A stretch of 64,000 nt of DNA. It comes from Paenarthrobacter sp. A20 (GTDB lineage: Bacteria > Actinomycetota > Actinomycetes > Actinomycetales > Micrococcaceae). The stretch lies in the NCBI RefSeq assembly GCF_024168825.1, contig NZ_JALJWH010000001.1, positions 1,302,001 to 1,366,000 on the forward strand, written 5' to 3'. The stretch's first letter is position 1; the number at the start of each line of letters is the position of its first letter. The position numbers and the translations under genes are program-made. The notes below the pieces were generated by a model. It did not search any database. It was not told the origin of the DNA and was given only the letters and a program-made list of their open reading frames with translations. Below are positions 1 to 64,000 of the stretch, in pieces.

Positions 1-890
1 GCATGGTCGCGCCACTTTACCCCGGTGACCTCCCGGCAGTCCTTCCCGGAAAGAGGAGCAGGGAGCCTGACGCCATCGAAGCGGCCCAGCTTCTTGGTCC
101 GGGAGGCCTCGCGCGTGGTGATCTTTTGGGCTTCCGCTCCGGTGTGGATCCTGACGCCGGCGTCCACTGCCAGCGCCTCAAGCCGGCCCACGAGCTCGTG
201 GAACCCGCCCATCGGATACTGCACGCCGTCGCCCAGGTCCAAGGCACTCATCAAGTGGTACATGGCGGGAGCAGCTGCGGGGTTGGTGCCAAGGAAAACC
301 GCCGGGTATCCGAGGACCTGACGCAGAACAGGGTGCTGGAACCGCTGGGAGACGTACTTATCGAGGGGCGTCAGGAGCAGTTGCGCGAGCCTGGGCAAAC
401 TCCGCACCACCTCCGGATGGAGCAGTGCCTGCAATTTGGTGAACGGGTTATAGAGGAAAAAGCGTTCCGCCATCTCCGTCGTGTGCCTGGCGGAGGCGAG
501 GTAGGAGGTGAGCTCCTTCGCGCTGCCAGGCTCAACTCCCTCGAAAGTCTCCAAGACCTGATCGCTGCCCAAGGGGACCGTCAGGGGGTCCGGCCGCACG
601 CCGTCGTGGTTTGGTTCGCTGAAGACGCGGTACGCGGGACTGAGGGTGTGAAGGTCCAACTGTTCGGCAGCGCTGGTGCCGAGCAACCGGAAGAAGTGGT
701 CGAAGACTCCCGGCATCAGGTACCAGGAAGGGCCGGTGTCCCACCGGAAGCCGTTCCGTTCAAGGCTGCCCGCGCGCCCGCCAACCCGGTCGCGCTGCTC
801 GAGGAGCTGGACCTCGTGTCCTTCATGGGCGAGGAGTGCGGCCGTGGCAAGCCCCGCGATGCCACCGCCGATCACCACTGTCCGGGTCAT
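1..890 (-). CDS. crtI: Phytoene desaturase CrtI, 3' part cut by window edge
   Basis: FAD-dependent desaturase that introduces double bonds into phytoene to make lycopene at the membrane. Translating the minus strand from the ATG at 890 gives an N-terminal Rossmann dinucleotide-binding motif (VIGGGIAGLATA), then ERNGFRWDTGPSWYLMPG, typical of CrtI. About 296 codons are visible and the C-terminus lies beyond position 1. The start overlaps the crtB stop as ATGA (887-890), so it is translationally coupled as the last visible gene of idi-crtE-crtB-crtI. Later carotenoid genes (elongase, cyclase) would be expected to the left, outside the window. Confidence 0.93.
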   Translation of the reverse strand, partial: MTRTVVIGGGIAGLATAALLAHEGHEVQLLEQRDRVGGRAGSLERNGFRWDTGPSWYLMPGVFDHFFRLLGTSAAEQLDLHTLSPAYRVFSEPNHDGVRPDPLTVPLGSDQVLETFEGVEPGSAKELTSYLASARHTTEMAERFFLYNPFTKLQALLHPEVVRSLPRLAQLLLTPLDKYVSQRFQHPVLRQVLGYPAVFLGTNPAAAPAMYHLMSALDLGDGVQYPMGGFHELVGRLEALAVDAGVRIHTGAEAQKITTREASRTKKLGRFDGVRLPAPLSGKDCREVTGVKWRDH

Positions 891-1825
891 CGGTGCAACT
901 CCATCCAGGTAGAGGCGACCGCGCGGGCGGCGAGGCCGGCCTTCACGGCGTCCGGAACCCGCACCCGGTGGCGGTACAGCTCGTCCACGGTTGTCTGTTC
1001 AATCCGGTCCGTCAGTGCGGAGAACAGGGCCAGGGCGCTGCGGACTGCCGCCCGGGCGTCGCGCGGCAACAGCGGAATGACGGCGTTGGCATCGGCCAAT
1101 TGGGACCGGATGGTGCTGACCCATTCCATGCGATCGCGGTCCTCAAGGTGGTCCGAGGTGCCGAGGTAGCTGCGGCCCAAGCGGGTGGTGTCGTCGGCGA
1201 GGTCCCGCAGGAAGTTGATGTTTTGGAAAGCAGCGCCCAACCTGCTGGCACCATGCTGCAAAGCCGCTGCGTCGCCGTCGTCGATGTTCTCATCCCGCAT
1301 GAAGACGCGCAGGCACATCAGCCCCACCACCTCGGCGGAGCCGTGGACATAGCCGTCGTGGGCATCGGCATCGAAGCGGAGGGGTGCCGGCTGTTGCGAA
1401 GACGCGCGTGAGCCGGTGCCCTTGAGAGAGTCAGTGCGCTCGCCGAGGTCCATGCGCATGGAGTCAAAGAACGGATCGATGAGCGTGTCATCGATGCCCG
1501 CAGTCCGGGCCGTTTGGGCAAATGCATGGACGATGAGGTCGCTGCTGTAGCCGAGTTTGACGGCGCGGTGGGTCTCATCAATGAAGTGGGCCAAGGCGTC
1601 GCACTGTTCCTGGTAGCTGAGGCCGGCTTCGGCAGTGACGCCATCGACGAGTTCGTCCGCCACCCGCACCAGCGCATAAATATTGCGGACGTGTTGGCGG
1701 TGCCTTGGTCCCAGCAGCCTGCATGCCAGGCCGAAGGACGTGGAGTAGGCGGCGATGACCTGGTTGGCCGCGCGCTCGGCTGTCCGGGTGAAATGGATGA
1801 ACGAGGTTTCGGTGGCGACGCTCAT
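887..1825 (-). CDS. crtB: Phytoene synthase CrtB
   Basis: Condenses two geranylgeranyl diphosphates head-to-head into phytoene, the first committed carotenoid step. The 312-residue protein is a normal length for the squalene/phytoene synthase family. It carries both Asp-rich Mg-diphosphate motifs: DELVDG near residue 57 and FLRDLADD around residue 206. Starts at ATG 1825, overlapping the stop of the upstream prenyl synthase by four bases (ATGA), and itself overlaps crtI the same way. Operon position and motifs make the assignment firm. Confidence 0.95.
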   Translation of the reverse strand: MSVATETSFIHFTRTAERAANQVIAAYSTSFGLACRLLGPRHRQHVRNIYALVRVADELVDGVTAEAGLSYQEQCDALAHFIDETHRAVKLGYSSDLIVHAFAQTARTAGIDDTLIDPFFDSMRMDLGERTDSLKGTGSRASSQQPAPLRFDADAHDGYVHGSAEVVGLMCLRVFMRDENIDDGDAAALQHGASRLGAAFQNINFLRDLADDTTRLGRSYLGTSDHLEDRDRMEWVSTIRSQLADANAVIPLLPRDARAAVRSALALFSALTDRIEQTTVDELYRHRVRVPDAVKAGLAARAVASTWMELHR

Positions 1826-2916
1826 GATTGCCGTCCTTCCAGCTGCCCCGCAAGGTCAAGCAGTACATTGCGTGCGCCCGGCGGAATCGTGCTTGTCAGC
1901 AGTGTGTTGAAGGCCTGTACCTGGTCTTCGATGAGGCCCTGGACAAAGGCTTCCGCCCCGCAGTCGCTGAGGTGCCGGCGAACATGCTCGCCTTCGTTGC
2001 CATTTAGCCTGGGCCTGCCGAAGTAGGGCTCGATGTCCGGCCACGTGCTGGTGGTGCGGGCATGGGCGATGATGGCGGTTTCCTTGCCTTCCCGGAGGTC
2101 CGAAAAAGGATCTTTGCCGTGGCGGCGGGGATCTCCGAACGTGGACAGGAGGTCGTCCTGGAGTTGGAACGCGAGCCCCAGATGCCGGCCTGCAGTTGCC
2201 AGGGCAGTCTCGACGGCGAAGTCGGCGCCGGCCAGGGTCGCGGCCGCCCGCAGCGGGAGTTCGAAAGTATAGGTGGCGGTCTTGTAGCCGCACATGACCA
2301 GGATGGTCTCGAGGTCCGGGGCAATGATGCCGTCGCCCAGGCCGACATCCAGTTGCTCACCGGCAACGGTCTCGTTGATGGTGTGTTCCAGGAGGTCCAG
2401 CAGGCGCAGACGCGGTTCCCGGGGTAGATCGGCACGCGCAAAGGCTTGGTGCGTGGCGGCGAGCAGCATGTCACCCATCAGTATCCCGCCGGTTTGTGCC
2501 CAGTGCAGTCCGCTTCCGCTGCGTGCGCCATGGGTGTTGTCCGGGAGTTCGCCGGCCTCCGCGAGGAGGGAACCAATCAGGTTCGGGTGCCCGCGGCGGA
2601 CGAGGTCGCCGTCGATCACGTCATCGTGGAGGAGGAAGGCATAGTGGAGGAGTTCGACGGCGGCGGCGATGTTGATGGCGGTTTCGCGCTGTTTGGAGCC
2701 GGCCTGTTCCAGGGCGTCGAACATTTCCATGAGCAGCAAGGGCCGGACGAACTTGCCGCCGAGCACATTCCGGCCTGCCAGCGCCCATAGCCGTGCGAAG
2801 TTGGGGCCATAGGCCGCTGCCGCGCTGGCCCTCTTGCCGATAAGTCCGCCCAGTTCGTTTTCGATGGCGGCGCAGAGATCGGTACGGCTTCGAATGGCGC
2901 CGGAGGTGACGGTCAT
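1822..2916 (-). CDS. crtE: Geranylgeranyl diphosphate synthase (polyprenyl synthetase)
   Basis: Elongates allylic diphosphates with IPP to geranylgeranyl diphosphate, the CrtB substrate. The 364-residue protein shows the first Asp-rich motif (LLHDDVIDGDLVRRG) about 100 residues in, and the second (FQLQDDLLSTFGD) about 250 residues in, as in class I trans-prenyltransferases. Coupled by ATGA overlaps to idi upstream and crtB downstream. The equivalent in Corynebacterium is called idsA or crtE. Product chain length is inferred from context. Confidence 0.93.
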   Translation of the reverse strand: MTVTSGAIRSRTDLCAAIENELGGLIGKRASAAAAYGPNFARLWALAGRNVLGGKFVRPLLLMEMFDALEQAGSKQRETAINIAAAVELLHYAFLLHDDVIDGDLVRRGHPNLIGSLLAEAGELPDNTHGARSGSGLHWAQTGGILMGDMLLAATHQAFARADLPREPRLRLLDLLEHTINETVAGEQLDVGLGDGIIAPDLETILVMCGYKTATYTFELPLRAAATLAGADFAVETALATAGRHLGLAFQLQDDLLSTFGDPRRHGKDPFSDLREGKETAIIAHARTTSTWPDIEPYFGRPRLNGNEGEHVRRHLSDCGAEAFVQGLIEDQVQAFNTLLTSTIPPGARNVLLDLAGQLEGRQS

Positions 2917-3467
2917 GCGTCGGCCCCAGCTTGGAGGGGCAACGCGCGCGCTTTGAGGAGCTGCGGGAACTGCAGCCCGAGCCAGGGGCTGAAAGCGGAC
3001 GGCGTGTGCTCCAAAGCGTCAGCGAGCAGCGAGGGCGAAATCCAGGCCCAGTCAGCGACCTCGGCGGGATTCGGGTGCAGTGCGCCGCTGATCCGGGCCA
3101 CAAAGACGGGGCACACTTCGTTCTCCACGATGCCCGTGGGGTCCACCGCCCGGTAGCGGAAATCGGGGAGGACGAGTTCGATCCGGTTCGCGTCCACCCC
3201 GAGTTCGAACTGCGCACGCCGCAGCACGGCGTCTTCGAAGTCTTCGCCCGGTCCAGGGTGTCCGCAGAAGCTGTTGGTCCAGACTCCCGGCCAGGTCTTC
3301 TTCTCAGGTGAACGGCGGGTCAGGAGAATTTCGCCGGCCTCGTTGAGCAGGTAGCAGGAAAAGGCCAGATGGAGTGGGGTTTCCAGTGTGTGCACACTGC
3401 TCTTCGGGGACTCCCCGATGGGAGCTCCGGCGTCATCAAGGAGGACCACCATCTCTGTCGCGTTCAT
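2913..3467 (-). CDS. idi: Isopentenyl-diphosphate delta-isomerase, type I
   Basis: Interconverts IPP and DMAPP, supplying the starter for the carotenoid operon. A Nudix-fold protein of 184 residues. The conserved active-site Cys lies in SFCGHPGPGE, followed by the Nudix helix region, and the second conserved segment is ENEVCPVF. I chose ATG 3467 (protein starts MNATEM) because GGAGGAAGG sits just upstream; an in-frame start at 3485 would add six residues. First gene of the crt operon, divergent from the MarR gene. Confidence 0.93.
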   Translation of the reverse strand: MNATEMVVLLDDAGAPIGESPKSSVHTLETPLHLAFSCYLLNEAGEILLTRRSPEKKTWPGVWTNSFCGHPGPGEDFEDAVLRRAQFELGVDANRIELVLPDFRYRAVDPTGIVENEVCPVFVARISGALHPNPAEVADWAWISPSLLADALEHTPSAFSPWLGLQFPQLLKARALPLQAGADA

Positions 3468-3512
3468 CTTGCGCCTTCCTCCCACACCCTGTGCCTTAGA
3501 GAAACTTGAATA

Positions 3513-3527
3513 TTGCTAGACAAGCTA
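3513..3527. promoter_or_regulatory. Candidate MarR/CrtR operator between crt operon and marR
   Basis: The only conspicuous dyad in the 104-base divergent intergenic region: two CTAG tetramers separated by five bases (CTAGACAAGCTAG, 3515-3527), flanked by AT-rich sequence. CTAG is rare in high-GC genomes, so a pair here stands out. A MarR dimer encoded next door is the obvious candidate binder; this is inference. Confidence 0.4.
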
Positions 3528-3571
3528 GAAGAAAGGCTACCATGTAGGAAGTTAGGTGTAACATACTCAAC

Positions 3572-4153
3572 ATGTCCAGTCCAGAACAGATTCCTGAAGA
3601 AGCCGGGACCCCGGTTTCCTTCGGGATTTACCATTTGGACGCCAATGATCCGAACCACGAACTGGTGGATCGCTCAGGTCTGTCCGAATCTGATGTTGAG
3701 CAGATCAGTGACCTCATGGCTGCACTGGGAAGACTGCGAGAGGCCGAACAGCGACTCTCCGACGCCTCACTGCGGTACATGAAACTCAACCAATCAGACA
3801 TGCGCGCACTGCATTACCTGATCATCTGCGCCAACCATGGCGTGATTGCCACCCCTGGCGCAATAGCCGCCCAGCTTCACATTTCGACGGCGTCCACCAC
3901 CAAGCTGCTTGATCGGCTGGAACGCGCGGGCCACGTCACGCGACACGCCCACCCCTCCGACCGCCGCGCGCTTGCCATCGCCATCACGCCCGCAACGCAC
4001 GACGCTGCTATGCGGACAGTCGGGCGGCAGCAGGCCAAGCGTTTTCTGGCTGCGGCCCGACTGACGCCCGCGGAACGTGAAACGGTGATGCGCTTCCTGG
4101 ACGACATGGCCCGGGAAATCGAAGTGACCGAAGAGGCATGGGCAGGGAGCTAG
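3572..4153 (+). CDS. MarR family regulator divergent from carotenoid operon (CrtR-like)
   Basis: A 193-residue winged-helix protein. The central region (LHISTASTTKLLDRLERAG, then HPSDRRALAI) is the MarR recognition helix and wing. About 60 extra residues precede the domain. Known precedent: in Corynebacterium glutamicum, the MarR protein CrtR is encoded divergently from the crt operon, represses it and responds to geranylgeranyl diphosphate. Same arrangement here, so the same role is inferred. A TAACAT hexamer at 3559 lies very close to the ATG, so the transcript could have a very short leader. Confidence 0.85.
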   Translation: MSSPEQIPEEAGTPVSFGIYHLDANDPNHELVDRSGLSESDVEQISDLMAALGRLREAEQRLSDASLRYMKLNQSDMRALHYLIICANHGVIATPGAIAAQLHISTASTTKLLDRLERAGHVTRHAHPSDRRALAIAITPATHDAAMRTVGRQQAKRFLAAARLTPAERETVMRFLDDMAREIEVTEEAWAGS

Positions 4154-4172
4154 CCAGCTACTGCAGCGAGGG

Positions 4173-4991
4173 CTAGTACAGGAAGATCGGCAGCCACTCC
4201 CGGTTGTGGGCGTGCACCAGCGCCAGGAACAACACGAAGTCAAAAAGCAGGTGCACCGACACCACGTAGGTGAACGACTTGGTCAGCTTGAACGTGTGGC
4301 CCTGCAGCAGTGCGAAGGGGAACGTCAGCAAGGGACCCCAGGATTGGTAGCCGATCTCCCAGAGGAATGAGGAGAACACCACGGCCTGCAGGAGGTTGGC
4401 CAGCCAATCCGGGAAGTGCTGGCGGAGCAGGGTGAACGTGGTGCAGATGAAGAATAACTCGTCCCAGATCCCCACGGCATTGACGCCAACGAAGAGCCGC
4501 CAGAAGACGTCGGGATCGGAAGCATCGGGCCAGTTTTGGTACACGCCGGTGCTGATCAGGTAGACGGGAAGAATGAAGTAGCCCAGTGCCACTACGCCAA
4601 CCAGGTACAACTTTGCGGCCAACGGCCACTTACGGCCGGTGTTGACGGGGAACTTGATGATGTCTTCGCGATACACGAAGCGGGACACCAGCCAGGGCAC
4701 CACGACAGCCAGCGCCAGCGCACCACCCATGAGGGCCATGTGTTCGGTGCTGAGGTCCGCGTTGAGGGGGACCTGGCTGAAGATGAACATGCCCGCAGCT
4801 ATCAACGCGAGGTGACGCATCAACCGGTAGTCGATGAAAGCGGCCGTGACGACACCCGCGAGCAGCAGGCCGTACCCGAGAAGCTCGTTGCCAAAGGCGA
4901 AGAGCGGTACACCGGATAAGGAAAGCAACGCTGCGGGCAACAGTTTCCAGCTGACCGCGGTGCGGGATGCTTCCGTTGAGATGGACGTCAC
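4173..4991 (-). CDS. CPBP-family intramembrane protease-like membrane protein
   Basis: A 272-residue polytopic protein with about eight hydrophobic segments. The later segments carry GIWDELFFICTTFTLLRQ and SVHLLFDFVLF, which resemble motif 1 (usually EExxxR) and the H-containing last motif of the CPBP (CAAX prenyl protease/bacteriocin-processing) family. Here the first motif reads DE rather than EE and lacks the usual Arg, so peptidase activity is uncertain. The start is GTG at 4991 with a G-run close to it. It is convergent with the MarR gene and not part of the crt operon. Substrate unknown. Confidence 0.6.
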   Translation of the reverse strand: MTSISTEASRTAVSWKLLPAALLSLSGVPLFAFGNELLGYGLLLAGVVTAAFIDYRLMRHLALIAAGMFIFSQVPLNADLSTEHMALMGGALALAVVVPWLVSRFVYREDIIKFPVNTGRKWPLAAKLYLVGVVALGYFILPVYLISTGVYQNWPDASDPDVFWRLFVGVNAVGIWDELFFICTTFTLLRQHFPDWLANLLQAVVFSSFLWEIGYQSWGPLLTFPFALLQGHTFKLTKSFTYVVSVHLLFDFVLFLALVHAHNREWLPIFLY

Positions 4992-5164
4992 CCCCTAAGC
5001 ATCTCAGGGCTTGTGGCGCTGCGACACGGTTTTGCGCGTCTGGAAAAGCGCACCGCCACAACGTCGGAGGGTTCTTCTGTATTATTCGTGACAGGGCCCA
5101 CAGATGGGTCGGTCGGGTAGTTGTCTGGCTCAGCCAGCGGGGGATACACATAAAGGAATAGCCG

Positions 5165-6304
5165 ATGGCTCAAGAAGAGGGCTCTCTCTCACCGGACGGC
5201 GGTGCGGAATCCGTACGCCCGAACGGCGTTGACGCGTCACCGCCCGCTGGGGCGACCGTATCTGCTGAAACGACCGCGTCTGCCGCAGCGACCATGCGCG
5301 AGCAGGTGAAGGACATTATCGAGTCCATCCTTGCCGATTCTGAACCGCGCAGCGAAGGCGCCAGAATCAAGCTCCGCGAGTTGGTGGAAGCAAATCCGGA
5401 CGATCCTGCGGGGGCCCTGCTGGAGCACCTGCTGGAAACGCGCAAGGAGCCTTCATCGGCAGCCGCCGTCCCCGTTCAACTTGAATCCTCCAGCGTCCAC
5501 CTTGAGTCCGTTGGCGCCGCCCGGACCGTTTCAGTCCCCGTCAGCCACGAGGTGCGCGAAGGTATCCAGGCGATCCTCGCGGACAAGCTCCTCCTGACGG
5601 CCTTCCAACCTGTCCATGCACTCCCAACCGGCGATGTGGTTGGCGTGGAAGCATTGACAAGGTTCGTCGGAGAAGATGGTGCCGGCGCCGACGTCTGGTT
5701 CAACGAGGCTGCTGCCGCTGGGCTGGGGACCGAGTTGGAGATTGCTGCGCTGCACTGCGCGCTGACGGCGGCGCACGACGTCCCGGACAACATGTCTGTT
5801 GCACTGAACCTCACTCCGGCAACTTCCAGTGACCCGAGGGTGCGGAACCTGCTGGCCGCCGCGTCCCTCGCCCCGGACCGGATCATTGTTGAACTGACCG
5901 GCAGCCTGGCGGATGTTGAGGCCCAAACCGGCAACGACGGACTGGGGCCGCTGCGCACACTCGGCCTGCGGGTAGCCATCAGCGCATCCGGCGCAGCTTT
6001 GGTCTCCTTGGAGCGGGTGGAACAACTGCGCCCCGACATCATCAAACTGGACCGGCACCTGATTGAGGGCATCGAAGGCAGCGAGGGGCAACGGATCCGG
6101 GCCCGGGCCATCGTTGAGCTTGCCAGGGAGATCGGTGCCGAAGTCATTGCAGTCGGCGTCGAAACCGCGGAAGAACTCCAGGAAGTCACCGCGCTCAAGA
6201 TCACCGCAGCCCAGGGATACCTCTTGGGACGCCCTTCGGTTCACCCCCTGGACTGGTCGGCTTGGAGCATCCGCGCGCAAGCGGAAGCCCAGCCTGCAGG
6301 CTAG
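5165..6304 (+). CDS. Degenerate EAL-domain protein
   Basis: A 379-residue soluble protein: an acidic, Ala/Ser-rich N-terminal ~125 residues, then an EAL (c-di-GMP phosphodiesterase) fold. Retained: EAL itself (VEALTRF, 162-164), the Asn of ALNLTP (215), Glu in VELTG (243), Lys in IKLDRHL (294) and Gln in AAQGY (350). Lost: the DDFG metal-binding loop, which reads AISASGAA (271-278), and the first Glu of the usual AEGVE, here AVGVET. Hydrolysis is therefore unlikely; a nucleotide-binding or regulatory role is inferred. RBS AAAGGA precedes the ATG. Confidence 0.8.
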   Translation: MAQEEGSLSPDGGAESVRPNGVDASPPAGATVSAETTASAAATMREQVKDIIESILADSEPRSEGARIKLRELVEANPDDPAGALLEHLLETRKEPSSAAAVPVQLESSSVHLESVGAARTVSVPVSHEVREGIQAILADKLLLTAFQPVHALPTGDVVGVEALTRFVGEDGAGADVWFNEAAAAGLGTELEIAALHCALTAAHDVPDNMSVALNLTPATSSDPRVRNLLAAASLAPDRIIVELTGSLADVEAQTGNDGLGPLRTLGLRVAISASGAALVSLERVEQLRPDIIKLDRHLIEGIEGSEGQRIRARAIVELAREIGAEVIAVGVETAEELQEVTALKITAAQGYLLGRPSVHPLDWSAWSIRAQAEAQPAG

Positions 6305-7185
6305 GTGTCCGCGATGTGCCGGGGATCGTTGCCAACGAACGTTCCGGGAGGCATCCCGGCGCCAAAGACAGGGCCCGGGTCCGGTCGCTTGGGGTGACGG
6401 CCGTCGTCGGCATTCCGCTGCGTCAGGCGGCGCACCACCCACGGAAAGAGGTGTTCGCGCGCCCAGACGATGTCGTCCGCCCGTGCTTCGCGCCAGTTGC
6501 GCTCGGGCAGGGGTTTAGGCGTTAGGGGCTCCAAGGAATGTGGGACATTCAGGGTATCGAGCACCATGGTGGCGATGGTGTGCTGCCCCAGCGGCGAGAA
6601 ATGCAGCCGATCCGGGTCCCACATCCGGGGATCGGTGAGTCGGCGCAGCGCCCACAGATCCGCCACCACAGCGTCATGGCGGGCAGCTACTACCCGGATG
6701 TTCTCGTTGTAGATGGCAACCTTGCCGCGGGCCAGGCCCAACACCGGGGTAGCGCCCCAGTCCGGCCCGGTGAACAGCAGGATGGCGGCGCCGGTGGAGG
6801 CAAGTTCTGCCACGCCTGCGTCCAGTTCCAGCGCGAGTTTGTCGGGGTCGCTCCTATGGAAGAGCAGGTCATTGCCGCCGGCGTTGAGGGTGATCAGATC
6901 CGGCTTGAGGTCCAGTGCCGGGCCCACTTGCTCTTCGAGGATCTGATGGAGCAGGCGTCCGCTGATCGCCAGGTTCGCATAGGCGAAATCATCGTGACCG
7001 GCGCTCAATTCTTCCGCCACCCGGTCCGCCCACCCGCGGAGGCCGCCGGGGCTCCGCGGCTCCGGATCGCCTAAACCCTCGGTGAACGAGTCGCCCAAAG
7101 CCACATAACGGCTCCACGGGTGCAGGCCGGCCCCGAAGCTGCCGGAACCGCCCTGTGACCATCCATTGGCACTCTGGGCGTTCAT
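6301..7185 (-). CDS. SGNH/GDSL-family hydrolase
   Basis: A 294-residue serine esterase or lipase-like hydrolase. Block I is YVALGDSFTEG with the nucleophile near residue 33; block III is NAGGNDLLF; block V is DPDRLHFSPLGQHT, giving the catalytic Asp and His. No signal peptide is evident, so it is probably cytoplasmic. Its stop codon shares the CTAG at 6301-6304 with the stop of the convergent EAL gene. Substrate cannot be read from sequence. Confidence 0.88.
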   Translation of the reverse strand: MNAQSANGWSQGGSGSFGAGLHPWSRYVALGDSFTEGLGDPEPRSPGGLRGWADRVAEELSAGHDDFAYANLAISGRLLHQILEEQVGPALDLKPDLITLNAGGNDLLFHRSDPDKLALELDAGVAELASTGAAILLFTGPDWGATPVLGLARGKVAIYNENIRVVAARHDAVVADLWALRRLTDPRMWDPDRLHFSPLGQHTIATMVLDTLNVPHSLEPLTPKPLPERNWREARADDIVWAREHLFPWVVRRLTQRNADDGRHPKRPDPGPVFGAGMPPGTFVGNDPRHIADT

Positions 7186-7232
7186 CCCCCCATAGTGCGC
7201 TTAGTCGACCCGCTGCGCCATGGGTGGAGTGG

Positions 7233-7997
7233 CTAGATCCACTGTGGCGCTGCCGGTGTGATGCTGTTGTTGTTGGGTCCGGTTGCTGTGACGCCCGTAG
7301 TTCCGCGGCCGGTGGCCCATTCGACGACGGCGGGAAGGGAGCCGGTGATGATCGTCGGGTCCGTGGCGGTGGTGTCGCCGAACGTGAGGTCGGTGCCGTT
7401 CCCGGCAGTGTTGGTGGCCTTGATGACGAGTCCGGTGTCTGTGCCGCGGGTTTTCCAGGCGCCGGTGATGTCTTTGAGCAGACGTTCGAGGACGAGGGCT
7501 GGGATGTCGTTGAACGTGGCTCCGTTGTCCAGGTCAATGGCGTGGATCCAGACTTCGCGGGTGCGCATCCACACGGTTTCCGAGGCGGGGACTGTGCGGC
7601 CTTGGGCGGTGCGGACTTCGTTGGCCCAGTTCGCGTCGGGCAGGTCGCGCCATTCGACGGACAGGTGCACCGCGGAGTGGTCGAACAGGTTCCGCAACGC
7701 AATCGGAGACAGGGTCGCGCCGAAGTTGATTTCGTGGTTCCGCGCCTCGGGGGAGGGATACATGGGCGTTTCGACGCCGGTGGCAGCCCATTCGATCAGG
7801 CGTGCGATTGCACGGGCGTTGTAGCCGACGTGTGCCACGACGTGGCGGCGGGTCCAGTCCGGAAGGCGGGTGCCGCCGTCGAGCTCTGCATCGGTGAGTT
7901 CGTTGAGTTTGCGGGCGAAGAACGCGGTGCCCCGCCGCGCCTGCAGGAGGTCTTCCTGCAGGCCCGGATCGGTGGCGAGGTCGTGGCGGGCTGCCAT
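7233..7997 (-). CDS. Mycothiol-dependent maleylpyruvate isomerase
   Basis: Isomerises maleylpyruvate, the ring-cleavage product of gentisate, to fumarylpyruvate, using mycothiol as cofactor in the cytosol. The 254-residue DinB/MDMPI-fold protein shows the expected Zn-ligand pattern: His56 in VVAHVGYN, then Glu148 and His152 in REVWIHAIDL. Last gene of the leftward gentisate operon; its ATG overlaps the upstream hydrolase stop by one base (TGATG). Glutathione-independent isomerases of this family are typical of actinobacteria. Confidence 0.9.
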   Translation of the reverse strand: MAARHDLATDPGLQEDLLQARRGTAFFARKLNELTDAELDGGTRLPDWTRRHVVAHVGYNARAIARLIEWAATGVETPMYPSPEARNHEINFGATLSPIALRNLFDHSAVHLSVEWRDLPDANWANEVRTAQGRTVPASETVWMRTREVWIHAIDLDNGATFNDIPALVLERLLKDITGAWKTRGTDTGLVIKATNTAGNGTDLTFGDTTATDPTIITGSLPAVVEWATGRGTTGVTATGPNNNSITPAAPQWI

Positions 7998-8821
7998 CAG
8001 GCTTCCTTGACCACGCGGTTGTTCAGTTGGCCCAGGCCCTCGATGGTGGTGACCAGGAGCTGGCCTTCCTGCAGGTACCTTTTGGGGTCCTGGGCGTGGC
8101 CGACACCGCCGGGGGTGCCGGTCGCGATCACGTCACCGGGGTTCAAGGTGATGATCGTGGAAATATACGAGACCAGGAACTCCGGAGTGAAGACGAGGTC
8201 GCCGGTGGGGGTGGACTGCTGGATTTCGCCGTCCACGGCGGAGGTCATGAGCGGGCCGGCGGTGAATTCGTCGCGGGTGACCAGGGCCGGGCCGAACGGG
8301 GTGGAGTTCTCCCACGTCTTGCCCTGCAGCCACTGGATGGTGCGGAACTGGTAGTCCCGCATGCTGATGTCGTTCAGGACCGCGTAGCCGGCGATGTGGT
8401 CGGCGGCGTCTGCCTCGGCGATGCGGCGGCCCTTTTTGCCGATGATGACGGCGAGTTCGGCTTCCCAGTCCACGGTGTCCGATTCCTGCGGCAACGCCAG
8501 GTCATCATTCGGGCCGATCAGCGATTCCTGGTACTTGGCGAACAGGGTGGGGTGTTCGGGGATGTCCCGGCCCATTTCCTTGATGTGGTTGCGGTAGTTG
8601 TGGCCCACGCAGATGATCTTTCCCGGTGCGGGCACGACGGCGGCCAGGTCCGCGCCGTCGGCCGCGTGCGTTGCGCCGTTGGCCGCCGCAGCGGTGGTTT
8701 CCCAGGCGGGGTCCGCCAGCAGCGCGCCGACATCGGCGAAGCCTGGGATTTCGGTGAGGGTGTCGCCGTCCTGACGGACGGCCTTGGTTCCGGTTTCGGT
8801 GCGGAGGGTGAGGAGTCTCAT
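7997..8821 (-). CDS. Fumarylpyruvate hydrolase (FAH family)
   Basis: Splits fumarylpyruvate into fumarate and pyruvate, ending the gentisate pathway. The 274-residue protein has the FAH C-terminal catalytic domain: DWEAELAVIIGKKGRRI with metal-binding acidic residues, GYAVLNDISMRDYQF, and ATGTPGGVG near the end. The N-terminal ~55 residues are the short variable domain seen in this subfamily. It lies immediately after the dioxygenase stop with no gap. Family-level assignment is firm; substrate comes from the operon. Confidence 0.9.
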   Translation of the reverse strand: MRLLTLRTETGTKAVRQDGDTLTEIPGFADVGALLADPAWETTAAAANGATHAADGADLAAVVPAPGKIICVGHNYRNHIKEMGRDIPEHPTLFAKYQESLIGPNDDLALPQESDTVDWEAELAVIIGKKGRRIAEADAADHIAGYAVLNDISMRDYQFRTIQWLQGKTWENSTPFGPALVTRDEFTAGPLMTSAVDGEIQQSTPTGDLVFTPEFLVSYISTIITLNPGDVIATGTPGGVGHAQDPKRYLQEGQLLVTTIEGLGQLNNRVVKEA

Positions 8822-9958
8822 TTACTTGCGTCCTTCGGTGTAGCTGCGGTTGAAGTTCAGTCGTTCGAAGATGGGGGCGTCGCTGAAGCGGAACAGATCA
8901 AACCCTGGCTGGTCAGCGTCGGCGGTCAGGGACCACTCCTGCCAGGACGGGACCACGAACAGGTCACCCCTGGCCAGCTGCTTGGTTTCACCGTTCAACA
9001 CCACGGAGCCGGTACCCTCGAAGACCTGCCAGACACTGGAGCCGACCTCGCGGAGCGGCTCGGTGGAGGCGCCGGGACGGAGGCGGTGGAACTCGGCCCG
9101 GATAGTGGGCATAACGTCCCCGCCCGTGGTCGGGTTCGAGTACCGGACGGCAGCGTGGCCCTGGGACACCGTGGCCGGGTGGCCCTCATCCTCCAACAAC
9201 AACTGCTCACGGAGGGCAGCGTCGGTGTGTTCCCAGCGGTACGCCGCGATGGGGGAGTTGGTCGTGTCATCCAACCCGGACAGGGGACGCAGGCCCGGGT
9301 GGGCCCAGAGCCGTTCGGAACGGGAAATATCCGGGGTCGCTTCGTCGGTGACGCGTTCGGTGCCGAACTCGAAGAACCCGGCATCGGCGTAATGCACGAA
9401 CGGGATGTCGAGGCCGTCGATCCACGCCATGGGCTGGTCGGTGTCATTGTGGTGGCCATGGAAGTTCCACCCCGGGGTGAGCAGGAAATCGCCGCGGCGC
9501 ATCGCCACCGGATCCCCGTTCACCACGGTCCACACGCCTTCACCCTCCACCACGAAACGGAACGCGTTCTGGGAATGGCGGTGCTCTGGAGCGACTTCGT
9601 GTGCGCCGAGGTACTGGATGGCGGCCCACAACGTCGGAGTCGCGTACGGGGTGCCGGCAAGGCCCGGGTTCGCCAGGGCAATCGCGCGGCGTTCCCCACC
9701 TCGGCCCACCGGAACCAGATCCCCGGCACGGGCGGCCAACGGGTACAAGTCATTCCAGCGCCACACATGCGGAACAGCCTTCGGAGTAGGGACCATCGGC
9801 ATCAAATCACCGATCTCCGTCCACAAAGGCACCATGTTCCCCGCAGCGAAATCCTTGTACAGCTGCTCCAACTGGGCAGCTTCCTCCGGAGTCGGCTCCG
9901 GCAAGGCGTGGCTGGCGGCCACGGATTCATGGGTCGTGTTCTCGGCGCTGATGGACAC
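8822..9958 (-). CDS. Gentisate 1,2-dioxygenase
   Basis: Fe(II) ring-cleavage enzyme converting gentisate to maleylpyruvate. Bicupin protein: the N-terminal cupin carries HRHSQNAFRFVVEGEG and PGWNFHGHHN, supplying the iron-binding histidines; the second cupin (RPGASTEPLREVGSS, then VPSWQEWS) is degenerate, as usual for the family. I start it at GTG 9958 (378 residues, VSISAENT) because GAGGAGG lies five bases upstream; an upstream in-frame ATG at 10036 would overlap the proposed operator at 10037. First gene of the leftward operon. Confidence 0.92.
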   Translation of the reverse strand: MSISAENTTHESVAASHALPEPTPEEAAQLEQLYKDFAAGNMVPLWTEIGDLMPMVPTPKAVPHVWRWNDLYPLAARAGDLVPVGRGGERRAIALANPGLAGTPYATPTLWAAIQYLGAHEVAPEHRHSQNAFRFVVEGEGVWTVVNGDPVAMRRGDFLLTPGWNFHGHHNDTDQPMAWIDGLDIPFVHYADAGFFEFGTERVTDEATPDISRSERLWAHPGLRPLSGLDDTTNSPIAAYRWEHTDAALREQLLLEDEGHPATVSQGHAAVRYSNPTTGGDVMPTIRAEFHRLRPGASTEPLREVGSSVWQVFEGTGSVVLNGETKQLARGDLFVVPSWQEWSLTADADQPGFDLFRFSDAPIFERLNFNRSYTEGRK

Positions 9959-10034
9959 GTAGGCCTCCTCGATAGGGTCCGAACAGTTTTTGGCGTAGTT
10001 CGACCCTAGGGATGCCAGGCTGCGACATCGAGTC

Positions 10035-10053
10035 AATTCTGCTGTACAGAATT
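10035..10053. promoter_or_regulatory. IclR-type operator, gentisate operon side
   Basis: Perfect 7-base inverted repeat AATTCTG-N5-CAGAATT, 77 bases upstream of the dioxygenase GTG. The same TTCTG-N5-CAGAA core occurs once more at 10890-10904, in front of the divergent transporter. The shared core on both sides of an iclR gene supports it as that regulator's binding site; binding itself is inferred. Confidence 0.7.
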
Positions 10054-10057
10054 ATTC

Positions 10058-10897
10058 TTATTCGGGATCAGCCGGGTTTGCAGCGATGTCGATCTCCAAC
10101 TGCCGGCAGGTTTCGCGCAGGGCGGCGACCAATCCGGCGTCGAACACCTTTCGGAACCGTGTGGCAGGCGTGGCGACGCTGAGCGCCCCAACTACCTGGC
10201 CGTGCCGGTTATGCAGAGCCATGCCCAGGGCGCTGACGCCTTCCTCGGTGCCCTCGAAGTTGGCCGCGAAGCCGTTGGCGCGGATGCTGTCGAGTTCGCG
10301 CAGGAAGGCCTGGTACTCGGCCTCCGGAATGGTGTCCCCGCCGATTTCGGCGTTCTGGCTCCGGAACAGTTGCTCGATCATGGCCGGGTCCAGTTCGGCC
10401 AACATCACCTTGCCACCGGACGTCTTGTCGGCAGGCATCACGGTACCCTGGCGGTCTCCGATCCTCAGGACGTTGCCGCCTTCAACTGTGCTGAGGAAGC
10501 GGACCTTGGTGCCGACGCGGACCATCAGGTTTACGGTCTCGTCGAGCCGCGAGGACAGGAGCTCCATGTGGGGCTGGGCGAGGTTTCGAAGGAGCCTGGT
10601 CCAGCTAAGTCCCGCCGGGCCAACACCCATTGCTGGCCCGGGCACGTAGCGGCGGTTTTCATCCTGGACCGCGAAACCGCGATAGACCAGCATCGCCAGG
10701 AGTCGATGGGCGGTTGACGGGGCTACGGCCAACTCCGCCGCGGCATCCTTGAGGCGGAGGGCGCCGCCGTCGCGGAGCAGCTGGAGGAGTTGAAGGGCGT
10801 TGTCCACGGCGTCAATGGAATACGTGGGCCGCTTCTGCACGGGTTTCCGGTTTTGGGCTGGCTTCCGGCTGGCCCGACCCGGGTTGATGTTCTGCAC
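10058..10897 (-). CDS. IclR family regulator of 3-hydroxybenzoate/gentisate catabolism
   Basis: A 279-residue IclR protein: winged HTH from about residue 27 (SIDAVDNALQLLQLL, then LAVAPSTAHRLLAMLVYRG), followed by the ligand-binding IclR C-domain (FLSTVEGGNVLRIG, KVMLAEL, GVSALGMALHN). It sits between the ring-cleavage operon and the transporter/hydroxylase arm. The likely ligand is 3-hydroxybenzoate or gentisate (inferred). The first in-frame start is GTG 10897, which lies inside the second operator copy; a GTG at 10840 is an alternative start just before the HTH. Autoregulation is plausible. Confidence 0.9.
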   Translation of the reverse strand: MQNINPGRASRKPAQNRKPVQKRPTYSIDAVDNALQLLQLLRDGGALRLKDAAAELAVAPSTAHRLLAMLVYRGFAVQDENRRYVPGPAMGVGPAGLSWTRLLRNLAQPHMELLSSRLDETVNLMVRVGTKVRFLSTVEGGNVLRIGDRQGTVMPADKTSGGKVMLAELDPAMIEQLFRSQNAEIGGDTIPEAEYQAFLRELDSIRANGFAANFEGTEEGVSALGMALHNRHGQVVGALSVATPATRFRKVFDAGLVAALRETCRQLEIDIAANPADPE

Positions 10898-10904
10898 AAC
10901 AGAA
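10890..10904. promoter_or_regulatory. IclR-type operator, transporter/hydroxylase side
   Basis: TTCTG-N5-CAGAA dyad overlapping the proposed iclR start codon and lying 42 bases upstream of the MFS transporter ATG (10946). Its arms match the operator at 10037-10051 exactly, while the central five bases differ. Position fits control of the divergent promoters. Confidence 0.65.
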
Positions 10905-10945
10905 TTGTATGGCCCTTCGCTTGCCGTTCACCGGACAGTGGTGGG

Positions 10946-12229
10946 ATGAATCACACACTTCCCGCTGCAGCGTCGCAAGGGTCAATCGTCAACGCTGCCG
11001 GCAGTGCGCCGCGGTTCTCCAAAGGCTCTGCACTCGCCGTCCTGGTTTGTTGGCTGTTGGTGGTCTTCGACGGCTATGACCTCATCGTTTACGGAACGGT
11101 GCAGTCCTCCCTGATCTCCGAAACAGGCTGGGGCCTCACCAAGGCAACCGCAGGGACCATTGGCTCCATGGCGTTCCTGGGCATGATGATCGGAGCCATC
11201 TTCGCCGGACGCATGGCCGACTCCTGGGGCAGGCGCAAGACCATCCTGGGTTGCGCGATCGTCTTCTCCATCTTCACCATCCTCTGCGCCTTCGCCCCCA
11301 ACGCGGCCGTGTTCGGTGCTCTGCGGCTGCTCGCCGGCATCGGACTCGGCGGTTTGGTGCCGTCCGCCAACGCCTTGGTGGCCGAACTGGTTCCCACCAA
11401 GTGGCGGTCCACTATTGCCACGCTGATGATGTCCGGCGTCCCGATCGGCGGCTCAATCGCCGCACTGGTGGGCATCCCGCTGATTCCCGCGTTCGGTTGG
11501 GAGGCCATGTTCTTGGTGGCCGTGCTGGCACTCGTGATCGTGGTGCCGCTGGGGCTGAAGTACATTCCGGAGACACTGACACCCGCCGGATCCGCAAGCA
11601 AAGCCTCCAAGGGCTCCGCCGGTTTCGGTTCACTGCTCCGGGCGCCCTACCTAGGCGTCAGCGTACTGTTCGCAATGGCCACGATTGCCACTCTCTTCGC
11701 TTGGTACGGCCTGGGCACGTGGCTGCCTAACCTCATGCAGCTGGCTGGCTACAACCTGGGATCGGCGCTCACCTTCGCCCTGGCCCTGAATCTCGGCGCC
11801 GTTGCCGGTTCGGTCATTACCGCTTGGGCCGGCACGCGCTTCGGTCCGATTCCGACGGCGATAGCGGCAGCCGCGGTGGCCGCCGTCGGGCTTTCCGTCC
11901 TCCTGGCCAGCCCGCCCGTCACCGTTGTTTACCTCGCCCTGGTGCTTGCCGGCGTCGGAACCCACGGCACGCAGTGCCTCATCATCGCCGCAGTCGCCAG
12001 TCACTATCCCGACCATTTGCGGGGGACCGCGCTCGGCTGGGCGCTCGGAACCGGCCGCATTGGCGCCGTCGTCGCACCGCAGGTGGGTGGCCTCCTGCTG
12101 GCAGCCGGGCTGGGCGTCAACTCCAACTTCCTCGCGTTCGCCGGAGCCGCCGCCATCGCAGCGGTCCTGTTGGCCGCCGTCGGACTCAAAATCAAATCCA
12201 CCATCTCGCAAGGAGCACGCAATGCCTGA
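10946..12229 (+). CDS. MFS aromatic acid:H+ symporter (AAHS type)
   Basis: Twelve-helix major facilitator of 427 residues, probably importing 3-hydroxybenzoate or gentisate. Family signatures: DGYDLIVYGTV in the first helix (AAHS transporters have conserved acidic residues here), GRMADSWGRRKT in loop 2-3, and a pseudo-repeat at ITAWAGTRFG in the second half. Start ATG 10946 (MNHTLPAA) is preferred over an earlier in-frame codon because it gives a normal cytoplasmic N-terminus. Its end overlaps the hydroxylase start by eight bases. Substrate is assigned from the neighbours. Confidence 0.87.
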   Translation: MNHTLPAAASQGSIVNAAGSAPRFSKGSALAVLVCWLLVVFDGYDLIVYGTVQSSLISETGWGLTKATAGTIGSMAFLGMMIGAIFAGRMADSWGRRKTILGCAIVFSIFTILCAFAPNAAVFGALRLLAGIGLGGLVPSANALVAELVPTKWRSTIATLMMSGVPIGGSIAALVGIPLIPAFGWEAMFLVAVLALVIVVPLGLKYIPETLTPAGSASKASKGSAGFGSLLRAPYLGVSVLFAMATIATLFAWYGLGTWLPNLMQLAGYNLGSALTFALALNLGAVAGSVITAWAGTRFGPIPTAIAAAAVAAVGLSVLLASPPVTVVYLALVLAGVGTHGTQCLIIAAVASHYPDHLRGTALGWALGTGRIGAVVAPQVGGLLLAAGLGVNSNFLAFAGAAAIAAVLLAAVGLKIKSTISQGARNA

Positions 12230-13472
12230 GTACACCACATCCACCGATGTCCTGGTGGTGGGAGGGGGCATGGCCGGTTTGGCCGGAGCCCTGGCCCTCC
12301 GCGAAAACGGTGCCAACGTCACGCTCGTGGAACGGGCACCGGAATTTGGCGAGGTCGGTGCCGGCCTGCAGATGGCCCCGAACGCCTCCCGGGTTTTGAA
12401 GCGTTGGGGCCTGTTGGAGAAGGCGCTGGAGATCGGGGTGCAGCCCAGGCATCTGGTGTTCCGCGACGCGACCACCGGTGAGGAGCTCACCCGTCAGTCG
12501 CTGCGCGGGGAGTTTGAGGAACGCTACGGCGCCCCGTACGTAGTGATCCACCGCAGCGACCTGCACCGCGTGCTCCTCGAAGGATGTGAAGCTGCCGGCG
12601 TGAAGCTGGTCAACGACGTCATGGTTGAGAGCGTGGAAACCGTGGACGGACGCGGCGTAGTGCACACGGCAGCCGGCGTGGACTATGAAGCAGACGTAAT
12701 CATCGGCGCAGACGGTCTCAAGTCCACGCTTCGCCCGCTCGTGGCAACAGATGAGCCCGTGTCCTCTGCCTACGTTGCCTACCGCGGCACCGTGCCCATT
12801 ACCTCCGAGACCCCGGCGGCCGACCTGGAGGACGTGGTGGTTTACCTCGGCCCGGACTGCCACCTGGTGCAGTACCCGCTGCGCAAGGGTGAACTGCTGA
12901 ACACCGTGGCCGTCTTCAAATCGCCGTCGTTTGAGCGCGGTGAAGAGCAGTATGGGGGAGTAGACGAGCTCCAGGCCGCCTACAAGGACTGCATTCCCGC
13001 GGTGCAGGCAGCCCTCGCGAACCTCGGCACGGGCATCCGCTGGCCCATGTACGACCGCGATCCGATCGAGAACTGGATTGCCGGCCGAATGGTCCTGATG
13101 GGCGACGCCGCCCACCCCATGCTCCAGTACTTGGCCCAGGGTGCCTGCCAGGCACTCGAAGACGCCGCCGTGCTGCAGGACGTCAGCGCAGGCACCGTCT
13201 TCACCACCGACGGCGTCAACCCGGCGGCGTGGGACGAGGCAATTGTCGCGTTCAACTCCGCCCGCGCCGCCCGGACCGCCCGTGTCCAAAGCACGGCCCG
13301 CGTGTGGGGAGAGTCCTGGCACGTCTCCGGCTTGGGGCGCACGCTGCGAAACCTGCTCTTCAAGAGCCGCAAGGACAACGACTTCCAGTACAACGACTGG
13401 TTGTATGGCCAGGCGGGCGAGGGCGTGCCTGCCCCCGTGGCGCCCCGCGTCGCCAACCAGCTGCCTGCCTGA
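12222..13472 (+). CDS. 3-hydroxybenzoate 6-hydroxylase (FAD monooxygenase)
   Basis: NAD(P)H-dependent group A flavoprotein that would hydroxylate 3-hydroxybenzoate to gentisate. The 416-residue protein has GxGxxG (VVGGGMAGLAGALALRE) at the N-terminus, the DG motif (GADGLKSTLRP) in the middle and the GD motif (LMGDAAHPMLQYLAQGACQ) near residue 290. An AAGGAG RBS precedes ATG 12222. Paired with the transporter and facing the gentisate genes. A salicylate 1-hydroxylase is related, but the gentisate operon favours the 6-hydroxylase. Confidence 0.85.
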   Translation: MPEYTTSTDVLVVGGGMAGLAGALALRENGANVTLVERAPEFGEVGAGLQMAPNASRVLKRWGLLEKALEIGVQPRHLVFRDATTGEELTRQSLRGEFEERYGAPYVVIHRSDLHRVLLEGCEAAGVKLVNDVMVESVETVDGRGVVHTAAGVDYEADVIIGADGLKSTLRPLVATDEPVSSAYVAYRGTVPITSETPAADLEDVVVYLGPDCHLVQYPLRKGELLNTVAVFKSPSFERGEEQYGGVDELQAAYKDCIPAVQAALANLGTGIRWPMYDRDPIENWIAGRMVLMGDAAHPMLQYLAQGACQALEDAAVLQDVSAGTVFTTDGVNPAAWDEAIVAFNSARAARTARVQSTARVWGESWHVSGLGRTLRNLLFKSRKDNDFQYNDWLYGQAGEGVPAPVAPRVANQLPA

Positions 13473-13486
13473 CGGATGGCGCTTAA

Positions 13487-13543
13487 GCCGCCTGCCGCCG
13501 TCGTGCCTTATTAACAGCAGCACGACGGCGGTGGGCGGCTTTG
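13487..13543 (+). terminator. Rho-independent terminator after the hydroxylase
   Basis: Long GC-rich hairpin: left arm 13487-13506 and right arm 13520-13539 pair over almost 20 bases around an AT-rich loop, followed by TTT. It closes the transporter/hydroxylase transcript. Confidence 0.75.
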
Positions 13544-13606
13544 CGTGTCTGCTTTCGGTGTCACTCCCATCGCCTACGATGACAGCACCGGCGAAGGAGG
13601 ACGTAT

Positions 13607-14716
13607 ATGGGCGCCATGGATGAGCTGATCAATTCCACGGTGGTGACCGAGCTGCGCTCCATACTCATGGGCGCCAGTCCGGGCATTGAGCTGCCAACAC
13701 TGGAGCGCTCACATGGTGACCTCGACGGGCAACGCCTCCGGCAGCGGGTGGATGTAGTGAGGGATGCCCTCCTTCAGGACTTACCGGCGGGATCCTCCGA
13801 TGTTCAGAGGATCATGATCGATGCTCTCGACGACCCCCGCTTTACGGGATGGATGGTCTGGCCGGCCACCGAAGTGGTGACCGGAAGGGCTCTTCACTCG
13901 GGATCGCTCACCGATTTTGATGCTGCGCTCGCGGTCCTGTCCCGCCTGACGGGGAGGCTCACGGCAGAGTTCGCTATCCGCGACCTCATAGCCACCCGGC
14001 CGGAACGTGCCATTGCGACGATGCAAACCTGGACGAATCACAACGACGAACACGTCCGCCGACTCGCAACGGAGGGCTCCCGCGCCTACCTGCCATGGGC
14101 TAAACGGGTACCTTGGCTGGTGGCCAATCCAGCGGCAACCCAGGGGATCCTTGATGCCACCTACCAGGATCCCACCGACTATGTCCGGCGCTCCGCAGCG
14201 AACCATCTCAACGACCTGAGCCGGATCGATCCGCAGCTGGTGCTGGCTACAGCGCGCCGTTGGTCAGGCAAACCTGATGACACCACACCCAAGGTGATAC
14301 GGCATGGACTTAGGACCCTGGTTAAACAAGGCAATCCGGACGCGCTCGCCCTCCTGGGCTACACCGGCGGCCAGCTGGTGGTCAGGGAGCCTCACCTCCG
14401 CCACACGGCAGTGGCATGGGACGGAACCGTGGAATTTTCAGCCGAGGTAGTCAACGAAGGCCCCCAGCCCGCCAACGCAGCCATCGACTACTCCATCGGG
14501 TTCCAGCGTTCCAACGGCACGGTCAGCGCAAAGACCTTCAAGCTCACGTCCCGCCGCATTCCACCCGGCGAGACCGTCACAGTCACAAAAACACACTCGT
14601 TCCGCCCCATAACAACCCGCTCCTATTACCCAGGGCAGCACTACGTTGTGGTCCAGGCAAACGGCGTCGCTTCGACCCCTGCGCACTTCGTCCTGGACAA
14701 GCAGGAGCTCAGCTGA
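13607..14716 (+). CDS. DNA alkylation repair protein, AlkD/HEAT-like
   Basis: A 369-residue protein whose first ~250 residues form the HEAT-like helical repeats of the AlkD DNA glycosylase family. Conserved segments include EFAIRDLI, HVRRLATEGSRAYLPWA and YVRRSAANHLNDL, matching the DNA-facing repeats. The last ~110 residues are beta-rich (VEFSAEVVNEG, PPGETVTVTKTHSF) and resemble an Ig-like appendage found in long actinobacterial members. Strong RBS GAAGGAGG before ATG 13607. Monocistronic. Glycosylase activity on alkylated bases is inferred from the family. Confidence 0.82.
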   Translation: MGAMDELINSTVVTELRSILMGASPGIELPTLERSHGDLDGQRLRQRVDVVRDALLQDLPAGSSDVQRIMIDALDDPRFTGWMVWPATEVVTGRALHSGSLTDFDAALAVLSRLTGRLTAEFAIRDLIATRPERAIATMQTWTNHNDEHVRRLATEGSRAYLPWAKRVPWLVANPAATQGILDATYQDPTDYVRRSAANHLNDLSRIDPQLVLATARRWSGKPDDTTPKVIRHGLRTLVKQGNPDALALLGYTGGQLVVREPHLRHTAVAWDGTVEFSAEVVNEGPQPANAAIDYSIGFQRSNGTVSAKTFKLTSRRIPPGETVTVTKTHSFRPITTRSYYPGQHYVVVQANGVASTPAHFVLDKQELS

Positions 14717-14738
14717 ACCGGGTGCCCGGCAGCGTGCT

Positions 14739-15566
14739 TCAGCTCCCCATCAACCGCCGCATCTGCTCACCGGCGTCATTCCCGGGTGCAGGTGTATAGA
14801 CCACGATGTGGAGGTCCGGCCGGTCCGATGGGGAGACCTGGTGATGTTCCATGTGGAGAACGCCAACCGCGGGGTGGTGGAACTGCCGCTCGCGGGATTC
14901 GAAGCCCAGGATGTCGTACCGGTCCCAGCTCTCTTGGAACTCCGGGCTGGCTGCTTTGAGCCGTTCCACTTGGTACTCCACATCCGGATCACCCAACCGT
15001 TGGCCGGTTTCGGCCCTGAACTCAGCCAAAAAGCGTTTGCTCGTGACGTCCCAGTCCGGGAGCAGGTCGCGGATGTAGGGGTCGGTGAAGACAAGCCACA
15101 GCAGGTTCCTGTCCGAGGCATCGAACGTTCCGATGTTGGGGTACAGCGCCTCGTACGCTCGATTCCAACCGGCGATGCCCCAATCCGGGGACAGTGCGTA
15201 GGAGGGGTTGGGGTCCAAGGCATCGAGCAGGCGTTGGACATGGGCCGGTGCATCGGCGGCCACCGGGCCCTTCGGTGGAGCGGAGGAATAGCCACCCAGG
15301 GAAAGCACGTAGCTCAACCCGGTATCGGAGAGATGCAGCGCCCGCGCTATGGATTCCAGGACCTGCCGCGAGGGACTGATGTCCCGGCCTTGCTCCAGCC
15401 AGGTGTACCAGGTGACGCTCACGCCGGACAGGAAGGCGATCTCTTCCCGGCGAAGCCCTCGCTCGCGGGATCGTCCTACCGGGGGCAGCCCGTAGTCCGA
15501 GCGCAGGGCCTGGGTGCGGCGTGTCCTGAGGTATAGCCCCAGCTCCTTGCGCCTCTCATCTTTCAC
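14739..15566 (-). CDS. XRE-family regulator with MmyB-like ligand domain
   Basis: A 275-residue DNA-binding protein. N-terminal HTH ([30 protein letters not shown]) is the characteristic MmyB/XRE signature; the C-terminal ~170 residues ([42 protein letters not shown]) form the MmyB-like PAS-type domain thought to bind a lipid or fatty-acid ligand. These regulators usually control an adjacent dehydrogenase or reductase gene. Here the divergent neighbour is ilvD, and I see no such target. Convergent with the AlkD-like gene. Confidence 0.87.
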
Positions 15567-15652
15567 GCCTTCAACACTATTACTCTGGTACTTTCACTAC
15601 TAGTAGCAACACCGTCTTCCACCGACCAAGGAAGAACAGCAGGATGGTATTC

Positions 15653-17515
15653 ATGCCTGCACTACGCTCAAGAACAGTTACCCATGGCCGCAACATGGCC
15701 GGCGCCCGCGCACTGCTGCGTGCCTCCGGCGTCGCCAACACGGACATCGGCAAGCCGATCATCGCCGTCGCCAACTCCTTCACGGAATTCGTCCCCGGAC
15801 ACACCCACTTGGCTCCCGTGGGCCGGATCGTCTCCGACGCGATCCTCGCCGCCGGCGCTGTTCCGCGCGAATTCAACACCATCGCCGTGGACGACGGCAT
15901 CGCCATGGGCCACTCCGGCATGCTCTACTCCCTGCCGTCCCGCGACCTGATCGCCGACTCCGTTGAGTACATGGTCAACGCACACTGCGCCGACGCCCTG
16001 GTCTGTATCTCCAACTGCGACAAGATCACCCCCGGCATGCTCATGGCGGCGCTCCGCCTGAACATCCCCGTAGTGTTCGTTTCCGGCGGTCCCATGGAGG
16101 CCGGCCGCGTGACCCTGACGGATGGGTCCGTCCGCTCCCTGGACCTGGTCAACGCGATTGCCGACGCCGTGGACGAATCCATCTCCGATGAAGACATCAA
16201 CCTCATCGAAGAGAACGCCTGCCCCACCTGCGGTTCCTGCTCGGGCATGTTCACCGCCAACTCCATGAACTGCCTCGCCGAGGCCATCGGCCTGGCCCTG
16301 CCGGGCAACGGCTCCGTGCTCGCGACCCACACCGCCCGCAAGGCGCTGTACGAGAAGGCCGGCGCCACCGTCGTCGATCTCGTGAAGCGCTACTACGACG
16401 GCGACGACGACTCCGTCCTGCCGCGCTCCATCGCCACCGCCGAGGCCTTCGACAACGCCATGGCCCTGGACATCTCCATGGGCGGCTCCACGAACACCAT
16501 CCTGCACCTGCTGGCCGCGGCGCAGGAGGCGGGCGTGGAGTACGGCCTGGCCGAGATGGATGCCAAGTCCCGCCAAGTGCCTTGCCTGGCCAAGGTGGCC
16601 CCGAATGTTGCCGGGGACAAGACGTATTACATGGAGGACGTGCACCGCGCCGGTGGCATTCCCGCCCTGCTGGGTGAACTGAACCGTGGCGGCCTCCTGC
16701 ACAAGAATGTTCATTCCGTGCACTCCAACGACCTGGACGGCTGGCTGGACGACTGGGACGTCCGCGGCGGCAAGGCCACCGAGGAGGCGCAAGCGCTCTG
16801 GCATGCGGCTCCCGGAGGCGTCCGCTCCTCCACCGCGTTCTCGCAGTCGAACGAGTGGACCTCCCTGGACACCGACGCCGAGGGTGGCTGCATCCGTTCC
16901 GTGGAGCACGCCTTCTCCAAGGACGGCGGCCTGGCTGTGCTGCGCGGCAATGTCGCAGTGGACGGCGCCGTGGTGAAGACCGCAGGCGTGGATGAGTCCA
17001 TCTGGATCTTCGAAGGCCCGGCCGTTGTGTGCGAGTCACAGGACGAAGCCGTGGAAAAGATCCTGAACAAGTCCATCAAGGAAGGCGACGTGGTGGTCAT
17101 CCGCTACGAAGGCCCCAGGGGTGGTCCGGGCATGCAGGAAATGCTCTACCCGACGTCGTTCCTCAAGGGCCGCGGCCTGGGCAAGAAGTGCGCCCTCATC
17201 ACGGACGGCCGCTTCTCCGGCGGCACCTCGGGCCTGTCGATCGGCCACATCTCCCCGGAGGCTGCCTCCGGCGGCGCGATCGCCCTGGTTGAGGACGGCG
17301 ATATCATCAGCATCGATATCACGCAGCGCTCCCTCCAGTTGCAGGTCTCCGACGAGATCCTCGCCGAACGCCGCGAAAAACTTGAAGTCAACGGTGGCTA
17401 CAAGCCAAAGGACCGTGAACGCCACGTCTCACCCGCGTTGCGCGCTTACGCCGCCATGGCACTGTCCGCGGACAAGGGCGCCGTCCGCGACGTCTCGCTG
17501 GTGGAAAACCTGTAA
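15653..17515 (+). CDS. ilvD: Dihydroxy-acid dehydratase
   Basis: Fe-S enzyme that dehydrates dihydroxyisovalerate and dihydroxymethylvalerate in valine/isoleucine synthesis. The 620-residue protein is close to the E. coli-type length. Cluster-binding Cys motifs are visible: [11 protein letters not shown] and [12 protein letters not shown]. The C-terminal [17 protein letters not shown] is also conserved. ATG 15653 is chosen because the protein then begins [17 protein letters not shown], aligning with known IlvD; ATG 15644 would add three residues. No other ilv genes are nearby. Confidence 0.96.
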
Positions 17516-17532
17516 CGCACCGCGGCACGCGA

Positions 17533-17564
17533 ACGTCGACCTGCCCGGTTGGGCAGGTCGACGT
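17533..17564. terminator. Hairpin between convergent ilvD and hxlA
   Basis: Perfect 14-base-pair stem (17533-17546 with 17551-17564) and a GGTT loop, located 18 bases after ilvD and 18 before the end of hxlA. No long T-run on either side. Position suggests a bidirectional terminator. Confidence 0.65.
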
Positions 17565-17581
17565 AGCGGAATTGGTCTGAG

Positions 17582-18205
17582 CTAGTTAATGGCTGCCTTC
17601 AGTTCCTTGGCGGCCAACCCGGGGTCTGAAGCGCTGTAGATGGCACTGCCTGCAACGGCGACGTCTGCGCCAGCCAGCTGCACGGCTGCAATGGTTCCGA
17701 CGTTCACGCCACCAGCTACGGAGAACGGCACGCGTGCTTCCTCGCCTGCGTTGAGCAGCGTGCGCAGGTTGTAACCGGGCTGTGCCTGCTCATCCAGGCC
17801 TGCATGGAACTCAACGAACTTGGCTCCCAACGCGCGGGCTTCCTTGGCACGGGAAACCTTGTCCGCCACACCGATCAAGTCCACCACGATGCCCTTGTTG
17901 TGAGTCTTCGCGGCCTTGACCGCGCCGGCAATGGTGGAGTCATCGGCCGTGCCCAGGACAGAGACCAGGTCCGCTCCGGCGCTGAAGGCGATGTCGGCTT
18001 CGAGCTCACCTGCATCCATGGTCTTCATGTCCGCGAAGACGATCTTGCTGGGGTGGGCTTCCTTGATCGCGGTGACTGCGCTCAGGCCTGCAGCTTTGAT
18101 CAGCGGTGTGCCGAGCTCGATGATGTCCACGTGCTCGGCCACTTTGGCGGCCAGTTCCAAGGCGTCCTCGACGGTGAGGAGATCCAGTGCTACCTGAAGT
18201 TTCAT
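17582..18205 (-). CDS. hxlA: 3-hexulose-6-phosphate synthase
   Basis: Condenses formaldehyde with ribulose 5-phosphate to 3-hexulose 6-phosphate, the fixing step of the RuMP pathway. A 207-residue OMP-decarboxylase-superfamily barrel: VALDLLTVEDALELA at the N-terminus, FADMKTMDAGELEA holding the catalytic Asp/Lys/Asp, and SVAGGVNVGTI plus VAVAGSAIYSA forming the phosphate site. Second gene after hxlB, 61 bases downstream, on the same strand. In a non-methylotroph this would serve formaldehyde detoxification. Confidence 0.93.
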   Translation of the reverse strand: MKLQVALDLLTVEDALELAAKVAEHVDIIELGTPLIKAAGLSAVTAIKEAHPSKIVFADMKTMDAGELEADIAFSAGADLVSVLGTADDSTIAGAVKAAKTHNKGIVVDLIGVADKVSRAKEARALGAKFVEFHAGLDEQAQPGYNLRTLLNAGEEARVPFSVAGGVNVGTIAAVQLAGADVAVAGSAIYSASDPGLAAKELKAAIN

Positions 18206-18266
18206 GGTGTTCTTCTTTCATTCGGAATGTTTCGTGTGGAGCGGGTAGTGCGGGCTAGGGGTGGGA

Positions 18267-18863
18267 TTACTCGAGATTGGCGTGGCGCAGCCAGAGGTGT
18301 TCCGCAGGCTCGTTGGTGTCCTCCCAGAGCGTTTGGAACACTGTCTCCGTTGCAAGGAAGAGGGATTGCTCGAACAGGCTGCCGGAGTACTGGCGGGAAC
18401 GGCTGGAGCCGTGATCGGTTTTCTGCGCTGCGGGTATGATCACCAGCGCATCGGCCAGGGCGGCCAAGGGTGATTCCTGGTCGGTGGTCACGGCGGCAAC
18501 GTCCGCCCCGGCGGCGGCTGCGGTTTGCGCTGACTTGACCACACCTGAGGTGGTTCCCGAGCCGGATGCCACCAGCAGGAGGTCACCAGAGGCGATGGCG
18601 GGCGTGGTGGTGTCGCCGGCAACATGGACCGTCAGGCCCAAGTGCATGAGTCGCATGGCTGCCATGCGAAGAACCAGTCCGCTGCGCCCGGCTCCTGCGA
18701 GGAAGACACGCTCTGCCCCTCGGATTCTGTCGGCGAGGACTGCCAGCTGGTTGACGTCGATCGCGTTGGTGGTGCTGACAAGTTCGTCCTGGATCAGGGA
18801 CAGGTTGAGCGCGGCCCGGGCTGGCGTTTGGCTCAGGGCGGGCTTTTCTGCGACAGCGTCCAC
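18267..18863 (-). CDS. hxlB: 6-phospho-3-hexuloisomerase
   Basis: SIS-domain isomerase converting 3-hexulose 6-phosphate to fructose 6-phosphate. The 198-residue protein contains FLAGAGRSGLVLRMAAMRLMH and LLVASGSGTTSGVVKSAQ, the sugar-phosphate-binding SIS motifs, and SLFEQSLFLATETVF near the end as in other PHI proteins. GTG start at 18863 is supported by GAAGGAG just upstream. First gene of hxlB-hxlA, divergent from the LuxR-type regulator. Confidence 0.93.
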   Translation of the reverse strand: MDAVAEKPALSQTPARAALNLSLIQDELVSTTNAIDVNQLAVLADRIRGAERVFLAGAGRSGLVLRMAAMRLMHLGLTVHVAGDTTTPAIASGDLLLVASGSGTTSGVVKSAQTAAAAGADVAAVTTDQESPLAALADALVIIPAAQKTDHGSSRSRQYSGSLFEQSLFLATETVFQTLWEDTNEPAEHLWLRHANLE

Positions 18864-18953
18864 ACTCTCTCCTTCAGTAACCGTGGTGTTTGCTTCCCTT
18901 CCAGCTTGGTGCAGTCCAAGGGTGGGGAGAACGCTGATTTGTGACAGTCTTTC

Positions 18954-18969
18954 CTATCCGTTTGGGTAG
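18954..18969. promoter_or_regulatory. Candidate operator in hxlBA/luxR divergent promoter
   Basis: Imperfect inverted repeat CTATCC-GTTT-GGGTAG with one arm mismatch, 34 bases upstream of the LuxR-type gene. A TATGCT hexamer at 18991 sits seven bases before that ATG, so its transcript may have almost no leader. LuxR-type HTH dimers bind dyads of this size; the link is inferred. Confidence 0.35.
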
Positions 18970-19002
18970 TACCGGACCCTGTTTGGCACATATGCTGGCC
19001 GA

Positions 19003-20274
19003 ATGCAGAACTGGGCACTCCTCCACTCCGTCAGCGACCTGGCTGCCGCGCCGCTGAACCGCATTGCCGAAAGCCTCCGTGAGGCCACTCTCCCGTTCCT
19101 GGCAAGCAGTGCTCTGGTCATCTTCACGGAGGACTGCACGGGACGGCCCCAGAAGAAGGCGGGCGACGAAAGCATAGTCAGCCGCGTGTCCATCACGGAA
19201 CTGGACCAGTTGCGCTCGGCGATGCCGGGTGAGGATCCGTGGCGCACGTCCGCGGTCATCGCCGGTGAGGAGCGGCAAGTCCTTGCCTTGGGCTATGCGC
19301 CCAGCCAGGCGCTGCTGGTGCTGACCGACCCCTCCGTGACTGCCGGGTTGGAAGGATCGGAAGCAGCAGGGGAAGCGCACCGTCTTCTCAGCTATCTGTG
19401 GGGATTAACCGCCCGACGCATCCAGGAGAAGGTAACCGACGCGCCGCCGTCGTACCTTTTGGAATCACGGGCCGCATCCGCTGAGCGGATCCGCGTAACG
19501 GCCGAGCTGGTCGACCAGCACTCCACGACCCTTGAAACGCTGCTGGCGGCCTTGCGGTCGACCTCCATGAACGACGCCGTGGCGCGCGCCTCAGTGACGG
19601 ACCTAGCCGTCAAGGCACTGGTGGATTTGCGGACGCTCAGCGACCGGACCAGTGATCTGGTGGAGGAACCGGTGGCGACCGCATTTGAGCGGCTTCGCGA
19701 AGACCTCCGCCCCCTGATGCACTTCAGCAATATCGACATCCAGTTCATCGAGCCGCCCGCCAACGGGCGTGCACTCCCTGGTGAGGTTGCCCATGCTGCC
19801 CGCGCCGTTGTCCGTGGGCTTGTGCTGGCCATCGCGGAGCAGCCGGACGTCCGCCGGGTCCGGGCACAGTGGGATTGCGACGGCGAGAACCTGCTGATCA
19901 ATGTGCGCGACGACGGCCTGGGCGCCCTCTCGCCGGATTCTCCCAACATCGTCCGGCTGCAGCAGCGGGTGCAGGCAGTTGACGGGCGGATGTCCCTCGA
20001 GGTGATGCAGGGCTGGGGTGCCGATATTTCCGTGGTGTTGCCGCTGGATCCGCCGGCGGCTCCAGCAGGTGATGTTGCCGTCTGGGATCTGGCGCCCCGC
20101 GAGTTGGAGGTCCTGCAGTTGCTCACTTCAGGGCAGCGGAACCGGGGCATCGCTGGTGCGCTCCACATCAGTGAGAACACGGTGAAGTTCCATATCCGGA
20201 ACCTCTTCCGGAAACTCGACGTGCGTTCCAGGACCGAGGCGATTGCTTTGGCGCACTCAGCTGGCCTGCGGTAA
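19003..20274 (+). CDS. LuxR-type regulator with degenerate histidine-kinase-like body
   Basis: A 423-residue protein. Residues ~1-140 resemble a sensor domain. Residues ~160-345 follow a HisKA_3 plus HATPase layout: ERIRVTAELVDQHS is the usual dimerisation helix, but the phosphoacceptor His position is Val170, and VRDDGLGALS resembles the ATPase DxGxG box without a clear N-box. Residues 362-420 (LAPRELEVLQLLTSGQRNR, then SENTVKFHIRNLFRKLDV) are a complete LuxR HTH. It would act as a one-component regulator, most likely of hxlBA (inferred from divergence). Confidence 0.8.
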   Translation: MQNWALLHSVSDLAAAPLNRIAESLREATLPFLASSALVIFTEDCTGRPQKKAGDESIVSRVSITELDQLRSAMPGEDPWRTSAVIAGEERQVLALGYAPSQALLVLTDPSVTAGLEGSEAAGEAHRLLSYLWGLTARRIQEKVTDAPPSYLLESRAASAERIRVTAELVDQHSTTLETLLAALRSTSMNDAVARASVTDLAVKALVDLRTLSDRTSDLVEEPVATAFERLREDLRPLMHFSNIDIQFIEPPANGRALPGEVAHAARAVVRGLVLAIAEQPDVRRVRAQWDCDGENLLINVRDDGLGALSPDSPNIVRLQQRVQAVDGRMSLEVMQGWGADISVVLPLDPPAAPAGDVAVWDLAPRELEVLQLLTSGQRNRGIAGALHISENTVKFHIRNLFRKLDVRSRTEAIALAHSAGLR

Positions 20275-20329
20275 AGGAATCTATTTCGCACGACATCATG
20301 AACGCACGACGCCGGTGGGCGGCTTTCGT

Positions 20330-21019
20330 TTATGGGACGAACCGGTAGCCCATCCCGGGCTCGGTGATGAAATGGCGCGGGTTGCCCGGTTCAACTTCCA
20401 GCTTTCGGCGGAGCTGGGCCATGTAGACGCGCAAGTAGTTGGCTTCCTTGGCATACGCCGGGCCCCAGACTTCGCTGAGGAGCTGCTGTTGGGTGATCAG
20501 TTTGTCCGGATTGCGGACCAGGATGTCCAGGATGTTCCATTCGGTGGGCGTCATCCTGACGTCCTGTCCGGACTTGGTGATTTGCCTCTTCGCAAGGTCC
20601 ACGGTGAAAGAGCTGGTCTCGATCGTGGTGGTTTCCCCGCTGGATTCGGTGCTTCGCCGCAGGATGGCCCGGAGGCGTGCCAGCAGTTCGTCCAGTCCGA
20701 AGGGCTTGGTGATGTAGTCGTCCGCGCCGGCGTCGAGGGCTTCCACCTTGTCGCTGGACCCGTGCCGGGCTGACAGGACCAGGATGGGCACGGCGCTCCA
20801 CTCGCGGAGCCGGGTGATGACCGTGGTGCCGTCGATGTCCGGCAAGCCCAGGTCAAGGATGACGACGTTGACTGGCCGTTGCGCGGCAGCGTGGAGTGCC
20901 GATTCCCCATCCATGGCTGTTGTGACCGTGTATCCCTGCCCTTTGAGGGTGATGGCAAGTGCGCGGACAATGTGGGGATCGTCGTCCACTACCAAAACGC
21001 TATTCATGCCGGATGCCAT
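20330..21019 (-). CDS. kdpE: KdpE response regulator
   Basis: OmpR/PhoB-type regulator of 229 residues, activating kdp transcription when phosphorylated by KdpD. Receiver: VLVVDDDPHI with the acidic pocket, VNVVILDLGLPDIDG with the phosphorylated Asp, and the conserved Lys in DYITKPFGLDE. C-terminal winged helix ends LRRKLEVEPGNPRHFITEPGMGYRF. Overlaps the kdpD stop by 20 bases if ATG 21019 is used; ATG 21007 (MNSVLVV) is an equally plausible start. Last gene of the operon. Confidence 0.94.
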   Translation of the reverse strand: MASGMNSVLVVDDDPHIVRALAITLKGQGYTVTTAMDGESALHAAAQRPVNVVILDLGLPDIDGTTVITRLREWSAVPILVLSARHGSSDKVEALDAGADDYITKPFGLDELLARLRAILRRSTESSGETTTIETSSFTVDLAKRQITKSGQDVRMTPTEWNILDILVRNPDKLITQQQLLSEVWGPAYAKEANYLRVYMAQLRRKLEVEPGNPRHFITEPGMGYRFVP

Positions 21020-23558
21020 TCACTGGGTGTCTTTCGGGGGACGGGAGGAAGTACACGCCCGTGGATAAGGGCAGCCGGATCACCATGGTCAGGCCGCCGC
21101 CGGGTGTTTCCTCGGCGGTGAGGGTGCCGCCCATTGCCTCGGTGAATCCCTTGGCCACGGCGAGTCCCAACCCCACTCCAGTGGCGGCCGGGACGTCGTC
21201 GAGCCGCTGGAAGGGCTGGAACATTTGGAGCACGCTGGCCGCGGGGACACCTTGGCCATGGTCGATGATTCGGAGTTCGCTGGCCGGTTGCCCGGCCAAG
21301 GTGGTGGTGCTGAGTCCGCCGGCGGCGCCAACAATCACGATGTCGGAGGTCGGCGCGTATTTCACGGCATTCTCCACGATGTTGGCAACCACCCGTTCAA
21401 GCATGCCGGCGTCGGCGTCCACCTCGGGCATGTTGGGGAGGAGGTCCACACGGACCCGTCCAGCCGGGACTCCGTGAAGTGCAGCTGGAATCACGTCGAA
21501 CCAACGGACGGGCTTGATCAGGGCGTTCACAGAATCGGAGGTAATCCGGGACATGTCCAGGAGGTTCCCCACCAGCACGTCCAAGCGGTCCGAGCATTCA
21601 TCGATGGTGGCCAGGAGCTCCTGTTCCTCTTGTTCCGTGTAGTGGATACCGGGCTGCCGCAGGCCGCCGACGGCCAGTTTGATGCCGGCCAGGGGGGTGC
21701 GGAGGTCGTGGGATACGGCGCGGAGAATGGACGTGCGCATCGTGTTGCTTTCGGCCAGCCGCATGACTTCGCGGCGGCTCGCTGCAAGTTGCCGGCGTTC
21801 CAGCTGTGCTGAGAGGTGTGAGCCGAAGGCACCGAGCAGGCGGCGGTCGCTGGCAGGGAGGACCCGGCCGGTCAGGACCAGTCGCGTGCTGGCGTCGATC
21901 TGTTCGATGTTCTCGTTGTCGTCCGGGGCTTCATCCCCGGCCGCGGCTACGAGTCGCCAGCCGTCGTCAGGGGAAGACGACTCGTAGAGGGCGGCCCGGC
22001 GGACTTGGAAGACGTCCACAGCCTGCTCCAGCAGGCCCACCACCGTGTCCTCGGCCGTGGTCGCTCCGCGGGTGAGATCGCCCAGGGTGGCTGCTTCCGA
22101 ACGGGCCCGGGCGGCCTCCTTGGAGCGCCTGGCCGAAAGGTCCACCACCACGGCCACAGCCGAGGAAACCCCCGCGAAGACCAGCAGTGCCAGCAGGTTC
22201 TGGGGATCGCTGATGGTCAGGGTGCCAAGGGGCGGAACGGAGAAGAAATTCACCAGGGCACTGCTCCACAGGGCACCCAGCAAAGCGGGCCACAGGCCAC
22301 CCACCAGGGCAACGGCAACAGAACCGCTGAGCTGGACCAGGACGGCCGTCGCGATGTTGTGCGATGGGCTTGCGGCCAACAGGAGTTGCAGCAGGACGGG
22401 CACCACAATGGCCATGGCAAAGCCAACCATCACCCGGACCCGGCCCAGGTCGCGTGGCCGCGAAGGTTCCTTGCCGCGGCCACCAAGGGGATGCGAAACC
22501 ATGTGGACGTCGATGTCGCCCGAGTCCCGGACCACTTTGTTCCCTACGCCGCCGGTGAGCCGCCCGGCCAGGGCCTTCCGACGCGATACGCCCACCACGA
22601 TCTGGGTGGCATTGACGCTTCGGGCGAAGTCGAGCAAGGCTTTGGCGGGGTCCTCACCAGCCACAATGTGGTAGCTGCCGCCGAGATCCCGGATGAGGGT
22701 GCGTTGGGCTTCCAAGGCCTGCGGGGATTCGGCGGCCACGCCATCGGCCGCGCGAACATGGACGGCCAGCAGATCGCCTCCGTTGACACGTTTGAGGATC
22801 CTCGCGGCCCGTCGGATCAGGACCTCACCTTCGGGACCACCTGTCAGTCCGATGACGATGCGTTCCCTGGCCGGCCAGCTTTCCTCGATCTGGTTTTCTT
22901 CACGGTAGCGGGCCAGGCCTTCGTCCACCCGGTCCGCAAGCCACAGCAGGGCAAGCTCGCGGAGCGCCGTCAGGTTACCCACCCGGAAGTAGTTGGACAG
23001 GGCCGCGTCGATCTTGTCCGCGGCGTAGATCTTGCCGTCGCCCAGCCGCTGCCTCAGCAGTTCCGGTGAGATGTCCACCAGGTGGATCTGGTCGGCGCGA
23101 CGCACGACGTCGTCCGGGACAGTCTCCGCCTGGTGCACATCGGTGATGGCGCTGACGACGTCGCCCAGGGAGGCCAGATGCTGCACGTTGACGGTGGAGA
23201 GGACATCGATACCCGCTTCCAGCAGTTCCTCAATGTCCTCCCAGCGCTTGTGGTTGCGGCTGCCGGGGATGTTCGTGTGCGCGTACTCGTCAACGATGGC
23301 TATGCGCGGCCGACGCTCCAGGACGGCGTCCAGGTCCAGTTCCTCAAACGAACTGCCCCGGTAGTCGATGCTCCGGGTGGGGATGACTTCGAGCCCTTGG
23401 GTCAATGCGCGGGTATCGGCGCGGCCGTGGTGCATGGCGAAGGCCACCACCACGTCCTCGCCACGGCCAAGCAATCTGTGGGCTTCCTCGAGCATGGCGT
23501 AGGTCTTGCCGACGCCCGGGGCGGCCCCCAGGAATATTCTCAGTGTTGCCCGCGCCAT
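21000..23558 (-). CDS. kdpD: KdpD sensor histidine kinase
   Basis: Membrane sensor of 852 residues controlling kdp expression in response to potassium limitation. The N-terminal KdpD domain starts with a Walker A (FLGAAPGVGKTYAMLEEA) and DEYAHTNIPGSRN; a USP-like region follows (~240-360). Four hydrophobic segments lie around 390-500, then a GAF region. The kinase core has the H-box AVSHDLRTPLAG, NIVENAVKYAP (N-box) and DHGQGVP (G-box). Starts 29 bases after kdpC. Full length and all motifs intact. Confidence 0.95.
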   Translation of the reverse strand: MARATLRIFLGAAPGVGKTYAMLEEAHRLLGRGEDVVVAFAMHHGRADTRALTQGLEVIPTRSIDYRGSSFEELDLDAVLERRPRIAIVDEYAHTNIPGSRNHKRWEDIEELLEAGIDVLSTVNVQHLASLGDVVSAITDVHQAETVPDDVVRRADQIHLVDISPELLRQRLGDGKIYAADKIDAALSNYFRVGNLTALRELALLWLADRVDEGLARYREENQIEESWPARERIVIGLTGGPEGEVLIRRAARILKRVNGGDLLAVHVRAADGVAAESPQALEAQRTLIRDLGGSYHIVAGEDPAKALLDFARSVNATQIVVGVSRRKALAGRLTGGVGNKVVRDSGDIDVHMVSHPLGGRGKEPSRPRDLGRVRVMVGFAMAIVVPVLLQLLLAASPSHNIATAVLVQLSGSVAVALVGGLWPALLGALWSSALVNFFSVPPLGTLTISDPQNLLALLVFAGVSSAVAVVVDLSARRSKEAARARSEAATLGDLTRGATTAEDTVVGLLEQAVDVFQVRRAALYESSSPDDGWRLVAAAGDEAPDDNENIEQIDASTRLVLTGRVLPASDRRLLGAFGSHLSAQLERRQLAASRREVMRLAESNTMRTSILRAVSHDLRTPLAGIKLAVGGLRQPGIHYTEQEEQELLATIDECSDRLDVLVGNLLDMSRITSDSVNALIKPVRWFDVIPAALHGVPAGRVRVDLLPNMPEVDADAGMLERVVANIVENAVKYAPTSDIVIVGAAGGLSTTTLAGQPASELRIIDHGQGVPAASVLQMFQPFQRLDDVPAATGVGLGLAVAKGFTEAMGGTLTAEETPGGGLTMVIRLPLSTGVYFLPSPERHPVNGIRHE

Positions 23559-23587
23559 AACGTCATTCTTCCACTCGGAACGGGAGC

Positions 23588-24199
23588 CTACTGATCATTG
23601 CCGGCCGCGGCGACATCCAGGTTCAGCAGTGTCACGTTGACCGACGGTTGGCCGAGGAACGCTTCCAGCCCGCTGCTCGTCCGCTTGTCCACCAAACCCT
23701 GCACAACGTCCGTGCTGAGCCCGTGGGCTGCAGCAACCCGGGCGACCTGGAGGGCCGCGTAGTCAGGTGAGATGTGTGGATCAAGGCCGGACCCGCTGGC
23801 CGTCACCGCATCGGCGGGGACGTCGGCCTCACTGACGCCTTCTGCCGCGGCCACTGCGGCGCGGTTGGCGGCAACGGCGTCGAGCAGTTTCGCGTCGTTG
23901 GGGCCCAAATTGCTGGCCGAAGACGATGCGGGATCCCATCCGACGGCCGAGGGCCGTGCGTGGAACCACGCGGGATCCTGCGTGCCGGCGTCGTCTGCGG
24001 ACACCTGGGCGATCAGTGCCGATGCCGCGGGTTCGCCCGCAGAGTCCTTGACCACTGAACCGTTCGCTTGGAAGGGAGCCACCAACTGCCCGACCCCGAA
24101 GATCGCAAGCGGGTACAGGAGCCCCAGGACGATGGTCGCGAGAAGCAGGAACCGGGCTGCGGTGCCCGCCTGGCGAAGATAACCGGTAAACACATTCAT
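23588..24199 (-). CDS. kdpC: Potassium-transporting ATPase subunit KdpC
   Basis: Single-span accessory subunit of 203 residues that stabilises the KdpFABC complex at the membrane. One N-terminal transmembrane helix (ATIVLGLLYPLAIFGVGQL) is followed by an extracytoplasmic domain with the conserved ASGSGLDPHISPDYA and RVAAAHGLS. It lies nine bases after kdpB. C-terminus ends with the usual LNLDVA segment. Confidence 0.95.
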   Translation of the reverse strand: MNVFTGYLRQAGTAARFLLLATIVLGLLYPLAIFGVGQLVAPFQANGSVVKDSAGEPAASALIAQVSADDAGTQDPAWFHARPSAVGWDPASSSASNLGPNDAKLLDAVAANRAAVAAAEGVSEADVPADAVTASGSGLDPHISPDYAALQVARVAAAHGLSTDVVQGLVDKRTSSGLEAFLGQPSVNVTLLNLDVAAAGNDQ

Positions 24200-24208
24200 G
24201 GTGGAGTC

Positions 24209-26347
24209 CTAGCCGATGCCGGGGATGAGGGAAATGATCAGGTCAATGAGCTTGATCCCGAGGAACGGTGCCACGAGGCCGCCGAGGCCATACAGCAGCA
24301 GATTCCTGGCAAGCGCTTGATTCGCGGACACGGCACGGTACTTCACGCCACGCAGCGCCAAAGGAACCAGTACCAGGATGATGAGGGCGTTGAAGATCAC
24401 CGCCGAAAGGATGGCCGACGACGGACTCGCCAGGCCCATGATGTTCAGCATCCCGAGTCCCGGGAACGCAGCAGTGAACAGCGCCGGCACGATCGCGAAG
24501 TACTTCGCCACGTCATTGGCCACCGAGAACGTGGTCAGCGCCCCGCGTGTTATCAGCAGTTGCTTGCCGATGCCCACGATGTTGATCAGTTTGGTGGGAT
24601 CGGAATCCAGGTCCACCATGTTGGCCGCCTCCTTGGCAGCGGGTGTTCCCGAATTCATCGCCACGCCCACGTCAGCCGCGGCCAACGCTGGGGCGTCGTT
24701 GGTGCCGTCACCCGTCATGGCAACCAACCGCCCTTCGCCCTGCTCGCGCCGGATGACGTCCAGTTTGTCCTCGGGCGTGGCTTCCGCCACGAAGTCGTCG
24801 ACGCCGGCCTCCGCCGCGATTGCCTTTGCCGTCACGGGGTTGTCGCCGGTGATCATCACCGTGCGGATCCCCATCCTGCGCAGCTCCGCGAAACGGGCGT
24901 GCATGCCGGGCTTGACCACATCGGCCAGGTGCACTGTTCCCAGAACCCGGGCGCCGCCGTCGTGCGTGTGCTCGGCGACCAGCAGCGGCGTGCCGCCCTC
25001 GGCGGAGATTTCCTGCACTCGACGCTGGACTTCTGCAGGCATGCGCCCACCGGCTTCGGCGACGAAGCGTTCGACGGCGGCCGCGGCGCCTTTGCGGATC
25101 AGGCGCCCGTCGACGTCCAGCCCGCTCATGCGTGTGCTGGCCGTGAACTCCACGATGCTGATGTCCTTGGAGTCCTTACGGAGGTGGTCAAGCTCCGGGC
25201 CGTCCACGCCTTTGTCGTTGGCGAGTTCCACAATGGAGCGGCCCTCAGGGGTTTCATCCGCGAGGCTGGACAACCGGGCCGCGGTGATGAGTTCGTGGCG
25301 TTCCACGTCGTTGGCCGGGAAGAAGTTGACCGCCCGCCTGTTGCCGTAGGTGATGGTGCCCGTCTTATCCAGCAGCAATGTGGTGATGTCACCGGCAGTT
25401 TCCACTGCCCGCCCGGAGGTCGCCAGCACGTTGTGTTGGACCAGTCGGTCCATGCCGGCGATGCCGATAGCCGGAACCAGGGCGCCAATGGTGGTGGGAA
25501 TGAGGCAAACCAGGAGGGCGACCAGGACGATCGGCGACGGTGTTGCTCCCGCCAGCGACGCGAGCGGGGCCAGGGTCATGGTGACCACCAGGAACACGAT
25601 GGTCAACGAAACCAGGAGCACGTGCAGGGCGATCTCATTGGGAGTCTTTTGACGGACGGCTCCCTCAACGAGTTTGATCATCCGGTCAATGAACGTAGCT
25701 CCGGGTTCAGCCGTGATGCGGACCAAGATCCGGTCCGACAAAACCTTGGTACCGCCGGTCACTGACGAACGGTCACCGCCGGACTCCCGGATGACCGGTG
25801 CTGACTCGCCCGTGATGGTGGACTCGTCCACGCTTGCTAGGCCTTCGATGATTTCGCCGTCGGAGGGGATAACGTCACCCGCTTCGCAGATGACGACGTC
25901 GTTGAGCTTGAGGTCCGTGCCGGCCACTTCCTTGGTGGTTCCATCGTCCAGCCGCAGGCGGGCCAGGACGCCCTTGCGGCTGGCGCGGAGGCTGTCCGCC
26001 TGGGCTTTCCCCCGGCCCTCGGCGATGGCCTCGGACAGGGTGCCGAACAGGACCGTCAGCCAAAGCCACGCCGTGACAACAATGCCAAAGACTGCCGGTT
26101 TGAACACACAAATCAAGGTGCAGGCGGCGGCTCCCACCAGCACCACGAACATGACGGGCGAATGGACCATCTGCCGGGGATCCAGCTTTTTGAACGCCAC
26201 CGGCAGGGCCGCGCGGAGAGTGGCGGCATTGAGTTTCGCCGGAGCCTTGGTGTGGTGTTTGTGTTCCCCGGGTGTTCCGAGTGGGTTGCCGTCAGCGTAG
26301 GTGAGTGCTGACGTGTCCGCGGCTGTAGCCGTGCTGGACCGGGTCAT
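24209..26347 (-). CDS. kdpB: Potassium-transporting P-type ATPase subunit KdpB
   Basis: ATP-hydrolysing subunit of the KdpFABC potassium pump. The 712-residue protein has all P-type ATPase motifs: TGES ([13 protein letters not shown]), phosphorylation loop [22 protein letters not shown] and [21 protein letters not shown]. The N-terminus is somewhat longer than in E. coli KdpB, with ~35 polar residues ahead of the first conserved block. Its start overlaps the kdpA stop by four bases. Confidence 0.96.
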
Positions 26348-28011
26348 TTGATAAGTCCTTCTGCGAGTGGGCCCAGGGCGAGGGCAGGGAAGTAGCTGAG
26401 GGCCGTCATGATCACGGTGACGCTGAGGAGGAGTGATCCGAAGAGCCCTCCGTGGGTTGGCACGGTTCCCGCTGATGCGGGGATCTTCCGTTGCCGCGCC
26501 AAGGACCCGGCCAGTGCCAGGACCAGGACGATCGGGAGGAAGCGACCCAGCAACATGGCAATTCCGAGCATCACGGACAGATACGGTCCGGAGCTGGTGA
26601 TACCACCGAAAGCTGAACCGTTGTTGTTGGCGCCTGAGGTGAAGGCATACAGCAACTCACTGAACTGGTGGGGTCCGGCCGCCGGCGCGTTGGCCATGAC
26701 GTCAGGGAGCAGCGCTGTGATGCCTGCCAGGACCAGCACCAGGGTGGGGGTCACCAGGATGTAGAGGGCCGCGAGCTTCATTTCCCGCGGGCCGATCTTC
26801 TTGCCCAGGAACTCCGGCGTCCGGCCGACCATCAGGCCTGCGATGAAGACGGCGATAATCGCCAGGATCAGCATGCCGTACAGTCCGGAACCGGTGCCTC
26901 CGGGGGCCACCTCGCCCAGCATCATGTTCACCATGGCGATTCCGCCCGCGAGAGGGGGAAGGGAATCATGGGCCACATTCACCGCTCCGGTGGAGGTGAG
27001 GGTGGTGGACGCGGCGAAGATGGAGCTTGCGGCTGGCCCCAGGCGTTGTTCGAAGCCTTCACCCAAGCCTCCGGCCGCCGACGATGCAGCCCCTTGGCCC
27101 GACGCGACCGCCCAGCCCATCAGGGCAGTGGAGGTCAGCCAAAGAGCGGCCATGACGCCGGCAACGGTGAAGCCTTGGCGCCGGTCGCCGACCATCCTTC
27201 CGTAGGTATAGGGAAGGGCGGAAGGGATGAGCAGGATCAGGAACACCTGGAACAGGCTGGTGAAGACACTTGGATTCTCGAAGGGGTGGGCGGAGTTGGC
27301 GTTGAAGTAGCCGCCGCCGTTGGTGCCCAGGACCTTGATGGCCTCCTGGGAGGCTACCGGTCCGCCAGGTATCACCTGGGTGACCCCCGTGGCTTGGTTG
27401 GCAACCTCGGTGGACCAGAAATTCTGTACGACGCCGCCCATCACCAACGCGATGGCGCCCACTGCGGCGATGGGCAGCAGGAGCCGGAAAGATGCCCGGG
27501 TGACATCAACCCAGAAGTTACCCAAACGGTCCGTCTTTGTCCGCACGATGCCGCGGATCAAGGCCACGGCCACCACGATTCCAACTGCGGCGGAGAGGAA
27601 ATTCTGCACTGCCAGGAGGCACATCTGGACGAAGGTGCCCACGGTGGCCTCAGGCACGTACGTTTGCCAGTTGGTGTTGGTGACAAAGGAGATGGCCGTG
27701 TTCATGGCGATCCACGGATCTACGCCCGGAAGCCCGTTGCTCCCGGGCAGCAGACCCTGAAGCCGCTGCAGGGCAAAGATAGCCAGGATGGAAACGGCCG
27801 AAAAGACCAGAACGCTGCGCAGATACACAGACCAGCTCTGTTCAGTTCCGACGTCCACCCCCGCGAGCCGGTAGAACACCCGCTCCAACCTGGAATGCGT
27901 GCTCCCCGCGAAAACGCGTTCCATGTAGAGGCCCAAGGGCTTGTGCAACAGAAGCAACGCGAGGAGAAGGACAACTATTTGGGTGATGAATGCTGCCGTG
28001 CTGAAAACCAC
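26344..28011 (-). CDS. kdpA: Potassium-transporting ATPase subunit KdpA
   Basis: Potassium-selective, channel-like subunit of KdpFABC with ten transmembrane segments in 555 residues. Selectivity-filter-type loops are visible ([43 protein letters not shown]). Six bases separate it from kdpF upstream, and it overlaps kdpB downstream. Standard length and intact filter motifs point to a working pump. Confidence 0.96.
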
Positions 28012-28017
28012 TTGCCG

Positions 28018-28116
28018 TCACCACTTTTCCGGGTGAAGCAACACAGCCAGCAAGTACCCGGTCATGGCCAGGCCCACGATGAACAACGCAACCCACATGA
28101 TGGCGTCCAGGTTCAT
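28018..28116 (-). CDS. kdpF: KdpF small membrane subunit
   Basis: A 32-residue single-helix protein (begins MNLDAIMWVALFI, ends HPEKW), which stabilises the KdpABC complex in the membrane. Its ATG (28116) overlaps the TGA of a preceding 37-codon reading frame as ATGA, so its translation is probably coupled to it. Size, hydrophobicity and position directly before kdpA identify it. Confidence 0.88.
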   Translation of the reverse strand: MNLDAIMWVALFIVGLAMTGYLLAVLLHPEKW

Positions 28117-28226
28117 TGCCCGCTCACCGGGCCCTCGCCGTCGATCATTTTGCCCAAAAGGTGGGCCACCCACATCACGATTCCCATGCTCACCACGAGA
28201 ATCGCCACAACAGCCACGTCGGCCAT
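28113..28226 (-). CDS. 37-residue membrane peptide heading the kdp operon
   Basis: Unrecognised small protein. ATG 28226 is preceded by AAAGGA seven bases upstream, the best RBS in this region, and the stop overlaps the kdpF start. It begins MADVAVVAILVVSMGI, forming one hydrophobic helix of about 20 residues, followed by a polar tail containing GKMIDGEGPVSG. This is the first gene of the kdp transcript. It could be an extra Kdp micro-subunit or a regulator of the pump; no function is known to me. Confidence 0.72.
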   Translation of the reverse strand: MADVAVVAILVVSMGIVMWVAHLLGKMIDGEGPVSGQ

Positions 28227-28300
28227 TGGAACGTCCTTTCATCCGCGCCCCGTTCGCGGGGCTGATGTCAGTCAACCCCCGTGAAAGTGGCCAAAAGGCG

Positions 28301-28353
28301 TTCCTTACGGTTCCTTAACGCGGCGGCCCCAAATCTTGACGCGCTCTTAACGT
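28301..28353 (-). promoter_or_regulatory. Candidate KdpE binding repeats upstream of kdp operon
   Basis: Two pairs of tandem direct repeats, read on the plus strand: TTCCTTACGG/TTCCTTAACG (28301-28320, period 10) and TCTTGACGCGC/TCTTAACG (28334-28352, period 11). OmpR-family regulators bind head-to-tail repeats of about one helical turn. They lie 75-127 bases upstream of the first kdp ATG, where an activator should bind. KdpE recognition is inferred. Confidence 0.5.
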
Positions 28354-28593
28354 TCCCCCGTATGGCGGGCTTCCCAAGGCAGCAGGGTGGCGCGGCCAGC
28401 GACCCGGTTCACGCATGCCTGGGCAATTTATGGTTCAGAGGCCAACAAATTTGCGCCATTGTGGGCTATCTTGATCGTTAGGCGGCTCAAATTGACAATT
28501 CCCCCGGGAGGGTCCGCAGGCTGCTTGGTAATAATGCTGTTGTTTCATGTTCTGCACGTTTGTAATTGTTCTGTATCGATGAAAGGAAAAGCC

Positions 28594-28815
28594 TTGGCTG
28601 TTTCTGTTGAATTGGGCAAAGCACTCGACAAATCCTACGAAAATGCAAGCCTGGACGAAGTCCTCGCCGCACCGCCGTCGGCGCTTGCCGGACTGACCGA
28701 AAAACACGATGAATTACTTGCAGGGCTGGGCATCAAGACGGTGCGCGATCTCGGCAGCAACAAGTTCTTTGCCACCGCCGGCGTGCTGGTGGCGTTGGCT
28801 GGAAAAGCTGACTGA
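28594..28815 (+). CDS. Small helix-hairpin-helix-like protein of unknown function
   Basis: A 73-residue protein of a small uncharacterised group. The N-terminal half (LGKALDKSYENASLDEVLA) is acidic and helical, and LAGLTEKHDELLAGLGIKTV is a helix-hairpin-helix-like segment. I start it at TTG 28594 because AAAGGA lies seven bases upstream; ATG 28579 gives five more residues but has no RBS. A strong terminator follows directly. Divergent from the kdp operon. Function unknown. Confidence 0.72.
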   Translation: MAVSVELGKALDKSYENASLDEVLAAPPSALAGLTEKHDELLAGLGIKTVRDLGSNKFFATAGVLVALAGKAD

Positions 28816-28829
28816 AAGACTCAACGCCA

Positions 28830-28867
28830 AGCGAACGACGACGGGACTTCCCGTCGTCGTTCGCTTT
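28830..28867 (+). terminator. Rho-independent terminator
   Basis: Seventeen-base perfect stem (AGCGAACGACGACGGGA and its complement) with a tiny CTT-centred loop, then TTT. It lies 15 bases after the small helix-hairpin-helix-like gene. Confidence 0.85.
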
Positions 28868-28868
28868 G

Positions 28869-29087
28869 TCAGCGCAGTATCTCCACCAGGGCCACCCACG
28901 AAAAAACCACCGCACCGATCAGCGCGATGATCGTTCCGAGGGCCACCACCACCAAACCGGCCGGAAGGGATATAACGATCAGGACGCCGCCCACGGCGTA
29001 GATCACCAAAGGGAAAACGAACGAGGCGATGTGCTGGGCATCCCAGCGGTGCTGATGTCCGGGAGTGTCGTCCTCCAGGAAGGTGGT
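28869..29087 (-). pseudogene. Two-helix membrane protein frame without a usable start
   Basis: The minus strand has a 72-codon open frame between TAA (29088-29090) and TGA (28869-28871). Its residues look protein-like: a polar start (HQHRWDAQHIASF) and two hydrophobic stretches (PLVIYAVGGVLIVISLP and VALGTIIALIGAVVFSW). There is no ATG, GTG or TTG ahead of the first helix, although a GGAGG occurs at the right place. It is either a gene that lost its start or one beginning within the first helix. Confidence 0.35.
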
Positions 29088-29137
29088 TTACCCGGCAACA
29101 GGTGACGGGAGGCCGAACTCTTCCTACGATTAGGCCC

Positions 29138-29875
29138 ATGGAACCCATGGACAATGCCGAACACATCCGAAGCCTGCACGAATTGGTAGTCGGCAGCTCA
29201 GACATCCACGGAATTTTGAACGGCGTGACTGGCTTCGCCTCCGACGCAATGAGCAAAGTGGCCGGGGAGAACATCGATTGTGCCCTCACACTGCGTCGCC
29301 GCAAACGGACCTCCACTGTTGCAGGTAGCAGTGAGAGGGCAATTCAGCTGGACAAGATTGAACAGGCCCTTGGGCAGGGCCCCTGTCTGGAAGCGTTGGA
29401 CGCCGGCCGTCCGGTGCTTCTGGCAGACGTTGCCACCGACACCAACTGGCCGGAGTACAGCCGGGCTTTGGCTGCAGAAGGTATCCACAGTGCCTTGGGT
29501 GTACCGATGGCCCTGGGTGAGACATCCCAGGCGGTCATCAACTTCTTCGCCCCAAAGGCGGGTACATTCACTGATGCTGTGATAGCCGAAGCTGCCTCGT
29601 TTACGGAGGTCACGGGAAGTACCCTGCGTCTGGCCATCAGGATCGAAACCGTGGAGCAACTGAACGCGGACCTGAAGACGGCGATGTCCTCCAGGACTGT
29701 CATTGACCTTGCCTGCGGCGTCATTATGGCCCAGAACCGTTGCAGCCAGGACGAGGCCTTCGAGTTCCTGACCAAGGCCTCGAGCCACAGGAACAAGAAA
29801 CTGCATGCCGTCGCAACGGACATCATCGCGCACTTGAGCGGCAGCACCGAAAGCCATCTGCGCTTCGAAGACTGA
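29138..29875 (+). CDS. GAF-ANTAR antitermination regulator
   Basis: A 245-residue cytoplasmic protein. GAF sensor domain from about 10 to 165 (GQGPCLEALDAGRPVLLADV, HSALGVPMAL), then an ANTAR RNA-binding domain (TVIDLACGVIMAQNRCSQDEAFEFL). ANTAR proteins bind paired hexaloop RNA hairpins to suppress termination. ATG 29138 is chosen because a TACGAT -10-like hexamer ends eight bases before it, which would make the message nearly leaderless; ATG 29147 is an alternative. No obvious target operon next to it. Confidence 0.87.
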   Translation: MEPMDNAEHIRSLHELVVGSSDIHGILNGVTGFASDAMSKVAGENIDCALTLRRRKRTSTVAGSSERAIQLDKIEQALGQGPCLEALDAGRPVLLADVATDTNWPEYSRALAAEGIHSALGVPMALGETSQAVINFFAPKAGTFTDAVIAEAASFTEVTGSTLRLAIRIETVEQLNADLKTAMSSRTVIDLACGVIMAQNRCSQDEAFEFLTKASSHRNKKLHAVATDIIAHLSGSTESHLRFED

Positions 29876-29937
29876 AACCAGCGGTACAGCCCCCTCAGCA
29901 GTTCCACAATCTGCTCACGCTCGCGCGGTGGTGCCGG

Positions 29938-30129
29938 AATCCTGGCGTCCTCATAAGCATCAACCCAGTGTTTGCCGCGATCATCGGTGCCGTAGCCCTG
30001 CATCAGGACCTTGCCGTGGGGCAGTGGGCCGGGATCGGTCTGATCGTCGCAGCCACTGCGGCCGTGCTGCTGCTAAGCGGGTGCCGGGAGTCGTCGCGGC
30101 AACCTTGCGTTGATAGCCACGGCCCATGA
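29938..30129 (+). pseudogene. Remnant of an EamA/DMT-family transporter C-terminus
   Basis: A plus-strand stretch encodes ISINPVFAAIIGAVALHQ followed by AVGQWAGIGLIVAATAAVLLLSG, which matches the last two helices and short cytoplasmic end of EamA (RhtA-like) exporters. No upstream part of such a gene exists; the preceding ~50 bases are unrelated. It overlaps, antisense, the 3' half of the small membrane gene at 29981-30292. Gene debris from a past rearrangement is the simplest reading. Confidence 0.5.
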
Positions 30130-30292
30130 GGGCCAAACTGATGATGGGTGCGAACAGCAGGAGCAGCAGGACGCTGCCCGTACCGGCTAGACCCGCCAGG
30201 AACACCAGTCCTGCCATGAACAACAGGCGGAAGTCCGGCGCTTCGGGCAACACAAAGGCGGCCGTCATGGCCATTCCGTGGGGTGAGTTCAT
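29981..30292 (-). CDS. Small membrane protein, probably chimeric C-terminus
   Basis: A 103-residue frame starting at ATG 30292 behind a strong RBS (AGGAG, six bases upstream). Residues ~1-55 look real: a short N-terminus, then hydrophobic helices (LLFMAGLVFLAGLAG, SVLLLLLFAPIISLAL) ending GRGYQRK. The remaining ~45 residues are Arg/Pro/Thr-rich and lie antisense to the EamA remnant, so the natural 3' end was probably replaced. Function unknown. Confidence 0.5.
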   Translation of the reverse strand: MNSPHGMAMTAAFVLPEAPDFRLLFMAGLVFLAGLAGTGSVLLLLLFAPIISLALMGRGYQRKVAATTPGTRLAAARPQWLRRSDRSRPTAPRQGPDAGLRHR

Positions 30293-30389
30293 TTCTTGCT
30301 CCTGGGGCGCATCCGTTGGCAGTTTTTCCGTCCACTGATAAGTGGGCGGAACCAGCTGAAAGTGACGCGGGTTCAGGCGGCCTTGTTGG

Positions 30390-31106
30390 TCAGGGCCGGC
30401 GCAACGGCATGTCCTTGGCCAGTTTCACCACGATCTTCTTGTCATTGCCTGGGTCCAGGGGGTCGTACCAGAGAGTGGTCTCCTGGCCGTCCACTACAGG
30501 CTCGGCGGCAGTAATCAGCAGCGGGCGCTGGACCCAGCGTTGGGTCCCGTTCGCATCGTGGAAAGTGAAAGTCACAGTAGTGAGGATCTTGGCGCTGTCG
30601 CTGAAGGACAGGTAGCCCTTGTCGGTGACCCTCGCTGACGTCATGGTGCCGGTGCTCATCACCATCGCTTCGCGGTGCGCGATGGCCCTGCGGGTCCTTG
30701 CGCCGATGATTCCCAGGATGCCGAGGAACAAGGCAATGGCCAGGCAGCCGGCGCCCACCCAGGTGAGCAGCGGCGTCAGGCCCGACTGGACCGCGATCGC
30801 TGCGACTCCGAGCGAGGCGCCAAGCCACGCCAAGGTCCCACCAAGGGCGAGTCCGAGTTTGCTGTGCTTTATGGCCACGGCAGTCCACGCGATGGAGCTC
30901 AGGACCAAAACCGGGATGCTTGAGACGATCGCGATCATGGGCAATGCCGGCGGTTCGACCTCTTCCAACAGGGCCAGGTGCGGCCAGCCATAACCTGCGG
31001 CGAGTCCGCCGATGAATTGGAAGGCCAGCGCCAGCACGATGCTGACCGGACCGGGGCGTTTGTTTGCGCGGAGTTTCCTGAGGGCGATGGGGTCCACAGT
31101 GCTCAT
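30390..31106 (-). CDS. Membrane protein, DUF3592-like
   Basis: A 238-residue protein with four predicted transmembrane helices in its first ~140 residues and a C-terminal soluble beta-rich domain (VTFTFHDANGTQRWVQRPLL, then TTLWYDPLDPGND) resembling DUF3592 domains. Starts at ATG 31106 (MSTVDPIAL); an ATG nine bases earlier is possible. Stands alone, between debris and an AraC gene. No function known. Confidence 0.65.
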   Translation of the reverse strand: MSTVDPIALRKLRANKRPGPVSIVLALAFQFIGGLAAGYGWPHLALLEEVEPPALPMIAIVSSIPVLVLSSIAWTAVAIKHSKLGLALGGTLAWLGASLGVAAIAVQSGLTPLLTWVGAGCLAIALFLGILGIIGARTRRAIAHREAMVMSTGTMTSARVTDKGYLSFSDSAKILTTVTFTFHDANGTQRWVQRPLLITAAEPVVDGQETTLWYDPLDPGNDKKIVVKLAKDMPLRRP

Positions 31107-31143
31107 GGGGCCCATTAAACAGGGTGGATGCAGTCATTCGGTG

Positions 31144-32067
31144 CTAGCCCTGCATCCGTTGCCTGAATTTTCGCGGCGTCTCGCCGGTTTCCCTGAGGAA
31201 CTGACGGTTGAAGTTGGACAAGTTGCTGAAGCCTACCTCGTAGCAAATGTCCGATACTGGCTTGTCGGTGCGTTCCAGCAGGCGCCGTGAATGGGCCAGC
31301 CGCAGCTTCCGGACAAGGTCCGTGAAATTTTGCCCGGTGGCACGTTTGAAGTATTTGGAGAACGTGGGCTCGGCCATGCCCACCATCGCTGCGGCCTCTG
31401 ACATGGAGACGCTGCCGGCATGGTTGCTGAACACGTACTCCAGGACAATGTCCACCACAGCTTCGGCCTGGCCGTCCAACTGCGGCCGGAACCATTCGTC
31501 GGCGAGGTATTTGCGTTCGTGGTCCGGTGCCCGGGAGAGGATCGCGAACAGGGCCAGCAGGTGACGCAGCCGTTCCAATCCGTTGGAGCCGCCCATGGCT
31601 TCAATGGAGGCGGCTGCCGTTTGTGCCGTCTGGCCAAAGAATTCGATCCCACGAGCCGACTGTTCCAGGAGCGGCAGTACCTCGGTCAGTTCGGGCACCA
31701 GTACAGCAGCCTGCTCCACCCATTTGCCGTCGAACTGGATCACGGCATCGCGATTTTCAAGGACTTCCCCTGGGTCGAGGTCGCTGACCCAGTCGTGAGG
31801 TAGTCCGGCCCCGACCAACGCGACGTGGCCGGCCTCGAAGGTGCCGATATGGTCGCCCACAATGAACTTCCCGGTGCCCTTGCGGATCAGGTGGATCTCG
31901 TACTCGGGATGATAGTTCCAGCGGGCTATAGGGCTGGGGTAGTCGTGTTCGTGCCATCTGACCGAATGATGTGGATCTTCGGGAATCACTTCGCGGTTGG
32001 CGCGCATCCCCACCAGACGGTGTGCCAGCCGCGTCGCTGCACCGTCTCCAGGATCGGTTGGACTCAT
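31144..32067 (-). CDS. AraC family regulator, likely of the polyol operon
   Basis: A 307-residue one-component regulator. N-terminal cupin-type sugar-sensing domain (HHSVRWHEHDYPSPIARWNYHP, shown in part: RWHEHDYP and NYHPEYEIHLI), then two C-terminal HTHs: SMSEAAAMVGMAEPTFSKYF and ISDICYEV-like ISD segment PVSDICYEVGFSNLSNFNRQ. Divergent from the sugar-alcohol ABC operon 207 bases away, so it most likely activates or represses that operon. Confidence 0.9.
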   Translation of the reverse strand: MSPTDPGDGAATRLAHRLVGMRANREVIPEDPHHSVRWHEHDYPSPIARWNYHPEYEIHLIRKGTGKFIVGDHIGTFEAGHVALVGAGLPHDWVSDLDPGEVLENRDAVIQFDGKWVEQAAVLVPELTEVLPLLEQSARGIEFFGQTAQTAAASIEAMGGSNGLERLRHLLALFAILSRAPDHERKYLADEWFRPQLDGQAEAVVDIVLEYVFSNHAGSVSMSEAAAMVGMAEPTFSKYFKRATGQNFTDLVRKLRLAHSRRLLERTDKPVSDICYEVGFSNLSNFNRQFLRETGETPRKFRQRMQG

Positions 32068-32274
32068 CAGAGGCCTCCAGGGGAGCAGGGAAAATAAGTA
32101 TCAGTATGCGTCATCAAGGACGCTAGTTGTGTCCCACCCCACACGCCTAGTGTTGAGGAACACAGCGAGGCTCCCCGGATATCCCGGCTGAATGCCCCGC
32201 CCAGGTCTTGTACTTCCACGCAGTAGTAGGAGTGCGGAGACTGCGCACCCCCATGAAGAACGAAGGAGTCCTCA

Positions 32275-33627
32275 ATGCGCCCAAATACACGTGCGGCAGC
32301 CCTTGCAGCCGGCGCCCTGTGCATCGCGCTCACCGCCACGGCCTGTGCCGGAGCGGGCGGAACAGGGGCTGGTGACCGGAACAGCATCAGCGTCCTCATG
32401 GTCAACAACCCGCAGATGGAAGATCTGCAGAGGCTCACTGCGGATAACTTCACCAAGGAGACCGGCATCCGGGTCAACTACACGGTGCTGCCGGAGAACG
32501 ATGTCCGGGCAAAGATCAGCCAGGAGTTCTCCAGCCAGGCCGGCCAGTACGACGTCGCCTCGTTGTCCAACTACGAGATCCCGTTCTACTCGGCCAACGG
32601 CTGGTTGGCGCCTCTTGACGATGTCGCGGACGACCCGGAGTTCAATCAGGCCGACATCCTCCCGGCCTACACCGCGTCCCTCACCGGCACCGACGGCAAG
32701 CTCTACGGTGAGCCGTTCTATGGCGAATCCTCATTCCTGATGTACCGGAAGGACGTTTTCGACGCCAAGGGCCTCACCATGCCGGACAAGCCCACCTGGG
32801 ACGAAGTGGCACAGCTCGCCGCCAAAGTAGACGGTGCGGAACCAGGGATGAAGGGCATCTGCCTCCGGGGCCAGCCTGGGTGGGGGCAGGTCTTCGCGCC
32901 GCTGACAACGGTGGTCAACACCTTCGGCGGTACGTGGTTCGACAAAGACTGGAACGCCAAGGTCAACTCGCCCGAATTCACTGAAGCAACAGAGTTCTAC
33001 ACCAAGCTGGTGCGGGAACATGGTCAGGCCGGTGCAGCCCAGGCGGGCTTCACCGAATGCCTGAACAACCTCACCCAAAGCAAAGTGGCCATGTGGTACG
33101 ACGCCACGTCGGCTGCCGGCGCGCTGGAGGCTGAAGCTTCCCCGGTGAAGGGCAAGATCGGTTACGCCCAGGCACCGGTGAAGGAAACCGCATCCTCCGG
33201 TTGGTTGTGGACGTGGTCCTGGGCCCTGCAGGCGGCTTCAAAGAAAAAGGACTCCGCTGAGAAGTTCATCGCGTGGGCCAGCTCCAAGGAATACGAAGAA
33301 CTGGTGGCCTCCGAACTCGGTTGGGCCAAGGTGCCCTCGGGCAAGCGCATCTCCACGTATGAGAACGCCGACTTCCAGGACGCAGCCCCGTTCTTCGAAG
33401 CCGAACGTTTCGCCATTGAGAATGCAGACCCGAAGAACCCCGGCCTCCAGGAGCGGCCCGCCGTCGGCATCCAGTTTGTCGGCATCCCCGAGTTCGCCGC
33501 GCTTGGCACCAATGTCTCCCAAGGCGTGAGCTCTGCAATCGCCGGTCAAGGGAGCGTGGCCGATGCGCTGGCCAAGGGCCAGGAGGCCGCGCAAAAGGTT
33601 GGCGACAAATACAAGAAGAAGCAATAA
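32275..33627 (+). CDS. Polyol/sugar ABC transporter binding lipoprotein
   Basis: Extracellular solute-binding protein of 450 residues, family 1. Signal peptide with a lipobox near residue 24 (TATACAGAG), anchoring it to the outer face of the membrane. The mature part has DVASLSNYEIPFYSANGWL, MYRKDVFDAKGL and WTWSWALQAASKKKDSAEKF, typical of sorbitol/mannitol-type SmoE binding proteins. AAGGAG RBS before ATG 32275. First gene of a four-gene operon with two permeases and a dehydrogenase. Confidence 0.9.
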   Translation: MRPNTRAAALAAGALCIALTATACAGAGGTGAGDRNSISVLMVNNPQMEDLQRLTADNFTKETGIRVNYTVLPENDVRAKISQEFSSQAGQYDVASLSNYEIPFYSANGWLAPLDDVADDPEFNQADILPAYTASLTGTDGKLYGEPFYGESSFLMYRKDVFDAKGLTMPDKPTWDEVAQLAAKVDGAEPGMKGICLRGQPGWGQVFAPLTTVVNTFGGTWFDKDWNAKVNSPEFTEATEFYTKLVREHGQAGAAQAGFTECLNNLTQSKVAMWYDATSAAGALEAEASPVKGKIGYAQAPVKETASSGWLWTWSWALQAASKKKDSAEKFIAWASSKEYEELVASELGWAKVPSGKRISTYENADFQDAAPFFEAERFAIENADPKNPGLQERPAVGIQFVGIPEFAALGTNVSQGVSSAIAGQGSVADALAKGQEAAQKVGDKYKKKQ

Positions 33628-33648
33628 CGGAAACCGCAGGAGAACATC

Positions 33649-34617
33649 ATGACTACCGCAACGGCGCGCATCTCCCGCCCGGGACATGCCACTGCCAAAC
33701 CTTCACGAAACAAAGCATCGCGGGAACGCGCCCTGGCCTGGGCACGGCGCGCGCCGCTGCTTCCTGCCCTCATCTTCCTCATCATCGTCACGCAACTGCC
33801 GTTCGTGGTGACCCTGATCATCTCGTTCCTGAACTGGAACAGCCTGAGCCCCGGCACCACCGGCTTTGCTGGCTTCGAGAACTACGTCACGGTCCTCACC
33901 GATCCCGATCTCCGCCAGGCAATCTTCACTACCATCCTCCTCACGGTGGCCGTGGTCCTGGCGAGTCTGGTCATCGGCCTGGGACTGGCGCTGCTGTTGG
34001 ATAAGAAGTTCATCGGACGCGGCTTGGCAAGGACGCTGCTGATTGCACCGTTCCTGGTAGTGCCCGTGGCCGCTGCCCTGATTTGGAAGCACGCACTGCT
34101 CAACCCCACCTACGGGCTGATCAATGGCGTCCTGACGTGGACCTGGTCCCTGTTTGGCAGCGATACTCCTCCGCAGCTGGACCTGCTGTCGCAAGCACCG
34201 CTGATGGCCGTCATCATCTCGCTGGTGTGGCAGTGGACTCCGTTCATGATGCTGATTCTGCTGGCAGGCCTGCAGTCGAGGCCCATGGATACCGTGGAGG
34301 CAGCCCAGATGGACGGCGCCACGCCGTGGGCCATCTTCCGGCACCTGACGCTCCCGCACCTGCGCCAGTACCTGGAACTCGGCGGCCTCCTGGGCGCGAT
34401 CTACATCGTTCAGAATTTCGACGCCGTTTTCACCCTGACGTCGGGTGGCTTGGGTACCGCGAATCTTCCGTACGCGATTTACCAGACGTTCTACTACGCC
34501 AATGAGTACGGGCTGGCCTCCGCTGCCGGCGTCGTGGTGGTCATTGGCACCATCCTCGTGGCGACGTTCGCCCTCCGCACCGTTTTCTCGCTCTTCAAGA
34601 AGGAGGCAGCACGATGA
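33649..34617 (+). CDS. Polyol/sugar ABC transporter permease 1
   Basis: Inner-membrane permease of 322 residues (MalF/SmoF type) with six helices after a basic N-terminal ~30 residues. The EAA loop that contacts the ATPase reads VEAAQMDGATPWAIFRHLTLP. Lies 21 bases after the binding protein, and its stop overlaps the next permease start (ATGA). Confidence 0.92.
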   Translation: MTTATARISRPGHATAKPSRNKASRERALAWARRAPLLPALIFLIIVTQLPFVVTLIISFLNWNSLSPGTTGFAGFENYVTVLTDPDLRQAIFTTILLTVAVVLASLVIGLGLALLLDKKFIGRGLARTLLIAPFLVVPVAAALIWKHALLNPTYGLINGVLTWTWSLFGSDTPPQLDLLSQAPLMAVIISLVWQWTPFMMLILLAGLQSRPMDTVEAAQMDGATPWAIFRHLTLPHLRQYLELGGLLGAIYIVQNFDAVFTLTSGGLGTANLPYAIYQTFYYANEYGLASAAGVVVVIGTILVATFALRTVFSLFKKEAAR

Positions 34618-35528
34618 GCACCCTCAGTCCCGCCGCAGCCCGCACGACGCCTGAAAAATCGAGCGCGCCCGCCGTTGTCCGACGTCGCGGCAAATCCCGG
34701 ATGGATCCAACGCGAAACAACACGGCCGCCGGCATCACAGCCTGGCTGCTGGCATTGCTCTTTGCCACACCCGTCCTCTGGATGATCCTGACCTCGTTCC
34801 ACTCCGAGACGGACGCCGCCACCAACCCGCCATCCGTGGCTGCCAATCTCACCCTGGATGCCTACAAGGAGTTCTTCGGGGAGGCCTCAGGCGTGAGCCC
34901 GTGGCCGTCGCTGATCAACTCCGCCACCGCCTCCATCCTGTCCACGGTACTGGTGCTCGCCCTGGCCATTCCCGCCGCGTATGCCCTGTCCATCCGGCCG
35001 GTGAAGAAGTGGACGGACGTCATGTTCTTCTTCCTCTCCACGAAGATGATGCCGGTGGTGGCAGCTATCCTGCCGCTCTACCTTTTCGCCAAGACAGTGG
35101 GCGCACTGGACAACATCTGGTTCCTGATCCTCATGTACACGTCCATGAACCTGCCCATCGCCGTGTGGATGATGCGGTCCTTCCTCGCCGAAGTCCCCGT
35201 CGAAATGCTGGAAGCGGCACAGATCGACGGCGCCAACCTGATCCTCACGCTCCGCAAGGTGATCGCACCAGTGGCAATGCCGGGCATCGCCGCCACAGCC
35301 CTGATCTGCTTCATCTTCAGCTGGAACGAACTGCTCTTGGCCCGGGTGCTCACAGGCGTTGTCGCCGGCACGGCCCCCGTGTTCCTGACCGGATTCGTCT
35401 CCAGCCAGGGCCTCTTCCTCGCGAAAGTCTGCGCGGCCGCCGTCGTCATTTCGCTCCCTGTACTGTTCGCCGGATTCGCGGCGCAGGACAAGCTCGTCCA
35501 GGGCCTCTCGCTCGGCGCGGTCAAGTAA
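34614..35528 (+). CDS. Polyol/sugar ABC transporter permease 2
   Basis: Inner-membrane permease of 304 residues (MalG/SmoG type), six helices, with EAA loop LEAAQIDGANLILTLRKVI. The ~40-residue N-terminus is polar and basic. Translationally coupled to permease 1. No ABC ATPase follows; the next gene is a dehydrogenase, so ATP hydrolysis must come from a subunit encoded elsewhere. Confidence 0.92.
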   Translation: MSTLSPAAARTTPEKSSAPAVVRRRGKSRMDPTRNNTAAGITAWLLALLFATPVLWMILTSFHSETDAATNPPSVAANLTLDAYKEFFGEASGVSPWPSLINSATASILSTVLVLALAIPAAYALSIRPVKKWTDVMFFFLSTKMMPVVAAILPLYLFAKTVGALDNIWFLILMYTSMNLPIAVWMMRSFLAEVPVEMLEAAQIDGANLILTLRKVIAPVAMPGIAATALICFIFSWNELLLARVLTGVVAGTAPVFLTGFVSSQGLFLAKVCAAAVVISLPVLFAGFAAQDKLVQGLSLGAVK

Positions 35529-35567
35529 TTCAGCGCGGTCAAGAAACCAACTCCAAGGACTTTCATC

Positions 35568-36680
35568 ATGACAACCTCAACCACTCAAGCCCCTCTGCCC
35601 AACCAGCCCGGGCTGCCGGCCACCATGCGTGCGGCCATCCTGCAGCGCCAAGGCGAGATGACCATGGAAACCCTGCCCATCCCGCACCTCGAAGCCGATC
35701 AAGTCCTGGTGCAGGTATCCGCCGTCGGAGTCTGCGGAAGCGACGTGCACTACTACGAGCACGGCCGGATCGGCGATTACGTGGTGGACCACCCCTTGAT
35801 CCTCGGCCACGAACTCGCGGGGCGGATTGCCGCCGTCGGAAGTTCCGTGGACCCGGCCCGCATTGGTGCCAGAGTTGCCGTCGAGCCGCAACGCCCGTGC
35901 CGGACCTGCAAGCAGTGCAAGGCAGGACGCTACAACCTCTGCCCCGAAATGGAGTTCTACGCGACCCCTCCCGTGGACGGTGCTTTCGCCGAGTACGTCA
36001 CCATCCAAAGCGACTTCGCGCACGACATCCCGGACAACGTCAGCGACGAAGCCGCTGCCCTGATCGAGCCGCTCTCGGTAGGGCTCTGGGCGTGCGAACG
36101 CGCTGAAATCAAGCCCGGCAGCCGGGTCCTGATTGCCGGCGCCGGCCCCATCGGCATCATCGCCGCGCAGGCCGCCCGGGCCTTTGGCGCAAGCGAAATA
36201 TATGTCACGGACATCGCCGGGGACCGCCTCGCCTTCGCCTTGGAACACGGCGCCACCCACGCGCTGAACGCGCTGACGGACACCGTGGAAGGGCTCGACG
36301 TCGATGCCTTCATTGACGCTTCCGGCGCACCTCAAGCTGTCCGTTCCGGCATCAAAGCAGTGGGGCCCGCAGGCCGGGTGATCTTGGTGGGACTCGGCGC
36401 AGACGACGTCGAACTGCCCGTTTCCTACATCCAGAACCGCGAGATCTGGCTCTCCGGCGTGTTCCGCTACACCAACACCTGGCCCCTTGCCATCCAACTG
36501 CTCGCAGACGGCAGAGTGAACCTGGATGTCCTGGTCACCGGCAAGTTTGCCCTCTCCGAGTCCGAAGCCGCACTCAAGGCCGGCAAACAGCCCGGCCAGC
36601 TCAAAGCCGTGGTGTACCCGGGAGAGCGTGCGTCAAGGGCGACGGCGTTGCCAGATTGCGCGCCCGAAAACAATTTTTGA
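35568..36680 (+). CDS. Zinc-dependent polyol (sorbitol/xylitol-type) dehydrogenase
   Basis: Medium-chain NAD(P)-dependent dehydrogenase of 370 residues that would oxidise the imported polyol to a ketose. Catalytic zinc ligands sit in GVCGSDVHYYEHG and ILGHELAG; the structural-zinc lobe CRTCKQCKAGRYNLC has four Cys. The Rossmann motif is AGAGPIGIIAAQ, followed by DIAGDR, whose Asp favours NAD. Last gene of the ABC operon. Sorbitol, xylitol or mannitol cannot be told apart from sequence alone. The last ~16 residues (after KAVVYPGE) look like a non-conserved tail. Confidence 0.88.
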   Translation: MTTSTTQAPLPNQPGLPATMRAAILQRQGEMTMETLPIPHLEADQVLVQVSAVGVCGSDVHYYEHGRIGDYVVDHPLILGHELAGRIAAVGSSVDPARIGARVAVEPQRPCRTCKQCKAGRYNLCPEMEFYATPPVDGAFAEYVTIQSDFAHDIPDNVSDEAAALIEPLSVGLWACERAEIKPGSRVLIAGAGPIGIIAAQAARAFGASEIYVTDIAGDRLAFALEHGATHALNALTDTVEGLDVDAFIDASGAPQAVRSGIKAVGPAGRVILVGLGADDVELPVSYIQNREIWLSGVFRYTNTWPLAIQLLADGRVNLDVLVTGKFALSESEAALKAGKQPGQLKAVVYPGERASRATALPDCAPENNF

Positions 36681-36857
36681 AACACCGCGTCACGTTTACG
36701 CAGGTCAGAGCACATATTCAGTGCCCATGTCGCTGAACTGCGGAATGCGCCGTTGCCCTTTTCGGCTGCGTTGCGGTTCATCGACGGAGTTAGCAGCGAT
36801 GGGTGTGGCGGGTTCTGGGGCCCGCCCGGGGCGCCGTCGCTGCGTAAAACGGGGCTA

Positions 36858-36903
36858 GTGCGGTCGGTCGTCTGAGTCGCGATCGACCGCACGATCCTTT
36901 TCT
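36858..36903 (+). terminator. Rho-independent terminator downstream of polyol operon
   Basis: Thirteen-base stem with one mismatch (36858-36870 with 36880-36892), nine-base loop, then CCTTTTCT. It lies about 180 bases after the dehydrogenase stop, within the 311-base gap before the META lipoprotein; the rest of that gap holds nothing else I can support. Confidence 0.65.
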
Positions 36904-36991
36904 ACGGCCGAATTGTGAGCGCAATTAGGTGTTTGTAGGCAGTTTGCCCAAGCTCTGGTGAATTCCGGAGATGTAAACCTAAACTGACCGC

Positions 36992-37372
36992 ATGGCGCAG
37001 ACCCAGACCCGCATTATTCGCACTGTTTCCCTGGCCTTCGTTGCTGCTTCTTTTCTGGCAGGCTGTGCGGGAAGCGGCACCAGTCCATTCGTCGGAGTCT
37101 GGGGCGACACCAGCGATGCCAAGCAACCGTCCCTCGATATGAAGTCCGACGGCAGCGCCACGGGAACTGACGGTTGCAACAGGCTGGTCGGCTCCTGGAA
37201 AGAAGACGGCAAAACCATCACGTTCGGGGGTTTCTCGTCCACTCGCATGGCTTGTGAGGGCGTTGACACGTGGCTGTCGAATGCCGTGACCGCCAAGATC
37301 CAGGAAGACGGAAAGCTGGCAGTATTCGGCCAGGGCGGGGATGATCTCGGCACGCTTGCCCCCGGCAAATAG
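36992..37372 (+). CDS. META-domain lipoprotein (HslJ-like)
   Basis: A 126-residue secreted lipoprotein. Signal peptide of ~23 residues ends in the lipobox LAGC. The mature domain follows the META/HslJ pattern: GVWGD, LDMKSDGSATGTDGCNRLVGSW, given here as SATGTDGCNRLVGSW, then FGGFSSTRMAC. META proteins are linked to heat-shock or envelope stress but have no defined reaction. Upstream ~80 bases earlier lies an AATTG-N6-CAATT dyad of unknown meaning. Confidence 0.8.
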   Translation: MAQTQTRIIRTVSLAFVAASFLAGCAGSGTSPFVGVWGDTSDAKQPSLDMKSDGSATGTDGCNRLVGSWKEDGKTITFGGFSSTRMACEGVDTWLSNAVTAKIQEDGKLAVFGQGGDDLGTLAPGK

Positions 37373-37419
37373 CAGGTGTCTCACGATCAGGGTTTATAAG
37401 CCAACCTTTGGGGGCAGCC

Positions 37420-38427
37420 GTGTTGGATTCGAATGTTGAAGGCGTGGAGCAGTCGGTCTCCACAGGAACATTGCCCGGCTGGGAGCAGGTTGATTCGCTG
37501 GTCGTCGAATCGCATAGCCGGAATCGTGCGTGCAAGGACGGTGCTGTCGCAGACTACATTCCTGCCTTGGCACATGCCGATCCGGAACTCTTCGGCGTCT
37601 GCTTGGTGGAGGTGGACGGCGGAGTGCATGCGGCCGGCGACGCGAACGTGGAGTTTTCCATACAGTCCATTTCCAAGGCTTTCGTTTACGCCTTGGTCTG
37701 TGGGGAATTTGGCCATGCCGCTTTGGCAGGCCTTGTGGGCGTCAACAACACCGGCCTGGCGTTCAACTCCGTGATTGCCCTTGAGCTCAACGACGGCCAT
37801 CCCATGAACCCCATGGTTAACGCGGGTGCCCTGGCCACCACAGCACTGATGCCCGGCAGTACTCCCGATGAGCAATGGGAGGCCATTCACTCAGGACTAT
37901 CGGCTTTCGCGGGTCGGGACCTGGTGCTGGATGAGGAGGTGTGCCGGTCCGAGGCAGCCACCAACACCCGCAACCGTGCCATTGCCCGCCTATTGGAAAG
38001 CTACGGGAGGATCGCTCGCGATCCGATGGAAGTGGTGGACGTCTATACCAAACAATGCGCACTCCGGGTCAGTGCCCGCGACCTTGCCACCATGGGCGCC
38101 ACACTCGCCGATGGCGGCGTCAACCCTGTGACAGGCACGCGGGTGGTCTCAGCTGACGTCTGCCGGGACACCCTGGCGATCCTTGCAGCAAACGGGCTGT
38201 ACGAAAGGTCGGGGGAATGGTTGTTCGAGATCGGCCTTCCGGGTAAGTCCGGAGTGTCCGGCGGCCTGCTGACCGTGTCTCCCGGGAAGGCCGGAATCGG
38301 GGCCTTCTCTCCGCGGCTCGATCCCGCCGGCAACAGCGTTCGTGGCCAGCAGGCCACAGCGTATCTCTCCCGCGTCCTGGGCCTGAACATCTTCGCTTCC
38401 CGGGCACAAGGTCAACCAAACGATTGA
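37420..38427 (+). CDS. glsA: Glutaminase (serine-dependent, beta-lactamase fold)
   Basis: Hydrolyses glutamine to glutamate and ammonia. The 335-residue protein carries the catalytic SxxK in FSIQSISKAFVY, NPMVNAGALA, SEAATNTRNRAIARLL and GKSGVSGGLLTVSPGK, all characteristic of GlsA. Start GTG 37420 is favoured by GGGGG five bases ahead; TTG 37408 is a less likely alternative. Monocistronic, between a lipoprotein and convergent genes. Confidence 0.93.
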   Translation: MLDSNVEGVEQSVSTGTLPGWEQVDSLVVESHSRNRACKDGAVADYIPALAHADPELFGVCLVEVDGGVHAAGDANVEFSIQSISKAFVYALVCGEFGHAALAGLVGVNNTGLAFNSVIALELNDGHPMNPMVNAGALATTALMPGSTPDEQWEAIHSGLSAFAGRDLVLDEEVCRSEAATNTRNRAIARLLESYGRIARDPMEVVDVYTKQCALRVSARDLATMGATLADGGVNPVTGTRVVSADVCRDTLAILAANGLYERSGEWLFEIGLPGKSGVSGGLLTVSPGKAGIGAFSPRLDPAGNSVRGQQATAYLSRVLGLNIFASRAQGQPND

Positions 38428-38440
38428 TGGTCCGGCAGTC

Positions 38441-38848
38441 CTACCGCGTGATGGCCCGCATGGTGTTGTTCCGCTTCTCGTGGGTGAGCTCAGCCAAACC
38501 GAGCGCCTCCAGCAGCGGCGGCATGTACATGCCGAACCTGCCACGGTAACCCTTGCGAAGCCCGTACCAGCCACCCACGGGGTTGCTTTCGCTGCGGCCC
38601 CAGGCTTCGACGGTTCCGGGGGCGGCGTCCTTGCCTTCGTCAGCAGCACCCAGGGGAACCCAATCGCCTTGTTCCACGAGCCATGCATGGAGGTCCTCTA
38701 TGGCGCGCAGCTGGTAAAGCAACTTGGTGGAACCCACTTGGCAAACAAGGGCAGGCGGATCTGCGGCTTCGTCCTTGTACATGGTGTAGTCGGAGGATCC
38801 CGGGGCAGTGGTGAGTTGCCAGGGATCGTCTTTGATTCCAGCGGCCAT
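38441..38848 (-). CDS. Uncharacterised conserved protein
   Basis: A 135-residue soluble protein. The N-terminus begins MAAGIKDDPWQLTTAPG; aromatic-rich segments YQLRAIEDLHAWLVEQ and GWYGLRKGYRGRFGMYMPP follow. It resembles a small actinobacterial family with no known function. ATG 38848 chosen for the AAGGAC RBS upstream; a longer frame begins at 38875. Transcribed after the MFS gene, 30 bases downstream of its stop. Confidence 0.72.
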   Translation of the reverse strand: MAAGIKDDPWQLTTAPGSSDYTMYKDEAADPPALVCQVGSTKLLYQLRAIEDLHAWLVEQGDWVPLGAADEGKDAAPGTVEAWGRSESNPVGGWYGLRKGYRGRFGMYMPPLLEALGLAELTHEKRNNTMRAITR

Positions 38849-38878
38849 GGATGTGTCCTTCCTGAGGTACTGCACACG

Positions 38879-40183
38879 CTACACAGAGTCTGGCTGCGTG
38901 TCTGCAGATTCCGGATCCTCGGCACCGGAGGTCAAGGGGTTCTCGATCTCATCAGTCATCATTCGTGCTGCGAAGAGCGCCACGAAGGCCATGATGGGGC
39001 ACGCCAAACCACCGATAAAGAAGATCAGCCAGAGGGGAACAACCTCCGCAACCGGGCCGGCCAGAGCCATGGAAACCGGCATCAGAGCCAAGGAAACAAA
39101 AAAGTCCAAACTGGAAATCCGGCCCAGCAAATGCCGTGGCACGCGCCGTTGCAGCAACGTGCCCCAGATGACTGTCCCGATGCCCTCTGTGACTCCGAAG
39201 ATGAGCATGGCAGCACCGAGCATCCAGAAGCTGTCCATGAAACCAATAGCGGCAACCGGCAGGCTCCCCAAACCCCATGTCACCACCATCACCGTCAGGT
39301 AGCGCCGGGGGAGGCGTAAGGATGCCGTTGCCAGTGCAGCTATGGCGCTGCCGACTCCCATGATGGCCAGCAGGAAGCCAAACATCCTCGAATCGCCTCC
39401 CAACTGGTCCTGGACCACGAAGGGAAGCAGGACCTCGATTGGACCGATCAGGAACAGTACGGACAGGCATGCCCACATCAGCGTCCACAGCAGCCACGGG
39501 GTGCGGATGGTGTAGCTGAATCCTTCCCGGAGGTCCTTGAAGAGGGATGACTTTGCCGGTGGCCCGCCAGGATCGGGGGAGGACGGACCGAACGTTTGGC
39601 GGCTAAGGAAGTTCACGATCCCGAACGCCAGCAAATGGCAGACAGCAACCCCTGCGACAGCGTGTGCCGGAGACAGTGCAGCCACCAGGATCCCCGCAAG
39701 GGCTGGGCCGGCGGCCTGCTGCAGAACCGGCCGCACAGTACCTTCCAAGCCATTGGCTGCCAGGAGATCATCAGCAGGCAGGATGCGCGGCAGGATGGCC
39801 GAGTAGGCGGGGAAGAAGAACGCCTGTCCAACGCCCAGGACGAAGGCGCCGATGGCCAGGTGCCACAGTTGCAGGACATTGAGCATGGCCAGCGCCGTCA
39901 CCGTGGCGATGACGGCCAGGTTGGCGCCTTCCACCGCGATGATCAGCAGCCGCTGCGGCAGCCTGTCAGCCGCGATGCCGCCCGCCAGAACGAACCCCAC
40001 CAAACCGACGCTGGCGGCCGTAGCAACCAGCGACAACTCCAGCGGGCCGCCGCCGAGGTGGATCACTTCATAGACCATCGCCACTGCCCACATACCGGAT
40101 CCGAAGATGGAGATGGACAGCGCAGAAATCAGCACCCGGAATTCCCGGTGTGCAAAGGGACGCAGCGCCCTCAACGCGGCCAT
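38879..40183 (-). CDS. MFS transporter, EntS-like drug/siderophore exporter family
   Basis: A 434-residue major facilitator with twelve hydrophobic segments. The N-terminal HREFRVLISALSISIFGSG and the conserved AGGIAADRLPQRLLI loop resemble the MFS_3/EntS group that exports siderophores or macrolides. The C-terminal ~25 residues are acidic and Ser/Pro-rich. Substrate unknown. Likely cotranscribed with the uncharacterised gene downstream. Confidence 0.82.
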   Translation of the reverse strand: MAALRALRPFAHREFRVLISALSISIFGSGMWAVAMVYEVIHLGGGPLELSLVATAASVGLVGFVLAGGIAADRLPQRLLIIAVEGANLAVIATVTALAMLNVLQLWHLAIGAFVLGVGQAFFFPAYSAILPRILPADDLLAANGLEGTVRPVLQQAAGPALAGILVAALSPAHAVAGVAVCHLLAFGIVNFLSRQTFGPSSPDPGGPPAKSSLFKDLREGFSYTIRTPWLLWTLMWACLSVLFLIGPIEVLLPFVVQDQLGGDSRMFGFLLAIMGVGSAIAALATASLRLPRRYLTVMVVTWGLGSLPVAAIGFMDSFWMLGAAMLIFGVTEGIGTVIWGTLLQRRVPRHLLGRISSLDFFVSLALMPVSMALAGPVAEVVPLWLIFFIGGLACPIMAFVALFAARMMTDEIENPLTSGAEDPESADTQPDSV

Positions 40184-40425
40184 CCCACCAGCCTAAACCT
40201 GTGCGATGACACTGTGGAAGGCGGGGTTTGTGCTGTGGCCGGCGCCCGGGGCACCGGAACGGCGAGCGGGAGGAGGTCACCCTCCGCCGGAGCTCCCCTG
40301 TGGTGTGCGCTCTGCGCGGAATCCTGTCCACATAGGGCCATTTGCGGGTCCAGCATGTCAGGGGCGTGGCATAGGCTGAATCCAGCAGTTCCCGTGAAAC
40401 GACTAACTGCCAAGGAGAGGTGAAG

Positions 40426-41244
40426 ATGCCAAAGCGACCCAACCCGGCGGTGAAAATCGCCCAGGAAACAGCCCACAACGCTGTGTTTGACGAGCAAGGC
40501 AACACCAAGCCCGGAGTGCACAACGTCTTGCTGAAAGCGGTGGAAGTCCAGCGTCCACTCGTCCTGGCCAACCTCCGCAGGCTGCAACGCCGGCACCCTA
40601 ACGACTCACCGGCCCAGCTCGCCGCGAAACTGGAGCGCCACTACCTGCTGGCCATCTCCGGCGGGGGAGCAGCGGTGGGTGCTACCGCCGTCGTGCCCGG
40701 TATTGGAACCGCCGCGTCGCTGGGACTTTCCGCGCTCGCAACAGTGGGCTTCCTGGAGACAACCGCGCTGTACGCGTCGTCCCTGGCCGAACTCCATGGC
40801 ATCCGCCTGACTGACCCGGTGCGGGCGCAGACCATGGTCATGGCCATCATGTTGGGCGAGGAAGGTACTTCCATGCTCGGGGCACTGAGCGGACAGTCTT
40901 TGGGGCGCGGCAAGGGCGTCACCAACGCGTGGGGCAGGACGCTGACCAAGAAGATTCCCGGCAGCGGCTTCGGGGTCATCCGTGACACCATCCAGCGGGC
41001 ATTCCTCAAGAGCCTGGTGAAGCGGCAAGGTTCCGCATTCCTGGGCCGCGCCCTGCCGTTCGGCGTAGGTGCCGTGGTAGGTGGTGCGGGCAACCTGATG
41101 ATGGGGCGTGCCGTGGTGTCCACCGCCAAGGATGCGTTCGGCCCGCTGCCGGACACCGTCCCGGGCGAATTGCTCCCGAACGCACCCAAAAACGCCCTGA
41201 TCAACACAACGCTGGAAGGCGGTAGCAGTGGACCTGAACGCTGA
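40426..41244 (+). CDS. Uncharacterised protein, EcsC-like glycine-rich core
   Basis: A 272-residue protein. The middle (SGGGAAVGATAVVPGIGTAA followed by LGLSALATVGFLE) is a glycine/alanine-rich membrane-interacting segment similar to EcsC-family proteins, and IPGSGFGVIRDTIQRAFLKS lies further on. N-terminal ~70 residues are basic and helical. ATG 40426 follows a clear AAGGAG RBS. Its end overlaps the pxpA start by 17 bases, suggesting cotranscription. Function unknown. Confidence 0.6.
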   Translation: MPKRPNPAVKIAQETAHNAVFDEQGNTKPGVHNVLLKAVEVQRPLVLANLRRLQRRHPNDSPAQLAAKLERHYLLAISGGGAAVGATAVVPGIGTAASLGLSALATVGFLETTALYASSLAELHGIRLTDPVRAQTMVMAIMLGEEGTSMLGALSGQSLGRGKGVTNAWGRTLTKKIPGSGFGVIRDTIQRAFLKSLVKRQGSAFLGRALPFGVGAVVGGAGNLMMGRAVVSTAKDAFGPLPDTVPGELLPNAPKNALINTTLEGGSSGPER

Positions 41245-41977
41245 CCTCGGGGAGTCTTTCGGCTCATGGACCATGGGAGACGACGCATCGATGTTCCGCA
41301 TCGTGACCAGCGCCAATGTGGCCTGCGGCTTCCACGCAGGCGATCCCCTCACCATGCTGGACAGCTGCCGCGCGGCCTTTGAACTGGACGTCCGCGTTGG
41401 AGCCCACGTGGGATACAGGGACCTGGCTGGCTTCGGGCGGCGTTCCTTGGACATGACGTTCGACGAACTCTTCGGCGATGTGCTCTACCAACTTGGTGCA
41501 CTCGATGGCATGGCCCACGCGGTGGGAGCCTCGGTGGATTATGTGAAACCGCACGGCGCCCTCTACAACAGGATCGTCCGTGATGAAGAGCAGGCCGAGG
41601 CCGTGGTAGCCGCCGTCCACGCGTACGATCCCGGGCTGCCTGTGCTTGGCCTGCCGGGCTCGGCATGGCTGACACTCGCCGAACAATCCGGTCATCCGGT
41701 GTTCCGCGAGGCGTTCGTGGACAGGGCCTACCTGCCGGACGGCACGCTGGTACCCCGCACCCAGGAAGGTGCAGTTCTCCATGACCAGGCCGCCGTGGTG
41801 GCACAGGCCGTGCGGCTGGCAACGCGCAAGGAAGTGCTGGCCATCGACGGAACCGTGGTGCCGGTGCAGGCCGATTCGCTGTGCATCCACGGGGATACGC
41901 CCGGCGCCGTCACCATGGCTGCCGCTGTCCGGGAGGGCCTTGACCAGGCCGGCGTTCAGATTGAAGCGTTCGCATAG
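41228..41977 (+). CDS. pxpA: 5-oxoprolinase subunit A (LamB/YcsF family)
   Basis: Part of the ATP-dependent PxpABC 5-oxoprolinase, which opens pyroglutamate to glutamate. The 249-residue protein has the family signature DLNADLGESFG at the N-terminus, ANVACGFHAGDP and YVKPHGALYN. GTG start at 41228, inside the end of the preceding gene. A shortened PxpC-like gene follows, but no PxpB gene is present in between or nearby. Confidence 0.9.
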   Translation: MDLNADLGESFGSWTMGDDASMFRIVTSANVACGFHAGDPLTMLDSCRAAFELDVRVGAHVGYRDLAGFGRRSLDMTFDELFGDVLYQLGALDGMAHAVGASVDYVKPHGALYNRIVRDEEQAEAVVAAVHAYDPGLPVLGLPGSAWLTLAEQSGHPVFREAFVDRAYLPDGTLVPRTQEGAVLHDQAAVVAQAVRLATRKEVLAIDGTVVPVQADSLCIHGDTPGAVTMAAAVREGLDQAGVQIEAFA

Positions 41978-42005
41978 GTCTGGATCCTTAAGGAGGGTTT
42001 GCCTG

Positions 42006-42797
42006 ATGAGTGCAGTCGTGACGGATCCGGGGACGTTGACACTTGCTGTCGAGCCCGACCACGCCTTGGACCGCGCGTCCATGTACCTCGCCAACACCCT
42101 GCTCGGCAATCCGGACACCTCAGCCGGGCTTGAGGTGCTGCTGGGCGGGCTCAAGCTGAGGTTCGTGACAGGGTCAGCCGTGGCAGTTACAGGTGCCGAG
42201 GGCATGGTGACGCTCAACGGCTCTGAACTTCCCCTGAACAAGGCGGTCCGGGTGGCCCCGGGGGCAGTGCTGGAATTCGGTCCCGCGCTGTTTGGCATTC
42301 GGTATTACGTAGCTGTTCAGGGCGGCGTGGAAGCTGGGACTGCACCCTTGCGGGCCGGTGCTTCGGTGACGTTCGGACGGCCGCACGGCCACGGCTTCCC
42401 CGAGCTCAATCATCCCGCCCGGCGTGCGCTGGATCCGGAACGACCGGTGGTCGCCAGGGTTACGCGGGGGCCCCAGGCCAGGAATGACGACGCCGGCAGT
42501 TGGCTTCGGTTGACCAGCGAACCTTGGATTCTCTCGCCGGAGTCGGACCGGGCAGGTGCGCGACTGGCGGGGCGGCCTCTTGAGGTCGCTCCGAGGGAGG
42601 GCGGCGCGACTCAGGTACCCCAACCACAACCGCTGGAAGCAGGCTTGGTCCTCTTGCCGCCGTCGGGCCTTCCCGTCATTGCGTTGGCCGGCCACCCGCC
42701 AACTGCCGGGTCCCCCGTGATAGCGGTGGTCCGCGACGAGGACCTGGACTTGATCGGCCAGGCAAGACCGGGACAGATGGTGCATCTGCTCGGCTGA
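42006..42797 (+). CDS. Shortened PxpC-like (biotin-dependent carboxyltransferase/AHS2) protein
   Basis: A 263-residue protein related to 5-oxoprolinase subunit C. After GTLTLAVEP it goes straight to DRASMYLANTLLGNPDTSAG; the family's conserved N-terminal T-VQD-GR-G...GV segment is missing, so it is ~40 residues shorter than usual. The C-terminal block, usually DHPxTGGYPV, reads AGHPPTAGSPVIAVV. AAGGAGGG RBS precedes ATG 42006. Without PxpB and with these changes, activity is doubtful. Confidence 0.75.
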   Translation: MSAVVTDPGTLTLAVEPDHALDRASMYLANTLLGNPDTSAGLEVLLGGLKLRFVTGSAVAVTGAEGMVTLNGSELPLNKAVRVAPGAVLEFGPALFGIRYYVAVQGGVEAGTAPLRAGASVTFGRPHGHGFPELNHPARRALDPERPVVARVTRGPQARNDDAGSWLRLTSEPWILSPESDRAGARLAGRPLEVAPREGGATQVPQPQPLEAGLVLLPPSGLPVIALAGHPPTAGSPVIAVVRDEDLDLIGQARPGQMVHLLG

Positions 42798-42925
42798 GAA
42801 AGCGCGATATCGATTTTCTCGCGATGGGCTGGCTTTGGGAAACTGCTCGCCAGAGGACCATCTAAGGCCGCCGTGCCGCCTCCTATCGCCGACTTGATTC
42901 TGTGTCGTCGGATCCTGCCCTGAAC

Positions 42926-43735
42926 CTATCCTTGCCGTTTCGCGGCCAGTTGCTGCATCTGCCAACCATGTACGTCAGCCAGCCATTCCAACGGGGCCGA
43001 GGGGCCGATGCGGGGATCGTCGGGTTCCCGGCCATCTCTGAGCGCCTGCGCGTACGCGCGATCCATGCTGACCCGTTCCCCCAGTTGCACGGATCCGCCC
43101 ACCGAGCCGTGGCCGGGGATGACGGCAACAACGTCGTCGGCCACCGACTCGAAGAGCCGCAAAGCGTGGAGGTAGTCGTCCAGGGGATCCGCTGCCTGCA
43201 GGTCGAGGAACGGCATCAGGATGTCGGAAAGCATGTCGCCCGCCACCAGGACGCCGGCTCCCTCGATCAACAGCGCCGCATGTCCGGGCGCATGGGCCTG
43301 ATGCTCCAGGATGCGGACTGCGGGGCCATCCCAAGGAATGTGCGGGGTCTCTGCCGGCAGTCCGGTGATGAGCCCGAGCAAGTCCATCGGGATATCGTCG
43401 GCGTGCTCCGGCGGCAGCCCTTCGGCCACCTGTTCCTTCCAGTCCGCGTTGGACAGGACATCCTGGATGGAAGCCGCGCATCGGGACGTTCCGTACCGGG
43501 GCGGATCACCAAAATCGGGGTGCCACAGCACGTGGTCCCAATCAGGATGTGTGGAAAAGCCTGCAACCACCGGTTGGCCCAGCCAGCGAAGGTCCTTCGC
43601 GATCGCCGCCATTTCGTTGGCAGTGATCCCGGGGTCGATCAGCAGCACCCCGTCCCGGCCTTGAACCACGGTGCAATTGCTCTGGATGAATTCGCTCTCG
43701 TGAACCAGAACGCCCTCAGCAAGTTGCTTCAGCAT
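42926..43735 (-). CDS. Metallo-beta-lactamase-fold hydrolase
   Basis: A 269-residue soluble hydrolase. Metal motif 1 reads STHPDWDHVLW: the usual HxHxDH has Asp65 in place of the second His. Other ligands are present: His in QAHAPGHAALLIEG, Asp in VAGDMLSD and His in VIPGHGSVGG. The altered motif suggests a modified metal site. Substrate unknown; monocistronic. Confidence 0.85.
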   Translation of the reverse strand: MLKQLAEGVLVHESEFIQSNCTVVQGRDGVLLIDPGITANEMAAIAKDLRWLGQPVVAGFSTHPDWDHVLWHPDFGDPPRYGTSRCAASIQDVLSNADWKEQVAEGLPPEHADDIPMDLLGLITGLPAETPHIPWDGPAVRILEHQAHAPGHAALLIEGAGVLVAGDMLSDILMPFLDLQAADPLDDYLHALRLFESVADDVVAVIPGHGSVGGSVQLGERVSMDRAYAQALRDGREPDDPRIGPSAPLEWLADVHGWQMQQLAAKRQG

Positions 43736-43780
43736 GGAAGGGCCTCCTTCCTGCAGTGCAACATTGTGCCCGCCCCGGTC

Positions 43781-44215
43781 TCAGCCTTGGAGTTTCTGGG
43801 CCAGCATGACCAAAATCCCGCTGGGGCCGCGGAGATAGGTGAGTTTGTAGACGTCGCCGTAGGTCGCCACGCCCCGCAGGGGGTGGCATCCATGCTTCGC
43901 AGCTATGTCCAGCGCGTGATCGATATCGTCCACCGAGAAGGCCACCCGGTGCATTCCGATCTCGTTGGGAAGAGTCGGGTTGGTTTCGATCGCGTCAGGG
44001 TGGATGTATTCGAAAAGCTCCAGTTGCCCGTTGCCATCCGGGGTCTGGAGCACCGCAATTTTTGCGTGGTTGCCATCCAGCCCCACGGCAGTGTCGGCCC
44101 ACTCACCGCTGACTGTGTCACGGCCCAGCACTGTGAGGCCGAGGTCCGTGAAGAACGCGATGGTTTCTTCGAGATCCCGAACCGCAATACCGACGTTCTC
44201 AAGTTTGATAGGCAT
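43781..44215 (-). CDS. VOC-family protein, methylmalonyl-CoA epimerase-like
   Basis: A 144-residue vicinal-oxygen-chelate protein with two beta-alpha-beta-beta-beta modules. It starts MPIKLENVGIAVRDLEETI at ATG 44215. Putative metal ligands: His/Glu in QLELFEYIHPD and MHRVAFSVDDID, then YGDVYKLTYLRGPSGILV. It matches methylmalonyl-CoA epimerase/glyoxalase relatives; epimerase activity is not proven by context. Confidence 0.8.
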   Translation of the reverse strand: MPIKLENVGIAVRDLEETIAFFTDLGLTVLGRDTVSGEWADTAVGLDGNHAKIAVLQTPDGNGQLELFEYIHPDAIETNPTLPNEIGMHRVAFSVDDIDHALDIAAKHGCHPLRGVATYGDVYKLTYLRGPSGILVMLAQKLQG

Positions 44216-44256
44216 GCGTTGAAGGTACCAAGGCCCACTGGATAGCTCCAGTGCCC

Positions 44257-45612
44257 CTAACCGAACAGCAGATGCGCCACCGTGAAGATCGCCAACCCGG
44301 CCAGCGCACCAACCACGGTTCCATTGATCCGGATGTACTGGAGGTCCTTGCCCACCTGCAGTTCGATCTTCTGTGACGTTTCCTCGGCATCCCAACGGGC
44401 CACGGTATCCGAGATGACGCCGGCGATATCCGAACGGTAGGTGTTGACCAGGTACCCGGCCGCATCACCGATCCACGCGTTGACCTTGCCGGCCAGTTCG
44501 TCGTCGTTGACCAGGCGCGCACCGAACTCGCGGACGGCGGTCTTGAAGCGCAGGCTCAGTTCGCTGTCGGGATCGTCGACGGCGTTGAGCAGCGCAGTCT
44601 TCACGGTTCCCCATGTGCGGGATGCCAGTTCGCGGACCTCGGGGTCGCCCAGGATTTGCGCCTTGATGCTTTCAGCGCGCTCAATCATGGCGGGATCGTG
44701 CTGCAGGTCCTGTGCCAGGTCCGTGAGGTACGCATCGATCGACTGGCGGACCTGGTGGTTCTGGTCCGCTTGTACGGCCCGAACAAATTTGGAGAGTTCA
44801 ACGTACACCCGGTCGCCCACCAGGCCGTCCACGAACGTCGGCACCCACAAAGGCGAGCGGTCCGAGACGAGCCGGTTCACCGTGGCATGGTTGGCGTCCA
44901 CCCAGTCGGCGGCACGGTCAACCAACAAGTCAACCAGCGTGTGGTGGTGCCCGTCCGCGAAGATCCGTTCGGCCATCCGTCCAACGGGCGGTCCCCAAGG
45001 CGGGGTGAGCAGGTGCTTGCGGACCATACCCTCGATAACTGCCTGCACGTCGTCGTCGTTCAGGACGGTGAAGGCACCGCGGATCATCGCGCCGCCTTCC
45101 TTGGCTACACGTTCGGCGCCGCCCGGCGCGGACAACCAGCGGCCGGCCTTGCGGGCAATATCGATGCTGGCCAACTTGTCCTGCACAACTTCCTGGGACA
45201 GGAAGTTGCTTTCGACGAAGTCGCTGAGCGATTCGCCGATCTGGTCCTTGCGGCGCGGAATGATGGCCGTGTGGGGGATTTTCAGGCCCATGGGGTACTT
45301 GAACAGCGCCGTCACCGCGAACCAGTCAGCCAAGGCGCCCACCATGCCGCCTTCGGCCGCTGCACGGACGTATTCCAGCCACGGATACTGCTTCTGGAAC
45401 GCAAACGCCAGCGTAAAGATGACGGCCATCGCGATCAGCAGCGCCAACGCCAACCGTTTCATTCGGAGCAGCGCTGCCGCTTTTTCCATGTCGCCGGCAG
45501 AAAGGCCGACGACGGCGGAACGTCCTTTCGCGGGAGCGGAACCTGTGGCCGGGGCTGGCCGGGCGGGGTTGGTGACGTCTTCGGTTGGGATTTGTTCAGA
45601 GTTCACCTGCAT
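44257..45612 (-). CDS. DUF445-family membrane protein (YjiN-like)
   Basis: A 451-residue protein with a cytoplasmic polar N-terminus, a hydrophobic helix (LALALLIAMAVIFTLAFAF), the DUF445 signature EGGMVGALADWFAVTALFKYP, a long helical body, and a C-terminal helix (GTVVGALAGLAIFTVAHLLF). ATG 45612 (MQVNSEQ) is preferred over the upstream ATG 45636. Unknown function. Divergent from the glycerophosphodiesterase gene 50 bases away. Confidence 0.88.
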   Translation of the reverse strand: MQVNSEQIPTEDVTNPARPAPATGSAPAKGRSAVVGLSAGDMEKAAALLRMKRLALALLIAMAVIFTLAFAFQKQYPWLEYVRAAAEGGMVGALADWFAVTALFKYPMGLKIPHTAIIPRRKDQIGESLSDFVESNFLSQEVVQDKLASIDIARKAGRWLSAPGGAERVAKEGGAMIRGAFTVLNDDDVQAVIEGMVRKHLLTPPWGPPVGRMAERIFADGHHHTLVDLLVDRAADWVDANHATVNRLVSDRSPLWVPTFVDGLVGDRVYVELSKFVRAVQADQNHQVRQSIDAYLTDLAQDLQHDPAMIERAESIKAQILGDPEVRELASRTWGTVKTALLNAVDDPDSELSLRFKTAVREFGARLVNDDELAGKVNAWIGDAAGYLVNTYRSDIAGVISDTVARWDAEETSQKIELQVGKDLQYIRINGTVVGALAGLAIFTVAHLLFG

Positions 45613-45662
45613 GAGCCCAGCGTAGCCCCCGTACATGCACCAGCGTGGGCTACCGTGTCTGC

Positions 45663-46550
45663 ATGACTAGCGACGACTCCACCCCAAGCCGGCCCAAGGT
45701 CTACGCCCATCGAGGTGCCAGCGCGGCCTTCGCCGAGCACACCCGTGCCGCTTACCTGAAGGCCATTGACGAGGGTGCCGATGGTGTGGAATGCGATGTC
45801 CACCTGACCCGGGACCAACACGTTGTGCTGCTGCACGACGCCAACCTGGACAGGACCTCCACCGGTACGGGGCCAGTCGCGGAGCACACCCTGGATGAAC
45901 TCCGTGGGTTGGATTTCTCCTCATGGAAAGGCGCACGCATTCCCGAGGCCTATGGGGGAGTGGCAGACCAACTCCTTACCCTGCCCGAACTCCTGGATAT
46001 CCTGCGCGGGGCGGGCCGGGAGATTGGCTTGGCCATTGAGCTGAAGCACCCCAGCCCCTACAAGCTCAAGCTCGAGGACCGCGTGCTGGCCCTTCTGGAA
46101 GAAGAGGGCTGGACTCCGGAGGAGTCCCGGTTGGAGAACATCCGGATTTCCTTCATGAGCTTTGATACCGATTCTGTCCAGCGCCTCCTGCACAGCGTGC
46201 CGAAGGAATACATCTGCCAACTGGTGGACGACTTTACGGTCCAGGAACTCCGGCAGGAACTCGGATTGGGCTTCCTGACGGGCGGCGCCGTAGCCAACGT
46301 GATGCGGGCAACCCAGCTTGAGGCCGAACGAGTATTGGACGAAGGAGAAGTGGTCATTGCCGGCCCCGGAATTGAATACGTGAGGGAGCATGCACGGAAC
46401 GTTCAGCGCTGGTTGGAGTCGGGCCGCATCTTCCGGGTTTGGACTGTCGACTCGGAAAGGGACGTCGCGCTCTGCCAAGGCCTCGGCATTCACGAAATCA
46501 CGACCAACAGGCCGGCGCAGGTACTTGCGCAGCTGATGGTGTCCAGGTAG
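45663..46550 (+). CDS. Glycerophosphodiester phosphodiesterase (cytoplasmic UgpQ type)
   Basis: Hydrolyses glycerophosphodiesters to glycerol 3-phosphate and an alcohol. The 295-residue TIM barrel contains AHRGASAAFAEHT, the metal/catalytic segment ECDVHLTRDQHVVLLHD and DRTSTGTG. No signal peptide, so cytoplasmic. The last motif, VWTVDSERDVALCQGLGIHEITTNRP, is shown in part as VWTVDSERD and ITTNRP. Start ATG 45663. Confidence 0.92.
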   Translation: MTSDDSTPSRPKVYAHRGASAAFAEHTRAAYLKAIDEGADGVECDVHLTRDQHVVLLHDANLDRTSTGTGPVAEHTLDELRGLDFSSWKGARIPEAYGGVADQLLTLPELLDILRGAGREIGLAIELKHPSPYKLKLEDRVLALLEEEGWTPEESRLENIRISFMSFDTDSVQRLLHSVPKEYICQLVDDFTVQELRQELGLGFLTGGAVANVMRATQLEAERVLDEGEVVIAGPGIEYVREHARNVQRWLESGRIFRVWTVDSERDVALCQGLGIHEITTNRPAQVLAQLMVSR

Positions 46551-46564
46551 GTCGCAGCTGGCGA

Positions 46565-46584
46565 CGTTTTGAGCCGTCAAAACG
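46565..46584. repeat. Short perfect inverted repeat downstream of GDPD gene
   Basis: CGTTTTGA-GCCG-TCAAAACG, eight-base arms, 15 bases after the phosphodiesterase stop. No T-run, so it could be a weak terminator or a binding dyad for the next gene (46649). Nothing more can be said. Confidence 0.35.
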
Positions 46585-46648
46585 GCATCTTCTGCTACTT
46601 ACTTGGGTCCGGCTTTGGGGGTCACCGCGCTTGTGATTGAGTGGTCTC

Positions 46649-47083
46649 ATGTCACTTCGCTGGTCAGCACAAGCAACCCGAACAACTTCCGCAGTAGCCT
46701 TGAGCGCACTGCTCCTGGCCAGCGCAGCGAAGCACTTCCGCACGCCCAAGTTCTATTACCCAGTGGTCCCGGAGTACCTGTGCCGAAAGGACGAGCCGGG
46801 GAGCCGGCCCAACGGGCCCCTGGCAGTTATGTCCCGCGAGGAATGGGTTGCCTCCTCCGGCCTGCTTGAGGCGACTGCCGCCGTCGGACTTCTGATCCCT
46901 GCTACCCGTAAGGTTGCCGCGAACGCAACGACAGCGATGTTTGCTGCATTCCTGGCGGGGCATATTGACGCCCTCCGGCGTGCCTATGGCCCCCACGGCA
47001 CAGCGACCGAGCGGCGTATCCATACCCTTCGCCTGCCCCTTCAGGTTCCCCTCATCCTGTGGTCGTGGAGTCTCCGGAAATGA
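46649..47083 (+). CDS. DoxX-like small membrane protein
   Basis: A 144-residue four-helix protein resembling the DoxX/DoxD family: AVALSALLLASAAKHF, GLLEATAAVGLLIPATRK and MFAAFLAGHIDAL. ATG 46649 chosen; a GTG at 46637 adds four residues. Its stop overlaps the azlC ATG (ATGA at 47080), so it is cotranscribed with the AzlCD exporter, though a functional link is unknown. Confidence 0.75.
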   Translation: MSLRWSAQATRTTSAVALSALLLASAAKHFRTPKFYYPVVPEYLCRKDEPGSRPNGPLAVMSREEWVASSGLLEATAAVGLLIPATRKVAANATTAMFAAFLAGHIDALRRAYGPHGTATERRIHTLRLPLQVPLILWSWSLRK

Positions 47084-47838
47084 GCGGCAATGCCGCTCCC
47101 ATGAAGCTCCGGGATTCGCCCGCCTTCAAGATCGCGGTGTCCCTGAGTATCGCCACGGGTCTTTACGGCGTGTCTTTTGGCGCCCTTGCCGTGGCGTCGG
47201 GGTTCGATTTCTGGCAGACGATGGTGTTGAGCCTCCTGCTGTTCAGCGGGGGATCGCAGTTTGCCTTCATCGGTGTCGTGGCCGGCGGGGGTTCCGGCGT
47301 GGCGGCCATGACGGCCAGTGCCCTTTTGGGCCTCCGCAACGGCATCTACGGTATGCAGATCAACGCCATGCTGCGCCCCGGAGGGTGGAGACGCTACATA
47401 TCCGCCCATGTCACCATTGATGAATCGACGGCCACGGCGTCCGGCCAGTCCGATCCCGATGAGCAGCAACGCGGTTTTTGGACTGCCGGAATCGGAATAT
47501 TCATCTTGTGGAATATTTTCACGGCCATCGGCGCCCTGGCTGGTGACGCGATGGGAGACCCCAAGCAATGGGGCTTGGACGGAGCAGCTGTTGCGGCGTT
47601 CCTGGCCTTGCTGTGGCCGAGGCTGAAGGGCCGTGAACCGTGGGCCATCGCCGCCGCGTGCGCATTGGCCACCATCCTGGCCGTGCCGTTTGTGCCCTCA
47701 GGTGTTCCCATCCTGGTGGCGGCAGTGGTGGCGGGCGTTATCGGATGGTTCAGCCACGCACGCATGGATGAAGGGCTTGAACCGGACGTGGATCCCTACG
47801 CAGGGCAGCACAAGCGCGAACACGGGGGCGGGAAATGA
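47080..47838 (+). CDS. azlC: AzlC-type branched-chain amino acid exporter, large subunit
   Basis: A 252-residue membrane protein with about seven helices. Family features: SIATGLYGVSFGALAVASGF and LLLFSGGSQFAFIGVV, then LLGLRNGIYGM. Pairs with the small subunit AzlD (next gene) to export branched-chain amino acids or related compounds. Starts at ATG 47080 within the DoxX-like gene stop; ends overlapping azlD (ATGA). Confidence 0.9.
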   Translation: MSGNAAPMKLRDSPAFKIAVSLSIATGLYGVSFGALAVASGFDFWQTMVLSLLLFSGGSQFAFIGVVAGGGSGVAAMTASALLGLRNGIYGMQINAMLRPGGWRRYISAHVTIDESTATASGQSDPDEQQRGFWTAGIGIFILWNIFTAIGALAGDAMGDPKQWGLDGAAVAAFLALLWPRLKGREPWAIAAACALATILAVPFVPSGVPILVAAVVAGVIGWFSHARMDEGLEPDVDPYAGQHKREHGGGK

Positions 47839-48146
47839 ACCTCTGGCTTTGGATTCTTATTGCCTGCGCGCTGGCGTACCTCACCAAGCTGGTGGGCTAT
47901 TTTGTGCCCGCAAAGCTGCTGGAGAGCCCGCGGATCATGCACGTCGCCGGAACCATGACCATTGGCCTCCTGGCCTCCCTGACAGCGGTGAACGCCGTAG
48001 CTTCGGGCCAGGGCTTGGTCCTCGATGCCCGCATCGGCGCCTTGGTGGCTGCCGCCGTCGCGCTATGGCTTCGGGCTCCGTTCCTGGTGGTCGTCATCTC
48101 AGGGGCAGCAGCCGCAGCGTTGCTGCGGCTGCTGGGTTGGGGCTAG
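47835..48146 (+). CDS. azlD: AzlD-type exporter small subunit
   Basis: A 103-residue, four-helix partner of AzlC. It shows YLTKLVGYFVP and GTMTIGLLASLTAVNAV, conserved in the AzlD/BrnE family. Stop codon shares the CTAG at 48143-48146 with the stop of the convergent DUF5684 gene. Confidence 0.9.
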   Translation: MNLWLWILIACALAYLTKLVGYFVPAKLLESPRIMHVAGTMTIGLLASLTAVNAVASGQGLVLDARIGALVAAAVALWLRAPFLVVVISGAAAAALLRLLGWG

Positions 48147-48631
48147 CGGTACTGCTGCCCGTTGGGCTGCTGGACCGGCGGCTGGGCGTAGCCTTGCGGG
48201 TACGCCGGCGGATAGGCCACGAACTGTCGACCGGCAGCAGGTCCGAGGTACTGGGCGGAGCCGTAGGAAAGCATCGGCACGAAGACAACTGGCAGCAGGA
48301 CCAGGCCGACCGTGTAGCCGGCGTCCTTTCCAAACGACTTGGCGAGGTCGTTCAATGACACGATGCCGAAGTAGATGCCTGCAAACGGGATGAAGAACAG
48401 CAGGTACCAGTACCAAGGACGGCCTGCGATCTCCAAGAGTTTAATGCCGTTGTAAACCGGCACGAAGGCACCCCACGCGGGGCGGCCGGCCTTGGTGAAG
48501 ATTCCCATGTAAAGCACGCCAACGATCGCGAAAACCACGGCGAAGTAGATCAGCATAAACAGCAGGACGAGGCCAGCCGTGGCAGCGGACTCGGCGCCGC
48601 TGGAAGAGTATGAGCTCAGGGGAATATTCAT
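48143..48631 (-). CDS. DUF5684-like membrane protein
   Basis: A 162-residue protein with three to four hydrophobic helices (LVLLFMLIYFAVVFAIVGVLY in part, WYWYLLFFIPFAGIYFG, GLVLLPVVFVPMLSYG) and a Tyr/Pro/Gln-rich tail (YPPAYPQGYAQPPVQQP). The AFVPVYNGIKLLEIAGRP segment is typical of DUF5684 signal-peptidase-like proteins. Function unknown. Confidence 0.75.
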   Translation of the reverse strand: MNIPLSSYSSSGAESAATAGLVLLFMLIYFAVVFAIVGVLYMGIFTKAGRPAWGAFVPVYNGIKLLEIAGRPWYWYLLFFIPFAGIYFGIVSLNDLAKSFGKDAGYTVGLVLLPVVFVPMLSYGSAQYLGPAAGRQFVAYPPAYPQGYAQPPVQQPNGQQYR

Positions 48632-48705
48632 GCGATCGACACTACGTGGGGTTGGGCTGTCCTGCCATGGGCAGGACTCACCATCGCAGGCCCGGCAAAT
48701 GGGCC

Positions 48706-49335
48706 TTAGAGAGGCTCCGCGAACGTCACGCCAGGGATATCCGATTGCTCAGGAAGCGGCCGGGACGGGCGCTCGGTACGGATAGCGTCTTCGATCAATG
48801 CCACCGGACGCTTCCAGGCTTCTGATCCGGGTTCCATGGTGTCCACTGCCCCGATCAGCATTGCAACCAGTCGGACCATATCTTCGATGGTGATGTCACG
48901 TCGCAAGGACCCTTGGCCCTGGCCGCGCTCAAGAAGGGTCGCCATGGATCCGATGAGGCCGCCGGTGATGCCCATGAGGAGTCCGCGTCGGCCGGCGACG
49001 GCGTCAAGCAGGTTCGCATCGTCGCTGGCGACCTTCATCACGGCGTCGATGACGTTGATCAGGCCCTCAGCGGCGTCCATGCCGTCCAGGGCATCCGCAG
49101 CCACCGGGTCCACATGCTGCCGCAGCTGGCGGGACAGCGCGGCGAGGACCAATTGCTCTTTATCCGAGAAGTTGCGGAACAGCGTTGCGGGGCCAACTCC
49201 AGCGGTGGCGGCAATGGTCTGCAAGGGTACGTCGGGGCCATGTTCCCGGAAACACTGCCGGGCCGCCGTAATGATCTTGTCCACATTGCGTGCGGCGTCG
49301 GCCCTGAGGGGCTTGCGTTCAGAGGGCTGTTCCAT
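48706..49335 (-). CDS. TetR family regulator
   Basis: A 209-residue repressor. N-terminal HTH: IITAARQCFREHG, then TIAATAGVGPATLFRNFSDKEQLV; variable C-terminal ligand domain follows. ATG 49335 (MEQPSERK) is preferred because the conserved HTH spacing then fits; a longer frame starts at 49419. Divergent from the thiamine-binding protein gene, with a near-palindrome in between. Ligand unknown. Confidence 0.87.
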   Translation of the reverse strand: MEQPSERKPLRADAARNVDKIITAARQCFREHGPDVPLQTIAATAGVGPATLFRNFSDKEQLVLAALSRQLRQHVDPVAADALDGMDAAEGLINVIDAVMKVASDDANLLDAVAGRRGLLMGITGGLIGSMATLLERGQGQGSLRRDITIEDMVRLVAMLIGAVDTMEPGSEAWKRPVALIEDAIRTERPSRPLPEQSDIPGVTFAEPL

Positions 49336-49388
49336 GCTTGCCAGATTAGCAACGGAGGACTGCTGGCCCGTTGTTACGCGGGAGTACG

Positions 49389-49402
49389 TTGTTATATGAC
49401 AA
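49389..49402. promoter_or_regulatory. Candidate TetR operator/promoter dyad
   Basis: TTGTTATATGACAA is a 14-base near-perfect dyad (12 of 14 symmetric), in the 92-base gap between tetR and the divergent thiamine-binding gene. Its TATATG centre could be a -10 element, so binding would block transcription. Inferred. Confidence 0.35.
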
Positions 49403-49427
49403 ACCAGCACGTGAAACACTGGATTTC

Positions 49428-49760
49428 ATGTTGCTTGCATTCTCAGTCGCCCCATCGGGCCAGCCCGCTTCCGCCGCCAATGGGGGACCGACCCCCGACG
49501 CTTCGGTTCACGACGCCGTAGCTGCCGCCGTCAAGATCGTCCGAGAGTCTGGATTGCCGAACCAAACGGACTCCATGTTCACCACCATTGAAGGTGAATG
49601 GGACGAAGTCTTCGACGTCGTCAAGCGCGCCACCGAGGCCGTCGGCCGCTATGGGAGCCGCGTCTCCCTGGTGATCAAGGCAGACATCCGTCCCGGTTAC
49701 AGTGGAGAACTCACCGGCAAGGTGGAACGCTTGGAAGACGCCATCTCCGCCACGGACTAG
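49428..49760 (+). CDS. Thiamine-binding protein, MTH1187/YqgV family
   Basis: A 110-residue ferredoxin-like-fold protein. LLAFSVAPSG at the start, DSMFTTIEGEWDEVFDVVKRA and VSLVIKADIRPGYSGELTGK fit the thiamine-binding YkoF/MTH1187 group. Cytoplasmic; presumed to bind thiamine or a related pyrimidine. ATG 49428 follows poorly recognisable RBS. Followed 40 bases later by an O-methyltransferase gene. Confidence 0.78.
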   Translation: MLLAFSVAPSGQPASAANGGPTPDASVHDAVAAAVKIVRESGLPNQTDSMFTTIEGEWDEVFDVVKRATEAVGRYGSRVSLVIKADIRPGYSGELTGKVERLEDAISATD

Positions 49761-49800
49761 ATCCTTCCCCCGGGGTGCCGCGGATGCCAGACTGGGGGCC

Positions 49801-50472
49801 ATGATTGAACACGTGACTGAACCCGGGTGGGTTGACGTCGAGCGTTACTTGACTGACGTCGTCGTCCGTCCTGATCCTGCCCATCAGCGCGCCCTGGCAT
49901 CCGCCGTCGAGGCAGGCATGCCTGCCATCGAAGTCGCGCCCAACGCGGGCAAGCTGTTGCGGATGCTGGTGCAGATGTCGGGAGCCAGGCGGGTCCTGGA
50001 GATCGGAACCCTGGCCGGGTTCAGCAGCATCTGGATGGCGCAGGGACTGCCCGACGACGGCAGGATAGTTACGTGCGAATTCCTCCAGAAACACGCGGAC
50101 GTAGCGCGGGCAAACGTGGATGCTGCGGGCGTGGGGCACAAGGTGGACATCCGGGTGGGGGCTGCGCTGGACACCCTCCCCACACTGACGAGCCAGGAAT
50201 CGTTCGATTTTGTCTTCATTGATGCGGATAAGGAAAACGACTCCAACTACCTGGAGTGGGCCATCAGGCTTGGCCACCCGGGAACGGTGATCGTGGTGGA
50301 CAACGTCATTTGGGACGGCGCCATCCTTGAACCCGGGCGGGACGATGTCAATGCGCCCGGAATCGTGAAGGCGTTGGAAATGATGGGGCAGGATCCGCGC
50401 TTGGATGCCACGGCGATTCAGACCGTTGGCAGCAAAGGCTGGGACGGTTTCGCGATAGCGCGGGTGCGGTAG
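49801..50472 (+). CDS. SAM-dependent O-methyltransferase, catechol-type
   Basis: A 223-residue class I methyltransferase of the cation-dependent family. The SAM site is VLEIGTLAGFSSIWMA, with FVFIDADKENDSNYLEW and VVDNVIWDGA providing metal ligands. It would methylate a catechol-like hydroxyl. ATG 49801. The stop abuts the GTG of the next gene. Confidence 0.88.
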   Translation: MIEHVTEPGWVDVERYLTDVVVRPDPAHQRALASAVEAGMPAIEVAPNAGKLLRMLVQMSGARRVLEIGTLAGFSSIWMAQGLPDDGRIVTCEFLQKHADVARANVDAAGVGHKVDIRVGAALDTLPTLTSQESFDFVFIDADKENDSNYLEWAIRLGHPGTVIVVDNVIWDGAILEPGRDDVNAPGIVKALEMMGQDPRLDATAIQTVGSKGWDGFAIARVR

Positions 50473-50991
50473 GTGGATTTCACTCTTCGCCCGGCAACGG
50501 TGGATGACGCCGAAGCCATGGCCATCATGCACGTCCAGTCATGGCGCGAGAGCTACGGGTCCTTGTTGCCTCCGGAGTTCTTCGCAAAGCAGGAGGCGGC
50601 GCTGCCTGATCGCATCGAACGGTACCGGGCCTTCATAGCAGCGGGGCACACACGGATGCTGGCCCACGGTCCTGACGGTGATCTTGTGGGGCTCGGGGCG
50701 GCCGGACCCAGCAGGGACGAGGACGGCCCCTGCGACGTTGAGCTGTTCATGCTTTACACCCTGGAGCGCATCCATGGCCGTGGTGTGGGCCAGGCCTTGA
50801 TGGATGCCTTGATCGGCGACGGACCGGCCTACCTCTGGGTCCTTGATGACAACCCCCGGGCCCAGGCTTTCTACCGGCGCAACGGTTTTGTGCCGGACGG
50901 AAAACGGCAGTTGTGCGATCCCTCGTGGCATTCGCTGCCGGAACATCGGATGGCGCGTCCCGGAGCGCCCGCGGACTGTTCCCAGGGCTGA
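50473..50991 (+). CDS. GNAT family N-acetyltransferase
   Basis: A 172-residue acetyl-CoA-dependent acetyltransferase. GTG start directly after the methyltransferase stop. The GNAT motif A region is ELFMLYTLERIHGRGVGQAL; YLWVLDDNPRAQAFYRRNGF is motif B. Substrate unknown; cotranscribed with the methyltransferase. Confidence 0.88.
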   Translation: MDFTLRPATVDDAEAMAIMHVQSWRESYGSLLPPEFFAKQEAALPDRIERYRAFIAAGHTRMLAHGPDGDLVGLGAAGPSRDEDGPCDVELFMLYTLERIHGRGVGQALMDALIGDGPAYLWVLDDNPRAQAFYRRNGFVPDGKRQLCDPSWHSLPEHRMARPGAPADCSQG

Positions 50992-51059
50992 CTCATCTCG
51001 ATATGGTGATCACGGGCGGTGTCGATGGGGATCGCCCGGGTCGATTCTTGGGAGGAAAC

Positions 51060-51320
51060 ATGTCCAATCCAGAGCAGGATCCAAGCGAGCAGGAAGGGCC
51101 GGCAGACGGCGGTGCGGCCGGAGTCCCTGGCGCCCACGACGGCGGCGCGGATGGTGGTGCCGACGGCGGCGCGGATGGTGGTGCTGAAGGGCCGGCAGAC
51201 GGCGGTGCGGATGGTGGTGCTGAAGGGCCGGCAGACGGCGGTGCGGCTGGAGTCCCTGGCACCCACGATGGTGGCGCCGACGGTGGCGCGGATAGTGGCG
51301 CCGAAAGACCAGGCAGCTAG
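51060..51320 (+). CDS. DGGA-repeat peptide, candidate modified-peptide precursor
   Basis: An 86-residue acidic, low-complexity protein. ATG 51060 has a strong GGGAGGAAAC RBS. Residues 1-11 form a short acidic leader (MSNPEQDPSEQ). The rest is built of DGGA units (ten plus one DSGA) with spacers AEGP and AAGVPG. A 24-residue block with GVPG followed by A or T and HDGGADGG occurs twice (12-35 and 56-79). No Cys or aromatic residues, and two His, each followed by Asp. Its stop lies three bases before the oxygenase start. Function not known; a RiPP-like precursor or a repeat-scaffold substrate is inferred. Confidence 0.7.
   Translation: MSNPEQDPSEQEGPADGGAAGVPGAHDGGADGGADGGADGGAEGPADGGADGGAEGPADGGAAGVPGTHDGGADGGADSGAERPGS
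51093..51296 (+). repeat. Internal duplication inside the DGGA peptide gene
   Basis: Two 72-base copies (51093-51164 and 51225-51296) encode the same 24-residue block except one residue (Ala versus Thr). The first 26 bases are identical; the rest differs mainly at third codon positions. A shorter DGGADGGAEGPA unit separates them. The pattern indicates repeat expansion under protein-level constraint. Confidence 0.75.
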
Positions 51321-51323
51321 GTT

Positions 51324-52535
51324 TTGAGTTCCACCAGCACTGATTTCCAGGACCCCGGAGCTGTCAAGGATGCCGGGGTCCTGGAAACGCGCCTGATCGA
51401 CATCGGCTATGAGAGGTTCGCCCGCGACGTCTGGGGGCGGACCGCGTTGCTCACGCGTGGTGTCAGTGACTTCTCTGATTTGTTCTCGGCCAACGCCGTC
51501 GACGAACTGGTCTCGCGCCGCGGATTGCGGACACCTTTCCTGCGCGTCGCCAAGGGGGGCTCGACACTTCCAGAGTCCTCATTCACTTCCCCGGCGGGCG
51601 TCGGGGCCACCATCTCCGACCAGCTCGACGACACCGAACTTTGGCGCAAATTCGCCGACGGAGCCACCCTTGTCCTGCAGGCGCTGCATCGTACATGGGA
51701 GCCGGTATCGAGCTTCAGCACCCAGCTAAGCACCGAGCTGGGACATCCAGTGCAGGCCAATGCCTACATCACCCCGCCCCAGAACCGTGGTTTCGACGAT
51801 CACTACGACATCCACGACGTCTTCGTCCTGCAAATCGAGGGCACCAAGCGCTGGATCATCCATGAGCCAGTCCATGTGGACCCGCTGCGCAGCCAGCCTT
51901 GGACCGATCGCCGTTCCGCCGTCGCCGAGGCCGCTCAGGGCAAGGCCTACATCGATACGGTCCTCGAGCCCGGTGACGTCCTCTACCTGCCGCGTGGATG
52001 GTTGCACGCCGCAGAGGCCCAGGGCAAGGTCTCGATCCATCTCACACTGGGAGTCCATAACTGGACCCGCTACGCGCTGGCCGAGCAGCTCGCCCAGGCC
52101 GCATTGGCGGCTCTCAACGACGATCCCGAGATGCGCCGGTCCCTGCCATTGGGCGTCGATGGACCCGATGGGGACATCGCCGCCGTCCGTAAACGTCTCG
52201 CCGAGGCAGTCGTCGAGGCTGATTCCGCTTCCCTTTTCCACCGCACCCGGAGGGGACAGGGACGCCCGTCTCCGCTTGGTCCCGTCGCCCAGCTCGCGGC
52301 TGTCGAGGGCCTCGGCCCCGAGTCGCTGGTGCGGCTTCGGGATGCCTTGGAGGCCAGGCTCGAGGGCTCACGCCTGACGACCCGCGTGGGTTGGCTCGAC
52401 TTTGCCGAGGCAAATCTGTTGACTGTAAGGCGCCTGCTCGACGGCGGGGATCACCTCGCGGCCGATCTCGGCATTGAACTCGTCGAAAGGCTGTTACGCG
52501 CAGGCGTTCTCGTCCCAGCTGAACAGTCGCATTGA
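51324..52535 (+). CDS. JmjC/cupin-type 2-oxoglutarate-dependent oxygenase (ROX-like)
   Basis: A 403-residue protein of the JmjC ribosomal-oxygenase-like family. Fe(II) ligands are visible: His160 and Asp162 in DDHYDIHDVF, and His228 in YLPRGWLHAAEA. The rest fits the family: VQANAYITPPQNRGF, FVLQIEGTKRW before, and a C-terminal helical/winged region. Known members hydroxylate Arg, His or Asp/Asn in proteins. TTG start at 51324, three bases after the peptide gene, implies coupling and a dedicated substrate. Its stop lies inside the first 18-base tandem repeat. Confidence 0.87.
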   Translation: MSSTSTDFQDPGAVKDAGVLETRLIDIGYERFARDVWGRTALLTRGVSDFSDLFSANAVDELVSRRGLRTPFLRVAKGGSTLPESSFTSPAGVGATISDQLDDTELWRKFADGATLVLQALHRTWEPVSSFSTQLSTELGHPVQANAYITPPQNRGFDDHYDIHDVFVLQIEGTKRWIIHEPVHVDPLRSQPWTDRRSAVAEAAQGKAYIDTVLEPGDVLYLPRGWLHAAEAQGKVSIHLTLGVHNWTRYALAEQLAQAALAALNDDPEMRRSLPLGVDGPDGDIAAVRKRLAEAVVEADSASLFHRTRRGQGRPSPLGPVAQLAAVEGLGPESLVRLRDALEARLEGSRLTTRVGWLDFAEANLLTVRRLLDGGDHLAADLGIELVERLLRAGVLVPAEQSH

Positions 52536-52610
52536 GTTGAACAGTCGCATTGAGTTGAACAGTCACGTTGAGCTGAACAGTGACCTTGAGCTGAACAGCG
52601 ACGGTGGACA
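52521..52610. repeat. Five tandem 18-base repeats between oxygenase and Suc_Fer genes
   Basis: Units begin GAACAG and run 52521-52538, 52539-52556, 52557-52574, 52575-52592 and 52593-52610. The first two are identical and later ones diverge progressively. The oxygenase stop codon TGA is within unit 1, and the Suc_Fer GTG follows unit 5 immediately. Each unit is a multiple of three. Confidence 0.9.
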
Positions 52611-53519
52611 GTGACGACCCCGGTGGCCGCAACAGGACGTTTCTTCTGCGCGGACAGCGCCCGGATACGCGGCGACTCGATGGCGGGCACGGCGTCACCA
52701 GGCGTGGTTTGGGTCCTCATAGAGCACCGGGGTGGGTGGCCATCCACCGGCTTCGACGGCCTTGAGCTGGAGGCTGGGACCAAGGCCCTGGTGTTGGCGG
52801 CGGCGCGGACGGCGCGAGCACGGGTTCTCCTGGTCCGGCGGCCTGGCCCCCGCCAGAGCCGCGGTCCGAGCCGTTGGGCCGTGCTGCGCCATCAAAGTAC
52901 CGGCGCCTATCAACAACTCTGGGGAACGTGGGCTCGGGATGGGGACCTTGCCGATATTGTTCCAGCACTGGCGTCACCTGGAATGCCCGGTTACCCGCCG
53001 GTCATCCTGGTCTGTGCGCATGGTCGGCATGATCCTTGTTGCGCAGTGCGGGGCCTGCCCGTGGGGCGTGCGCTCGGTGAGCGGTGGCCGGAGCAGGTAT
53101 GGGAGTGCTCCCACATTGGGGGTGACAGGTTCGCAGCCAACGTCGTCGTCGCTCCGGACGGTGTGTACTACGGCGGACTCGATGCGAAGTCCGCCGTCGC
53201 TACCGTTGAGGATCATCTCGCAGGCCTCATCCACGCAGAATTCCTTCGGGGGTATACGGATCTATCCCCACCGCAACAAGCTGCTGTCGTGGCCGTGCTC
53301 GACCGCTTCGGTCCTGCCGGCCGGAATGACTTTCTGGTCACTGAGTCCTTGCGCGAGGGCGACTATTGGCACCTCCATGTCACTGGCCGCCCACCCCACC
53401 CGGCAATGATCGAGGTGGAGCTGCGAGCCCGCCGCGAACCGGCGACCCAGTTGACGTGCCGGGCCCCGGCGGCACGCTCGGCCACCGTCTACGAACCCAT
53501 CTCCATCCGCAGCTCCTGA
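52611..53519 (+). CDS. Sucrase/ferredoxin-like (Suc_Fer) family protein
   Basis: A 302-residue thioredoxin-fold, ferredoxin-like protein. The conserved Cys/His cluster reads CAHGRHDPCCAVRG, followed by WECSHIGGDRFAANVVV; the N-terminus has the early Cys (RFFCADSARIRGDSMAGTA). These residues could hold an Fe-S cluster in a redox role. GTG start at 52611 directly after the tandem repeats. Third gene of the peptide/oxygenase cluster; could serve as reductant or maturation partner (inferred). Confidence 0.87.
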   Translation: MTTPVAATGRFFCADSARIRGDSMAGTASPGVVWVLIEHRGGWPSTGFDGLELEAGTKALVLAAARTARARVLLVRRPGPRQSRGPSRWAVLRHQSTGAYQQLWGTWARDGDLADIVPALASPGMPGYPPVILVCAHGRHDPCCAVRGLPVGRALGERWPEQVWECSHIGGDRFAANVVVAPDGVYYGGLDAKSAVATVEDHLAGLIHAEFLRGYTDLSPPQQAAVVAVLDRFGPAGRNDFLVTESLREGDYWHLHVTGRPPHPAMIEVELRARREPATQLTCRAPAARSATVYEPISIRSS

Positions 53520-53617
53520 CACTTGTGGACCACCGGCACGAGCCAGCAGTCGACGGTCGATACCTCCGTCCCCATGCTCCACTAGGCTTGAAGTATGACT
53601 GGGACAGGGCGGCAGTA

Positions 53618-54541
53618 GTGGCGAAACGCGGTAAACCAAACAGGTCTCAGAGGTCGACGGCGGGAGTCGTCGAGGTGCCGGTCGGCGCCCGTCCTGACGG
53701 TCCGGTGGCGGGCGTTTACTACATCGATACCGGCGACTGCGAGTTGGTCCCGGACCAGGACAACTCCAACGGCTGGCTCCTGAAGATCAACGGTGTGATG
53801 AGCTCGCACATCGACCTCGCCGATCCGCTGTTCCTCGACTTTGAATACATGCGCTGGATCGCGGCGTTGGTGGAATCGCGGTGGCCGCGGGAGCAGAAAC
53901 CGAAACTCCGCGCACTGCATTTGGGCGGGGGTGCCTGTTCCATGGCGCGCTACTTCCATGCCGCTTACCCCGAGGCCCGTCAGGTAGTCGTTGAGCTCGA
54001 CGGCAAGCTGGCCGACTACGTCCGTGGCTGGTTCGATCTTCCCAAGGCCCCCTTGCTGCGGATCCGTGTGGGGGAGGCCCGGCACGTGACCGAGTCACTT
54101 ACTCCGGACACCCGCGACCTCATCATTCGCGATGTATTCGCCGGAGCCTTCACACCCCGTGCCCTCACCACTCGTGAATTCACTGCGTATGCGGACGCTG
54201 TCCTGGCCCCCGACGGCTTGTATGTGGTCAATTCCGGTGACGCCCCGGACCTCAAGAACGCCCGGGCCGATGCTGCCACCATCGCGGACACGTTCGAGCA
54301 CACCATGATCATCGCCGACCCCGCCATGCTGAAGGGCCGCCGCTACGGCAACATGATCATGGCAGGGAGCCATGCGCCGTTCGGTGAAGACCCCACGTTG
54401 GCCCGTAAGCTCCTGGGCGGCGGCGTCCCCGCGCACATCTGGGATGATGCCAAGGTGCGCGCGTTCGCCGCAGGTACGCCGGTCCGGCACGACCCAGCGC
54501 CGGAGCCGGCCCCCGAGCCGGCGTCAGCTCCGGCTGAGTGA
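53618..54541 (+). CDS. Spermidine-synthase-like methyltransferase-fold protein
   Basis: A 307-residue protein of the spermidine synthase family fold. The nucleotide-binding motif is LHLGGGACSMARYFHA, then VVVELDGKLADYVR and IIRDVFAGAFTPR. Such actinobacterial proteins are generally not true polyamine synthases, and the usual catalytic Asp arrangement is not complete. GTG 53618 is chosen; the frame extends upstream into the Suc_Fer region. The C-terminus is a Pro/Ala/Glu tail that overlaps the convergent ABC gene by 18 bases. Confidence 0.78.
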   Translation: MAKRGKPNRSQRSTAGVVEVPVGARPDGPVAGVYYIDTGDCELVPDQDNSNGWLLKINGVMSSHIDLADPLFLDFEYMRWIAALVESRWPREQKPKLRALHLGGGACSMARYFHAAYPEARQVVVELDGKLADYVRGWFDLPKAPLLRIRVGEARHVTESLTPDTRDLIIRDVFAGAFTPRALTTREFTAYADAVLAPDGLYVVNSGDAPDLKNARADAATIADTFEHTMIIADPAMLKGRRYGNMIMAGSHAPFGEDPTLARKLLGGGVPAHIWDDAKVRAFAAGTPVRHDPAPEPAPEPASAPAE

Positions 54542-56278
54542 GCTGTTCCACGCTTCCCAGAGCGTTGCGTAGCGGCCGCCGTTAGCCAACAGTTCCTGGT
54601 GGGAGCCCGACTCGACAATCCCACCGTGGTCCATCACTACTACGATGTCCGCCGAGGCAGCCTGGGACAGGCGGTGCGCGATCACCACGGACGTCCTTCC
54701 TGCCAGCGCAGCCTCGGCGGCCTGATCCAGCATGGTGGCCGAGCCCGTTCCTGCCTCAGCGGTGGCTTCGTCAAGGACCGCGATGGGCGGGTCCTTGAGC
54801 ATCAGGCGTGCGAGCGCCAACTGCTGCGCCTGCTCGGGTGTGAGTTGGTGGCCGCCGGCACCTACGGACGTCTGCAGCCCGTCGTCGAGCGTTTGAACCC
54901 AGGCAGCCCCTACTTCCTGGAGGGCGCGCGTAAGTTCCTCGGCGGAAGCGTCGGGCTTGGCGAGCAGGAGGTCCTCGGCGAGCGTGCCGGAGAAGACGTG
55001 CACCTCCTGGCTGACCATGGCGATGCGCTCATGCAAGTCTTCCGGGGGAGCCGCCGCGGAGTCCAGCCCACCCACCCAGGCCGTCCCGCTTCCCGGATGT
55101 TCCAATCCCATGATGACTTTGGCCAGGGTGGTTTTGCCTGCGCCGGAGGTTCCCACAATCGCCACTCGCTCGCCGGGCTTCACGGTGAGGGAAACGCCGC
55201 GGAGGGCGGGGCGCTGGCCGGGGTAGGCGAACGTGACGTTGTCCAGGACGATGCCGGCGTCAGTGACCGGTGCCCTGGTCGGGGCGGGGGCCGGCGCCGC
55301 GGATATGGTCAGACCGAACATCCGGCCCAGGCCGGCCGCGGCTTTCTGGAGCTCGTCGAACTGTCCCAGGACAAGGCCGATCGGATCGAAGAGCCGGTAG
55401 AAGTACAGTGCGGCAGCCGTGGCCGCACCAATGGTCACTGCGCCCTCGGCATGGAGCCAGAAACCCACCACCAGCACGGCGGACAGGCCGATGAGTTCCG
55501 CCAGGTTGAGGCGGTTGTAGAAGCGGGTCAGGTAGTTGACGCCCTTGAGTGCATGGCCGATGTTCTCCCGGGAAGCGGCAGCAACCAGGTCGGCGTGACG
55601 TGCCCCGAGCCCAAGGGCCAGGACGGAAGCGGATCCGTGAACCGTCTCGATGATCTGCTCGGTCCTGTTGGCCTCGGTAATCCGGACAGTCCGATAAATG
55701 GGTGCGGTGCGCCGGAGGAACCAGCGGAGGGTGAAGACCTGCAACGGGGCGGCAATGAGCACCGCGACGGCGAAGCGCCAGTCGATCACGCCCAGGCCCA
55801 ACAGCGTCACGGCGATGGTGAAGGCCGCGCTGGTGAACGCGGGCAGTACTCCGGAAATTGCCTCGCTGACGGCCTCAACGTCGCCGGACACGCGGGCCAC
55901 GACGTCGCCGATGCCTGCCTTTTCGAGTTGCGCGAGCGGCTTGCGGACAGCTGCGGCGAACACTTCCTCGCGAAGTCCGGCGAGGGCTTCCTCGCAGATC
56001 CGGGCCAGCAGGTTCTGTCCCAGTATGCCCAGCAGGGCACCCAGGCCACCGGCAACCAAGAGCCCGATCGCCAGCCAGAGCAGGGCCATGACGTCTCCGC
56101 CGCTGGCTGCAATATTGACCATGATGCCCAGGATGGCCGGTGCCGCCAGCCCACAGCAGGATGCTGCCAGCAGCACCAGGATGGTCAGGGTGAGTCGGCC
56201 GGGCCGCTGCGCCAGCAGGCGCCACATGGCCTTCCGGGTCTCGCGGGGTGTGGCAATGGGAAGGATTTCGGTGCTCAA
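54524..56278 (-). CDS. ABC transporter half, iron-siderophore type, intact Walker sites (IrtB-like)
   Basis: A 584-residue exporter-fold ABC subunit: six membrane helices (~30-310) plus a nucleotide-binding domain. Walker A AIVGTSGAGKTTL (376-383) and Walker B PIAVLDEATAE are intact, and the switch His is in VIAHRLSQ. The signature is altered: LTPEQAQQLALA instead of LSGGQ. Second gene of the pair, coupled by ATGA to its partner. In mycobacteria the related IrtAB pair imports iron-loaded siderophores; a similar role here is inferred. Confidence 0.86.
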   Translation of the reverse strand: MSTEILPIATPRETRKAMWRLLAQRPGRLTLTILVLLAASCCGLAAPAILGIMVNIAASGGDVMALLWLAIGLLVAGGLGALLGILGQNLLARICEEALAGLREEVFAAAVRKPLAQLEKAGIGDVVARVSGDVEAVSEAISGVLPAFTSAAFTIAVTLLGLGVIDWRFAVAVLIAAPLQVFTLRWFLRRTAPIYRTVRITEANRTEQIIETVHGSASVLALGLGARHADLVAAASRENIGHALKGVNYLTRFYNRLNLAELIGLSAVLVVGFWLHAEGAVTIGAATAAALYFYRLFDPIGLVLGQFDELQKAAAGLGRMFGLTISAAPAPAPTRAPVTDAGIVLDNVTFAYPGQRPALRGVSLTVKPGERVAIVGTSGAGKTTLAKVIMGLEHPGSGTAWVGGLDSAAAPPEDLHERIAMVSQEVHVFSGTLAEDLLLAKPDASAEELTRALQEVGAAWVQTLDDGLQTSVGAGGHQLTPEQAQQLALARLMLKDPPIAVLDEATAEAGTGSATMLDQAAEAALAGRTSVVIAHRLSQAASADIVVVMDHGGIVESGSHQELLANGGRYATLWEAWNSSLSRS

Positions 56279-58047
56279 GAGCCCACCACCCCGCGGTAGC
56301 CAGCGGACGTGGCAAGCAGTTCGCGGTGCGTGCCGGTTTCAGATGCAGCAGCGCCGCTTCCGCCCATCACCACCCGGTGGCAGACGGCCAGCAGCGTGGG
56401 ACTGGTGGTCACCAGCACCAAGGCCTTGTCAGGGAAGTTCCGCAAGCCATCGGCGATCACGGCTTCGGTGGCGGTATCGACGGCGGTAGTGGGGTCGTGC
56501 AGGACCAGCACCGCTTGCTTTTGGTGCAGGGAACGGCCCAGGACCAGTCGCTGACGCTGACCGCCGGACAGGCTCTGGCCGTGCCCGGTAAGTACAGTTT
56601 CGGTGCCTTCGGCCAGTTGCGAGACGAAGTCCCCGACGGCGGCAGCTGCCATGGCGCGTTCCTCCAGTTGGGCGTCGGCTGCTGCGACGTTCTCGCGGAC
56701 ACTGCCGCGGAACAGCACTCCGTCATGGCTGTCTGCGAAGATCCTGGACCGGACGTGGACCGGGTCCAGGTCTGCGGCGTCCTGGCCATCGATGGCCACC
56801 AATCCGCGGGGAGCGGGCGTGCGAAAGCCCAGGGTGTCCACCAGGAGCCGGGCTTGAGTACCGCTGGGAAGAACGACGCCCACGATTTCGCCGGCCGAGG
56901 CTGTGAAGGGAGGGAAAGCAGCGTCGCCGGAGCCGGGCCGGAGTTCCAGCAGCGGGACTGGTTCGCCCCGGGAGGTGAGCGTTGCTGCTGAGGTGGCTGC
57001 CGCCGTCGTGCGTTCTTCTGATTCAGGTGCGGGGACAGCATCCGGTTCCGCGAGCAGGACTGCTATGCGGGCCGCTGAGGCGCGCTTCCGAGCGAGTTCG
57101 ACGCTGAGGAAGCCAAGGGCGGTCATGGGGCCCTGAACGAATTGGGTCACGCCAACAACTGCCACCAACTGTCCCACTGTGATGCTGCCCTGGACGGCGA
57201 ACCAGGCCGCGAAGAAGGCGATTCCGGCCAGGAACGCTGCGGACAGCGCGGTGCTGGCGCCGTTGTAGGCAGATCGGGAGCGGACAGCCCGCAACCCCGC
57301 CACCAAGGAGGTCCGGCTGGCGGTCCGATAGCGGGTCACGGCTGCATCTTCGGCGCCCAAGCCTTTGAGGGGTCGTGATCCCGTGATGAAGTCCGTCGCC
57401 AGGGCGCCGGCGCGGGCCGCCGTCGACTGCTCCACGTCGCTTCGGTCCTCCAAGGGTTTGGTGAGCCGGCGCATGACCAGCAGCATCACGGGAGTCGCAA
57501 TGAGAACGGCCAGTCCCAGGGGGACGGAAATGAGGAGGAGTGTGACGGCTGATGTGACGACGCCGGCCGTGGCAGCGAGGGCGCCGGCGATCAGCCACGC
57601 CAAGCCGGCCACCCTGTCAGCGTCGGAGGATGCAATGGCAACAATTTCGCCGGGTGCGCGCCGGGCGGCCATCCCGCGGGGGTGCAGGGTGCGCTCCACG
57701 GCAAGTTGCCGGAGGTCGTGGGAGCTCAGAAGGAAGGAACGCTCGGTGGCCAGTGTGCCAAGCCGCCAGGAAAGTGCCAGCACGACGAACACCACAGCCA
57801 ACGCGCCGAGCCATCCGAGGAGGGCGCCGAAATTGTTCGGTTGAATGGCGTTGTCCACTGCGGCGCCGATGGTTGCAGGGACCAAAGCCTCGCTGACCTG
57901 GTGCAGTCCAAGCCCGGCACAACCGGCCAGCAGGAGCTTCCAGCGGCCGTTGGCGAACAGTGCGACGGTGAAGAGTCTGGAGACCTTCCAGGGTGCTTGC
58001 TTGTTACGCCCGGGTGGGCAGGACGGAATGGCAGAACTGGAGGGCAT
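56275..58047 (-). CDS. ABC transporter half, iron-siderophore type, degenerate ATP site (IrtA-like)
   Basis: A ~590-residue exporter-fold ABC subunit with six helices. The nucleotide-binding domain keeps a perfect signature (LSGGQRQRLVL), but the Walker A position reads VVLPSGTQARLLV with no Lys, Walker B is LVLHDPTTAVD and the switch His is replaced (LVTTSPTL). No SIP domain is fused, unlike mycobacterial IrtA. I start it at ATG 58047; the longer frame from GTG 58068 would overlap the iron box. First gene of the leftward iron operon. Confidence 0.83.
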   Translation of the reverse strand: MPSSSAIPSCPPGRNKQAPWKVSRLFTVALFANGRWKLLLAGCAGLGLHQVSEALVPATIGAAVDNAIQPNNFGALLGWLGALAVVFVVLALSWRLGTLATERSFLLSSHDLRQLAVERTLHPRGMAARRAPGEIVAIASSDADRVAGLAWLIAGALAATAGVVTSAVTLLLISVPLGLAVLIATPVMLLVMRRLTKPLEDRSDVEQSTAARAGALATDFITGSRPLKGLGAEDAAVTRYRTASRTSLVAGLRAVRSRSAYNGASTALSAAFLAGIAFFAAWFAVQGSITVGQLVAVVGVTQFVQGPMTALGFLSVELARKRASAARIAVLLAEPDAVPAPESEERTTAAATSAATLTSRGEPVPLLELRPGSGDAAFPPFTASAGEIVGVVLPSGTQARLLVDTLGFRTPAPRGLVAIDGQDAADLDPVHVRSRIFADSHDGVLFRGSVRENVAAADAQLEERAMAAAAVGDFVSQLAEGTETVLTGHGQSLSGGQRQRLVLGRSLHQKQAVLVLHDPTTAVDTATEAVIADGLRNFPDKALVLVTTSPTLLAVCHRVVMGGSGAAASETGTHRELLATSAGYRGVVGS

Positions 58048-58053
58048 GCTTAC

Positions 58054-58072
58054 CATAGTAAGGCTCACCTAA
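58054..58072. promoter_or_regulatory. DtxR/IdeR-like iron box in the divergent promoter
   Basis: On the minus strand TTAGGTGAGCCTTACTATG matches the TTAGGTTAGGCTAACCTAA consensus in the first half and weakly in the second (about 12 of 19). It lies between the ABC pair and the divergent AraC gene. Iron-dependent repression is inferred. Confidence 0.6.
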
Positions 58073-58087
58073 CTTCAAGAAGGCCAG

Positions 58088-58954
58088 ATGACCCGCCAAG
58101 CTTTATCGCAATCCGGACAGTCCGTACCGCCGGTGGATGCAGAGCCGGACTTGCGGCCGGTAGCCCCCGACGAGGACCCGGCGTCCTTTCCGGTGTACGG
58201 CGTCTACACGGGATACTTCGAGTGCGCCACGCCCGCGACGTGGACTGAACATGTCCACGAAACCCATGAGCTGCTATGGGGTGCCCGTGGCGTGCTGACC
58301 GTTGAGGCCGATGGCGGCTTCTATGCTGTTCCGGCCACCTTGGGGCTATGGATTCCCGCGGGCGTGGTCCATGCCGTGAAATCCACGCAGGGGACCGGGT
58401 TTTACTGTTCGCATATTGATGCGCGGGTTGCCCCGAACCTGGCAGCTCGGACCGTGGCGGTCACGGTGCCCACTGCGGCTCAGGAGCTGTTGCGCCATAT
58501 GAGCAATTTCGACATGGACGACTCCCTGAGGAGGCGTTCGGAGCGGGTGGTGCTGGGGTTGCTCGACGTAGTGGATGCGCGCCCCATGCTGCTGCCGATG
58601 CCCACCGATCCGCGGCTGGAACTCATTGCCCGCGCCCTCCTGGACAACCCCGCCCTGGACCGCTCGCTGGAGGAATGGAGCATCGAAGTATCCATCAGTG
58701 TCCGCAACCTGTCCCGCTTGTTCCACAAGGAAACCGGCATGACGTTTGCGCAGTGGCGCATCCATGCCCGGGTGCGCGTGGCGCTGGGATTGCTGGCGGC
58801 GGGGTATCCGGTGTCGTCCGTCAGCAGGCGGGTGGGCTACAACAACCCCAGCGCCTTTGTTCAGGTGTTCCGGAAGGTCATGGGGCACACCCCCGGTTGG
58901 TACGTGTCCTCACTTAAGGCCGGAAACCACCACTCTTTGGCCGGTTCCGAATAG
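58088..58954 (+). CDS. AraC family regulator of the iron locus
   Basis: A 288-residue regulator. N-terminal cupin-like domain (WTEHVHETHELLWGARG, GLWIPAGVVHAV), C-terminal double HTH (EVSISVRNLSRLFHKETGMT and VSSVSRRVGYNNPSAFVQVF). It sits 16 bases past the iron box and before the siderophore uptake genes, so it probably activates them, perhaps on binding a siderophore. Confidence 0.88.
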   Translation: MTRQALSQSGQSVPPVDAEPDLRPVAPDEDPASFPVYGVYTGYFECATPATWTEHVHETHELLWGARGVLTVEADGGFYAVPATLGLWIPAGVVHAVKSTQGTGFYCSHIDARVAPNLAARTVAVTVPTAAQELLRHMSNFDMDDSLRRRSERVVLGLLDVVDARPMLLPMPTDPRLELIARALLDNPALDRSLEEWSIEVSISVRNLSRLFHKETGMTFAQWRIHARVRVALGLLAAGYPVSSVSRRVGYNNPSAFVQVFRKVMGHTPGWYVSSLKAGNHHSLAGSE

Positions 58955-58984
58955 AATCGAGCGGTTTCAGGGGTCGATGCATTG

Positions 58985-59003
58985 TTAGGGTAGGTATACC
59001 TAA
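58985..59003 (+). promoter_or_regulatory. Strong DtxR/IdeR iron box before siderophore uptake genes
   Basis: TTAGGGTAGGTATACCTAA matches 15 of 19 positions of the DtxR/IdeR consensus TTAGGTTAGGCTAACCTAA. It is 87 bases upstream of the binding-protein start, so Fe(II)-bound repressor would shut off that operon. Confidence 0.82.
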
Positions 59004-59089
59004 CTTCGGTAGCCGCTCAGAGAATCCATCAACGGGTCGCGGCGCCAACGGGAGCTTCCCCAACTCCCCTGAGAATCAAGAGGACCGCA

Positions 59090-60043
59090 GTGATTTCACG
59101 CACCAAAACCATGTCCGCCGCCGTTGCGGCCCTGGCCTCCGCAGCTCTTCTCCTGAGCGGATGCGCCACCACCGACGCCAGCGCCACCGCCACATCGGAA
59201 ACCCGGACGGTCCAAAGCGAGGTCAAGGAAGTAGTCATGCCGGCCGAGCCCAAGAAGGCTCTGGGCATGTACACCACGGACCTGGACATGCTCATCACCC
59301 TCGGGATTCCGCTTGCCAGCCAGCAGCCCATCCGCGACAGCGGTTACTCGGGCTTCCCGTACTTCTTCGACCAGGACGCCCTCAAGGACATCACACCGTT
59401 CACCAACTACCCGGAGTTCAACTTTGAGGCCATCCTCAAGGCGCAGCCGGATGTCATCCTGAACGGCCTGGGTTACGAGAAGGAGCTTGACGCCAAGCTC
59501 TCCGACATCGCCCCGACCTACACTTTCAACGGATTCGACGGCAGCGACTGGCGCACCAAGTTCAAGACCGTCGCCGAGGCCTTCGGCAAGACCGGGCAGT
59601 ACCAGGCGTGGATGGACAAGTACCAGGCCAAGGTTGACGACGTGAAGAAGCGTCTGGCCGAGGCAGGCAAGAGTGACCTGGTCATCGGCCCGGTGGACTA
59701 CTACGAAGACCAAGTATCGGTCAGCTGCTACGGAACGCCGTGCCTGGTCATCAAAGACCTCGGTTTGAAGGTTTCCCCGCTGGCCGATGGTGAAGGCGTC
59801 AAACTCAGCGCCGAGCAGCTCGAACAGCTCAACGGAATCGACGCCATCATCACCACCGAGGTCCCCGAAAAGGACGGCGCCAACCCTGATGCCTTCGCTC
59901 CTTTGGCCAACAACAAGCTGTGGACCTCGCTGCCCTTCGTGGCCAACAAGCAGATCCACACCTACGACCTCGAAATGATCTACGGCTCCCCGAGCGGCCA
60001 GTACGCACTGCTGGAGAAGTTCGAAAAGGCCCTCCTGTCATGA
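59090..60043 (+). CDS. Iron-siderophore ABC transporter binding lipoprotein
   Basis: A 317-residue FepB/FecB-like lipoprotein. Signal peptide with lipobox LLSGC near residue 25. The mature protein has GYSGFPYFFDQDALKDI and EFNFEAILKAQPDVIL, typical of ferric-siderophore binding proteins. GTG 59090 follows GAGGA. First gene of a five-gene operon behind the strong iron box; its stop overlaps the next start. Confidence 0.92.
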   Translation: MISRTKTMSAAVAALASAALLLSGCATTDASATATSETRTVQSEVKEVVMPAEPKKALGMYTTDLDMLITLGIPLASQQPIRDSGYSGFPYFFDQDALKDITPFTNYPEFNFEAILKAQPDVILNGLGYEKELDAKLSDIAPTYTFNGFDGSDWRTKFKTVAEAFGKTGQYQAWMDKYQAKVDDVKKRLAEAGKSDLVIGPVDYYEDQVSVSCYGTPCLVIKDLGLKVSPLADGEGVKLSAEQLEQLNGIDAIITTEVPEKDGANPDAFAPLANNKLWTSLPFVANKQIHTYDLEMIYGSPSGQYALLEKFEKALLS

Positions 60044-60921
60044 TGGGCATCTACCGGGCCGAGGTAGTCGCTACCCGCAAGCTCACCCCCGGAATGGTCC
60101 GGATCACCTTTGGCGGTCCAGGGCTGGCCGGCTTCGACACCACGGGTGTCGGCGACGAATACCTCCGTGTGTTCCTGCCGGATCCGGGCACCCATGAGGC
60201 TCGCCTGCCGATCTCCACCGGGGACTCCTGGGATTGGTCCGAGGGCGTCGAACCGTCCGCCATGCGGACCTACACGGTCCGCGCTGTGGACGCCGCTGCA
60301 GGAACCGTGGACATCGACTTCGTCGTCCACGACGGCGGTTTGGCAGCTTCGTGGGCGCAGCGCGCCCAGGTGGGTGACGCCGTCGGGCTTAACTCGCCTA
60401 CCGGACTGTATGAACCGCCGGCCGGGCTGCAGTGGCAGATCCTGCTGGCCGACGCCACTGGCCTTCCGGCTGTTGCCCGGCTGGTGGAGCAGACGCCGCC
60501 GGGTGTCCGGACGCGTGTGCTGATCGAGGTTGAGGACCCGTCGCACCAGCAGGAGCTGACGCTCGGCGCTGGAACGGAAGTCGCATGGATTCACGGCGGG
60601 AACGGCCACAGCCAGTCCCGGCTGGACGAGGTCCTCAAGAGCATGGAGTTCCCCGGCGGCGTCGGCTACATCTGGGTGGCCGGCGAGACCAAGGTGCTGC
60701 GTGGGATCCGCAAGTACCTTCGGCACGAAAAGAAGCTCACGCCCGAGTCCTACAAGCTGATCGGCTACTGGACGGACAAGAGCGAAGCCTGGGAAGAGCG
60801 CTGGGAAAACCTCGACGCCGAAACCCGGCGCTGGTTCGACGACCTCTGGTCCAACGAGAAGCGGGATCGCGAGGAAATCGTGGACCTGCAGGACGCCAAG
60901 TTCGAATTGCTGGGCCTCTAA
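60040..60921 (+). CDS. Siderophore-interacting protein (FAD-binding reductase)
   Basis: A 293-residue SIP-type flavoprotein that would reduce ferric siderophores in the cytosol to release iron. Flavin-binding motif MRTYTVRAVD, a central VVHDGGLAASWAQRAQVGD and the C-terminal conserved YKLIGYWTDKSEA. ATG 60040 overlaps the binding-protein stop (ATGATG; 60043 is an equal start). This supplies as a separate gene the SIP activity that mycobacterial IrtA carries fused. Confidence 0.93.
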   Translation: MMGIYRAEVVATRKLTPGMVRITFGGPGLAGFDTTGVGDEYLRVFLPDPGTHEARLPISTGDSWDWSEGVEPSAMRTYTVRAVDAAAGTVDIDFVVHDGGLAASWAQRAQVGDAVGLNSPTGLYEPPAGLQWQILLADATGLPAVARLVEQTPPGVRTRVLIEVEDPSHQQELTLGAGTEVAWIHGGNGHSQSRLDEVLKSMEFPGGVGYIWVAGETKVLRGIRKYLRHEKKLTPESYKLIGYWTDKSEAWEERWENLDAETRRWFDDLWSNEKRDREEIVDLQDAKFELLGL

Positions 60922-62031
60922 ATGGCGTCCGGAACCATGGTGCCGCGTTCTGTTGCACCTCAAGCGCAGGACGCGGCACCGGTTTCTGCCCAGGACGCGC
61001 GCCAGGGTGGTCCACGCCCAGCGGGCTTGGCGGGCGTGAACCGGTACCGGTTCCTGGGGTTGCTGGGGGCGGTCGCCGTGCTGGCCCTGGTTCTCTGGTT
61101 GAGCCTGGTGGTGGGCTCCAAAGACGTGGACATGGCCAAGCTGTGGCCCGCGATCACCGCATACGACGGCTCGCCGGAACACGTGATCATCCACGACCTC
61201 CGCCTGCCCCGAACCGTCACCGGCGTGGTGGTGGGCATTGCCCTGGGACTGTCCGGGGCACTGATCCAGGCGCTGACACGCAACCCGTTGGCGGACCCCG
61301 GCATCCTGGGCGTCAACGCTGGTGCGGGCTTCTTCGTGGTCCTGGGAGTGGCACTTTTCGGAGTGACCAGCATCCAGGACTACATCTGGTTCTCCTTCGC
61401 CGGTGCCGTGGTGGCCACTGTGGCTGTGTACTTCATAGGGTCGCGGGGCAGGGGAGGGGCAACCCCGCTCCGACTCACCCTTGCCGGAGTTGCCCTGGGA
61501 GCAGTCCTGGGCGGTATTTCGTCCGGCATCACGCTCCTGCGCCCCGCCGTTTTCGACAGCATGCGCAGTTGGAGCGCGGGTACTTTGAACAACCGCACAT
61601 GGGAAATCTTCACCACCGTGGCATCGTTCATCCTGGTTGGAACCCTCATCGCCCTCGCCATGGCCCGACCCTTGAACGCCGTTGCCATGGGTGACGATAC
61701 CGCCAGGTCGCTTGGTGCCAACATTGTGCGAACCCGGATCTGGACCATCGTCTCAGTCACCCTGCTCTGCGGCGCCGCGACGGCAGCCGCCGGCCCTATC
61801 GGATTCGTAGGGCTCATGGTCCCGCACGTCGCCCGGTGGATCGTTGGGCCGGACCAGCGCTGGATCCTGGCCTACACCCTGGTGCTCTCGCCCGTGCTGC
61901 TCCTGGTGTCCGACATTCTTGGCAGGCTCGTTCTCCGCCCCGGCGAAATGCAGGTAGGAATCATCACCGCATTCGTTGGCGCACCCGTCCTCATCTGGCT
62001 CATTCGACGCCGGAAAGTGAGCACGCTATGA
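60922..62031 (+). CDS. Ferric-siderophore ABC permease, FecCD family (first)
   Basis: A 369-residue BtuC/FecCD-type permease with about ten helices. Conserved blocks: LRLPRTVTGVVVGIALGLSG, TRNPLADPGILGVNAGAG and GPIGFVGLMVPHVARW. The ~40-residue N-terminus is unusually long and Ala/Gln-rich. ATG directly follows the SIP stop, and its end overlaps the second permease by four bases. Confidence 0.93.
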   Translation: MASGTMVPRSVAPQAQDAAPVSAQDARQGGPRPAGLAGVNRYRFLGLLGAVAVLALVLWLSLVVGSKDVDMAKLWPAITAYDGSPEHVIIHDLRLPRTVTGVVVGIALGLSGALIQALTRNPLADPGILGVNAGAGFFVVLGVALFGVTSIQDYIWFSFAGAVVATVAVYFIGSRGRGGATPLRLTLAGVALGAVLGGISSGITLLRPAVFDSMRSWSAGTLNNRTWEIFTTVASFILVGTLIALAMARPLNAVAMGDDTARSLGANIVRTRIWTIVSVTLLCGAATAAAGPIGFVGLMVPHVARWIVGPDQRWILAYTLVLSPVLLLVSDILGRLVLRPGEMQVGIITAFVGAPVLIWLIRRRKVSTL

Positions 62032-63116
62032 CATCGGTTGATCAGGCGACGTCCGCTGATCGTGCGTCTTCCATCGACTTCGGTCGTCGCACCTTCGCCG
62101 TTCGCCATTTTGGCGGACGCGTCTCACTTCGCGTCGACGTCCGCACCCTGGTTGTCACCGCCGTCCTGTTTGCCGCCGCACTGGCGCTCGCCGTCGTCGC
62201 CCTTGGCCTGGGCGAGTTCAGAGTTGCGGTACCGGACGTTGTTTCGGCGCTGCTGGGGCACTCCAGCGGTGCCGTGCACATGGTGGTGGTGGAGTGGAGA
62301 TTGCCCCGCGTCCTCCTGGCCCTGTTGTTGGGGGCGGCCATGGGGGTCAGCGGGGCAATCTTCCAATCGCTGACCCGCAACGCGCTGGGAAGCCCGGACG
62401 TGATCGGTTTCAACACCGGCGCCTACACGGGAGCGCTGGTGGTCATCCTGTTGATGGGCGGCGGCTACTTTGCCGTGTCTGCCGGTGCGCTGGTGGGCGG
62501 GCTGGTGACTGCCGCACTGGTTTACTTGTTCGCCTTCAAGAAGGGCATCCAAGGTTTTCGGCTCATCATTGCCGGCATCGCAGTGAGCGCCATGTTGGCG
62601 TCGGTGAACACCTTCATGATCCTCAAGGCGTCCTTGGAGCAGGCCATGTCCGCTGCCGTCTGGGGTGCCGGGTCCCTGAACAAGATCACATGGGACCAAG
62701 TTCTGCCTGTGGTGATCGTGTTCGTGGTGCTGCTGGCGGTGCTGTCATTGTACGGGCGGCGGTTGGGGCTCCTGGAGATGGGCGACGACGCCGCCCGGGC
62801 CTTGGGCGTCCGGCTGGAAGGCTCGCGGCTGGTCCTCGCAGTGGTGGGCGTGGCTTTGACCGCGATGGTCACCGCCGCGGCTGGTCCCATTGCCTTTGTT
62901 TCTTTGGCGGCACCACAGCTGGCCCGCCGCCTGACCCGTTCCGCTTCCGTGGGAATGGTTCCCTCTGCCGCCATGGGTGCATTCCTCCTGGTGGCCAGCG
63001 ACATCGTGGCGCAGAACCTTTTCGCGCCGATCCAACTGCCCGTGGGCGTAGTGACCGTCAGCATCGGTGGCTGCTACCTCGTGTGGCTCCTTGCCCGTGA
63101 GGTGAAGCGGCAATGA
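62028..63116 (+). CDS. Ferric-siderophore ABC permease, FecCD family (second)
   Basis: A 362-residue partner of the preceding permease. WRLPRVLLALLLGAAMGVSG, TRNALGSPDVIGFNTGAYTG and GPIAFVSLAAPQLARRLTR are conserved in FecCD proteins. Starts inside the first permease stop (ATGA). Together the two form the heterodimeric channel. Confidence 0.93.
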   Translation: MTSVDQATSADRASSIDFGRRTFAVRHFGGRVSLRVDVRTLVVTAVLFAAALALAVVALGLGEFRVAVPDVVSALLGHSSGAVHMVVVEWRLPRVLLALLLGAAMGVSGAIFQSLTRNALGSPDVIGFNTGAYTGALVVILLMGGGYFAVSAGALVGGLVTAALVYLFAFKKGIQGFRLIIAGIAVSAMLASVNTFMILKASLEQAMSAAVWGAGSLNKITWDQVLPVVIVFVVLLAVLSLYGRRLGLLEMGDDAARALGVRLEGSRLVLAVVGVALTAMVTAAAGPIAFVSLAAPQLARRLTRSASVGMVPSAAMGAFLLVASDIVAQNLFAPIQLPVGVVTVSIGGCYLVWLLAREVKRQ

Positions 63117-63139
63117 GTGAAGAATTGAAGGAGATTGCT

Positions 63140-63967
63140 ATGACTGACGTGGTGCTTGAAACGGTTCCTGTTCCTGGGTTGGCGCCGGTTGCCGCACGCC
63201 TCAGCGCCGAGAACGTGAGCCTGGGTTACGCGGGCCGCACTGTGTCTTCGGCGCTGGACGTGCGGATTCCCGACGGCGAATTCACGGTCATCGTGGGCCC
63301 CAATGCCTGCGGTAAATCGACGCTGCTGCGGGCGCTGTCCCGGCTGCTGGAGCCCAGCTCCGGGTCCGTGCTGTTGGACGGCAAGAGCATCTCGTCCTAC
63401 GGTGCCAAGGAGGTGGCCCGACGTCTGGGTTTGTTGCCGCAAACCTCCATTGCGCCCGACGGGATCACCGTGGCGGACCTCGTTGCCAGGGGGCGCTACC
63501 CGCACCAGAAGTTGCTGCGTCAGTGGTCTGAGGCAGATGAGGCCGCGGTCGTTGCCGCCCTGGAGGCCACCAACGTGACCTCGCTGTCCGGCCGATTGGT
63601 GGACGAACTCTCCGGCGGGCAGCGGCAGCGCGTGTGGGTGGCCATGGTCCTCGCTCAGCAAACCCCGCTGCTCCTGTTGGATGAGCCCACCACGTTCCTT
63701 GATATCGCGCACCAGATCGAGCTTCTGGAGTTGTTCCGGCGCCTCAATGGCGAAGGCAACACCCTGGTGGCCGTGCTCCACGACCTCAACCACGCCTGCC
63801 GCTATGCCACCCACCTGATCGCGATGAAGGACGGCGCAGTGGTTGCCGAGGGCCGGCCCGCCGATGTTGTGACGGCCGAGCTGGTGGAGCACGTGTTCGG
63901 GCTGCCGTGCATCGTGATCGACGATCCCGTGAGCCACACGCCGCTGGTGATCCCGCTGGGGTCTTGA
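63140..63967 (+). CDS. Ferric-siderophore ABC transporter ATPase
   Basis: A 275-residue FepC-type ATPase. Walker A VGPNACGKSTLLRAL, signature LSGGQRQRVWVAM and Walker B LLLLDEPTTFLDIAHQ are all intact, and the switch His is in AVLHDLNHACRYA. ATG 63140 is supported by GAAGGAG seven bases ahead; an ATGA-overlapping ATG at 63113 would add nine residues. Last visible gene of the operon; the window ends 33 bases later. Confidence 0.93.
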   Translation: MTDVVLETVPVPGLAPVAARLSAENVSLGYAGRTVSSALDVRIPDGEFTVIVGPNACGKSTLLRALSRLLEPSSGSVLLDGKSISSYGAKEVARRLGLLPQTSIAPDGITVADLVARGRYPHQKLLRQWSEADEAAVVAALEATNVTSLSGRLVDELSGGQRQRVWVAMVLAQQTPLLLLDEPTTFLDIAHQIELLELFRRLNGEGNTLVAVLHDLNHACRYATHLIAMKDGAVVAEGRPADVVTAELVEHVFGLPCIVIDDPVSHTPLVIPLGS

Positions 63968-64000
63968 TTTACCCGCGGGGTGGACCTCAGCCTGCGCCCA

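Follow-up and report, generated by a model that had tools for sequence, protein, structure and literature searches.

The described enzymes closest to the oxygenase considered here are the JmjC proteins NO66 (RIOX1), MINA53 and YcfD. For NO66, the accessible part of the source names Arg297 and Ser421 among the substrate contacts and indicates a groove that accepts a glycine-led stretch (PMC4556315). BipG and PbsQ (biphenomycin) are presented, in the available excerpts, as JmjC/cupin-like hydroxylases of an ornithine in an encoded precursor peptide (PMC12707348, PMC12257519), and for nitrilobacillin the available text describes PesHI, an MNIO that beta-hydroxylates Asp to give beta-hydroxyaspartate in an encoded peptide (PMC13060819). 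The ligand motif of Aim32 is given in the excerpt as CX8CXnHX3H (PMC8482512).

We analysed 64,000 nucleotides of Paenarthrobacter sp. A20 (the whole of this stretch is called the window), in which we annotated the following features:

51060..51320, + strand: ORF of the DGGA repeat peptide, 86 aa, the proposed substrate; short start MSNPEQDPSEQEGP, then the repeat region
51324..52535, + strand: JmjC 2-oxoglutarate/Fe(II) oxygenase, 403 aa; PF08007, with NO66 sequence and fold matches
52517..52598, + strand: 18-base tandem repeat, 4.6 copies, covering the JmjC 3′ end and the intergenic stretch before Suc_Fer
52611..53519, + strand: Suc_Fer-like protein, 302 aa; PF06999, with a thioredoxin-like ferredoxin core

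As in the original prediction, an 86-residue peptide with ten DGGA units is encoded three bases from a JmjC oxygenase (99.4 bits against PF08007, cut-off 22) and a Suc_Fer protein follows (59.8 bits against PF06999, cut-off 34.9). The peptide gene has an ATG start, with GGGAGGAAAC immediately 5′, and ends in TAG; the bases GTT come next, and then the TTG start of the oxygenase gene. Among 75 named loci whose enzymes differ, 39 have the peptide stop and the oxygenase start overlapping by 4 bases (38 TTGA, 1 GTGA). A pattern scan for promoters and terminators found none.

The window peptide contains ten DGGA units and one DSGA unit, and both of the His-Asp sites that had been reported in it are present (H26-D27, H69-D70). 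Its 11 units are encoded by 7 distinct 12-mers, and a pair of units differs by 0.18 bases at the first codon position, by 0 at the second and by 2.29 at the third. Since these differences are nearly all at third positions, the repeat is maintained at the protein level and not by the DNA alone; as the protein repeat is also retained across genera, a spurious frame or a repeat at the DNA level is ruled out. Shuffling the residues of the peptide (20,000 rounds) gave at most 4 units. Unit and start are conserved among relatives while the repeat number varies: the 23 Arthrobacter-type peptides listed keep the start PEQ(D/E)P...EGPAD followed by 10 to 30 units, those of other clades have a start of the L-x-DDD-I/M-x-T type, and the highest unit count among DGG peptides is 31. 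A secreted peptide was considered and set aside, the window peptide having no hydrophobic stretch and the one relative above threshold (L128) a doubtful start choice. The peptide matched no Pfam or NCBIfam model, and no description of it or of its relatives was found among the literature matches listed, in agreement with the earlier statement that no described RiPP class is known to have this combination. Two relatives (P0130 and P0138) are annotated as 'BatC protein', which they share as a label with no function attached; this name together with Streptomyces had no match in the literature searched.

A small putative precursor gene and an adjacent candidate modifying enzyme are conserved here as a pair. 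An Asp-rich small frame lies directly upstream of the JmjC gene at 154 of 160 distinct loci, 150 of them found by script and four (L020, L133, L147 and L152) by reading; two of the remaining six are without upstream DNA and four (L169-L172) are distant loci without an Asp-rich frame. The count, which includes the window, starts from 192 loci, of which 182 differ from one another over a 140-residue segment of the enzyme and 160 remain without L024, L025 and L176-L195; L165 was counted in the other Asp-peptide group, the weak match L023 was left out, and L169-L175 and L176-L195 are a hand-picked subset of weaker JmjC matches. Upstream sequence is only 40 bases long at L069 and 142 at L021, and the frames at L054 and L028 are cut by the contig end. 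When at least three D[GSA][GS][AT] units were required upstream, 137 of the 160 distinct JmjC loci qualified, against none of 408 control frames (other open frames of at least 250 aa on both strands of the window and of the loci of 80 relatives, some surely non-genes), so that a chance upstream frame in GC-rich DNA is rejected. We rely on this repeat criterion, because the looser Asp-rich criterion is passed by 39 of the 408 controls. A short degenerate DNA pattern, which matched as many as 196 of 394 genomes, was not specific enough and was excluded from the evidence.

Within the genus, the JmjC gene is patchy (9 of 60 genomes), and the peptide occurs in all nine genomes that have it and in none of the 51 that do not, one weak match (G055, E 9.4e-4) being scored as lacking JmjC. 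In a survey of strong matches (E <= 1e-90), the enzyme was found in 64 of 394 genomes, always with an acidic small frame upstream: 58 were of the DGGA type, 4 were otherwise Asp-rich and 2 were acidic without a repeat. The Asp argument rests on this survey, since finding Asp in all of the counted peptides is partly circular, these having been selected on Asp content. Two genomes of one genus (L015, identical to L119, and L128) have no Suc_Fer, and the peptide that accompanies their oxygenase is acidic but not repetitive. When 182 distinct JmjC proteins were placed on a quickly built tree, the DGGA label required 4 changes compared with 33.2 in shuffles; several labels were set by hand, and only label clustering is used, because the trees are quick and have several long branches. 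The comparative genomics strongly supports the dedicated peptide-oxygenase pair that had been proposed, and the situation cited in advance as telling against it, most homologues lacking a repeat peptide, did not occur among close relatives. Peptide, JmjC oxygenase and the usual Suc_Fer protein look like one unrecognised unit of many soil actinobacteria.

The Suc_Fer gene lies 3′ of the JmjC gene at 80 of 80 named loci. It is found downstream at 134 of 144 DGGA-type loci, but at none of the 27 loci from other JmjC branches, and nine DGGA loci with enough DNA are without it, which leaves the suggestion that it is the electron donor unsupported. A 2-oxoglutarate oxygenase requires no external electron donor. 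Residues C13, C135, C143, C144, H168, G170, G171, D172 and C283 are invariant in 31 aligned Suc_Fer proteins, and a fold search ranks thioredoxin-like [2Fe-2S] ferredoxins in the top seven places, with Aquifex 1f37 first, although none reaches E 0.001. The protein is best read as a frequent but dispensable partner of the pair.

The metal triad of the window enzyme (H160, D162, H228) is intact in alignments, as had been claimed, and is accompanied by Lys175. Among 144 distinct DGGA-class enzymes, H160, D162 and K175 are present in all and H228 in 143 (one alignment gap), and the fold model agrees with a JmjC oxygenase that carries these residues in a double-stranded beta-helix. In the alignment, Arg69 and Arg123 show no variation among the 144 DGGA enzymes or among the 9 enzymes with other Asp peptides, whereas in other branches they are present in 3 and 9 of 27. 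With a pI of 5.4 the JmjC protein is acidic too, so an acidic substrate is not favoured.

We consider it fairly probable that this operon-like unit of Actinomycetes serves to hydroxylate the DGGA peptide by means of the JmjC enzyme, most likely through Asp beta-hydroxylation, with Suc_Fer assisting. The ribosome would deliver an unstructured cytosolic Asp-Gly-Gly-Ala repeat peptide. Its short start and first unit would be bound by the oxygenase, whose gene follows and appears to be translationally coupled to that of the peptide. The enzyme would then hydroxylate the repeat with Fe(II), O2 and 2-oxoglutarate, the likeliest site being the aspartate beta carbon, possibly with His at the HDGG sites as well. 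Suc_Fer, probably a thioredoxin-like iron-sulfur protein, would help by supplying iron or electrons and would not be indispensable. What results would be a hydroxyaspartate polymer that plausibly stays in the cell and serves in metal binding or protection. From the sequences we infer that JmjC and peptide are enzyme and substrate; as to the modified residue, the role of Suc_Fer and the function in the cell, we are guessing. A bolder extension, which we find rather doubtful, is a novel class of encoded biopolymer present in many actinobacteria: a cytosolic poly-(beta-hydroxyaspartyl-Gly-Gly-Ala), synthesised by a single dedicated JmjC enzyme and handled by the iron-sulfur protein, that would bind a metal (iron or calcium, for instance) or would report O2 and 2-oxoglutarate by how far it is hydroxylated. 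Other JmjC branches, with brief Asp-rich tails (GRSDGND, SDSDGSDG), would then represent additional substrate classes of one large and so far unrecognised Asp-hydroxylation family.

The peptide could instead be the oxygenase's partner and not its substrate: a disordered acidic regulator, a chaperone or a decoy (such as an inhibitor, or a sink filling the active site), with the enzyme acting on another protein. We regard this as unlikely. Constant adjacency and the overlap of stop and start would suit any obligate partner, and the range of unit numbers in Arthrobacter-type relatives is that expected of a flexible protein. However, as many as 31 copies of one unit, which in the window is almost invariant at codon positions 1 and 2, are hard to explain for a regulator. 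The co-segregation of enzyme and peptide subclasses on the tree also argues for a substrate, although a partner would show it too.

Hydroxylation of Asp in the peptide also has to be weighed against action on one of its other residues (His at HDGG, Pro, Gly or Ala), or oxidation past hydroxylation, which we judge to be quite unlikely. His is the target of NO66 and MINA53 and stands directly before Asp 350 times in DGG peptides (a set with some genomes counted twice), and within the DGGA class Gly and Ala vary no more than Asp does. Yet 16 of 150 peptides have no His, so that His is unlikely as the sole target and is unsupported as the main one, which the original prediction had allowed. Moreover, other Asp-rich repeats in relatives (DADSTDAD, DSDGTD and DADQGDSDST) contain no DGGA unit and have chiefly Asp in common with that class.

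By sequence (PDB) and by fold, the closest match to the JmjC protein is NO66. The predicted model (pLDDT 80.5, pTM 0.71) is NO66-like, aligning in Foldseek with NO66 4e4h at E 2.1e-23 and TM 0.69 on the query over 450 alignment columns, and this near full-length match, taken as a whole, is consistent with the JmjC, dimerisation and winged-helix architecture. Such likeness, along with the names NO66 and L16 Arg81 hydroxylase given to JmjC in some databases, would suit an ordinary NO66/YcfD-type ribosomal oxygenase with a ribosomal protein as target and the peptide as bystander. We hold this to be very improbable, since presence in so few genomes of the genus fits a ribosome modifier poorly and since, within the genus, the peptide is never found without the enzyme. 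The full set of NO66 substrate contacts (Arg297, Asn376, Tyr328, Ser421) is also absent: Tyr328 corresponds to Tyr148, but Arg297 and Ser421 are replaced by Val117 and Gly243, and Asn376 falls in a poorly alignable stretch. Val117 and Gly243 are frequent in other JmjC branches too (22 and 21 of 27) and thus indicate a group separate from NO66 and not a marker of the Asp class.

In flanks of up to 3.5 kb at 80 loci (the best 40 clusters), no neighbour other than Suc_Fer occurs at more than 7 loci, these being closely related, and no widely shared protease or exporter was seen, though one may lie elsewhere in the genome; a RiPP in the strict sense, as first suggested, is therefore unsupported. 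We also reject a larger cluster in which the GNAT and O-methyltransferase genes upstream and the spermidine-synthase-like gene downstream would belong to the unit, because these lie near it at only 6 or 7 of the 80 loci, all Arthrobacter/Paenarthrobacter. A defence system is dismissed, the three proteins matching 0 PADLOC families (E <= 0.01).

Under annotations that read 'cupin', 'NO66', 'hypothetical' or 'BatC', the unit has stayed hidden, though it recurs across soil actinobacteria, Streptomyces included. If the repeat is indeed hydroxylated, a simple two-protein system would yield peptides with at least ten hydroxyaspartates. Such peptides would be a new kind of modified polymer inside the cell, possibly one that binds metal, and an NO66-type branch now named after ribosome-modifying enzymes would gain a bacterial function.

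Compared with known systems, the Suc_Fer protein resembles Apd1-Aim32 in its Suc_Fer-like Pfam domain and its thioredoxin-like [2Fe-2S] ferredoxin fold matches. The bis-histidinyl motif CX8CXnHX3H, as the accessible text gives it for Aim32, is absent from the window protein, which has C-x7-CC (C135-x7-C143) and HIGGD (H168-x-GG-D172), with Asp172 in place of the second His and with C13 and C283 also invariant. NO66 (RIOX1), MINA53 and YcfD have the Fe and 2-oxoglutarate residues and the near full-length fold in common with the JmjC protein; in contrast to them, the latter is patchy in its genus and adjoins its own repeat peptide and a Suc_Fer gene. BipG and PbsQ provide, as far as the excerpts go, a precedent for JmjC tailoring of an encoded peptide, but their target is a single ornithine, and their cluster also encodes an MNIO, a radical SAM enzyme, an arginase, a protease and a transporter, whereas the DGGA unit shows no such gene set and its proposed substrate is a long Asp repeat. 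PesHI, in the part of the source available, belongs to an unrelated enzyme family and modifies one site alongside other tailoring enzymes, but the residue it forms is the same as the product proposed for the DGGA peptide.

The unit of a repeat peptide gene, a JmjC oxygenase gene and usually a Suc_Fer gene is real and widespread. On re-reading the window sequence, we found all three frames at the positions where the original prediction had placed them, along with a tandem repeat:

51060-51320, repeat peptide with ten DGGA units and one DSGA, preceded by GGGAGG
51324-52535, JmjC oxygenase with a TTG start, 3 bases past the peptide frame (Pfam JmjC_2, above the curated cut-off)
52517-52598, 18-base tandem repeat of 4.6 copies, running from the last bases of the JmjC gene into the gap that precedes Suc_Fer
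52611-53519, Suc_Fer protein (Pfam Suc_Fer-like, above the curated cut-off)

The peptide units are encoded by seven distinct 12-mers, with mean pairwise differences of 0.18, 0 and 2.29 at codon positions 1, 2 and 3, so that almost all differences fall on third positions, and none of 20,000 residue shuffles of the peptide contained more than four units. The window peptide had no match in Pfam or NCBIfam, and nine related peptides of several types matched no NCBIfam model at E ≤ 1. Two relatives, P0130 and P0138, are named 'BatC protein' in some databases, a label for which we found no basis.

In a search of the window's genome together with 98 relatives (99 in total), the oxygenase was present in 22, and the window peptide matched in 15, every time at an oxygenase locus. 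Within the genus the oxygenase matched strongly in 9 of 60 genomes, with a weak match in one more (G055, E 9.4e-4), and the peptide was found in all nine oxygenase-bearing genomes and in none of the remaining 51. Six oxygenase-bearing genomes outside the genus (G061, G073, G080, G090, G091 and G092) gave no window-peptide match at 1e-5; on reading, five have an upstream Asp-rich or acidic frame (loci L022, L020, L017, L018 and L015), and the sixth locus, L021, has just 142 bases upstream. Among named genomes at least 571 relatives were confirmed, and the best 80 include Arthrobacter, Paenarthrobacter, Pseudarthrobacter, Kocuria, Streptomyces, Brevibacterium, Brachybacterium, Leucobacter, Nakamurella, Rhodococcus and others. 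In 79 of these 80 loci a DGGA-type frame sits immediately upstream (cut by the contig end in L028 and L054); at the remaining one, L069, the upstream DNA is 40 bases long. Among 394 genomes drawn from across the class, 134 had an oxygenase relative at E ≤ 0.001 and 64 at E ≤ 1e-90. All 64 were read: DGGA-type repeats are present in 58, Asp-rich peptides of other types in four (L022, L165, L166, L167) and an acidic non-repeat peptide in two (L119, L128). The latter two, from two genomes of one genus (L119 is the same locus as L015), share the C-terminal motif DDPELxGADLxEDQ.

The original prediction would have failed if most homologous oxygenases lacked an adjacent repeat peptide; it held up, since 154 of 160 distinct loci, window included, have an Asp-rich upstream frame (150 by script and L020, L133, L147 and L152 by reading). 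Upstream DNA is missing at L021 and L069, and four distant enzymes, L169-L172, showed no such frame. Three or more D[GSA][GS][AT] units occurred at 137 of the 160 loci against none of 408 control frames, 39 of which passed a loose Asp criterion. We consider a dedicated enzyme-substrate pairing likely. Among 75 named loci whose enzymes are distinct, 39 have a peptide stop that overlaps the oxygenase start by 4 bases (38 TTGA, 1 GTGA), a sign that their translation is coupled, and the TTG start in the window may be a relic of this arrangement.

All 80 best named loci have a Suc_Fer gene behind the oxygenase and on its strand; the Suc_Fer match starts between -3 and +133 bases relative to where the oxygenase match ends. 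Across 182 distinct loci it comes next in 134 of 144 DGGA-class loci, in 7 of 9 with other Asp-rich peptides and at both loci without upstream DNA, but in none of 27 from other JmjC branches, one of which has less than 700 bases downstream. Nine of the ten DGGA exceptions are real misses (L016 has too little DNA), and both loci with a non-repeat acidic peptide likewise lack the gene; Suc_Fer is thus a mark of the unit, yet not indispensable. Its structure model (pLDDT 90.1) had no PDB match at E ≤ 0.001, and the seven best matches were all thioredoxin-like [2Fe-2S] ferredoxins (E 0.0066 to 0.069, probability 1.00). The protein keeps only part of the ligand motif described for its yeast relative Aim32 (PMC8482512). 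Among the top 40 neighbour clusters of the 80 named loci, setting aside frames inside the three genes, no further neighbour occurred in more than seven loci, and those were close relatives.

The beta carbon of His, Asn or Asp is a known target of JmjC hydroxylation. In the peptides counted here, Asp, Gly, Ala and Ser make up a median of 72.6% of the residues, and His is absent from 16 of 150; Asp occurs in all 150, which is partly circular because the set was selected for Asp. The unselected evidence is an acidic upstream frame in all 64 strong-hit genomes. The repeats DADSTDAD (L022), DADQGDSDST (L166) and DSDGTD (L175) contain no DGGA unit, and what they have in common with it is chiefly Asp, and distant JmjC genes of several families are preceded by short peptides with GRSDGND- or SDSDGSDG-like tails. 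Since DGGA, the other repeats and these tails all carry Asp, it is the residue common to the candidate substrates and probably the one modified, though this is less certain than the pairing itself; the simplest reading would be beta-hydroxylation of Asp in the peptide.

Short peptides also precede the oxygenase in other JmjC branches (L173, L174, L178-L180, L182-L184, L188-L190, L193, L194), where they share a core (such as VAVExLAxVxDR or AARxRAE) and mostly have an Asp-rich tail; no Suc_Fer gene was found at these loci, and the peptides may represent further substrate classes. Upstream of the distant JmjC gene at L170 lies a 45-residue frame ending in DPDPSDDCWIVCNPNYCY, which looks like a Cys-containing precursor peptide. 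Genome G091 has two more JmjC genes (L024, L025) with no upstream repeat peptide, followed by a gene for a small protein that presumably resembles NHLP/Nif11-type leaders.

By sequence and by model (pLDDT 80.5, pTM 0.71) the oxygenase is nearest to human NO66, then to MINA53, YcfD and Bacillus YxbC. NO66 hydroxylates His at the beta carbon, holding the substrate Asn by Arg297 and Asn376 and the target His by Tyr328 and Ser421 (PMC4556315). In our alignment Tyr328 is retained as Tyr148, whereas Arg297 and Ser421 correspond to Val117 and Gly243 and Asn376 falls in a poorly alignable stretch. Val117 and Gly243 speak against NO66-like specificity, but they are no marker of the Asp class, because 22 and 21 of the 27 enzymes from other bacterial JmjC branches have them as well. 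Better markers are Arg69 and Arg123, which are fixed in 144 of 144 DGGA and 9 of 9 other Asp-peptide enzymes (3 and 9 of 27 elsewhere), and Gln119 occurs in 144 of 144, 8 of 9 and 3 of 27, respectively; these three residues may bind aspartate. A quick tree built from 182 proteins requires 4 changes of the DGGA label, against 33.2 in shuffles.

The unit is apparently undescribed so far: we did not find it in the open-licence full-text literature, among titles and abstract starts of the matches listed, which is no proof of absence because subscription papers lie outside it. As to its role in the cell, our guess is a metal-binding or protective polymer. One peptide pathway is reported to convert Asp to aminomalonate. 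JmjC tailoring of an encoded peptide is known from BipG and PbsQ, which act on ornithine (PMC12707348, PMC12257519), and Asp beta-hydroxylation is known in RiPPs, with a different enzyme family (PMC13060819).
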